A stretch of DNA of 34,775 nt from an uncultured Clostridia bacterium (GTDB lineage: Bacteria; Bacillota; Clostridia; TANB77; CAG-508). The stretch covers positions 1 through 34,775 of the forward strand of contig CALXKC010000013.1 of assembly GCA_944388775.1 (NCBI GenBank). Direction: 5' to 3'. The position numbers and the translations under genes were made by a program. Position 1 is the first letter of the stretch. The number at the start of each line of letters is the position of its first letter. Under the pieces are notes generated by a model. That model worked only from the letters and a program-made list of their open reading frames with translations, had not been told where the DNA came from and did not search any database. Below, piece after piece: positions 1 to 34,775 of the stretch.

Positions 1-168
1 AAAAACAATATTGAAGTAATGAAAAAAGTATGCCCAATGGATGGCACATCAAAAAGAGAAGATATGAAACAATTAATCTTCTCCTTGACAAAAAGTATTC
101 CTATGCTACGTGCTAATTTATTTGGTGCTATTCAAAGAAATTTACCTGATTGGAAAGTTAATAAATAA
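1..168 (+). CDS. C-terminal end of an unrecognised protein (partial)
   Basis: Frame 1 is open from the first base to a TAA at 166-168 and gives 55 residues that begin KNNIEVMKKVCPMDG and end NLPDWKVNK. The fragment is mixed helical and charged with no membrane segment. I do not recognise the family from this tail. It is followed by two hairpin terminators (251-287 and 301-322), which fits the natural end of a rightward gene convergent with the phosphoglucomutase gene. The start lies outside the window. Confidence 0.6.
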   Translation, partial: KNNIEVMKKVCPMDGTSKREDMKQLIFSLTKSIPMLRANLFGAIQRNLPDWKVNK

Positions 169-250
169 AGAAACTTTCCACCCACATACACATAAATCAC
201 TAATTAAGAAAATTTTTTACATTTTATATCTAAATTTCAAATTCGTAGTA

Positions 251-287
251 AAAACGCAAGAAAATTAATTTTAATTTCTTGCGTTTT
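251..287. terminator. Bidirectional intrinsic terminator
   Basis: Perfect 13-bp arms AAAACGCAAGAAA (251-263) and TTTCTTGCGTTTT (275-287) enclose an 11-nt AT loop. Both strands show a T-run at the 3' side of the stem, so it can end the rightward gene ending at 168 and the leftward phosphoglucomutase transcript. Confidence 0.85.
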
Positions 288-300
288 ATCTCTTTATTAT

Positions 301-322
301 ATTCTACCTTGTAGAATTTTTT
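301..322 (+). terminator. Second rightward intrinsic terminator
   Basis: ATTCTAC-CTT-GTAGAAT (301-317) makes a 7-bp stem with a 3-nt loop and runs into six T residues on the plus strand. It sits directly against the stop codon of the convergent gene and is a backup stop for rightward transcription. Confidence 0.65.
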
Positions 323-323
323 A

Positions 324-2051
324 CTATTTTTCTACTATCTCTAACATTGCCTCTTTTAATTCTGCTAATTTCTCTTCCGCTTCTTTTTCAGTATTTCCCT
401 TAATTCCCATATATAACTTAATTTTAGGTTCAGTTCCAGAAGGTCTAATACAGCACCAACTATTGTCCTCTAGTTCATAATACAAAACATTTGATTTTGG
501 CAATCTAGTTTTTGATATTTCTCCTGTTTTCATATCTTTGACTACATCTTTTTCAACATCTTTAAATACCAAAACCTTATATTTTCCAATACTTTCTATA
601 TCTGTCTCTCTCATTTTAGTCATCATATCTTTTATTTCTTGAGCACCCTGCACACCTTCCCTAACAATTGAAACTTGTGCTTCTTTATAATATCCATATT
701 TTTCATAAATATCAATCATTGCATCCCATAAGGTCTTACCTTTTGAAGCATAGAAACAAGCTGCTTCACATAAAGCCATTACTGCTGCAATTCCATCTTT
801 ATCTCTTGCATAATCACCAATTAAACATCCGTAACTTTCTTCAAATCCAAAAACATATTTTTTATCATGGTTTTCATCCGCTTTTCTCATTACTGCACCA
901 ATATTTTTAAATCCAGTCAAAACTTCTATACACTCTAAACCATAATTTTTAGCTATTGCTTTAGCAAGTTCTGAAGATACTATTGTTGTTACAAATATTC
1001 CATTAGTAGGCAATATTCCTTTTTCTTTCATTTGTGAAATTCTATACTCTGCAATTAATAAAGCTGACATATTTCCAGTATAATTCATATATTCACCTGT
1101 TTTAGAATCTTTTGCATAAATACCTAATCTATCAGCATCTGGATCTGTTGCTAAAACCACATCTGCATCAACTTTTTTAGCTAATTCTAAAGCCAATTTG
1201 AATGCATTTGGATCTTCTGGATTAGGATAATCAACAGTTGGAAATTCTCCATCAGGATCTTTTTGTTCAGGTACTACATACACATTTTCCATTCCTAATT
1301 CTTTTAACAATTTTTCAGCTATCGTATTTCCTGTTCCATGTAAAGGAGTATATACAACTTTTAACTTTTTTCCCTGCTCTTTCATAATTTCAGGATTTAA
1401 TATATGTTCTTTCAATACTTTTATATATTTTTCATCCATTTCTAGTCCGACAATATTTAATAATCCTTTTTCTATCGCTTCTTCCTTAGAAATTGATTTT
1501 ATTTCACTAAAATCTTTTACATTTCTTACTTTTTCTATAATTTCTGTATCTCTTGGACTAACTATTTGTGAACCATCATCCCAATATACTTTGTATCCAT
1601 TATATTTAGGTGGATTATGACTTGCAGTAATCATCACACCTGCTGTGCATTTTAATTCTCTGACTGCAAAAGATAATTCTGGTACTGGTCTTAGGTTTTC
1701 AAATAAATATGCTTTTATTCCATTTGCACAAAGAATTAATGCTGTTTGTAGTGAAAACTCTTTTGACATTCTTCTAGAATCATAACTAATAGCTACCCCT
1801 TTATCTTGAGTTCCTTGTTCTAAAATATAATTTGCTAATCCTTGTGTTGCTTTTCCCACTGTGTATTTATTCATTCTATTTGTTCCAGCACCTATTATTC
1901 CTCTTAATCCTGCTGTTCCAAATTCAAGTTCTTTATAAAATCTATCTTCTATTTCTTTCTCATTACCCTTTATTTCCAACAGTTCTCTTTTTGTTTCTTC
2001 ATCAAATTCTGGGCTTTCACACCATCTTTTATACTCTTCTAAATAATTCAT
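324..2051 (-). CDS. pgcA: Alpha-phosphoglucomutase / phosphomannomutase
   Basis: Cytosolic enzyme that interconverts glucose-6-phosphate and glucose-1-phosphate through a phosphoserine, feeding UDP-sugar and glycan synthesis. The 575 residues match the usual length of the Bacillus PgcA type. Visible motifs are TASHNPPKYNGYKVYW with the catalytic serine at 144, the Mg-binding loop DPDADRLG at 303-310, GFEESYG near 405, and the phosphate-binding RPSGTEPKIKLYMG near the C terminus. The start is ATG with GGAGGAAAT just upstream. The next gene upstream (2274-3524) is a UDPGP-family uridylyltransferase in the same direction, so the two give consecutive steps from hexose-6-P to a UDP-sugar. A terminator between them suggests separate transcripts. 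Family certain; sugar preference (glucose versus mannose or glucosamine) is inferred. Confidence 0.95.
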   Translation of the reverse strand: MNYLEEYKRWCESPEFDEETKRELLEIKGNEKEIEDRFYKELEFGTAGLRGIIGAGTNRMNKYTVGKATQGLANYILEQGTQDKGVAISYDSRRMSKEFSLQTALILCANGIKAYLFENLRPVPELSFAVRELKCTAGVMITASHNPPKYNGYKVYWDDGSQIVSPRDTEIIEKVRNVKDFSEIKSISKEEAIEKGLLNIVGLEMDEKYIKVLKEHILNPEIMKEQGKKLKVVYTPLHGTGNTIAEKLLKELGMENVYVVPEQKDPDGEFPTVDYPNPEDPNAFKLALELAKKVDADVVLATDPDADRLGIYAKDSKTGEYMNYTGNMSALLIAEYRISQMKEKGILPTNGIFVTTIVSSELAKAIAKNYGLECIEVLTGFKNIGAVMRKADENHDKKYVFGFEESYGCLIGDYARDKDGIAAVMALCEAACFYASKGKTLWDAMIDIYEKYGYYKEAQVSIVREGVQGAQEIKDMMTKMRETDIESIGKYKVLVFKDVEKDVVKDMKTGEISKTRLPKSNVLYYELEDNSWCCIRPSGTEPKIKLYMGIKGNTEKEAEEKLAELKEAMLEIVEK

Positions 2052-2186
2052 ATTTCCTCCATTCCCCTGTTTTTAATCAGGATTTTTTATTTACTTTTAT
2101 ATATTATCACAATTTTTTTAATTAAAAAAGTATTTTGGTATTATATTTTAAAATTATATAAAAATATGCAATTTAATTTTTTTTAA

Positions 2187-2230
2187 TCAAAAAAGACCTT
2201 CAAAGTTAATTTAGCTAACCCTAAAGGTCT
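2187..2230 (-). terminator. Intrinsic terminator after the UDPGP-family gene
   Basis: On the minus strand AGACCTT (2230-2224) pairs with AAGGTCT (2200-2194), with an inner GTTA/TAAC pairing in the loop, followed by a run of T. It lies between the UDPGP-family gene and pgcA. Confidence 0.8.
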
Positions 2231-2273
2231 GTCTCTTTTGATATCATTTTGAAACAATTTGGCACGTCCCCAA

Positions 2274-3524
2274 TTAATCCAAATGATAAAAAGCTTTATA
2301 TAATTTTCTTGCAGTTCTAGGGCAATCCACACCAGCAGAATCAGCATTCTTAACAGGTGCAAATTCCTCTTCCCTCTTAACTCTTAAAACTGCCATATCA
2401 TCAACACTACCGAAAGCATCAAATAAAAATGCTTCAAACTTATATGCATTTGGAGAATCTGGAACAACTATGTTTCCATCTTTATCCATATATGTAGCTT
2501 TTTTATATGCAACATGATATGGTAAAGGATTTGCACCCATTCTTTCTATTGCACTTACACTAAATAAATTACAAAGAATATGAGATTCTCCATATAATAA
2601 TTCACCATTTTCATCTGTGGCTTCTGCCATTTCCTCAGTTATTTCTGAATATTCTATAACATTTGGTTTTCCATTTCTTTTACAGAATACTCCAACTTTT
2701 TCATGTGGATTAGCCTTTACAACTGATTTACAAGCTACAGTTACACCTTTATCTATGGCAATTCCCATTAATACAGGGTCTACCATTTTTACAAGGCAAT
2801 TATCTACTCCACCGATAAATACCCATTCTACTCCCATTTGTTTCATTTTTTCAGTCATACCATTTTTAACTAAAGATTCATATATTCCACCATGTCCATC
2901 TGCTGCTTCTTTTATTAATCCATCTTCTCCAATTAAAATTTTGCCTTCTGTATCAACCATTGGAAGTTCTCCTTGTATAAAGAAGAAAATGTTTTTATCT
3001 TTTTGATATCCAAAGAATTTATGTTTTTCAAAAAATTCAACTGTTGCTTTATTATTTTCTCTACTTGTCATGATGAACCAAGGGATAATAACTCCGTATT
3101 TTTTCCCTTCTTCTTTTAAATTATCTGCTAATAATTCAAACAATGACTTATGAGAATCTAATCCTATATCAAAAGTACCTTTAGGTCCATTATGTCCTAA
3201 TCTAGTTCCTTGCCCACCAGCCATTGTTACTGCTGCAAGTTTTCCTTCTTTTATAGCTTTTTTACCAATATTTTCATAATATTTATATTTATCATTTAAT
3301 TTGTATTTATCTAAATAATCAATAGGTGTAATTTCATCTTGTTGTTTTTTAGGCTCTTTACTTGTATTTTGATATAAACTATTTATTAATTCAAAATTAA
3401 TTTTCTCAATTTGATCTATTAACATTTTTTGATGTCTTTCATCTAATTTATCATAATTATTTAATAAATGTTCTTGTCCATATTTTTTTAAAATAGCTCT
3501 TATTTCTTCTAGTTTTTTATCCAT
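2274..3524 (-). CDS. UDPGP-family UTP--sugar-1-phosphate uridylyltransferase
   Basis: Cytosolic nucleotidyltransferase that makes a UDP-sugar from UTP and a sugar-1-phosphate. Residues around 96-115 carry AAVTMAGGQGTRLG followed by NGPKG, the nucleotide-binding signature of the eukaryote-type UDP-GlcNAc/UDP-glucose pyrophosphorylase family (UDPGP), distinct from GalU or GlmU. FIGGVDNCL and ESHILCN fit the same fold. The frame stays open to 3557, but I place the start at the ATG at 3524 (MDKKLEEIR): AAAGGAACG lies 8 nt before it and the upstream extension MIFFTLKG lies across this ribosome site. The product is 416 residues. The neighbour pgcA would supply glucose-1-phosphate. Whether the substrate is GlcNAc-1-P, Glc-1-P or a broader set cannot be read from the sequence. 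Confidence 0.88.
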   Translation of the reverse strand: MDKKLEEIRAILKKYGQEHLLNNYDKLDERHQKMLIDQIEKINFELINSLYQNTSKEPKKQQDEITPIDYLDKYKLNDKYKYYENIGKKAIKEGKLAAVTMAGGQGTRLGHNGPKGTFDIGLDSHKSLFELLADNLKEEGKKYGVIIPWFIMTSRENNKATVEFFEKHKFFGYQKDKNIFFFIQGELPMVDTEGKILIGEDGLIKEAADGHGGIYESLVKNGMTEKMKQMGVEWVFIGGVDNCLVKMVDPVLMGIAIDKGVTVACKSVVKANPHEKVGVFCKRNGKPNVIEYSEITEEMAEATDENGELLYGESHILCNLFSVSAIERMGANPLPYHVAYKKATYMDKDGNIVVPDSPNAYKFEAFLFDAFGSVDDMAVLRVKREEEFAPVKNADSAGVDCPRTARKLYKAFYHLD

Positions 3525-3647
3525 AAATATCGTTCCTTTCAAAGTAAAAAATATCACTATTTAATATTTATACACTATTTTAAAAAATTTATCAACATTT
3601 TCACAAAATTTTCATACATTCTTTAAATAAAAGGCTCATCAAAAATC

Positions 3648-4121
3648 TTATTGTATCTTCATTTCCCCTGCTGTTCTCAATATTTTATCATAACTATTAA
3701 TGATATCATTTGCCTTATCTGTAACTTCTTCTATGTCATAACAATCTATTACTTTCAAATTTTCCGCTTTTGAAATCCATTTTTCTAAATTTTGATTTGC
3801 ATTTTTAATATAGTTTTCTTTACCTTTTATAAATATCACCATATTTTTATTATTTTCAATATTTCTTTTTATCCTTTTAAATTTATTTAAATCATTATTT
3901 TCCCAATCTAAATTTAAGATGGCTTCTTTTTTATCATCTTTAAAATTCATCTTTGATAATAAAGTTTTCATTGTGTCATTTAAATTATTTTCAGTCAAAA
4001 TTACAACATCCTTGTTCTCTTCTAAACTTTTACACATATAAGGTAAAGCTATCATTTCAAAATGATAATCACTTGCATAGAATGAACAAATCTTTTCTTT
4101 TGTTTCTAACTTGTTATTCAT
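3648..4121 (-). CDS. Small MEDS-like sensory-domain protein, function unknown
   Basis: Predicted soluble protein of 157 residues. The N-terminal part (CSFYASDYHFEMIALPYMCK, then SLEENKDVVILTENN) resembles the MEDS/DcmR-type sensory domain, in which a strand-helix start holds a histidine and a large hydrophobic patch. The rest is Lys/Asn-rich alpha-beta sequence (MVIFIKGKENYI, LKVIDCYDIEEV) without a DNA-binding domain. The start is supported by AAAGGATGATG about 9-13 nt upstream of the ATG. It is transcribed away from spoIIR across a 308-bp divergent region. The similarity is from memory of motif shape only, so treat the domain name as tentative. Confidence 0.55.
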   Translation of the reverse strand: MNNKLETKEKICSFYASDYHFEMIALPYMCKSLEENKDVVILTENNLNDTMKTLLSKMNFKDDKKEAILNLDWENNDLNKFKRIKRNIENNKNMVIFIKGKENYIKNANQNLEKWISKAENLKVIDCYDIEEVTDKANDIINSYDKILRTAGEMKIQ

Positions 4122-4280
4122 AAAAAAACATCATCCTTTCAATCTTTTGTGAAAATTCATACTGCAGATTGAAAATTTTATTCCCCCTTTTTGCAAAAAC
4201 AAAACTTATAAAATGTACTTTTTCATAACGTAAAATGACCTAAAACATACGGAAATTTAAATTTTCTTATTTCTTTCTTC

Positions 4281-4295
4281 TGGTAAATTTTACCA
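4281..4295. promoter_or_regulatory. Operator-like palindrome
   Basis: TGGTAAATTTTACCA is a perfect 7-1-7 inverted repeat in the divergent region. It is the size of a dimeric repressor site but matches no consensus I can name with confidence. Confidence 0.35.
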
Positions 4296-4355
4296 TTTCT
4301 TTACAAATATGTCAAGAATATTTCAAATAAATTTCATCGACTTTTTTCGCAAAAT

Positions 4356-4385
4356 GTATAAAAAATCCTAAATTGTCAATAATGA
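4356..4385 (+). promoter_or_regulatory. Possible sigma-F/sigma-G type promoter of spoIIR
   Basis: GTATA (4356-4360), 16 nt, then CAATAATGA (4377-4385), about 45 nt before the spoIIR start. The -35 GTATA and spacing resemble forespore promoters, and spoIIR is sigma-F dependent in Bacillus, but the usual GG at the start of the -10 is absent. Confidence 0.3.
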
Positions 4386-4429
4386 ATTATATAGAAGATT
4401 TTTCAAAAAAAGTTTTTAGGAGGTAACTT

Positions 4430-5095
4430 ATGAAAAAGATATTAAATTTTATTAAAAATCCCAAGGTAAAAATGGTAACAATTTTAAGTTTTCTATTATT
4501 TGCCTACACATCAATCTGTGCAATTTCATATGCACAAAACGTATCAACTGATATTGCGGATAGTGTTTTTCGTTTACATGTCATCGCAAATAGTGATAGT
4601 GCAGAAGATCAAAATTTAAAATATATAGTAAGAGATAATTTGCTTTCTTATATGAAAGAAATTTGCTCTGATTGTACAAATAAAGAAGAAGCTATAAAAA
4701 TAGTTCAAGAACATTCAGAAGATTTTGAACAAATTGCTAAAAATACAATTAATGAACAAGGCTACTTATATGATGTAAAAATAAATATTGGAAATTTTGA
4801 ATTTCCTACAAAGACTTACGGAGATATATCTTTGCCAGCAGGATATTATGATGCTTTACGTGTTGAAATAGGTGAAGCAAAAGGTCAAAACTGGTGGTGT
4901 GTAATGTTTCCTCCTTTATGTTTTGTTGATGTTACTTCTGGAGTAGTTCCAGATGAATCTAAAGAAGTTATGGAAGAAAATTTAGATGAAGAGGAATATG
5001 CTCTTATATCAGATGACTCTAATAATGAATTACAATTCAAATTTAAATTAATTGAATTATTCCAAGAATTTGGAATTCTTACTGCAAAAAAATAA
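4430..5095 (+). CDS. spoIIR: Stage II sporulation protein R
   Basis: SpoIIR is made in the forespore and secreted toward the intermembrane space, where it triggers the SpoIIGA protease to process pro-sigma-E in the mother cell. The 221-residue product has an N-terminal membrane/signal segment (about 14-36, ending ISYAQ), then FRLHVIANSDSAEDQ, KYIVRDNLL, and the conserved block GNFEFPTKTYGDISLPAGYY followed by DALRVEIGEAKGQNWWCVMFPPLC, the family hallmark. The start is an ATG with TAGGAGGTAAC upstream. The acidic stretch near 185-195 (EENLDEEEYA) is family-like. It is followed by a hairpin terminator at 5156 and then murA. Its presence is direct evidence that the organism descends from, and probably is, an endospore former. 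Confidence 0.95.
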   Translation: MKKILNFIKNPKVKMVTILSFLLFAYTSICAISYAQNVSTDIADSVFRLHVIANSDSAEDQNLKYIVRDNLLSYMKEICSDCTNKEEAIKIVQEHSEDFEQIAKNTINEQGYLYDVKINIGNFEFPTKTYGDISLPAGYYDALRVEIGEAKGQNWWCVMFPPLCFVDVTSGVVPDESKEVMEENLDEEEYALISDDSNNELQFKFKLIELFQEFGILTAKK

Positions 5096-5116
5096 TAAAT
5101 AAAGATAGTTAAATAG

Positions 5117-5145
5117 TTGCAATAATCTAAAGTTTATGTTATATT
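5117..5145 (+). promoter_or_regulatory. Candidate sigma-A promoter upstream of murA
   Basis: TTGCAA (5117-5122), 17-nt spacer, TATATT (5140-5145). A hairpin followed by T-run starts only about 10 nt after the predicted start point (5156-5187), so this either drives an attenuated murA leader or is a chance match beside the spoIIR terminator. Confidence 0.45.
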
Positions 5146-5155
5146 TTATAGATAG

Positions 5156-5187
5156 TAGAGTGTTATGAGAATATACGCTCTATTTTT
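5156..5187 (+). terminator. Intrinsic terminator or attenuator between spoIIR and murA
   Basis: TAGAGTG (5156-5162) pairs with CGCTCTA (5176-5182), with one U-G pair, followed by five T. It fits termination of the spoIIR transcript. Confidence 0.55.
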
Positions 5188-5288
5188 AACCTTAAAACAA
5201 TTTATATTTTATTTGTAAATATGTAATTTTGAACACGTTTTTATACGTTTTCATATTTAAGAAATACAATTTATTGGGGGTAATTTAA

Positions 5289-6548
5289 TTGGAAAAATTA
5301 GTAGTAAAAGGTCCTACTCCTTTAAAAGGTGAAGTAACAATAAGCGGAGCAAAAAATGCAGCAGTTGCAATTTTACCTGCCACTTTATTAATTGATGGAG
5401 TTTGTACAATTGAAAATTTACCAAATATAAGTGATATAAAAATTTCGTGTGAAATATTAGAACAATTAGGAGCAAAAATAACTTGGAACAATGCACATAG
5501 CATAACTATTGATACAACAAATATTACAACTACAAAAGCTCCTTTAGATTTAACTAGCAAATTTAGAGCTTCTTATTATATAATAGGAGCTATGCTTGGC
5601 AGAAAAGGAGAAATTGAAGTAGGTATGCCTGGTGGTTGTAAACTAGGTGCAAGACCAATTGATCAACATATTAAAGGCTTTGAAATGTTAGGGGCTACAG
5701 TTAATTTAGAAAAAGGAACAATTTATGCCAAAGCAAAAAAATTAAAGGCTGCTCCAATTTATATGGATATTGTATCTGTTGGAGCTACAATTAATGTAAT
5801 GCTTGCAAGTGTATTAGCAAAAGGAACAACTACAATTGATAATGCTGCAAAAGAGCCTCATATAGTAGATGTTGCGAACTTCTTAAATACAATGGGAGCT
5901 GACATTAGAGGTGCTGGTACAGATGTAATCAAAATTAATGGTGTAGAAAAATTACATGGTGGTTGTACATATAGTGTTGTTCCAGATCAAATAGAAGCTG
6001 GTACTTTTATGCTTGCAGCAGTTGCAACAAGAGGTGATTTAACTTTAAAAAATTGTATCACAAAACACTTAGAATCAATTACAGCAAAAATTATTGAAGT
6101 TGGTGGAAATGTAGAAGATAATGGTGATAGTATTCGTGTTTGGTGTAATAAAAGACCAAATAGCGCTAATATTAAGACATTACCTTACCCTGGATTTCCT
6201 ACAGATTTACAACCTCAAATGGGAGTTGTTTTAGCTCTTGCAAATGGAACAAGTGTAATAAATGAAAGTATTTGGGAATCTAGATTCCAATATACAGAAG
6301 AATTAAATAAGATGGGTGCTAAAATTACTGCTCAAGGAAAAACAGCATTTTTTGAAGGTGTAAAAAAATTATATGGTGCACCTGTTTACTCTAGTGATTT
6401 AAGAGCTGGAGCAGCACTTGTAATTGCTGGAACTGCAGCAGAAGGTGAAACTGAAATATATAATCTTGAACATATTGATAGAGGATATGAAAATATAGAA
6501 GAAAAATTCAGAAAAATTGGTGCTAAAATCGAAAGAGTAAAAGAATAG
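5289..6548 (+). CDS. murA: UDP-N-acetylglucosamine 1-carboxyvinyltransferase
   Basis: Cytosolic enzyme that transfers enolpyruvate from PEP to UDP-GlcNAc, the first committed step of peptidoglycan synthesis. The 419 residues match the family. Lys22-Asn23 in TISGAKNAAVAILPA bind substrate, and Cys117 in MPGGCKLGARPID is the active-site cysteine, so the enzyme should be of the fosfomycin-sensitive Cys type. PGFPTDLQPQMG, WESRFQYTEEL and DLRAGAALVIAG are further family blocks. The start is TTG at 5289, preceded by GGGGG with 8 nt spacing; no ATG is nearby. Upstream lies spoIIR, downstream walJ. Bacillota often carry two MurA paralogues and I cannot tell here which one this is. Confidence 0.97.
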   Translation: MEKLVVKGPTPLKGEVTISGAKNAAVAILPATLLIDGVCTIENLPNISDIKISCEILEQLGAKITWNNAHSITIDTTNITTTKAPLDLTSKFRASYYIIGAMLGRKGEIEVGMPGGCKLGARPIDQHIKGFEMLGATVNLEKGTIYAKAKKLKAAPIYMDIVSVGATINVMLASVLAKGTTTIDNAAKEPHIVDVANFLNTMGADIRGAGTDVIKINGVEKLHGGCTYSVVPDQIEAGTFMLAAVATRGDLTLKNCITKHLESITAKIIEVGGNVEDNGDSIRVWCNKRPNSANIKTLPYPGFPTDLQPQMGVVLALANGTSVINESIWESRFQYTEELNKMGAKITAQGKTAFFEGVKKLYGAPVYSSDLRAGAALVIAGTAAEGETEIYNLEHIDRGYENIEEKFRKIGAKIERVKE

Positions 6549-6639
6549 CCAATAAAACATTAATAAGAAAAAATATATTAATTAACAAAGGAAAAATTAG
6601 TTTAAATAACTAATTTATGCCTTAAGGAAGGTATAAAAA

Positions 6640-7428
6640 ATGTTTAAGTTTTGTAGTTTATATAGCGGAAGTAGCGGAAATAGTTTGTTTATAGAAACAC
6701 AAAATACTAAATTACTAATTGATGCAGGTGTTAGTAGCAAAAAAATCGAAAACGCTTTAAATGATATTAACATTGATCCATCTACACTTGATGGAATTTT
6801 AGTGACACATGAACATATAGACCATGTACAAGGGCTTGGAACACTATCAAAAAAGTTTGACTTGCCTGTTTTCGTAAATCAGGAAACATTAGATGCAATG
6901 CCAAAACAAAAAGATAAAATTTCAGAAAAAAATGTTAAAACATTTAAAATATCAGATAAATTTGAAATTGGAGACTTAGAAATCAAACCTTTTTCAATTC
7001 CTCATGATGCTGCAAACCCATGTGGTTTTAACATTTGGAAAGATAATAAAAAAATAAGTATTGCAACAGATATTGGACATATGACAAATCCTATTTTAAA
7101 AAGTTTAGAGGAAAGCCTATTTATAATGTTAGAAGCAAATTATGATCCAGAAGTATTGCGTTGTTCTCCATATCCTTTTACTTTAAAGTCAAGGATTGCA
7201 GGTCCAACAGGACATTTGCCAAATGAGATGGCTGGAAAGACAATTTCTCATTTATTAAAGTCTGGACTCAAAAATGCTATGTTAGGACACTTGAGTAAAC
7301 AAAGTAATTTTCCAGAACTTGCTTATAAAACTGTTGTAGATGAATTGATTTCTAACAATTATAACGAAGATTGTATTTCACTTAGTGTTGCAAGTAGAGA
7401 TAATCATAGTAAAATTATTACAATTTAA
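6640..7428 (+). CDS. walJ: WalJ/YycJ metallo-beta-lactamase-fold hydrolase
   Basis: MBL-fold metal-dependent hydrolase of 262 residues. The N terminus FKFCSLYSGSSGNSLFIE and the metal motif THEHIDH (His57, His59, Asp61, His62) are characteristic of the YycJ/WalJ family, linked to cell-wall and division control through the WalKR locus in Bacillus. SIPHDAANPCGFNI supplies another ligand histidine and GHLSKQSNFPELA lies near the end. AAGGAAGGTATAAAAAATG gives the ribosome site and start. rlmH follows after 14 nt in the same direction, the usual yycJ/rlmH neighbourhood of Firmicutes, though the WalKR genes and htrA are not in this window. The substrate is unknown; DNA or RNA 5' processing has been proposed for the family. 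Confidence 0.92.
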   Translation: MFKFCSLYSGSSGNSLFIETQNTKLLIDAGVSSKKIENALNDINIDPSTLDGILVTHEHIDHVQGLGTLSKKFDLPVFVNQETLDAMPKQKDKISEKNVKTFKISDKFEIGDLEIKPFSIPHDAANPCGFNIWKDNKKISIATDIGHMTNPILKSLEESLFIMLEANYDPEVLRCSPYPFTLKSRIAGPTGHLPNEMAGKTISHLLKSGLKNAMLGHLSKQSNFPELAYKTVVDELISNNYNEDCISLSVASRDNHSKIITI

Positions 7429-7442
7429 AATGGGAGATTATA

Positions 7443-7922
7443 ATGTTAAATATTCAAATAATTTGTATTGGAAAAATTAAAGAAGATTATTTAAAAAGCG
7501 CCATAAACGAATATAGTAAAAGACTTTCAAAATATTGCAAACTTGAAATTCTAGAACTTCCTGACGAGAAAATACCAGATAAATTAAATATCAGTTTAGC
7601 CAATGAAATAAAACAAAAAGAATGTTCTAATATAATTAAACATTTAAAAAAATCTTCTTATAATATTGCTCTTGACTTAAGTGGAAAACAATTAACTTCT
7701 GAACAATTTTCAGAAAAAATAGAAAACCTTTCTATGACAAATAGTAATATCACATTTATTATTGGTGGTTCACTTGGATTAGCAAATGAGCTTTTAAATT
7801 ATTGCCAAGAAAAATTGTGCTTTTCAAAAATGACATTTCCTCATCAATTAATAAGAGTTTTCTTATTAGAACAAATTTTTAGAGGATTTAAAATTGCACA
7901 CAATGAAACATACCATAGATAA
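7443..7922 (+). CDS. rlmH: 23S rRNA pseudouridine-1915 N3-methyltransferase
   Basis: SPOUT-class methyltransferase that uses SAM to methylate pseudouridine 1915 in helix 69 of 23S rRNA on assembled ribosomes. The 159 residues match the family exactly. LNIQIICIGKIKEDYL forms the N terminus, FIIGGSLGLANELL is the trefoil-knot SAM loop, and FSKMTFPHQLIRVFLLEQIF leads into the conserved C terminus ending NETYHR. GGGAGATTATAATG provides a ribosome site. It forms a two-gene unit with walJ. A long inverted repeat begins about 40 nt after the stop. Confidence 0.96.
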   Translation: MLNIQIICIGKIKEDYLKSAINEYSKRLSKYCKLEILELPDEKIPDKLNISLANEIKQKECSNIIKHLKKSSYNIALDLSGKQLTSEQFSEKIENLSMTNSNITFIIGGSLGLANELLNYCQEKLCFSKMTFPHQLIRVFLLEQIFRGFKIAHNETYHR

Positions 7923-7952
7923 TTTTTGTATTCAAAAAATTAAGCATATACA

Positions 7953-8059
7953 TATAATATATAGTTTTGTAGAGAAAATTAAATATAGACAAATTGTAGG
8001 GGCCAAACTAAAGAGCTTTTGTGCATATTTAAAAATGGGGGATTTTCTCTACAAAATTA
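7953..8059 (+). ncRNA. Long-stem inverted repeat, candidate structured RNA or MITE-like element
   Basis: Perfect 15-nt arms TTTTGTAGAGAAAAT (7965-7979) and ATTTTCTCTACAAAA (8042-8056) extend outward by three more pairs, including one G-U. A second 7-bp helix TAAATAT/ATATTTA (7980-7986 with 8025-8031) stacks directly inside, and an ACAAA/TTTGT helix follows. A TATAAT at 7953-7958 with TTCAAA 16 nt upstream would start RNA almost exactly at the first stem base. The loop region holds GGGGCC and GGGGG, unusual in such AT-rich DNA. There is no T-run after the stem, so it is not a standard terminator. No known RNA family was recognised. Confidence 0.4.
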
Positions 8060-8129
8060 AAAACTAAATTAAATCTTACTTTTTATCAATTAGTATTGAA
8101 ATAATTTATATTCAAAAAAATATTTTTTA

Positions 8130-8240
8130 TTAATTTTTAATATTCTCTATTTCTTTCAATAATTTTTTTGATAAAATACGAATTATAATTTTCCTGATTG
8201 TAAAAAATAAGAATATAAATAATAAAATTTTATAAATCAT
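8130..8240 (-). CDS. Unannotated 36-residue hydrophobic, basic peptide
   Basis: An ATG at 8240 opens a 36-codon frame ending in TAA. The peptide starts MIYKILLFIFLFF, has a membrane-spanning first half (about residues 5-23, interrupted by TIRK) and a Lys-rich tail (SKKLLKEIEN). AAAAGGA lies 7 nt before the ATG. A perfect consensus promoter (TTGACA-17-TATAAT, 8298-8270) starts RNA about 23 nt upstream of the ATG. The gene is too short for usual gene callers. Small size, one hydrophobic segment, a basic tail and a strong private promoter are what type I toxins and small membrane regulators share. The inverted repeat at 7965-8056 lies about 75 nt past the stop and could be part of its 3' UTR or an antisense partner. 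Function unknown. Confidence 0.5.
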   Translation of the reverse strand: MIYKILLFIFLFFTIRKIIIRILSKKLLKEIENIKN

Positions 8241-8269
8241 AACTTGTCCTTTTGAATTGAATTTTAATA

Positions 8270-8298
8270 ATTATATATCGAATGGAAATATTTGTCAA
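8270..8298 (-). promoter_or_regulatory. Perfect consensus sigma-A promoter for the small peptide gene
   Basis: Minus strand TTGACA (8298-8293), 17-nt spacer, TATAAT (8275-8270). It lies just after the spmB stop codon and points away from it, toward the 36-residue ORF. Confidence 0.75.
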
Positions 8299-8340
8299 CA
8301 AAAACTTTTCGACAAATAACAACATATTTTTCTGTCAATT

Positions 8341-8868
8341 CTACACAAAAAATTGACAAACTATTATACTTACAATAATTCCAACAATATCTGCTGTTAA
8401 TGCTGCAAGTAAGATATATCTTGTTTTTTTAATCTTCACACAACTTGTATAAACTGCAATAGTATATAAAGTAGTCTCTGTTGAACCCATAATAACAGAA
8501 GCCATCATCCCTAGTGGTGTATCTGTACCATAATTTCTCATAATATCTGTCGCAATAGCAATCGAACTACTACCAGAAATTGGCCTTAACATTGCAAGAG
8601 GCATAAGTTCAGTAGGAAATTTTACAATTGATAATAACGGATTTAAAATATTTATTATAAGGTCTAAAATCCCCGAACTTCTTAAAGCTCCGATTGCAAC
8701 AAATAACCCAATTAAAGTAGGCAAAATGTTAATAACAATTCCTAATCCCTCTTTTGCACCATCTAAAAAATCATCAAAAACATTCTTTTTCTCTTTTAAA
8801 CCATATATAACAATAATTAAAATAATTAATGGCATAGCCAAATTTGAAATAAAATTTACTATCTTCAT
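8341..8868 (-). CDS. spmB: Spore maturation protein B
   Basis: Integral membrane protein of the nucleoside-recognition (gate) family, needed with SpmA for spore core dehydration in Bacillus. The 175 residues show several membrane segments (NLAMPLIILIIVIYGL, VINILPTLIGLFVAIGAL, IAVYTSC, LAALTADIVGIIVSIIVC) and the conserved blocks MPLAMLRPISGSSS and GTDTPLGMMASVIMGSTETTLY. GAAGGGATG precedes the ATG. It follows spmA by 50 nt on the same strand, the usual order, and the two are thought to work as a pair. What it transports is not established. Confidence 0.95.
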   Translation of the reverse strand: MKIVNFISNLAMPLIILIIVIYGLKEKKNVFDDFLDGAKEGLGIVINILPTLIGLFVAIGALRSSGILDLIINILNPLLSIVKFPTELMPLAMLRPISGSSSIAIATDIMRNYGTDTPLGMMASVIMGSTETTLYTIAVYTSCVKIKKTRYILLAALTADIVGIIVSIIVCQFFV

Positions 8869-8918
8869 TATTAGAACATCCCTTCTTAAGGTGCAAATTT
8901 TTTAATTCAAAATATTAT

Positions 8919-9509
8919 TTAATGCTTTTCATTTTGAGTTACTTTAATTAATATTTTTACTGCAATAATTCCGCAAATTGCCGCACAAATAGTAGCAATC
9001 CAAACTGGAAAAACAATTGCAGTTGGATTTTCAGAGCCTAATGAATTTCTAATTGCTATAACTGTAGTTGGAATTATTTGAATTGAAGCAGTATTTATAA
9101 CAATAAACATTGCCATAGAATCAGTTAACCTATCTTTTTGAGGATTCTCCTCCTGCATTGATTTCATAGCTTTTAATCCTAATGGAGTTGCCGCATTTCC
9201 TAAACCTAGAATATTTGCAATCATATTCATAGAAATTTCTTTTTGAATTTTAGGTTTCGTTCTTAATTCAGGAAATAAATATCTTATAATAGGTTTCAAA
9301 AATCCAGTCAATTTGTCTATTACAGATGTTTTACTTGCAACTTGCATTATTCCATTCCAAAGACAAATTGTCCCCAACAAATTAATTGAAAGGTTTATTG
9401 CTTCTTCCGTGCTTTTAAATATTTCTGAATTTAATAAATTTATATCTCCAAAAAAAATTGCATAAGAGAATGATAATATTATAAAAATTGGCCACACTAT
9501 ATTTAACAT
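8919..9509 (-). CDS. spmA: Spore maturation protein A
   Basis: Integral membrane partner of SpmB, with the same gate-family fold. About 196 residues: MLNIVWPIFIILSFSYAIFF, the long helix NLLGTICLWNGIMQVA, the conserved loop MIANILGLGNAATPLGLKAM, and SMAMFIVINTASIQIIPTTV. I place the start at the ATG at 9509 because AGGTGAT sits 6 nt before it; the GTG at 9518 lies inside that ribosome site. In Bacillus spmA-spmB is made in the mother cell under sigma-E, but I could not find a convincing sigma-E promoter at proper distance here. Confidence 0.94.
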   Translation of the reverse strand: MLNIVWPIFIILSFSYAIFFGDINLLNSEIFKSTEEAINLSINLLGTICLWNGIMQVASKTSVIDKLTGFLKPIIRYLFPELRTKPKIQKEISMNMIANILGLGNAATPLGLKAMKSMQEENPQKDRLTDSMAMFIVINTASIQIIPTTVIAIRNSLGSENPTAIVFPVWIATICAAICGIIAVKILIKVTQNEKH

Positions 9510-9561
9510 GGTTATCACCTAAATAATTTTATGCAAAACTTGACTTTTTATTACAATATAA

Positions 9562-9590
9562 TTGACCTTATGCATTATTTATGATATATT
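9562..9590 (+). promoter_or_regulatory. Sigma-A promoter of abrB
   Basis: TTGACC (9562-9567), 17 nt, TATATT (9585-9590), with the abrB ribosome site AAGGAGGATACG about 35 nt downstream. Confidence 0.7.
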
Positions 9591-9637
9591 AGTATTGCAT
9601 AGGATTGTAGACTATAACTTTTAAGGAGGATACGTTT

Positions 9638-9910
9638 ATGAAGTCAACTGGAATTATAAGAAGAGTAGATGAACTAGGACGTGTTGTTATACCTATAGAA
9701 ATTAGAAATCAATTTAATATAGTTGAAAAAGACCCTATTGAAATATATGTTGAGGGATCATCTATCATCTTAAAAAAGTTTGAACCAAACTGCATTTTCT
9801 GCGGTAATACAAAAAATTTATTAAAATATCATGATAAATTAATTTGTAAAAATTGTTCAAAAAAAATCGGACAATTAGAAGAAAATCAAGAAAATGAAGT
9901 AAAAGAATAA
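9638..9910 (+). CDS. abrB: AbrB-family transition-state regulator with a zinc-ribbon-like tail
   Basis: DNA-binding regulator of 90 residues. Residues 1-48 form the swapped-hairpin AbrB domain (STGIIRRVDELGRVVIPIEI, IEIYVEGSSIILKK). The second half carries two CxxC pairs (CIFCG and CKNC, 19 residues apart), a small zinc-ribbon-like module common in clostridial AbrB proteins. AAGGAGG precedes the ATG. AbrB proteins bind AT-rich promoters as tetramers and hold back stationary-phase and sporulation genes, which fits spmAB next door. It has its own promoter and is convergent with rsmI, the same arrangement as abrB and yabC in Bacillus. Confidence 0.92.
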   Translation: MKSTGIIRRVDELGRVVIPIEIRNQFNIVEKDPIEIYVEGSSIILKKFEPNCIFCGNTKNLLKYHDKLICKNCSKKIGQLEENQENEVKE

Positions 9911-9929
9911 GGGCAAACAGCCCTTTTCT
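9909..9929 (+). terminator. abrB terminator
   Basis: AAGGGC (9909-9914), loop AAACA, GCCCTT (9920-9925) and a short T-rich tail. It begins in the abrB stop codon and separates abrB from convergent rsmI. Confidence 0.7.
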
Positions 9930-9954
9930 CATGCAAAGAAATATATCTGATTTA

Positions 9955-10779
9955 TTATGTATCTATGAATTTTTGATAAATATCATTTTTAGTAACATTT
10001 CTATCTTTAGCAATTTTTTTAATAATTTCTTTTTTATCAAACCCTTGACTTTCATACATCTTATAATGTTCTTCTAAACTAATATTAGTAAAATCATTAT
10101 GACTATTTTGAATAAAATCATTTTTTTCAATAATAATTACTATTTCGCCTTTTATATTATCAGCAATATTTATAATATCATCTATTTTTCCTCTCAAAAA
10201 TTCTTCATGAATTTTAGTTATTTCCCTTGCTAAAACTATTTTTCTATCTTCAACAATCTCCTTTAAATCCAATAACGTTGTTTTTAATTTATGTGGTGCT
10301 TCATAAATAATAATTGTATTTTTAGCATTTTTTATCTCATTTAATTTTTCTTTTCTAGATTTTTTATTTAATGGCAAAAATCCTAAAAAAGTAAATTCAC
10401 TTGTATCTAATCCGGAACAAATTAATGCATTAACCATTGCACATGCTCCTGGTATAGGTATAATTTCAATATTTTTTTCTATACATTCTTTTATAATTTC
10501 ATGTCCTGGATCACAAATTCCCGGTGTTCCGGCATCAGAAACTAATGCAATATTTTGTCCCTCTTCTAATTTTTCAATTAATACTTTTGATTTTACATCT
10601 TCATTATGCCTGTGATAGCTTATTAGTGGCTTTGAAATCTCTAAATGATTTAATAATTTTAAAGTATGCCTCGTATCTTCAGCTGCTATTAAATCAACAT
10701 TTTTTAATACATCAATTGCTCTTAATGTAATGTCTCCTAAATTTCCAATAGGTGTTGCAACTATATATAATTTTCCCAT
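9955..10779 (-). CDS. rsmI: 16S rRNA cytidine-1402 2'-O-methyltransferase
   Basis: SAM-dependent enzyme of the tetrapyrrole-methylase fold that methylates C1402 in the ribosomal P site region. 274 residues, the usual length. Clear blocks are YIVATPIGNLGDITLRAID at the start, AAEDTRHTLKLLNH, SYHRHNE, ALVSDAGTPGICDPGHEI and FTFLGFLP. AGGGGAG precedes the ATG. It lies 12 nt after the yabB-like gene on the same strand, so they are co-transcribed. The order yabB, rsmI, then convergent abrB is conserved with Bacillus; the small GIY-YIG gene yazA found between them there is absent. Confidence 0.96.
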   Translation of the reverse strand: MGKLYIVATPIGNLGDITLRAIDVLKNVDLIAAEDTRHTLKLLNHLEISKPLISYHRHNEDVKSKVLIEKLEEGQNIALVSDAGTPGICDPGHEIIKECIEKNIEIIPIPGACAMVNALICSGLDTSEFTFLGFLPLNKKSRKEKLNEIKNAKNTIIIYEAPHKLKTTLLDLKEIVEDRKIVLAREITKIHEEFLRGKIDDIINIADNIKGEIVIIIEKNDFIQNSHNDFTNISLEEHYKMYESQGFDKKEIIKKIAKDRNVTKNDIYQKFIDT

Positions 10780-10791
10780 TTAAACTCTCCC

Positions 10792-11541
10792 CTAGCTATT
10801 ATAAATTTTTTTAATTTCTTCGGTGTAATTATTTTTTTCATCATAAATATATAAATTATTTTCAATTTTTAAAAATGGCTTTGCATTTCTAATCCCTTTA
10901 ATTAAAACTAATTTAGGTGGTTTATTATAATTTGAACAAACCATTCTCATCAATTTTGGCTCAATTTTATATTTTCTCATTAAATCTAAAATATCTACTA
11001 ATCTTTCAGGTCTATGTACTATATAAAATTCGCCCTTATCTTTTAACAAATTACTTGATACTTTAATAAAATCTTCTAAATCGGCTGTAATTTCATGTCT
11101 TGAAATTAATTTTTCTTCTTTTTCGTTTATAACTCCTTCTCCTTTTTTCTTATAAGGTGGATTTGTTATAATAACATCAAATTTATTTTCTAAACCTTTT
11201 TCAATAAAAAAATTATTATTTAAATTTAAAATATTACTACAAATAATTTCTATTTTATTTTGTAAATTATTTAATTCTACACTTCTTTTTGCCATATCAG
11301 CGACATTTTCTTGTATTTCAATACCAACTGCTTTTTTTATATTTATTTTTCCAGATAATAAAATTGGTATAATTCCTGTACCTGTGCCTAAATCTAATAT
11401 TGTAGAATTTTCTTTTATATTTTTTGCAAAATCTACTAATAATACACTATCTATTCCAAAACAAAACCAATTTTTATTTTGTATTATTTTTAAATTATTA
11501 CAACCTAAATCGTCAATTCTTTCATTTTCCTTCAAATTCAT
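10792..11541 (-). CDS. TrmN6/YabB-type N6-adenine methyltransferase (tRNA)
   Basis: Class I SAM methyltransferase of 249 residues. The SAM loop ILDLGTGTGIIPILLSG and the catalytic motif IITNPPYKKKGEG place it with the YfiC/TrmN6/YabB group, whose characterised member modifies A37 of tRNA1(Val). RHEITADLEDFIKVSSNLLK and FYIVHRPERL continue the family pattern. AAAAGGAGAG precedes the ATG. It leads the rsmI unit. The exact tRNA target in this organism is an inference from the family. Confidence 0.88.
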   Translation of the reverse strand: MNLKENERIDDLGCNNLKIIQNKNWFCFGIDSVLLVDFAKNIKENSTILDLGTGTGIIPILLSGKINIKKAVGIEIQENVADMAKRSVELNNLQNKIEIICSNILNLNNNFFIEKGLENKFDVIITNPPYKKKGEGVINEKEEKLISRHEITADLEDFIKVSSNLLKDKGEFYIVHRPERLVDILDLMRKYKIEPKLMRMVCSNYNKPPKLVLIKGIRNAKPFLKIENNLYIYDEKNNYTEEIKKIYNS

Positions 11542-12046
11542 TTTTTATTAGCTCTCCTTTTCCATTTTTAATGTATTTTCTTTTTATTTCGATTTTTTAC
11601 TATTTTATTTAATTTTTTCCTATTTTTTTCATTTTATAAATTATCTAATATTATTTTTAAATTATTTTTTATTATTTTTAATATTATTTTTTTATTATTT
11701 ATTTTTTATTAAAATATTTAATATTTATTAAATTTAATTTAAAATCTAATTTTCTTATTTATCTCTTTTTTTCTAATTTATTCTATTTTTTACGATTTTA
11801 TTCTATTTTTTTCTAATTTATTTGAAATTAAAATTTTTTAACTTCCATTTTCATAGCATTTCCTATTTTTAAGAATTTTTTTCTAATTTATTCTAATTTT
11901 TTCTAATTTTTTCTAATTTTTTTAAAACTTAATTTTATTAACAAATAAATTAATCTATCATATTATATAACAAAAATGTAAAATTAGCAAAAAATAAAAT
12001 TTTCCAAAGTGGATTTATAACAAATAAAATTGAAAAGGTGAAAAAG
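11542..12046. other. AT-rich noncoding stretch with 10-bp-phased repeats
   Basis: Over 500 bp without a credible gene, almost entirely A and T. Two blocks (11771-11820 and 11881-11920) are built of 10-bp units of the type TTCTAATTTT, so T-tracts recur once per helical turn. It lies between the divergent yabB-like gene and the small Asn-rich ORF and must hold both promoters, but I could not pick a convincing one among so many AT matches. Confidence 0.6.
11881..11920. repeat. 10-bp tandem repeat, four units
   Basis: TTCTAATTTA followed by three identical TTCTAATTTT units. A related degenerate array with the same 10-bp phase spans 11771-11820. The exact helical period suggests curved DNA or a protein-scaffold site rather than slippage alone. 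Confidence 0.7.
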
Positions 12047-12262
12047 ATGAATAACTTTCCATCAGAAAATTTTGAAAATAATTTTAATGAAAATATAAAT
12101 TATGAAAACAATAGAGGAGGAAAAAATCCCCCTCCTAAAAAACATTTTGATTTTAAATGTTGTAAAGATAATACAATTAAGTCTCTACATGATGTAGAAC
12201 ACTTTTTGAATAATTTTCAACATTATTTCAAATATTTTAAATTATATAAATTATTAAAATAA
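12047..12262 (+). CDS. Small Asn-rich hypothetical protein
   Basis: A 71-residue ORF starting MNNFPSENFENNFNENINYE. I start it at the ATG at 12047 because AAAAGGTGA lies 5 nt upstream; the in-frame GTG at 12038 is inside that site. The first half is Asn/Glu-rich and likely disordered, the middle has RGGKNPPPKKHFDFKCC, and the end (HDVEHFLNNFQHYFKYFKLY) could form an amphipathic helix. There is no signal peptide. I do not recognise a family. A good ribosome site argues it is translated, but its composition mirrors the surrounding AT-rich DNA. Confidence 0.45.
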   Translation: MNNFPSENFENNFNENINYENNRGGKNPPPKKHFDFKCCKDNTIKSLHDVEHFLNNFQHYFKYFKLYKLLK

Positions 12263-12308
12263 GCCTTTTCTTAATCAATTTACTTAATTAGCTCCCGCTA
12301 GAAGGGAA

Positions 12309-12848
12309 TTAACTTCTAGTATATACTTCATTAAATTCAGGATTTTCCTGCCCATTTATTAATATTTTAACTTCATTGATTTCTGTTAATTCTGTTAATG
12401 TGTTTACAATGCTATTAATTAAATTTTCTTTTCCATTTTCTGCTTCTTTATTATAATTTAAAAATTCAGCTGAAAAATCTAAAACTATACAATCTCCTTC
12501 TAAATAATTTTGAAGCAATTGTGTATTTTCTGGCATCAATTTCTTATTTTTTTCATTTTTAGGTCCTTCAATTAATAAATTGACTAATTTTTCATATGGA
12601 TTAGCCATCATATCTTTTATATCTAATAACCTTGCTTCTGGAACTAATTCATTTGTTTGAGTATCTAGAAAATATAAACTTACAATCGTTTGCCTTAATT
12701 GCTCTTCTGTAATTTCCTCTTCTGGCACGTATTCTTCTACTATTGTTTCTTCATTCTGACTTTTTACATATTTTATTGCAAAATATCCTCCTATTAAAAG
12801 TAATATAAAAAGACAAACAAATATTATTAGTATTTTTTTGTTTTTCAT
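12309..12848 (-). CDS. Membrane-anchored GerMN-domain protein
   Basis: 179-residue protein with an N-terminal membrane anchor (residues 4-25, KILIIFVCLFILLLIGGYFA) and an exported GerMN domain (about 55-178): VSLYFLDTQTNELVPEARLL, NPYEKLVNLLIEGPKNEKNK, then LMPENTQLLQ, CIVLDFSAEFLNY and LINSIVNTLTELTEINEVKI. GerMN domains occur in Bacillus GerM, which acts in sporulation and germination, and in related envelope proteins. The start is the ATG at 12848, with GGAGG 8 nt before it; the ATG at 12854 is too close to that site. It is 68 nt downstream of the AAA/DUF4143 gene on the same strand. Confidence 0.85.
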   Translation of the reverse strand: MKNKKILIIFVCLFILLLIGGYFAIKYVKSQNEETIVEEYVPEEEITEEQLRQTIVSLYFLDTQTNELVPEARLLDIKDMMANPYEKLVNLLIEGPKNEKNKKLMPENTQLLQNYLEGDCIVLDFSAEFLNYNKEAENGKENLINSIVNTLTELTEINEVKILINGQENPEFNEVYTRS

Positions 12849-12916
12849 ATACATATCCTCCTCTTTAATTTGACTACTAAATATTTATTATTTGTTTGTC
12901 CATTTTAGAACTTTTT

Positions 12917-14191
12917 TTAATTTTTTAATGCTGTTATTGGAACAACATATACTCCATCTGGCCTTTTGTATGCTGCATTTGCTAATCCACATATTACACA
13001 TAATATCTTTGGAACTTTTCCATTTTCTTTTTTTATCTCATCTTTAATTTTTAACAAATTTTCACTTGCCTCATCTATTTGATTTGCGCCTAATTTTATT
13101 TCAAATGCACACCACTCTCCATTTTCTAATTCAACTACTGCATCAATTTCTCTATCTTTATAATCTTGATAATGATATAAATTGGCCCTAAATGATTCTG
13201 CATAAATTTTTAAATCCCTTTCACATAACGCTTCAAATAAAAATCCCAAAGTATTTAAGTCATTTAATAATTTTTCAGGAGTTGCTTTAAGCAAACTACA
13301 TGGAAGTGATGGATCTACAAAATGTCTTTTTTCACTTTGTTTAACTTTAACAGAAGATCTAATGTTTTCTGCAAAAGGTTTTTGATTGTCAAGTATAAAT
13401 AATCTAGTAAATATATCTAAATAAGAAGCAACTGTGTCTATATCTATATCTTCATCATCTATTTCTTTAATATCTCTTTTTAAAGTTTTATTTGTTACAG
13501 TTGTACTCTCATTTCTAGCTAAAGAACGTAACAATAGTTTCATTTTATTACTATCTCTTTTTACACCATCTATTCTATATACATCATCATCAAGTATTGC
13601 ATCTATATATGATTCAGGTAACAAACCAGCCCTCTCAATAGGTACATTTAAATTACCTGGCCAACCTCCTCTTACAATAAATTCTATAATTCTTCTTAAA
13701 TCAACTTCTCCCGTTAATTTTTCTTTCATATTTCCATTGCATAAATCTTGCAATGATACGTCTCCTGTTGAATCTCCTGATTCATATAACGACATTGGTC
13801 TCATTCTTAATTTTCCAATTCTTCCAGCACCACTATGCAATATACCCTTATGATTTGGAGTAGCTGAACCAGTTAAAATGAATTGCCCTTTTTCTGCTGT
13901 TTTATCAACTTCATATCTTACTGCATCCCAAAGTCTAGGAACTTCTTGCCATTCATCAATCAATCTTGGTTTTTCACCTTCTAGTACTATATTAGGTGCT
14001 GTCTCAGCTAACTTTTTGTTTTGAAAATTACCTTCTGGATTACCTATCATAATAGAGCTATTACTATGATAAATTGATGACCAAGTCTTTCCACACCATT
14101 TCGCCCCTTCTATACATACAGCTCCAAAAGTTTTTAAATATTCATCTATCATATTATCAATTATTCTTAGTTTATAATTTTTAATTTCCAT
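12917..14191 (-). CDS. AAA (AAA_14) ATPase with DUF4143 and nuclease-like C terminus
   Basis: 424 residues. An N-terminal P-loop ATPase has Walker A GAKWCGKT (29-36), Walker B PRLIDEWQE (75-83) and sensor FILTGSATP (104-112). DUF4143 follows at about 190-424. Near the C terminus, KDREIDAVVELENGEWCAFE then IKLG (345-368) has the Asp350 ... Glu364-x-Lys366 spacing of a PD-(D/E)xK nuclease-type core. Proteins of this type are widespread, patchily distributed and of unknown role; some are suspected in mobile-element or defence biology. Its promoter lies inside a 23-bp repeat array (14225-14339). AGGAGTG precedes the ATG. Family firm, function unknown. Confidence 0.88.
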   Translation of the reverse strand: MEIKNYKLRIIDNMIDEYLKTFGAVCIEGAKWCGKTWSSIYHSNSSIMIGNPEGNFQNKKLAETAPNIVLEGEKPRLIDEWQEVPRLWDAVRYEVDKTAEKGQFILTGSATPNHKGILHSGAGRIGKLRMRPMSLYESGDSTGDVSLQDLCNGNMKEKLTGEVDLRRIIEFIVRGGWPGNLNVPIERAGLLPESYIDAILDDDVYRIDGVKRDSNKMKLLLRSLARNESTTVTNKTLKRDIKEIDDEDIDIDTVASYLDIFTRLFILDNQKPFAENIRSSVKVKQSEKRHFVDPSLPCSLLKATPEKLLNDLNTLGFLFEALCERDLKIYAESFRANLYHYQDYKDREIDAVVELENGEWCAFEIKLGANQIDEASENLLKIKDEIKKENGKVPKILCVICGLANAAYKRPDGVYVVPITALKN

Positions 14192-14211
14192 ACTAAATCA
14201 CTCCTAAATAT

Positions 14212-14240
14212 ATTATACACTATTCCGTGCATTTTTGCAA
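14212..14240 (-). promoter_or_regulatory. Sigma-A promoter of the AAA/DUF4143 gene
   Basis: Minus strand TTGCAA (14240-14235), 17 nt, TATAAT (14217-14212), 20 nt before the ATG. The first 23-bp repeat covers the -35 and spacer. Confidence 0.7.
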
Positions 14241-14339
14241 TATCAATCCGTGAGTTTTTTAATTTTCATTCCGTGTATTTTTGTAATTCCATTCCGTACG
14301 TTTTCTAAATCTCATTCCTTTATTTTTCTCAGTTCGTAA
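14225..14339. repeat. Five degenerate 23-bp direct repeats over and upstream of the promoter
   Basis: Units start at exactly 14225, 14248, 14271, 14294 and 14317, each beginning CCGTG or a variant (CCGTG, CCGTG, CCGTG, CCGTA, CCTTT) and ending in ATT or AAT before the next. On the leftward coding strand the conserved word is CACGGAAT. Constant spacing with diverged interiors is typical of a set of protein-binding sites rather than a young tandem duplication. Confidence 0.8.
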
Positions 14340-14454
14340 ATATATTATATACAAACAAAATAAAATTATTACTTTTGCAATTTATTACATAAATATTACG
14401 TATTTTTTCTTCAAAAATAGCATATTTCATTATAATAAAGTAAGTTTTTTCCAT

Positions 14455-14483
14455 TTGACAAAATTCGGTTTTCCGTATACAAT
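14455..14483 (+). promoter_or_regulatory. Sigma-A promoter of the activase gene
   Basis: TTGACA (14455-14460), 17 nt, TACAAT (14478-14483). It lies 77 nt before the chosen start, which shows that the longer open frame from 14455 is not coding. Confidence 0.75.
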
Positions 14484-14559
14484 TATAGATGTTACAATAA
14501 AGAAAGTTTTAAGACAAAAACTAACTTTTTTTTGTAGAAAAGAAAGGATGAAATTTAAT

Positions 14560-17500
14560 ATGGAAGATATATTACACGTTGGATTGGATGTTGGCTCAAC
14601 AACAGTAAAAATTATTGTTATGGATGACAATAAAAATACAATATATAAAGACTACCGTAGACATTTTTCAGACACAAAAAACACAGTTTGCAAAGTGTTA
14701 GAAGATTTATTAAAAAGATACCCATATAATTCATTCACACTTGCATTAACAGGTTCTGGAGCTATGTCAGCTGCAAAATTTTTAGGGGTAGACTTCATTC
14801 AAGAAGTTGTATCTTGTAAAAGAGCAGTTGAAAAATACATTCCTAGAACTGATGTTGTAATTGAACTTGGTGGAGAAGATGCAAAAATAATATATTTTGA
14901 CCAATCAATTGAGCAACGTATGAATGGAACTTGTGCTGGAGGAACTGGAGCATTTTTAGACCAAATGGCTTCACTTCTACATACTGACACAGCAGGTCTT
15001 AATGAACTTGCAAAAGGATATGAAACAATTTATCCAATTGCATCAAGATGTGGTGTTTTTGCAAAAACTGATGTACAACCACTAATAAATGAAGGTGCTG
15101 CAAAAGAAGATATTGCTGCATCTATTTTCCAAGCAGTTGTTAATCAAACAATTAGTGGTCTTGCATGTGGTAGACCAATTAGAGGAAATGTAGCATTTTT
15201 AGGTGGTCCTTTAAATTATTTATCAGAATTAAGAAAAAGATTTATTGAAACTTTACAATTAACTCCTGATGAAGTTATCGTACCAGAAGAAGCTCACCTT
15301 TTAGTTGCAAAAGGTGCTGCCCTAGACTCAATGAATACAGATAGTATAACAACAACAGAGTTAGAACAAAAAATAGAAAATTTAAGAAACTCACATGATA
15401 ATACTACACAACCTTTAGATCCTTTATTTAAAAATAAAGAAGAATACCAAGCATTTAAAGAAAGGCACGATAAAGATAAAGTAGAAAAAGCAGATTTAGC
15501 CACTTATGAAGGTGACTGCTATTTAGGAATTGATGCTGGTTCTACAACAACAAAAATAGTTTTAATTGATAAAGATGGAAAACTTTTATATTCACTTTAT
15601 GGAAGCAATGAAGGTAATCCATTACAAAGTGTTATGAAGATGTTAAAACAACTATATTCTATACTACCTGAAAAAGCAATTTTAAGATATAGCGGTGTTA
15701 CAGGATATGGTGAAAAATTAATACAAACAGCTTTAAATGTTGATTTAAATGAAATTGAAACAATTGCACACTATACAGCAGCAAAAACATTTGAGCCAGA
15801 TGTTACAAGTATTGTTGACATCGGTGGTCAAGATATGAAATACATTAGAATGAAAAATGGTTCAATTGATAATATAATGCTAAATGAAGCATGTTCTTCA
15901 GGATGTGGTTCATTTATTGAGACATTTGCAAAAAGTTTGAATTTATCTATTGAAGAATTCGTAAAAGAAGCAATTGAAGCAAAAAGACCAGTTGACTTAG
16001 GTTCTCGTTGTACTGTTTTTATGAATTCTAAAATTAAACAAGCTCAAAAAGAAGGATATTCAGTTGGAGATATTTCAAGTGGTTTATCATATTCAGTTAT
16101 CAAAAATGCTATTCAAAAAGTTATGAAAGTAAGAGATGTTGAAACATTAGGAAACCATATAGTAGTTCAAGGTGGTACTTTCTATAATGATGCTGTTCTT
16201 CGTGCTTTTGAATTAATAGTTGGAAAAAATGTTGTAAGACCAGATATCTCTGGACTTATGGGAGCATATGGAATGGCTCTACTTTCTAAAGAACAATATG
16301 AAGCAAATTTAGACATGGAATATACTTCAACAATTTTAAGAACTGAAGAAATTGACAATTTAAAAATAAAAATTACACATACACGTTGTAATAACTGTGA
16401 AAACCATTGTAAATTAACAATTAATAAATTTAGTAATGGACAAATACATGTGTCAGGAAACCGTTGTGAAAAAGGTGCAGGTGTTGTAACAAAATCTAAA
16501 CCATTACCTAATTTAGTTGCATACAAATATCAAAGAATCTTTGATTATAAACCTTTAGATGAACAATATGCAACTAGAGGAACAATAGGAATCCCTAGAG
16601 TTTTGAATATGTATGAAGATTATCCTTTCTGGTTCACATTCTTAACTTCATTAGGTTTCCGTGTAATTCTATCAGAAAAAAGTACACGCAAAACTTATGA
16701 AAAAGGAATGGAATCAATGCCATCTGAATCAGTTTGCTATCCTGCAAAACTTTCACATGGACATATAGAAAGCTTACTTGAACAAGGTATAAAAACAATA
16801 TTTTACCCTTGTATACCATATTCAAGAAAAGAATATGAAAAAGCAGATAACCACTATAACTGCCCTATTGTAATTTCATATTCAGAAGTTTTGAAAAACA
16901 ATGTAGAAGGATTAAAAAATCCTGATATTAAATTTATAAACCCATTCTTACCTTTTGATAAGAAAAATCTTGTTAAAAAGGTTATGGAATTAGACGAATT
17001 TAAAGGATATAATTTTACAAAAGAAGAACTAAACGAAGCTGTAGATAAAGCAGAAGCAGAATACCAAAAATGCAAAAATGATATCAGAACAAAAGGTGCT
17101 GAAACAGTAAGATATATTGAGGAAAATCACCTAAAAGGAATAGTACTTGCAGGACGTCCATATCATGTTGATCCAGAAATAAATCATGGTATTGACACAT
17201 TAATAACTTCATTAGGTCTTTGTGTTTTAACAGAAGATAGCGTTTCAGATAAAACAGAAGCAAAACGTCCTCTTCGTGTTGTTGACCAATGGGTATATCA
17301 TGCAAGACTTTATGCAGCAGCTGATTTTGTTGGAAAACATGATAGTTTAGAATTAGTACAATTAAATTCATTTGGTTGTGGTGTAGATGCTGTTACAACA
17401 GACCAAGTTGAAGAAATATTATCAAGTTACAACAAAATGTATACATTAATTAAAATAGACGAAGTAAACAACTTAGGAGCTGTAAGAATCCGTATTCGTT

Positions 17501-18912
17501 CTTTACTTGCTAGTATGAAAAAGAGAGCACAAGAAAAGAAAGAAGAAAAAGCTGACGGAGACTACGGAATTAAGAAAAAAATCTTTACTAAAGAAATGCG
17601 TAAGGATTACACAATTTTAATGCCACAAATGGCTCCAATACACTTTGATTTATTGGAAAGTGCTGTAAAATCATCTGGATATAATCTAAAATTACTAAGA
17701 AACTGCACACAAAAAACAGTTGAGACAGGCTTAAAATATGTAAATAATGATGCTTGTTATCCATCAATATTAACAACTGGACAAATGATTGAGGCACTAC
17801 AATCTGGAGAATATGACTTAAATAAAACTGCTTTAATCATGTCACAAACAGGTGGTGGATGTAGAGCAACAAACTACATAGGATTTATACGTAAAGCCTT
17901 AAAAGATGCTGGATTTGAAAATGTACCAGTAATTTCATTTAATATTGTTGGTATGGAAAAAATGCCTGGATTTAAAATAACAGCTCCATTAATTGAAAAA
18001 TTATTAAAAACTGTTATATATGGTGATTTACTACAAAAAATGCTAACAAAAAATAGAGCATATGAAGTAAATAAAGGTGAAACAAAAAAACTATTTGATA
18101 CATGGATGGAAAAATGTAAAAAGCTATTACAAAAATCAACAAATAAAGAATTTAAACAAAGTATTTATGACATAGTAAATGATTTTGAAAAAATAGAATT
18201 AGATACATCTGTTGAAAAACCTCGTGTAGGTATAGTTGGAGAAGTTTTAATTAAATATCATCCATTTGGAAATAACTATGTTGCAGATTTACTTGAACAA
18301 GAAGGTGCAGAAGTAATCCTTCCAGATTTTATGGGATTTGTTAAATTTATGGCAACACACAAAATTACATTTAATAAACTATTAAACACAAATAAAACAT
18401 CTTCAAAACTTATGAAAGTTGCAATAAAATTAATAGATTTACTTGAAAAAGATGTAAGAGCAGCATTAGCAAGTTCTAAGAAAGGATATTTACCACCATG
18501 TGATATTTGGCATCTTGAAGATAAAGTAAAAGATGTATTATCTATCGGAAATCAAACAGGTGAAGGTTGGTTCCTAACTGCTGAAATGATTGAGTACATA
18601 GAACATGATATTCCAAATATTGTTTGTGTTCAACCATTTGCATGTTTACCTAACCATGTTGTTGGAAAAGGTGTTATAAAGACTATTCGTAGCATGTATC
18701 CTGATGCAAATATTTCTCCTGTTGATTATGATCCAGGGGCAAGTGAAGCAAACCAAGCTAACAGAATTAAATTGTTAATGACTGTTGCTAAAGATAATTT
18801 GAAGGCTAAACAAAATCGTAAAAAGGCTATTGAAAAAGAAAATGAAGAGGTTAAAGTTTCTGAAGATAGTATAAAAGAAAGTACTACAAACAATACAGAA
18901 ATAATTTCCTAA
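14560..18912 (+). CDS. Giant 2-hydroxyacyl-CoA dehydratase activase-related protein
   Basis: 1450 residues of the BadF/HgdC activator superfamily. Two ATPase modules come first. Module one (4-255) has GLDVGSTTVKIIVMD, ELGGEDAKI, NGTCAGGTGAF with Cys125, and SRCGVFAKTD with Cys164. Module two (about 321-585) has GIDAGSTTTKIVLID, DIGGQDMKYI, EACSSGCGSF and SRCTVFMNSK. The cysteines match those that hold the bridging 4Fe-4S cluster in activators. A Cys cluster (TRCNNCENHCKLTI), a DUF2229 region (MPSESVCYPAKLSHGHIE, FYPCIPYSRKEYE) and an HgdB-like C-terminal half (NDACYPSILTTGQMIE, MSQTGGGCRATNYIGFIRKA) follow. Activators use ATP to push an electron into a dehydratase; this fused form is common in Clostridia but its substrate is unknown. 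I start at the ATG at 14560, just after AAAGG; the upstream frame overlaps the promoter. Confidence 0.9.
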   Translation: MEDILHVGLDVGSTTVKIIVMDDNKNTIYKDYRRHFSDTKNTVCKVLEDLLKRYPYNSFTLALTGSGAMSAAKFLGVDFIQEVVSCKRAVEKYIPRTDVVIELGGEDAKIIYFDQSIEQRMNGTCAGGTGAFLDQMASLLHTDTAGLNELAKGYETIYPIASRCGVFAKTDVQPLINEGAAKEDIAASIFQAVVNQTISGLACGRPIRGNVAFLGGPLNYLSELRKRFIETLQLTPDEVIVPEEAHLLVAKGAALDSMNTDSITTTELEQKIENLRNSHDNTTQPLDPLFKNKEEYQAFKERHDKDKVEKADLATYEGDCYLGIDAGSTTTKIVLIDKDGKLLYSLYGSNEGNPLQSVMKMLKQLYSILPEKAILRYSGVTGYGEKLIQTALNVDLNEIETIAHYTAAKTFEPDVTSIVDIGGQDMKYIRMKNGSIDNIMLNEACSSGCGSFIETFAKSLNLSIEEFVKEAIEAKRPVDLGSRCTVFMNSKIKQAQKEGYSVGDISSGLSYSVIKNAIQKVMKVRDVETLGNHIVVQGGTFYNDAVLRAFELIVGKNVVRPDISGLMGAYGMALLSKEQYEANLDMEYTSTILRTEEIDNLKIKITHTRCNNCENHCKLTINKFSNGQIHVSGNRCEKGAGVVTKSKPLPNLVAYKYQRIFDYKPLDEQYATRGTIGIPRVLNMYEDYPFWFTFLTSLGFRVILSEKSTRKTYEKGMESMPSESVCYPAKLSHGHIESLLEQGIKTIFYPCIPYSRKEYEKADNHYNCPIVISYSEVLKNNVEGLKNPDIKFINPFLPFDKKNLVKKVMELDEFKGYNFTKEELNEAVDKAEAEYQKCKNDIRTKGAETVRYIEENHLKGIVLAGRPYHVDPEINHGIDTLITSLGLCVLTEDSVSDKTEAKRPLRVVDQWVYHARLYAAADFVGKHDSLELVQLNSFGCGVDAVTTDQVEEILSSYNKMYTLIKIDEVNNLGAVRIRIRSLLASMKKRAQEKKEEKADGDYGIKKKIFTKEMRKDYTILMPQMAPIHFDLLESAVKSSGYNLKLLRNCTQKTVETGLKYVNNDACYPSILTTGQMIEALQSGEYDLNKTALIMSQTGGGCRATNYIGFIRKALKDAGFENVPVISFNIVGMEKMPGFKITAPLIEKLLKTVIYGDLLQKMLTKNRAYEVNKGETKKLFDTWMEKCKKLLQKSTNKEFKQSIYDIVNDFEKIELDTSVEKPRVGIVGEVLIKYHPFGNNYVADLLEQEGAEVILPDFMGFVKFMATHKITFNKLLNTNKTSSKLMKVAIKLIDLLEKDVRAALASSKKGYLPPCDIWHLEDKVKDVLSIGNQTGEGWFLTAEMIEYIEHDIPNIVCVQPFACLPNHVVGKGVIKTIRSMYPDANISPVDYDPGASEANQANRIKLLMTVAKDNLKAKQNRKKAIEKENEEVKVSEDSIKESTTNNTEIIS

Positions 18913-18934
18913 TTATTGGAATATTTTTAAAAAT

Positions 18935-18963
18935 TTGACATATAATAAAATGTGAGTTATAAT
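18935..18963 (+). promoter_or_regulatory. Perfect consensus promoter of the antisense (antitoxin) RNA
   Basis: TTGACA (18935-18940), 17 nt, TATAAT (18958-18963). No ORF with a ribosome site follows before the terminator at 19003-19042, so it drives a short noncoding RNA of about 75 nt. Confidence 0.85.
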
Positions 18964-18969
18964 ATACTC

Positions 18970-19046
18970 AAGACGTCGATAGCAAATCAAGTAAATGATG
19001 TAAAAAGACTAGGAAGTCTCTCAAAACTTTTCCTAGTCTTTTCCTT
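18970..19046 (+). ncRNA. Candidate antitoxin RNA (RNA II-like)
   Basis: Predicted from the consensus promoter to the shared terminator, about 75 nt. The 5' part holds AATCAAGTAAATGATG (18985-19000). Its TCAAGTAAATGA is exactly complementary to the toxin mRNA between the ribosome site and start region, and its AATCAAGTAAAT to a second site in the toxin ORF. The 3' part is the terminator hairpin, which is complementary to the toxin mRNA terminator because both are read from the same DNA. Length, position and pairing plan match RNA II of the Enterococcus par locus. Inference; no expression data. Confidence 0.6.
19003..19042. terminator. Shared bidirectional terminator
   Basis: Perfect 13-bp arms AAAAGACTAGGAA (19003-19015) and TTCCTAGTCTTTT (19030-19042), T-rich on both outgoing strands. 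It can end both convergent RNAs. Confidence 0.9.
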
Positions 19047-19050
19047 TTGT

Positions 19051-19119
19051 CTAGTCCTTTAAGTGTTTTACAATCAAGTAAATCAAATAAAGTTTCAACA
19101 CTTTTAGCAAATCTTTCAA
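19051..19119 (-). CDS. Candidate type I toxin peptide (Fst-like layout)
   Basis: A 22-codon frame beginning MKDLLKVLKLYLIYL, rich in Leu, Ile and Lys, with basic ends and TAG stop. It would form a strongly amphipathic or membrane-inserting helix. AAAGGAGG (19138-19131) precedes it; the start is uncertain between TTG at 19119 (11 nt spacing) and a rarer ATT at 19125 (5 nt spacing, adding Ile-Tyr). The predicted mRNA starts near 19157 with a 5-bp stem-loop (19142-19156) directly before the ribosome site and ends at the shared terminator, about 155 nt. The first residues MKDL equal those of enterococcal Fst, but the rest does not, so I claim the layout, not homology. Toxicity is untested. Confidence 0.5.
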   Translation of the reverse strand: MKDLLKVLKLYLIYLIVKHLKD

Positions 19120-19163
19120 GTAAATGACAACCTCCTTTCTACCTTTTGGCGAAAGGCATGTTT

Positions 19164-19192
19164 AATATATAACAAAAGAACTGTTTAGTCAA
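19164..19192 (-). promoter_or_regulatory. Promoter of the toxin mRNA
   Basis: Minus strand TTGACT (19192-19187), 17 nt, TATATT (19169-19164), with the predicted start about 19157 and the AAAGGAGG ribosome site about 20 nt downstream. Confidence 0.75.
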
Positions 19193-19223
19193 TATATAAA
19201 TCATCGGTAAATTAAATTTTGCT

Positions 19224-19252
19224 TTGCTAATAGTAATTAATTGTGTTATACT
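19224..19252 (+). promoter_or_regulatory. Promoter of the J-domain gene
   Basis: TTGCTA (19224-19229), 17 nt, TATACT (19247-19252), 34 nt before the ATG. Confidence 0.65.
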
Positions 19253-19286
19253 ATATACATAAAAATCAAATGAAAGGATTTTATAA

Positions 19287-19946
19287 ATGAACAAAAATTA
19301 TTATGATATTCTACAAATAAATCAGAATGCTTCGCTAGAAATAATTGAAAAAGCATATAAAACACTTGCAAAAAAATATCATCCAGATTTACAAGAAGAA
19401 AATAATAAAAAAGAAGCAGAGGAAATCTTAAAAGAAATAAATGAAGCATATGAAATATTATCTAATCCAGATAAAAAAGCCTTATATGACCAAAATTTGA
19501 AGAATGAAACTATATCTCAAGAAGATTATGAAAAAATGTATGTACAAAATGAAGAATTAAAAGAAGAACTTAATAATTTGAAAAATAACACTCCAAATAC
19601 TCAATATTCAAATATAAATCAAGAAAACTTTGAAGCAATAAAAAAAGAAGAACAAGAATTAGAATATAAAAGAAGGCAACTTCAATATCAAGAACAAATA
19701 GAACAAGCAAGACAAAAAGCATATCATGATGCATATATTCAAGATTTAAAAAATCGTGGGTATAGAATTAAATATAAAAAATCAATAAAAGACTACTTGA
19801 AAGGAATAATTTCTATCATTATTGTTATAATTATATTGATATTATTGTGGCATATTCCTTTTATACAAAACTTTTTTATGAATTTGTATGAAAATAATGA
19901 ATCTATACATTATGCTGTTAATTTTTTTACTAATTTATTTAATTAA
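19287..19946 (+). CDS. Membrane-anchored J-domain protein
   Basis: 219 residues. An N-terminal J domain (4-66, [17 protein letters not shown], with the essential His32-Pro33-Asp34 in KKYHPDL and [16 protein letters not shown]) recruits and stimulates an Hsp70 such as DnaK. A Gln/Glu/Lys-rich coiled-coil linker follows (about 75-150, [17 protein letters not shown]), then one membrane segment (about 170-190, [18 protein letters not shown]). The G/F-rich and zinc domains of true DnaJ are missing, so this is a class C J-protein that places Hsp70 at the membrane. GAAAGGATT precedes the ATG. It has its own promoter and a strong terminator and is convergent with the secretion-like cluster. Its client is unknown. 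Confidence 0.88.
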
Positions 19947-19953
19947 TATTAAT

Positions 19954-19993
19954 AAAAACTGAAATACTAGATTTTCTAAATATTTCAGTTTTT
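19954..19993. terminator. Bidirectional terminator between the J-protein gene and the secretion cluster
   Basis: AAAAACTGAAATA (19954-19966) pairs perfectly with TATTTCAGTTTTT (19981-19993); T-runs on both strands. It ends the J-protein transcript and the long leftward T4SS operon. Confidence 0.9.
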
Positions 19994-20017
19994 TTGTATT
20001 CTTTTAATTCTCAATAT

Positions 20018-21331
20018 TTACTCTTGTACGCTAAATGACATTACAAATTCATAATTATCTTTTAGTTGCATAATTATTGTATTTTCTTTTTGCTCATCGG
20101 AATTTTTATCATTCAAAATAATTGTTTGCATATACGTTTCATTTTCTTGATTATAAGTCGTATACTCAACATTATAAATAGATGGATAATTTTCATCCAT
20201 ATATTTTTCAAAGTCTTCTAAAGTTGAAAAATTATTTGCTTTAAAAGTATCGTCCAGCTTATTATATATATATTTAAAATCTCTTAAATTTAATGCTTGT
20301 ATTATCTTTTCTATGTTCATAGCAACTTTTTTTGTGTTTTCTAAACTATCATACTGCTCTGCAAACTCAGGCAATATCACTGTATACGTATCTAATAATA
20401 CTTTGTACTTCATAACGGTTGTTTCTTCAAATATATAATAATTACCATTTTTATCTATACATGTATATTGAGTGCCATTTTCTGTAACATCTTTTTTATA
20501 TTTATCGATTGTTATTGTCAATAAATAATTAATATTATTATTAACGTATTCTTTATATGCATCAATATTTTCAAATTTCGCAGTTTTATAATCCTGGTCT
20601 AATAACTCATATGAGCTATCAATATCATTTATTAATAAGCTTTTAAAATTTGATAGATAATCATTTATTACCGTAGTATCTTCCACATTAACAAAAGTAA
20701 AAGTATTATAATCATTTTTCGGTATTTCCGTTAATTTTGTTGTATAGCTTTCTAAATCTTTCTCGTCTTGATAGTTTTGTATTACATATGAAGTAGGATA
20801 AATATAGAAAGTATTATTTTTAGAGTCAATTTCTACGATTATTTGAAATGCTACTTTGTTTTGCTCCACATTATTTGAAAAATTACCATATACAAAAAAT
20901 GTTCTAATATTAACAGCACTTTCCTTACAATACATTTTATCTATCCATATATTTAATTTTAAATCATTCATTTGCTCTTCTGATAAATCTGAACCTATCA
21001 CATTATCAATAACTTCTATAATATTATTTACCGTTATTCTATTTTTGTCTAAATAATCCGTATTAATCATATTATAAACAGATTCTGTTCCACCATCTAC
21101 TATAGCATATGCGTACTTCCCTATAATATTTTTTACAGCATAATAATCATTTCTATTTGTAACTTGCTCTACAGATTGATTTATTTCTACATTTGACACA
21201 TCATGCTCAAAGTCAGTATCTTGATAATCTGATCCCTGTGTTTTCCTTTGCTTTGCTAAAAAAATAAGTGAAATTATAATAATTATAATTATAGCTAATA
21301 TAACAAAAATTAAAGTTTTAATCTTATTCAA
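20018..21331 (-). CDS. Membrane-anchored protein with repeated NTF2-like modules (T4SS-associated)
   Basis: 437 residues, last gene of the leftward secretion operon. One N-terminal membrane segment (7-26) is followed by an acidic linker and an outside domain built of what look like three related modules, at about 61-185, 221-318 and 336-430. Each opens with a similar helix and loop (VYNMINTDYLDKN; YELLDQDYKTAKFENIDAYK; YNKLDDTFKANNFSTLEDFE) and continues in beta strands. The pattern suits the NTF2-like fold used by VirB8 and TcpC. The start is TTG at 21331 with AGGGGG 8 nt before it. It sits 12 nt after the hydrolase gene. I infer a structural role in the envelope part of the machine; no family match is certain. 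Confidence 0.6.
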   Translation of the reverse strand: MNKIKTLIFVILAIIIIIIISLIFLAKQRKTQGSDYQDTDFEHDVSNVEINQSVEQVTNRNDYYAVKNIIGKYAYAIVDGGTESVYNMINTDYLDKNRITVNNIIEVIDNVIGSDLSEEQMNDLKLNIWIDKMYCKESAVNIRTFFVYGNFSNNVEQNKVAFQIIVEIDSKNNTFYIYPTSYVIQNYQDEKDLESYTTKLTEIPKNDYNTFTFVNVEDTTVINDYLSNFKSLLINDIDSSYELLDQDYKTAKFENIDAYKEYVNNNINYLLTITIDKYKKDVTENGTQYTCIDKNGNYYIFEETTVMKYKVLLDTYTVILPEFAEQYDSLENTKKVAMNIEKIIQALNLRDFKYIYNKLDDTFKANNFSTLEDFEKYMDENYPSIYNVEYTTYNQENETYMQTIILNDKNSDEQKENTIIMQLKDNYEFVMSFSVQE

Positions 21332-21343
21332 TTAAAATTCCCC

Positions 21344-24300
21344 CTAACTTTGCGGTGGTCGTATTACTTTAAGTATACTTCCTTTAGTATATCCAGACAC
21401 ACTACTTTCTGGTAATTCCTCTGTTCCCGGAGAACTTATAGATTCATCTCCTCCACAATTATATACTCTAAATCTATCACCAGCATCCCCAGCAACAATT
21501 TCAACGTGTCCTGAATACGTAATTATATCACCTGGCTGTGCTTCTGAAACGCTAACCTCTTGCCATCCCCATGGATTAGATGTAAACGTACTGCTAGTTT
21601 TTTGATATCCCTCAAATTCAGTAAATCCTGCCTCATATAAAACCCATGATACATAAGAACTACAATCTACCGTTCTAACACTACTAGTTATTGGAATATT
21701 AATTCCAGCCTGAGCATATGTATATCCATTTTCTCTTAAATATGCATGACATTCTATTGCTTTTTCAACAATCGTTCCTCCTGCTGAATTTGAACACCAT
21801 TTATCGATCCTATCATAATACCCAGTTTTAAATAATATCCATTCTGATTTTCTTCTATTTTCAAGTCCAGCCATATAATTGCCATTAGATGTATTTGGCA
21901 TCGCCATATAATTTTGATATAAAGGATGATTATACATTGAATCATTAGCCGCCACTCTATATTCGTCATCAGTTTCCTGATTCCAATAACTATTATATGC
22001 CTCAACAAAGTTCTTTCCATTACGTGTAGTAAAGGCTCCTGATGAACCACAATTATATATCCTACTTACTAATGCATATTTTTGATATTGAGTTAAACCT
22101 AGACCAGATGTCCTTTCTTCTACAGTTTGTAATGCACTTTGTACTTCCTCTTTTTCTAAAGCATCAACAAACTCCACATCTATATATGATCCTATACTAA
22201 CATCATATCCTGCTGCCAAAAATCTATCTAAAAAACCACTATTATAAATATCTATTCCATAACCTACGGTAGGATGTCCAGCTCCATCATCTCCAACAAT
22301 ATACTTTGTACCATCTTCACTCAATCCTGTACATCCTTCCCATGAATGTAAATATTCTATAAAAGTATCTAAACCACCCATAGAAGAACCAGTATCCTGA
22401 AATTGTGCTAAATCATATATACTAAAGTCGAATGTTAATTCACCCCAAGGTACATTTGTTGCTTTATAAATCAAGTATTTTGTTAAATCTAATAAATTAG
22501 CTGTTCTCTCATTATTTTCAATAATTGTAAACAAATAATCAGATGTTCTAACCTTAGATATCATATCATGATCGTTATATAATTTAACAAATACATTTTC
22601 TCTACCTTCTGTTTTATATTCACCTTTTTCATAAGTATTTGAAATTGTATGTGTATCAGTTATTAAATGTTCTAAAATATCATAATAATATGTTTCATCA
22701 ATATATACTGGATTACCATTCTCATCAAAAACAAGATTTCCATTTTCATCTACTTTTTGATGTGTATATACACCTTCAGCATTATCAACGACAACATTAT
22801 CTGCTCCTTTTGTTGTGCTTGACGTTTCAGTTACTTTTCCAGGAACTTCAATAACCTTTTCTTCCTCTTTTCCTAAATTTAACACAGCTTCACTATAACT
22901 ATTTTCTTGATATGTTTTTACACACCATGTACTAACATATGTAATATTCACTTTCGTACTTACTGTTTCAGTAGTAAACTCTCTAGAATTAGTTACATGC
23001 CAATCAACATCAAATTGTTCTATAGTAGCATCTGTCATCTGCTCTGTCGTCTCAATAGTATGCGTTGTTCTAACTTCGTCTTGAACTGCAACAACTATCT
23101 CGGAATTCATTACTTCATTTGCTAAATCATCAACAAAATCTTCATAATCCGTATCTATGTAGAAATACAATAAATATTCATATGGCATGACATATTTTTC
23201 TAAAGCTGTCTTTAAGCTCATAGAATTATTGGTTTTTACCTCAATCGAACCATCTTCACTCATACTCCAAGAAGCTATAACTACATTTCTTTCATCATCT
23301 AAAGTATAACATTTAATTGCTTCTTCTATATTTCCATTATCTACATATCCTTGCATAGTTTCTTGTGATACATATCTCATGTTTATTATCCTTGATTCGA
23401 CACTATCTGTATATGTTATATCACTAACTTCTGTTGCCTCAAGTCCAGTATGGTCAGCCTTAAAATATTCATCTATACTATTAACTATTCCCTGAGCATA
23501 TTTTTCTACTCCATCATTTGCAATAACACTTGCATCTGGATCTTTATTTAAATTTCCACCTATTGCAACTACTGATGGAAAACCAGCAACAACTGAATTC
23601 TCAATAATATTTAAAGATGAAGCATTTCCTTCTGCATCTACACATTTTACCGTATCTTCTCCTGCTGATAAATTACTTAATCCCATAGATGATGATATAT
23701 TTTCTGCTAAAATATTAGCAAGCTGTTGTGAAACTTGATCTCCTTCTTTATATATAGTTTCAACTCCAACTTCATCTCCATCTCCGAAATAAATCTGAAT
23801 ACATAAATCTGGATTTGCTTTTCTTGCACGCTCTGCTCTGTCTTCTGGTTCTACACCATCTGGATTACGGGATGTACTCCCTGTTTGAACAACTTTAATA
23901 TTCGAATACTTATTTAATAATTCTTCTACTCTCTCTGCAACTTCAATCGTTAACTCTTCTTCTTTTAGCCCTTTTTCTTCATTAACTATTCCTGTATCAT
24001 TACCACTATTTCTTCCTGCTGCAATTGCTACAACATATTCTTCTCCTTCCACACCTATTTCTTCTCTAGAATCGTTTGCTCTTGACGTTGTAGCTAATCT
24101 AGTTTCATTATTTTCATCATTTAATATAACTTGTCCTTGTGTACTATTCTCTAATAAAGCGTTAACTGTACTAGACTTAACATATCCTTCTATAGCATCC
24201 TCTGTTTTTACCTTTAAATATATTGTTTGCTGACCTGTAAGTGCATTGTTATCTATCTTGTATTCTCCTTGGTAAGTAACAATATCATTCTTTTTTAATT

Positions 24301-25012
24301 TTACCTCTTGTGTAGTACTACCTTCTACCATAATAGGTTCCCAATATCCTGCATCATATTTATCCTCATAAATGTATGCTTCTACCGAAACTATTCTTAG
24401 TCTTTGACCTGATTGCCAACTATCTATTTTATTTTGGTCATTTCTATCTTCTACACTAACAGGTTCATCTACTGTTCCTTGTTCTAAATTTGAAGTTTCT
24501 CCTCTTCCAGTATTTTTCATCTCACCAATATCTTTATTTGGCGTTACTCTTCTAATTTTTACTGCTCCTTGAAATCCATCAGAGCCATCTGGAACAGTTC
24601 CACCAAGGTCAGGAAATTGAGTATACACTTCAGCTTTCAATATTCTCTTCAAGAAATTAATATCAGTAGGTAAATTATGATAGTCTCCCTTATTAGCTTT
24701 ATTTACGATTTCACGTAATTTATCATCAATACCATCTATAAAATCTAAATAATATCCACCATTACCATCTTCTTTAATTTCTATTAGCTCTGATACATCT
24801 TCTATACCTAATGTCTCATATATTAATTTTGGATTATTTTCACCTGAAGCTATTTCTATTCCTAAATCAAAAATTCCTAAAACGAAAATAAGAAATATCA
24901 CTGCTACTATTCCAAATGATAAAAAAGATTTAGCTCTTTTTCTAAAAAATCTTTTTATTTGATTTTTTGATTCTTCTTTATTACCATTTTTTAAATTTCT
25001 TATTATTCCCAA
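21344..25012 (-). CDS. Multi-domain cell-wall hydrolase of the T4SS cluster (VirB1/CwlT-like)
   Basis: 1222-residue exported protein that probably opens peptidoglycan for the secretion machine. One membrane segment (about 30-52) anchors it. A degenerate Amidase_3-like domain spans about 325-520; the zinc histidine of the usual GHGG motif is Arg334 (AAGRNSGNDTG), and the SLHAN-type histidine and final Glu are also missing. A phage-type lysozyme (GH24-like) domain spans about 880-1070 with catalytic-type Glu892 (HSWEGCTGL) and HPTVGYGIDIY. An NlpC/P60 endopeptidase ends the protein, with Cys1117 (VDCSSYVSWVLYEAG) and His1169 (SGHVEIVAG). Residues 530-860 are beta-rich and unassigned. I prefer TTG at 25012, since AGAGGTGA precedes it by the right distance; the GTG at 25021 lies inside that site. 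Confidence 0.85.
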   Translation of the reverse strand: MGIIRNLKNGNKEESKNQIKRFFRKRAKSFLSFGIVAVIFLIFVLGIFDLGIEIASGENNPKLIYETLGIEDVSELIEIKEDGNGGYYLDFIDGIDDKLREIVNKANKGDYHNLPTDINFLKRILKAEVYTQFPDLGGTVPDGSDGFQGAVKIRRVTPNKDIGEMKNTGRGETSNLEQGTVDEPVSVEDRNDQNKIDSWQSGQRLRIVSVEAYIYEDKYDAGYWEPIMVEGSTTQEVKLKKNDIVTYQGEYKIDNNALTGQQTIYLKVKTEDAIEGYVKSSTVNALLENSTQGQVILNDENNETRLATTSRANDSREEIGVEGEEYVVAIAAGRNSGNDTGIVNEEKGLKEEELTIEVAERVEELLNKYSNIKVVQTGSTSRNPDGVEPEDRAERARKANPDLCIQIYFGDGDEVGVETIYKEGDQVSQQLANILAENISSSMGLSNLSAGEDTVKCVDAEGNASSLNIIENSVVAGFPSVVAIGGNLNKDPDASVIANDGVEKYAQGIVNSIDEYFKADHTGLEATEVSDITYTDSVESRIINMRYVSQETMQGYVDNGNIEEAIKCYTLDDERNVVIASWSMSEDGSIEVKTNNSMSLKTALEKYVMPYEYLLYFYIDTDYEDFVDDLANEVMNSEIVVAVQDEVRTTHTIETTEQMTDATIEQFDVDWHVTNSREFTTETVSTKVNITYVSTWCVKTYQENSYSEAVLNLGKEEEKVIEVPGKVTETSSTTKGADNVVVDNAEGVYTHQKVDENGNLVFDENGNPVYIDETYYYDILEHLITDTHTISNTYEKGEYKTEGRENVFVKLYNDHDMISKVRTSDYLFTIIENNERTANLLDLTKYLIYKATNVPWGELTFDFSIYDLAQFQDTGSSMGGLDTFIEYLHSWEGCTGLSEDGTKYIVGDDGAGHPTVGYGIDIYNSGFLDRFLAAGYDVSIGSYIDVEFVDALEKEEVQSALQTVEERTSGLGLTQYQKYALVSRIYNCGSSGAFTTRNGKNFVEAYNSYWNQETDDEYRVAANDSMYNHPLYQNYMAMPNTSNGNYMAGLENRRKSEWILFKTGYYDRIDKWCSNSAGGTIVEKAIECHAYLRENGYTYAQAGINIPITSSVRTVDCSSYVSWVLYEAGFTEFEGYQKTSSTFTSNPWGWQEVSVSEAQPGDIITYSGHVEIVAGDAGDRFRVYNCGGDESISSPGTEELPESSVSGYTKGSILKVIRPPQS

Positions 25013-25062
25013 TTTCCTCACCTCTTCTCTTACTACACTTATTATCTTTTAATACTCTACAC

Positions 25063-26007
25063 TTAATATAATTCTACTTCAAAGTTATTTCCCTGAATCT
25101 CATTATTTGCCAAATATTCTTCACTATTTACTATATCAGTAAAATTAATGCTTTTTATTTGTAACCCTTCTCTATAAGCATCATTAAATCTAATTTGTAT
25201 AGTCTTCATTTCATTAGGCAAAATTTCTAAATCCTCATCAGAATTTTCATACAATAAAGCTTCAAATTTATTTCCCATACTATCTACAACATAACAAGAA
25301 TTTGTTTTTCTTTTTGTGTCTAATAATATATTACTATCTGTTTTATTTTGTACATTTAAAGTATATACTTCATAATCTAAATACCTATCAACCATTACAA
25401 CTTGTATAGATAAATTCTCATCTTCATTTTTTACACTAATTTGTTTTCGTCCCAAATAACTATTTAAATTTAGTTTGTAACTACCTTCTTCAACTGCAAT
25501 AGTAACATATTCTTCGATATAATTATCACTTGTTTGCCCAGTTGCAAGCATATTATCAAAAATCCTAACTTGATAAATATACAATGTATCTGTTCTAGAC
25601 CATGATTGGAAAGAAAATTGTTTATTTCCATTAAATTTATTTTGATAATAATTTTTCTCAAACAATTCCTCTGTTTGATACAATACCTGTTTAGTGTTAT
25701 TAGAAACCATATCATAAGCTCTTTGTGGGTCGTGATTCACACAATATGTAAAAAATTGATTAATAACCTGCCCTATCTGTTCACTATAAGTACTTGAAAC
25801 CCTTCCACCTGTTACCATTGATTCGCTTTCATTACGATAAGAAACAACATTATTCGATGTTGTTTCTTGTTCGTTATTTTCTTCTGTATTATGATTTGCA
25901 ATTGCACTATTTAAAACTTGAAGTAATGCATATCCCAAAACAATTGCTAACAATATTGCCCATATTTTTAATCTGTTTTGATTATAATATCTCAATAATT
26001 TATGCAT
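25063..26007 (-). CDS. VirB8/TcpC-like membrane-anchored protein
   Basis: 314 residues: a short inside tail, one membrane segment (about 13-34, LKIWAILLAIVLGYALLQVL), an Asn/Glu-rich linker, and an outside domain. Residues 75-200 (FFTYCVNHDPQRAYDMVSNN, then LFEKNYYQNKF, IYQVRIFDN, YVTIAVEEGSYKLNLN) have the alpha-then-beta order of NTF2-like VirB8 domains and resemble the modules of the 20018-21331 protein. Residues 205-314 form a second beta-rich domain (DYEVYTLNVQNKTDSNILLD) of immunoglobulin-like look. AGAGGA precedes the ATG. VirB8 homologues scaffold the channel at the membrane. The assignment rests on topology and gene position. Confidence 0.6.
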   Translation of the reverse strand: MHKLLRYYNQNRLKIWAILLAIVLGYALLQVLNSAIANHNTEENNEQETTSNNVVSYRNESESMVTGGRVSSTYSEQIGQVINQFFTYCVNHDPQRAYDMVSNNTKQVLYQTEELFEKNYYQNKFNGNKQFSFQSWSRTDTLYIYQVRIFDNMLATGQTSDNYIEEYVTIAVEEGSYKLNLNSYLGRKQISVKNEDENLSIQVVMVDRYLDYEVYTLNVQNKTDSNILLDTKRKTNSCYVVDSMGNKFEALLYENSDEDLEILPNEMKTIQIRFNDAYREGLQIKSINFTDIVNSEEYLANNEIQGNNFEVELY

Positions 26008-26077
26008 GATTCTAATTCCTCTTTCATTTTTAAATCAATTTACTTAAAATTAGTAATATTTCTTATGAATTAGATTA

Positions 26078-28747
26078 TTATGAATTTTGTCCTGATTGAC
26101 GTGGTTGTGTTGGAGAATTACGCCTTGTTTGTCTTTGAGAAGATTGTTGTCGAGCCGGTGGATTTATTGCATATCTTCTAGCCGTATCTTTATTTATATC
26201 TAAAGCTTCTGTATATAAATCCCATACTTCATTTTGATTTTTTTCTCCTTTAACAGTATCTTTTATTACTCCTTGTAAGCTATTACGCTTTTTATCATCT
26301 AAGACATAATCTTTTCCATAACTATTAGCCATTTGAACAACATCCATTATTTTTTCATGATTATACCCACTTACTTTACCATCGTGTTTAGCTTCCATCG
26401 TCAAACCTGTTTCAATTTGTTTTTCATCAGCAATGCCTGCCTTTTTATAATCAAAAGCCGCTTGCATTAAATCTTCAGTTTTTACTTCATGTCCTGTCTT
26501 ATTTCTAATTCTTCCGGCCATTTCTTCATATTTAGCTTGTTCTTCTTTATTGTCCAAAAATTGTTTTTCTGCCCTCTGATTTTGTCTTATAGCTGCTTGT
26601 TCTGCTGCATATCCTACTCCATATCTATCTTTATCATCATTATATCTATATTCTTCAATTTTATCTTCTATTGTGTTTCTAGTATTTTTAGCAAAATCAT
26701 ATGCTCCTTCTGGTAAATTACCTACTGTTTTTCCTAAAGCTCTACCAGCTACTGCTCCAGCTCCCATATATGCCATTGTATTTGAAAAATCTCCAGTTGC
26801 AGTACCTGCTATTAATCCTGCCGTTGCTCCTGCAGCTACTCCTAAACCTTGAGCAGCAATTTTTCCTCCTTTAAGTGCAAATTTTCCAACCTTTTTAACT
26901 CCTCTAATAGCCCTTTTCTTCATATAATCCATTTGTTGATTACGTCTTGCTTCTTGTATTGCCTCAAATGAAGATTCATTTGAATTTGGATTACTAGAAT
27001 TATCTCCATTATTCATACCAACTTGTTGTTGTAATTCTTCTTGTTGTTCTCTTTTTTCCCTTGCTTCTCGTTGTTGTTGATTCATTCGATAACTTGCCGG
27101 TAAATGTATTCCAGAATGATTTTCATCAGGCATATATCCTTCATTTTCTGCAAATTGTGGCATATTATCTCCTTGTTGACGTCTCTGTGTTTCTTCATCT
27201 CCACCTTGTGTAAGTCTATCCATATTTCCTATTGGATTAGATTCTTCTTCTAACTCTCCTGAAATATTATTATTTACATTATCATCTCCAGCTTGTCTAT
27301 TTCTAAATGAACCTAAGAAATCTCTGTCTTGAGTTCTCACTCTATTGGCATTTTTATCAACCGCTGTTAGACTATTTCCATTAGCACCATTTGAATCGTT
27401 TTTTCCTTTTCCTCTAGTAAGCATTGATGCTACTTGTTTAAATCCAGACATAGTTGCTGCTCCTGCTGCAAATGAACCAAATCCACTTGGAGTCTCTGCT
27501 TTATCCATTCCAAACATTTTCTTAATAAATTTCTCTGCTGGAATTAAGAAACCAATTGCAACTATTGCATAAATCAAATTTTGTTTTACCAATTCCATTG
27601 CTGATGATACCAAAGCAATATACAATATCAAATGTACCGGTTGAAGTATCAAGTTCATCGAATATTCTTTAAACCATAAATTAAATGCTTGTGCTTTTCC
27701 ATCCCCTGCTTTATCAATTGGATAGGTCAAAGCAACTAATGGCGCAATCATTGTAAAAAATGCCATATACAAAAACCTTTTAAAATACATAAATGTAAAT
27801 ATAAAAGTATAAATTACTAATACCAAATATAATATTGTATATGCAGCCGTATTATACATACTTTTTGATTGTGCATTAAATCTAACTAAACCTATTATAT
27901 TTGTTCTAAATTTAATATTATCCACTTGAACTGTAATACCATCATCAATACTAGGACTTATTAAATCTGTAAATTTATCTGTTATCATCAATAATCCAGA
28001 CATTATAAAATGTATAAAAAATACCAAGCATAATGCTACTACCCAACTTTGCAAAGACTCTTTATACTTTGCTTTATCAGTAGCTGTTGAACTTATTAAT
28101 ATTCTAATTCCTAAATATACTAATACTGATAAAAGTCCAACAATAGCTATATTTCTAAATGAAATATACCAATCTGAAATTGTTTGTTGTAGCACTCCTC
28201 CTGCAGCTGATTGCGAAGCTTGTTCAGCATCGGTAGTACTTGATATCGCTTCAAAATCATTCGGATTTAAAAAATTAACATCCAATGCTGCTATATTATT
28301 TGCAAATATATTTTCTGGTGAATATAGAAAGTTTGGTATATCATATTGTGTTCCTAATATCCATGAAAAAAATTCTGAAGTATTTATTGTATCATCAGTA
28401 TACTCATAATCTATTTCTTCATCATCTCCAACATATAGCCATGAATCAGGATTTCCAATATTCTGATTAGTTGGCGAAAGCATTGCAGAAGTAAAGCCAT
28501 CTGCTCCCAACATAAAGTGATTCAAGGCTCCCATAGCAATATCACCAATTGCAGCAAAAATCTGAAGAATCTGTTTTAATAAAGAACCTATTATTCCATC
28601 ACCTTCATCTGGAATATCCTCTTGCGTAATTACTTCTGTTGCATGTACACTATAATTTGGAGTTACTGCAAAAATCAAAATTAATGCTACTAGTAAAATT
28701 ATTAATATCTTTCGTGTCATACTACTTTTCCTAGTTAAAAATTTCAT
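26078..28747 (-). CDS. VirB6/TrbL-like polytopic channel protein with long soluble tail
   Basis: 889 residues. A signal-like segment (11-36, ending NYSVHA) is followed by an amphipathic helix (52-80), then membrane segments at about 196-220, 233-255, 302-344 (two), 365-386 and 390-406, ending EKFIKKMFGMDKAETPSG, a phrase I associate with the VirB6-like CD1107 family of Gram-positive conjugative elements. A hydrophilic Gln/Asn/Arg-rich tail of about 480 residues comes next, containing a glycine-zipper stretch (627-690, GLGVAAGATAGLIAGTATGD). AGGAGGATAAA precedes the ATG. VirB6 proteins form the inner-membrane channel. It lies 12 nt after the VirB4 gene. Confidence 0.8.
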   Translation of the reverse strand: MKFLTRKSSMTRKILIILLVALILIFAVTPNYSVHATEVITQEDIPDEGDGIIGSLLKQILQIFAAIGDIAMGALNHFMLGADGFTSAMLSPTNQNIGNPDSWLYVGDDEEIDYEYTDDTINTSEFFSWILGTQYDIPNFLYSPENIFANNIAALDVNFLNPNDFEAISSTTDAEQASQSAAGGVLQQTISDWYISFRNIAIVGLLSVLVYLGIRILISSTATDKAKYKESLQSWVVALCLVFFIHFIMSGLLMITDKFTDLISPSIDDGITVQVDNIKFRTNIIGLVRFNAQSKSMYNTAAYTILYLVLVIYTFIFTFMYFKRFLYMAFFTMIAPLVALTYPIDKAGDGKAQAFNLWFKEYSMNLILQPVHLILYIALVSSAMELVKQNLIYAIVAIGFLIPAEKFIKKMFGMDKAETPSGFGSFAAGAATMSGFKQVASMLTRGKGKNDSNGANGNSLTAVDKNANRVRTQDRDFLGSFRNRQAGDDNVNNNISGELEEESNPIGNMDRLTQGGDEETQRRQQGDNMPQFAENEGYMPDENHSGIHLPASYRMNQQQREAREKREQQEELQQQVGMNNGDNSSNPNSNESSFEAIQEARRNQQMDYMKKRAIRGVKKVGKFALKGGKIAAQGLGVAAGATAGLIAGTATGDFSNTMAYMGAGAVAGRALGKTVGNLPEGAYDFAKNTRNTIEDKIEEYRYNDDKDRYGVGYAAEQAAIRQNQRAEKQFLDNKEEQAKYEEMAGRIRNKTGHEVKTEDLMQAAFDYKKAGIADEKQIETGLTMEAKHDGKVSGYNHEKIMDVVQMANSYGKDYVLDDKKRNSLQGVIKDTVKGEKNQNEVWDLYTEALDINKDTARRYAINPPARQQSSQRQTRRNSPTQPRQSGQNS

Positions 28748-28759
28748 TTTATCCTCCTA

Positions 28760-30730
28760 TTAAACATTTCCTGCAGCCTTTCTCATTTTAACTAATTTAT
28801 TTAAGTTTGTCTCAACAAATTCAAATTCCTTAGCCGTTGGAGTTATCTGTAAAATAGCTGTATCTGAACCAACTTTCAATAACCCCTCTCCTTTTAAACA
28901 TGTAATTAAGAAATTAGCTTCACCATCACTTAATTTAAACACTTTCTTTAAGTATTCAATTTCAGACTTATCTTGTGCTAAGAATAATTTTGTATCTGAT
29001 GAAGTTAAAACTGCTTGTGCTTCTGGCTTCTCATAAAAGTCTTGAAATCTTTGAGAAACAATTGCCAAAGAAACATTTCTTTTTCTTGCACGTCTTGCCA
29101 TTGTATTTAAGAAATCTACGGCTTCTGGGTATGGCAATAACATCCAAGCCTCATCAACTAGTACTCTTTTTTGTCTTGCTTTTGTTCTATCTTCACTATT
29201 TTTCTTTACATATTTCTCCCAAATCCAAGAAAGTAATATTTGTTGTGCAAGTGGTCTTGCAAATCTCTCTTCTAGTTGAGATATATCTAAATTTATAAAT
29301 GTTGCTCCATCTAGTAATTCAAAAGTAGATTGTCCATCAAAATATGCCATTTGACCATTATATTCTCTGATATATTGTCTCATAACTTTTAACAAATAAC
29401 TAAAATGGAATTGATAGTTGCTATCCTTATTATCTTTTGCTTTTTGTTCAATTCTCTTATACCAACTTCCAATTGTTGGCATCTCTTTTTTATCTCTGTA
29501 TAATCTATCCCCTCTTTGTAAAGCTCCTCCTGTTTTATAAAGACTCGCTGGATCATTTGTAATTCCTCTTGCTTTATATTCTTCTGCTACGGACTCTGCA
29601 ATTACTTGTTTTGTAAGCTCATTTACTTCTGTACTTCTTGTACTACCTCTAGCCATTGTAAGTAATGCCTGTGTAACATCTTCTACCTTATTTTCTACAT
29701 TCAAAACAATTCTATCTCTTCCTGTAATTTCATCTTTAATTGTTTCTGGCTCTATATCAAATAAATTTATTACTGTTTTTGAATTTGGACTTAATACAAC
29801 ATTAATTCCACCTAAACTTTCTGCAACTATTTGATACTCACCTTCAGCGTCTAATGCTAAACTCTCGATTCCCATCAATATAGCTGATCTAGAAATTAAA
29901 GTTTTCATTGTAACAGATTTACCAGCTCCAGACTTAGCAAACACAACCATATTATAATTTGTTAAAGATGGATGGAAGTTATCAAATAATATTGGTGTTC
30001 CTGTTTGTTTGTTAAATCCAAGAGGAATACCCGTAGGATGTCCAACTTCTGATGTAGTAAATGGAAATACTGTTCCCATAGATCTACTATCAAAAGAGTG
30101 TTTTTTCTTCACTTTATCGTCCATTAATGGTAAATTTGATTTAAAAGCATCTTCTTGCATTGCCCATGCACTTTTTATTCCTACTAATGATTTAGACATC
30201 TCGGTAGATAACAATTTTGTTAATCTATCTAAATCATCTAAACTATATGTAAATAAAGTAGCAATTATTGAAGCATCATACATTTTATTGAAGCCTGCTG
30301 CTATTTCGTCTCTTAATTGCTCTGCTTCAAATCTTTTTTGTGTTAATGTACTTTCCCTATTTATATTTCCTCTATCTGCTGCAACAATTCTTTCTGTTTC
30401 CAATTCATTTATTACTTTATTTAACTCATTTTGAGATCTTGCTTCAGCAATTGGTGTAATATATATTGATGTGTTAACATCTCCAAAGAAGTATAAATCT
30501 CTAAATAACTCTGGGAAGGTACACATACGTGGTAATGTAGAAATAAAGAAACTTCTAGCATACCTTTTTACATTTGAAATTATTTCTAAATGATCAATTT
30601 TTGAAGCATCTATTCCAGAAGGTGCAATTAATTCTTTTATTGTCTTTCTTCTTAATATACCTGGTTCTTCTTGTCTAGCTATTTGCTGTTTTCTTCTTTC
30701 TTCCTCTAGTTGTTTTTTTGACTTTCTCAT
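28760..30730 (-). CDS. VirB4-family secretion ATPase
   Basis: 656-residue hexameric motor of type IV secretion and conjugation. The N-terminal VirB4 domain (about 45-170) shows YARSFFISTLPRMCTFPELF and DVNTSIYITPIAEARSQNEL. The ATPase core has Walker A FAKSGAGKSVTMK (about 264-276), LDAEGEY, Walker B KRVLVDEAWMLLPYPEAVDF (about 521-540) and the glutamine motif AIVSQRFQDFYEKPEAQAVL. I start at the ATG at 30730, with AAGGAG 9 nt upstream; the GTG at 30733 is also possible. The 5' end overlaps the previous gene by about 56 nt, a sign of translational coupling. It energises pilin extraction and substrate transfer. All motor residues look intact, so the machine should be active. Confidence 0.95.
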   Translation of the reverse strand: MRKSKKQLEEERRKQQIARQEEPGILRRKTIKELIAPSGIDASKIDHLEIISNVKRYARSFFISTLPRMCTFPELFRDLYFFGDVNTSIYITPIAEARSQNELNKVINELETERIVAADRGNINRESTLTQKRFEAEQLRDEIAAGFNKMYDASIIATLFTYSLDDLDRLTKLLSTEMSKSLVGIKSAWAMQEDAFKSNLPLMDDKVKKKHSFDSRSMGTVFPFTTSEVGHPTGIPLGFNKQTGTPILFDNFHPSLTNYNMVVFAKSGAGKSVTMKTLISRSAILMGIESLALDAEGEYQIVAESLGGINVVLSPNSKTVINLFDIEPETIKDEITGRDRIVLNVENKVEDVTQALLTMARGSTRSTEVNELTKQVIAESVAEEYKARGITNDPASLYKTGGALQRGDRLYRDKKEMPTIGSWYKRIEQKAKDNKDSNYQFHFSYLLKVMRQYIREYNGQMAYFDGQSTFELLDGATFINLDISQLEERFARPLAQQILLSWIWEKYVKKNSEDRTKARQKRVLVDEAWMLLPYPEAVDFLNTMARRARKRNVSLAIVSQRFQDFYEKPEAQAVLTSSDTKLFLAQDKSEIEYLKKVFKLSDGEANFLITCLKGEGLLKVGSDTAILQITPTAKEFEFVETNLNKLVKMRKAAGNV

Positions 30731-31922
30731 CACTCTCTTCTCCTTCCTCTTTTGATTTTTCTAATTCTTTTATAGCCTCAGATGCAACATCTACTCCAAC
30801 ATAATTTCTATTATCTCCAATAATTATTTCAGCCATCTTTCTAACTAATTCTTCCATATTTTCTTCTGTTTCTTCAGCTTTTTGTTGATTTTTAGATTTA
30901 ACCTTATCAACAGTTTGATTTGCTAAGTCAACTGCTCTATCATGTACAACTTGATCTAAAGCTTTAACTTTCTTTTCAAACACATCTGGTGCAGTTGAAT
31001 ATAAATCATCATATCCTGCTTGCATTGCTTTATCTATTCCAAATGTTTCAGATTCATCTCTGTTGTATGCCACATATAAAAGTTCAATAAGCTCTTTTGA
31101 TGATAGAATTTTTCCACTTATAGAACAGGCTGATAAAGTTCTAATCATAGATTGTGCTTTTGTATATAGTTCAGAAAATGCCATATTTCTTATTTCTTCT
31201 ATATCATATTTATGCTCTGGATTTTCTTCAGCATAATAAGAAATTATTATATAGTATTTTCTATTAAGAACACTTTTATTTAAGCTCATTCTTTCAGTAT
31301 CTTGAACTATATCTCTTCCATATTCCAACATATTTCTTTGTTTCGTAAGCTCAAATAAATATTTATCTAATTCCTCTTGAGAATATGTATCTGAATCTTT
31401 CATATTGTTATATTCAAACATCATTCTTCTATATTTGTCCTCAATTTCTTTTACTTTAGCTTTATAATTTGAAATACTTCCTTCCAAATTTATAGTTCTA
31501 GTTTGAATATAAATTTGAATTGGATGTCTTAATGTATTTAAAAATTGTTGGAAGCCTTCTTCAACTGCTACCTTTTCCATATTTGACATCAAATCATAAT
31601 TTACACCTTGACATTCAACAACCATCAAATAACGTTTTCCCTTTTTTTGTACAATCATATTATCTTCAACTTTGTCAAAATCCATAAAATCCATTATAGA
31701 TTGTTTGTTATATGAATTATTTACATTTTTTTCTGTTGTTTTACTATTTTTTTTATTTGGATTAGTACCTGATAAATTTTCTTGTTTTTTTGGATTATTC
31801 ACAGATTTTTCTCTTGCCCTTAATCCAATAAAAACTGCAATCAGCACAAGTAGTATAAAAAACATAACACTTAAAACTATTATTAATATATTTGAAATTG
31901 TATTTGAATCCATATTACTCAT
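30675..31922 (-). CDS. TM-anchored TraC/VirB4-N-like T4SS protein
   Basis: 415 residues. One N-terminal membrane segment (about 11-32, ILIIVLSVMFFILLVLIAVF), a Lys/Asn-rich linker, then a domain at about 75-290 (MDFMDFDKVEDNMIVQKKGK, RYLMVVECQGVNYDLMS, EGFQQFLNTLRHPIQIYIQT) that resembles the N-terminal domain of VirB4/TraC proteins without any Walker motif. The C-terminal 120 residues are charged and end in a basic patch (KKTTRGRKKKTANS). AAGGAGG lies 9 nt before the ATG. It overlaps PrgI upstream by 8 nt and VirB4 downstream by about 56 nt. I infer it docks or scaffolds the VirB4 motor at the membrane. VirB4 next door has its own complete N domain, so this is not half of a split gene. Confidence 0.7.
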   Translation of the reverse strand: MSNMDSNTISNILIIVLSVMFFILLVLIAVFIGLRAREKSVNNPKKQENLSGTNPNKKNSKTTEKNVNNSYNKQSIMDFMDFDKVEDNMIVQKKGKRYLMVVECQGVNYDLMSNMEKVAVEEGFQQFLNTLRHPIQIYIQTRTINLEGSISNYKAKVKEIEDKYRRMMFEYNNMKDSDTYSQEELDKYLFELTKQRNMLEYGRDIVQDTERMSLNKSVLNRKYYIIISYYAEENPEHKYDIEEIRNMAFSELYTKAQSMIRTLSACSISGKILSSKELIELLYVAYNRDESETFGIDKAMQAGYDDLYSTAPDVFEKKVKALDQVVHDRAVDLANQTVDKVKSKNQQKAEETEENMEELVRKMAEIIIGDNRNYVGVDVASEAIKELEKSKEEGEESDEKVKKTTRGRKKKTANS

Positions 31923-32286
31923 CTTTTGTTTCCTCCTTCTCCACTTCTTTATCTACCTCATTTTCATATACATATATCTTGTTTTTTTGCATTTTAAATT
32001 TTATTCCTCTTCTTATGACATCATCTATATTTTCCCCACCAGTTTTTTGAGTTATCTTAAAGCTAGTAGAATCTGGCACTTTAAATGTCCCTATTATAAA
32101 TCCTACTAATCCTAATAACGCTATACAAATTAATCCTACTATATTCATGGATAAAATACTAAATATTAAATATAATGGTAATCCACATGCTCCTCCTATT
32201 GCAGTATAAACAAGTGCTTTAGCAGAAAATATAAATAGAATCCTTCCTTCTCCTTTTACATTTCTTGGCAAATTATATGTACCCAA
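31915..32286 (-). CDS. PrgI/VirB3-like inner-membrane T4SS protein
   Basis: 123 residues of the PrgI family, the VirB3 counterpart that pairs with VirB4. GTYNLPRNVKGEGRILFIFS leads into two adjacent membrane segments (about 27-49 and 50-72, ALVYTAIGGACGLPLYLIF; SMNIVGLICIALLGLVGFII), then FKVPDSTSFKITQKTGGENI and IRRGIKFKMQKNKIY. The start is TTG at 32286: AGGAGG lies 9 nt before it. The frame stays open to 32313 but those codons are the ribosome site itself. It has its own promoter (32335-32363), so it begins the second transcript of the cluster. Confidence 0.85.
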   Translation of the reverse strand: MGTYNLPRNVKGEGRILFIFSAKALVYTAIGGACGLPLYLIFSILSMNIVGLICIALLGLVGFIIGTFKVPDSTSFKITQKTGGENIDDVIRRGIKFKMQKNKIYVYENEVDKEVEKEETKDE

Positions 32287-32334
32287 AATGCTTCTCCTCC
32301 TTTGCAAAAACAAATCTAATCATACTTATATATA

Positions 32335-32363
32335 ATTATACCAAAAAAACTCGGAAATTGTAA
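32335..32363 (-). promoter_or_regulatory. Internal promoter for the secretion machinery genes
   Basis: Minus strand TTACAA (32363-32358), 17 nt, TATAAT (32340-32335), about 50 nt before the PrgI start and downstream of the pilin terminator. Confidence 0.65.
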
Positions 32364-32504
32364 TATTTTTAGCAAAAAAAAATTAAAATAATATATTTTT
32401 AATATAATTGTAATATAGGTGTAATAAATATTAACTACAATATAGATAACAAAGTAAAGAATAAATAGTTTATAATCTTGTATAAATTATGCAATACAAA
32501 AAGG

Positions 32505-32533
32505 CAAAAATAAAAGAATCCCTAAAGATTCTT
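32505..32533 (-). terminator. Terminator after the pilin genes
   Basis: Minus strand AAGAATC (32533-32527), 6-nt loop, GATTCTT (32520-32514), followed by TTTATTTTT. It should stop most pilin transcripts before PrgI. Confidence 0.75.
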
Positions 32534-32561
32534 CTATTTTTATATATTTTACATGTATTTA

Positions 32562-32924
32562 TTATCCAGCTGTTACACCTGTAAAGAATTGGTATATAAC
32601 TTGTGCAAATGCTGAAGCTGCAAATATTAAAGCTGCACCAACTATGTATGGTATCATTGTCTTTTTGTACTCTGCTTTTTCTTCCGCACTACCCATCATG
32701 TATTTAATACCTAATACTATTAATACAATAACTGATAATACTATACCAACTACTTGTAAAATACCTATTACACTATTACCTACATTAGTAATTTCATTTG
32801 TTCCTTGAGCATCTGTATTACCTTCTAATTCTCCTGGTGTTAAAGCAAGTGAACTAATTGATATAGATACCATAGTCATTATTATTAATAATACAGTAAC
32901 TATTTTTAATAGCTTTTTGTTCAT
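32562..32924 (-). CDS. VirB2/TrbC-family pilin, copy 3
   Basis: 120 residues with a cleavable-looking signal sequence (1-28, ending SSLA) and two membrane helices separated by a short charged loop. The first ends in GIKYMMGSAEEKAEYKKTMI; the second is PYIVGAALIFAASAFAQVIY. This is the hallmark of the VirB2-type major pilin found in Gram-positive and CPR-type T4SS. AGGAGG precedes the ATG. It is the third of three pilin-like genes and is followed by a terminator, so it is probably the most 3' gene of the short pilin transcript. Confidence 0.9.
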   Translation of the reverse strand: MNKKLLKIVTVLLIIMTMVSISISSLALTPGELEGNTDAQGTNEITNVGNSVIGILQVVGIVLSVIVLIVLGIKYMMGSAEEKAEYKKTMIPYIVGAALIFAASAFAQVIYQFFTGVTAG

Positions 32925-33058
32925 TTTATTTTCCTCCTTTTATTATTTTTATATTTAAAATCTCATTAACTTTGAGAATATTAAAAACTATATCATCCTT
33001 TATATTATAACATTTTAAAATATTTTTTGCAACTGTTTAAGTTTTTATATTTAAATTT

Positions 33059-33415
33059 TTAAAAATTTTTAGCAATTTGATATATTATTTGTGGTACTGT
33101 AGTCCCAGAAAATAATAAGAAAGCACCAATTAAATATGGTTTTAAAGTTTGTTTGTATTCTGCTCTTTCTTCTATACTTCCCATCATATATTTTATACCT
33201 ATAACAATAAGCATTACTACAGATACAACTGTTCCAATAACTTGAATTATACCCAATACTGTTTCTGCCATTTCTTCTAATTTTACCGAACTACCTTCTG
33301 AACCTCCACCATACGCATTTAAATCACCTAGTCCTGTATCTGCATAACTCATTGTTGGAATAATTATTGATAAGCATAATATAATTATTAAAAATATTGC
33401 CACTATTCTTTTCAT
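33059..33415 (-). CDS. VirB2/TrbC-family pilin, copy 2
   Basis: 118 residues: signal sequence (1-25, ending MSYAD), a Gly-rich N terminus (LNAYGGGSEGSS), helix one LGIIQVIGTVVSVVMLIVIG followed by the loop IKYMMGSIEERAEYKQTLKP, and helix two YLIGAFLLFSGTTVPQIIYQ. It is a clear paralogue of copy 3: the IKYMMGS-[AI]-E-E-[KR]-AEYK loop is shared. It starts 8 nt after the first pilin-like gene, so they are co-transcribed. Confidence 0.9.
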   Translation of the reverse strand: MKRIVAIFLIIILCLSIIIPTMSYADTGLGDLNAYGGGSEGSSVKLEEMAETVLGIIQVIGTVVSVVMLIVIGIKYMMGSIEERAEYKQTLKPYLIGAFLLFSGTTVPQIIYQIAKNF

Positions 33416-33423
33416 TTAATCAC

Positions 33424-34245
33424 CTACATTCCTTGTAGTATAGTTACTACTATTTTCCATATTGCAAATCCTCCAAATACTACTACACAACCTACTACAT
33501 ATGGGATTAACAATTTCTTTGCTTCTACTTTTGTATCTATATTTGAAGCCATTAATTTAATTCCTATAATTGCTCCTACTATTACTGCTACAATTACCCC
33601 TATTGAAAGTAATATATTATATATTGTATTTGAAAATTGTGATAAATCTCCTTCGTATTGAGCTTCTCCTAATCCAATAAAGTCACTAGCATCATTCATA
33701 ACATCATCTAAGCTATCTCCTGCATCTCCTGTGTCAGTTTTATGTGGTTGAGCAGTGTAAATTGTATCACCAGCACCATATGTTCTATCATATATCTGAC
33801 TAAATATAGAACCTGCTACTGATCCATCATCTTCTTCGTACCCAGCTTCTCGTAATGTTTCTACCCAAGCTTCTTTTACATCTTGACTTTCATCTATTTT
33901 TCCAATATCTCCAATACTTGCACCATCTTTTATAGTATAATTACGTTTAACATAATCCAAAATTTCCTCAGCTGTCATTTCTTTCTTTTCTTCATCAGTT
34001 AAAGTTTCCTTTTTATTTTCAGCTTCTTTATCTTTCTTTTCTTCTTCTTCTTCCTTTTTATTCTGCTGATTTTGTTCTCCAGGTGAATAAGACGGTGCAT
34101 CACTTCCTCCTGCACCAATCGGTCCTTCATAACCAGGTGCTGATTCATAAGCTCCAGCCGCATATACTGTTGAATTTATACATATAAATGCATTTAAATT
34201 TAACAACAATACAAAAATTAAAATTTTATATACTTTATTTCTCAT
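33424..34245 (-). CDS. VirB2-like pilin with a long acidic N-terminal domain, copy 1
   Basis: 273 residues. A signal-type segment (about 6-28, YKILIFVLLLNLNAFICINS) precedes a 170-residue exported region: Gly/Pro/Ser-rich, then a Lys/Glu helix (NQQNKKEEEEEKKDKEAENK), then ordered acidic sequence (VKEAWVETLREAGYEEDDGS). The last 75 residues are VirB2-like: helix IYNILLSIGVIVAVIVGAII, loop GIKLMASNIDTKVEAKKLLI, helix PYVVGCVVVFGGFAIWKIVV. The loop is diverged from the two short pilins. AAGGGGGGTAAG precedes the ATG. It leads the cluster behind its own promoter. It may be a tip or adhesion subunit rather than the main pilin; that is inference. Confidence 0.8.
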   Translation of the reverse strand: MRNKVYKILIFVLLLNLNAFICINSTVYAAGAYESAPGYEGPIGAGGSDAPSYSPGEQNQQNKKEEEEEKKDKEAENKKETLTDEEKKEMTAEEILDYVKRNYTIKDGASIGDIGKIDESQDVKEAWVETLREAGYEEDDGSVAGSIFSQIYDRTYGAGDTIYTAQPHKTDTGDAGDSLDDVMNDASDFIGLGEAQYEGDLSQFSNTIYNILLSIGVIVAVIVGAIIGIKLMASNIDTKVEAKKLLIPYVVGCVVVFGGFAIWKIVVTILQGM

Positions 34246-34284
34246 AATTCTTACCCCCCTTTACAAAATTCTCACATTTACTTA

Positions 34285-34313
34285 ATTATACCTTATTTTT
34301 ACCTTTTTTTCAA
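34285..34313 (-). promoter_or_regulatory. Promoter of the pilin transcript
   Basis: Minus strand TTGAAA (34313-34308), 17 nt, TATAAT (34290-34285), 40 nt before the first pilin-like gene. Confidence 0.7.
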
Positions 34314-34421
34314 CTTGTATTTTATTTTTAATATAAATGTTATAAAAACGTAATATTTAATTTTTCCAAATATTTTTATATTTAACAAATTATATTATAA
34401 TTGAATAAATTTCTTCTTCAG

Positions 34422-34454
34422 CAAAAAGAAAACACCGATAAGAACTATCGATGT
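34422..34454 (-). terminator. Terminator of the small membrane-protein gene
   Basis: Minus strand ACATCGAT (34454-34447), 7-nt loop, ATCGGTGT (34439-34432), with one G-U type pair, then TTTTCTTTTTG. It isolates the 34467-34640 gene from the pilin transcript. Confidence 0.7.
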
Positions 34455-34466
34455 AATCTTTAAGGT

Positions 34467-34640
34467 CTAGCCGAATATCTGCGACAGTACATACATGAGC
34501 CATATGAACCCATATACTCCTGTCCCCGCCATTACCTTGTAATCATCTTTCCGCTTGTTCTTCTGGAATATTAAAAGTCCAAAAAAACAAACAACACATA
34601 CAAAACCTATAATATTAGCCAACGCATTTAACAGTCCCAT
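34467..34640 (-). CDS. Small two-helix membrane protein, function unknown
   Basis: 57 residues from the ATG at 34640 (MGLLNALANIIGFVCVVCFF). Two hydrophobic helices (about 7-23 and 38-55) are joined by a basic loop (QKNKRKDDYK). AGGGTGA precedes this ATG; a GTG at 34658 in the same frame, after GAGGTATA, would add MSRVKE. It has its own promoter and terminator, so it is a separate transcript upstream of the secretion cluster. I do not recognise a family. Size and topology are compatible with a holin-like, regulator or toxin peptide, but nothing selects among these. Confidence 0.6.
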   Translation of the reverse strand: MGLLNALANIIGFVCVVCFFGLLIFQKNKRKDDYKVMAGTGVYGFIWLMYVLSQIFG

Positions 34641-34698
34641 TTCTTTCACCCTACTCACTATACCTCTAGCGAGCTCCTTTCTGATTTTTTATAATTCA

Positions 34699-34727
34699 AT
34701 TGTACCAAATTTCTAGCGAAAAGTCAA
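34699..34727 (-). promoter_or_regulatory. Promoter of the small membrane-protein gene
   Basis: Minus strand TTGACT (34727-34722), 17 nt, TACAAT (34704-34699). The word TCTAGCGA lies in the spacer (34712-34719) and again in the leader (34665-34672), a possible regulator site pair 47 bp apart. Confidence 0.65.
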
Positions 34728-34775
34728 TTTATGTAAATATTTAAAAACTAGAAAAAGCATATGAAATATGTTAAA

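Follow-up and report, generated by a model that had tools for sequence, protein, structure and literature searches.

Few dual-function RNAs are known from Gram-positive bacteria. In Staphylococcus aureus, RNAIII combines a short helical peptide, delta-haemolysin, with a structured RNA that has C-rich loops. Type I toxins such as TisB, Fst and TxpA are hydrophobic and basic single helices of 30-odd residues. In Bacillus subtilis, SR1/SR1P joins a small ORF to a separate RNA function and is linked to the control of sporulation (PMC8501984). The direct Spo0A regulon, including spoIIAA, spoIIE and spoIIGA, carries 0A boxes with the core TGTCGAA, in which Spo0A contacts G2, C4 and G5 (PMC3485338). 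Entry into sporulation is poorly known in uncultured gut Clostridia, and we describe here a microprotein gene that is a concrete candidate component of it.

The gene lies in a window of 34,775 nucleotides (the whole stretch of DNA that was analysed) from an uncultured Clostridia bacterium. Like SR1/SR1P and RNAIII, it brings together a small ORF and a structured RNA, but no homology to either is apparent. In distinction to SR1/SR1P, its ORF is followed by a long-range closing stem with C-runs and encodes a membrane-type helix, while a fixed place beside spmB and a Spo0A-type promoter set it apart from RNAIII. The TGTCGAA box of the direct Spo0A regulon occurs here too, also upstream of spoIIAA, whereas the promoter itself is a canonical sigma-A promoter with a 17-nt spacer, whose boxes begin 16 and 26 nt 5' of the first base of the -35 hexamer. 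No paper describing the locus was found in the literature searched. Comparison among relatives, for which all sequences were MAG data, established selection on the ORF, a conserved promoter block, and an RNA stem together with its strand. We consider it probable that the locus is a conserved gene for a cationic, single-helix membrane microprotein, with a structured 3' RNA and its own sigma-A-type promoter with tandem 0A boxes, most likely switched by Spo0A~P.

The initial annotation had placed a 36-codon ORF directly after spmB on the same strand, behind TTGACA-17-TATAAT and AAAAGGA, and had described its product as hydrophobic in the first half and Lys-rich in the tail. All of these elements were recovered (Table 1). 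The ORF runs on the minus strand from an ATG at 8240 to a stop codon at 8132-8130 and encodes 36 aa (MIYKILLFIFLFFTIRKIIIRILSKKLLKEIENIKN), with a hydrophobic N-terminal half and a Lys/Arg-rich second half; AAAAGGA serves as its Shine-Dalgarno sequence, and the promoter matches the consensus at 12/12 positions. In most loci read, the homologous gene likewise lies between spmB, upstream on the same strand, and a convergent rlmH or yycJ-like MBL gene.

Table 1. Features of the microprotein locus, in window coordinates and in the order of transcription of the microprotein strand
Feature	Position	Strand	Remark
spmB, spore maturation protein B	8341..8868	-	syntenic in most relatives
Spo0A-like box 1, degenerate, TGTTGTT	8318..8324	-	TGTCG there in 51/89 relatives' promoters
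Spo0A-like box 2, TGTCGAA, perfect core	8308..8314	-	starts 16 nt 5' of -35 start
-35 element TTGACA	8293..8298	-	conserved in relatives
-10 element TATAAT, 17-nt spacer	8270..8275	-	conserved; transcription start expected near 8263
Shine-Dalgarno AAAAGGA	8247..8253	-	absent in leaderless relatives
Microprotein ORF, 36 codons, predicted single helix	8130..8240	-	homologues, selection, structure prediction
Structured 3' RNA element	7963..8064	-	covariance model R1 match, 78.7 bits; ORF's strand
Closing stem, 5' arm TTTTGTAGAGAAAAT	8042..8056	-	
Loop C5 run CCCCC	8037..8041	-	
Conserved loop motif GGCCCCTA	7997..8004	-	
Closing stem, 3' arm ATTTTCTCTACAAAA	7965..7979	-	
rlmH, convergent downstream neighbour	7443..7922	+	ORF list and relatives' synteny

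Homologues of the microprotein (31-50 aa) were found in 142/195 genomes of the same genus by tblastn and profile search, and some of the genomes without a match may be incomplete or diverged assemblies rather than cases of gene loss. Across the order, the profile matched 124/287 genomes, all of one family and spread over 21 genera (20 besides that of the window), and it found no homologue in the four other families among these 287 genomes. Frame disruptions in close relatives had been named as an observation that would speak against the gene; the reading frame was open in 104/104 loci first examined. The start codon was ATG, GTG or TTG in 101 of the 104, two species (L005 and L019) have an apparent ATT start behind a perfect AAAAGGAGG, and one locus (L071) carries a masked N stretch. 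The suggested test of synonymous sites gave a pooled dN/dS of 0.29 (JC-corrected; pS 0.239, pN 0.078; 22 independent pairs), compared with pN/pS values of 0.93 and 1.34 in the two shifted frames of the same pairs. Purifying selection on the reading frame is thus strongly supported by the substitution pattern. A chance ORF behind a chance promoter was ruled out by the homologues, the dN/dS, the conserved promoter and the shuffle test described below, and on this comparative evidence the 36-codon ORF is a real, single-copy, conserved gene.

The consensus peptide of the family reads MIxKILLFISIFFIVRKIIIKILSKKLLKEI, and the median net charge of the homologues is +7. AlphaFold2, run on the single sequence, predicted one helix over residues 2-35 with a pLDDT of 97. 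A hydrophobic first half followed by an amphipathic, basic second half fits insertion into the inner membrane, which the peptide would enter by its hydrophobic N-terminal half. No family in Pfam, NCBIfam or PHROGs matched the peptide above cut-off.

A conserved stem (UUGUAGAGAAAAU/AUUUUCUCUACAA) with C5 and GCCCC loops follows 3' of the ORF. From the stop codon towards rlmH, the element is laid out as GTTTTTAAT-TTTGTAGAGAAAAT-CCCCC-...-GCCCCTA-...-ATTTTCTCTACAAAA, and the copy in the window has a folding z-score of -4.2. The element was recognised in about 88/101 same-genus loci, the search used leaving about 13 without a recognisable 3' stem, and it recurs with changed stems in 19/20 loci of other genera. 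In the genus alignment, 10/16 pairs showed double changes, a number equalled by 0/500 shuffles, and the sister genera have compensatory stems such as TTACAGAAGG/CCTTCTGTAG, TTGCAGGGA/TCCCTGCAG and TTGTAGCAG/CTGCTACAA. Wobble pairs in the stem core comprised 11 G.U and 0 A.C in the genus and again 11 G.U and 0 A.C in the sister genera (22 versus 0 in total), which indicates a structured RNA on the strand of the peptide. C-runs of at least four occur in 80/88 element copies, and 58/88 have two or more runs. The covariance model R1, whose E-values are rough, found one copy per genome, located at the peptide locus in 19/20 genomes with a match; in the twentieth (G010) the match lies close to a contig end, and in G017 the same stem gave an extra weak match on the opposite strand, as an inverted repeat would. 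No relevant covariance-model match was obtained with Rfam 15 for the window or the homologous loci.

Two other origins of the stem were considered and rejected. It is not a repeated or mobile element, being single copy per genome and at the microprotein locus in all but G010. Nor is it an intrinsic terminator, be it of rlmH or of the peptide gene, since no U-run follows it on either strand; on the peptide strand it is followed by AAAACC-type sequence, on the opposite one by AATTAAAAAC.

The initial annotation had offered two readings of the micropeptide, as a type I toxin or as a sporulation-linked membrane peptide. That a genuine membrane-type micropeptide is encoded close behind the promoter is strongly supported by family-wide conservation, purifying selection and the conserved promoter, and the link to sporulation is supported by the synteny and Spo0A-box-like repeats taken up below, whereas the toxin reading is not supported. 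As a type I toxin-antitoxin system, the locus would encode a membrane toxin peptide silenced by an antisense RNA from the opposite strand. The size of the peptide, its hydrophobic N-terminus and Lys-rich tail, the strong promoter and the structured 3' region all agree with such a toxin; however, a search for antisense promoters gave mean best scores of 9.13 versus 9.08 for shuffled sequence in the 250 nt downstream of the ORF and 9.03 versus 8.94 across the ORF, with no conservation in either region. Further, the structured element shares the strand of the peptide, no toxin or other family in Pfam, NCBIfam or PHROGs matched, and the gene, present once per genome and in syntenic position, is conserved throughout the family rather than sporadic, in contrast to TisB, Fst and TxpA. 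Because no opposite-strand promoter is conserved, the type I reading is disfavoured, and we regard it as improbable.

The relation between peptide and RNA leaves more than one reading. In several species, the stop codon of the ORF lies inside the 5' motif of the element (GTTTTTAA), for which a shared transcript is the simplest reading. No transcript end is predicted; this overlap and the spacing suggest that ORF and element are carried on one transcript. The peptide alone might matter, with the 3' stem acting in cis as a stability or Rho-related 3'-UTR element and having no function in trans. The closing stem lies near the stop codon, the loops are C-rich and G-poor as in Rho loading sites, and no trans targets were found, and we give this reading somewhat less than even odds. 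On the other hand, the motifs of the loops and the flank GUUUUUAAU keep their sequence across genera to a degree beyond the needs of a simple stability stem, and the missing U-run excludes termination of the intrinsic type. The converse reading makes the RNA the main product and the ORF secondary or a means of setting ribosome coverage. That the element is single copy and kept in the genus as well as in most of its sister genera would suit it, but the peptide is under purifying selection and homologues are also kept by species in which no element is recognisable (e.g. L018, L048, L061, L077 and L096), and we hold this reading to be very improbable.

Candidate targets of the C-runs were sought as GGGGG-N2-9-ATG sites, which number 37 in the window genome compared with 20 in the control. 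Genes behind such G5 Shine-Dalgarno sites include yabP- and bofA-like genes, named by eye, of which bofA was confirmed by PF07441. The G-run at bofA is not kept in relatives, and no target of the C-loops is proposed.

The promoter of the microprotein gene far exceeds chance expectation: the best upstream match scored at least 11/12 in 86% of 99 homologous loci, compared with 1% of dinucleotide shuffles. Loci in these promoter statistics and in those of the RNA were picked by peptide match, so that the figures apply to loci that have the gene and do not tell how often it is absent. The initial annotation had called perfect promoters rare even in AT-rich DNA, and the site is the single 12/12 match within 6000-10500. 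It had also spoken of another hydrophobic and basic micropeptide with a strong private promoter in the window. The only other perfect TTGACA-17-TATAAT in the window lies at 18935-18963 on the plus strand with no obvious ORF behind it; the strong inverted repeat that comes after it, AAGACTAGGAA...TTCCTAGTCTT, points to a leader or small RNA.

Across 89 distinct relatives with TTGACA-17-TAnnnT, the -35, the -10, their spacing and an upstream block are fixed. Twenty of the 89 promoters, from 20 species (e.g. L016, L037 and L058), have only 6-7 nt between the -10 and the ATG and no Shine-Dalgarno sequence, as against a 29-nt gap and a Shine-Dalgarno in the window species. With this distance, transcription is expected to start at the start codon (about +1), i.e. 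the mRNA would be leaderless, and these relatives offer a natural system in which to test leaderless translation in Clostridia.

The upstream block, TGTCG-N5-TGTCG-WAAAGTTTTT, ends at the -35 and is nearly as constant as the promoter in the 89 relatives, with the TGTCG boxes spaced by 10 bp, at -61 and -51. Only 34/89 promoters have an exact TGTCG in both boxes; among the contact positions, the C of box 1 is kept in 61% and G5 of box 2 in 64%, the others in 82-92%. TGTCGAA occurs twice in the window, the other copy being inside coding sequence. The combination TGTCG-N11-TTGACA-N17-TAnnnT occurred 65 times among 55 genomes of the order, compared with 0 occurrences of the reversed control; the window genome has it at the microprotein promoter only. 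As a control, spoIIAA of the same genomes has TGTCGAA upstream at 13/19 loci, where the usual form is TGTCGAAAASTT and nearly all copies lie 90-190 bp from the match. For spoIIE, taken as a second positive control, most of the DNA upstream fell outside the sequence covered. The Spo0A_C domain (PF08769) is present in 54/55 genomes, including the window genome G000 (E 3e-47). Many genomes of the order encode 2-6 proteins with this domain, some of them clearly diverged paralogues.

The block is read as Spo0A sites because TGTCGAA is the core 0A box, the spoIIAA upstream region shares this core and Spo0A is present in 54/55 genomes. Together with the spmA/spmB synteny, the Spo0A-box-like tandem repeats support a link of the peptide to sporulation. 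Binding of Spo0A would presumably activate the microprotein promoter. Boxes upstream of the -35 are characteristic of activation by Spo0A, which makes activation likelier than repression; a perfect sigma-A promoter should need no activator, however, and Spo0A could thus modulate or even repress it. A regulator other than Spo0A might bind the TGTCG boxes, given that the canonical 17-nt spacer and the box distance are unlike textbook Spo0A-activated promoters and that several Spo0A_C paralogues exist in the order. The box core is nevertheless identical to the 0A box (PMC3485338) and recurs upstream of spoIIAA in the same genomes, and a different regulator appears rather unlikely.

In the Spo0A-switched microprotein gene that we favour, Spo0A~P would raise the transcript as cells enter sporulation or stationary phase and the peptide would sit in the membrane. 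The 3' element, as part of the peptide mRNA, may have a regulatory or stabilising role exerted by its exposed C-runs, so that the transcript would be a dual-function RNA, serving as an mRNA and also as an RNA that base-pairs or binds protein. Of what one looks for in such an RNA, a small ORF under selection and a conserved structured RNA on the same strand were found here. More tentatively, the locus may represent a new family of dual-function RNAs in gut Clostridia, Spo0A-switched and in one group of species leaderless, that supplies a membrane microprotein and a regulatory RNA with conserved C-run seeds at the start of sporulation. If microORF and RNA element are indeed carried on the RNA of one strand, they would extend the few known Gram-positive cases to a new lineage. 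Kept across a family behind a Spo0A-type promoter, the microprotein gene is absent from every protein and RNA family library searched.

Promoters of the class TGTCG-N11-TTGACA-N17-TATAAT (L196-L235) occur across the order and are a candidate Spo0A sigma-A regulon. They precede VirB4-like operons and genes for a TasA/CalY-like secreted protein, YmdB, and Rpn-like and coiled-coil proteins; the VirB4-like and TasA/CalY-like genes were named by eye from sequence and YmdB by Pfam. Elsewhere in the window, an 11/12 promoter and a AAAGGGGGG Shine-Dalgarno sequence at 34313-34243 on the minus strand stand before a chromosomal T4SS-like operon, which extends from 34245 down to about 20018 and contains, as judged by eye, pilin-like, PrgI-like, VirB4-like and lysozyme/CHAP-like genes.
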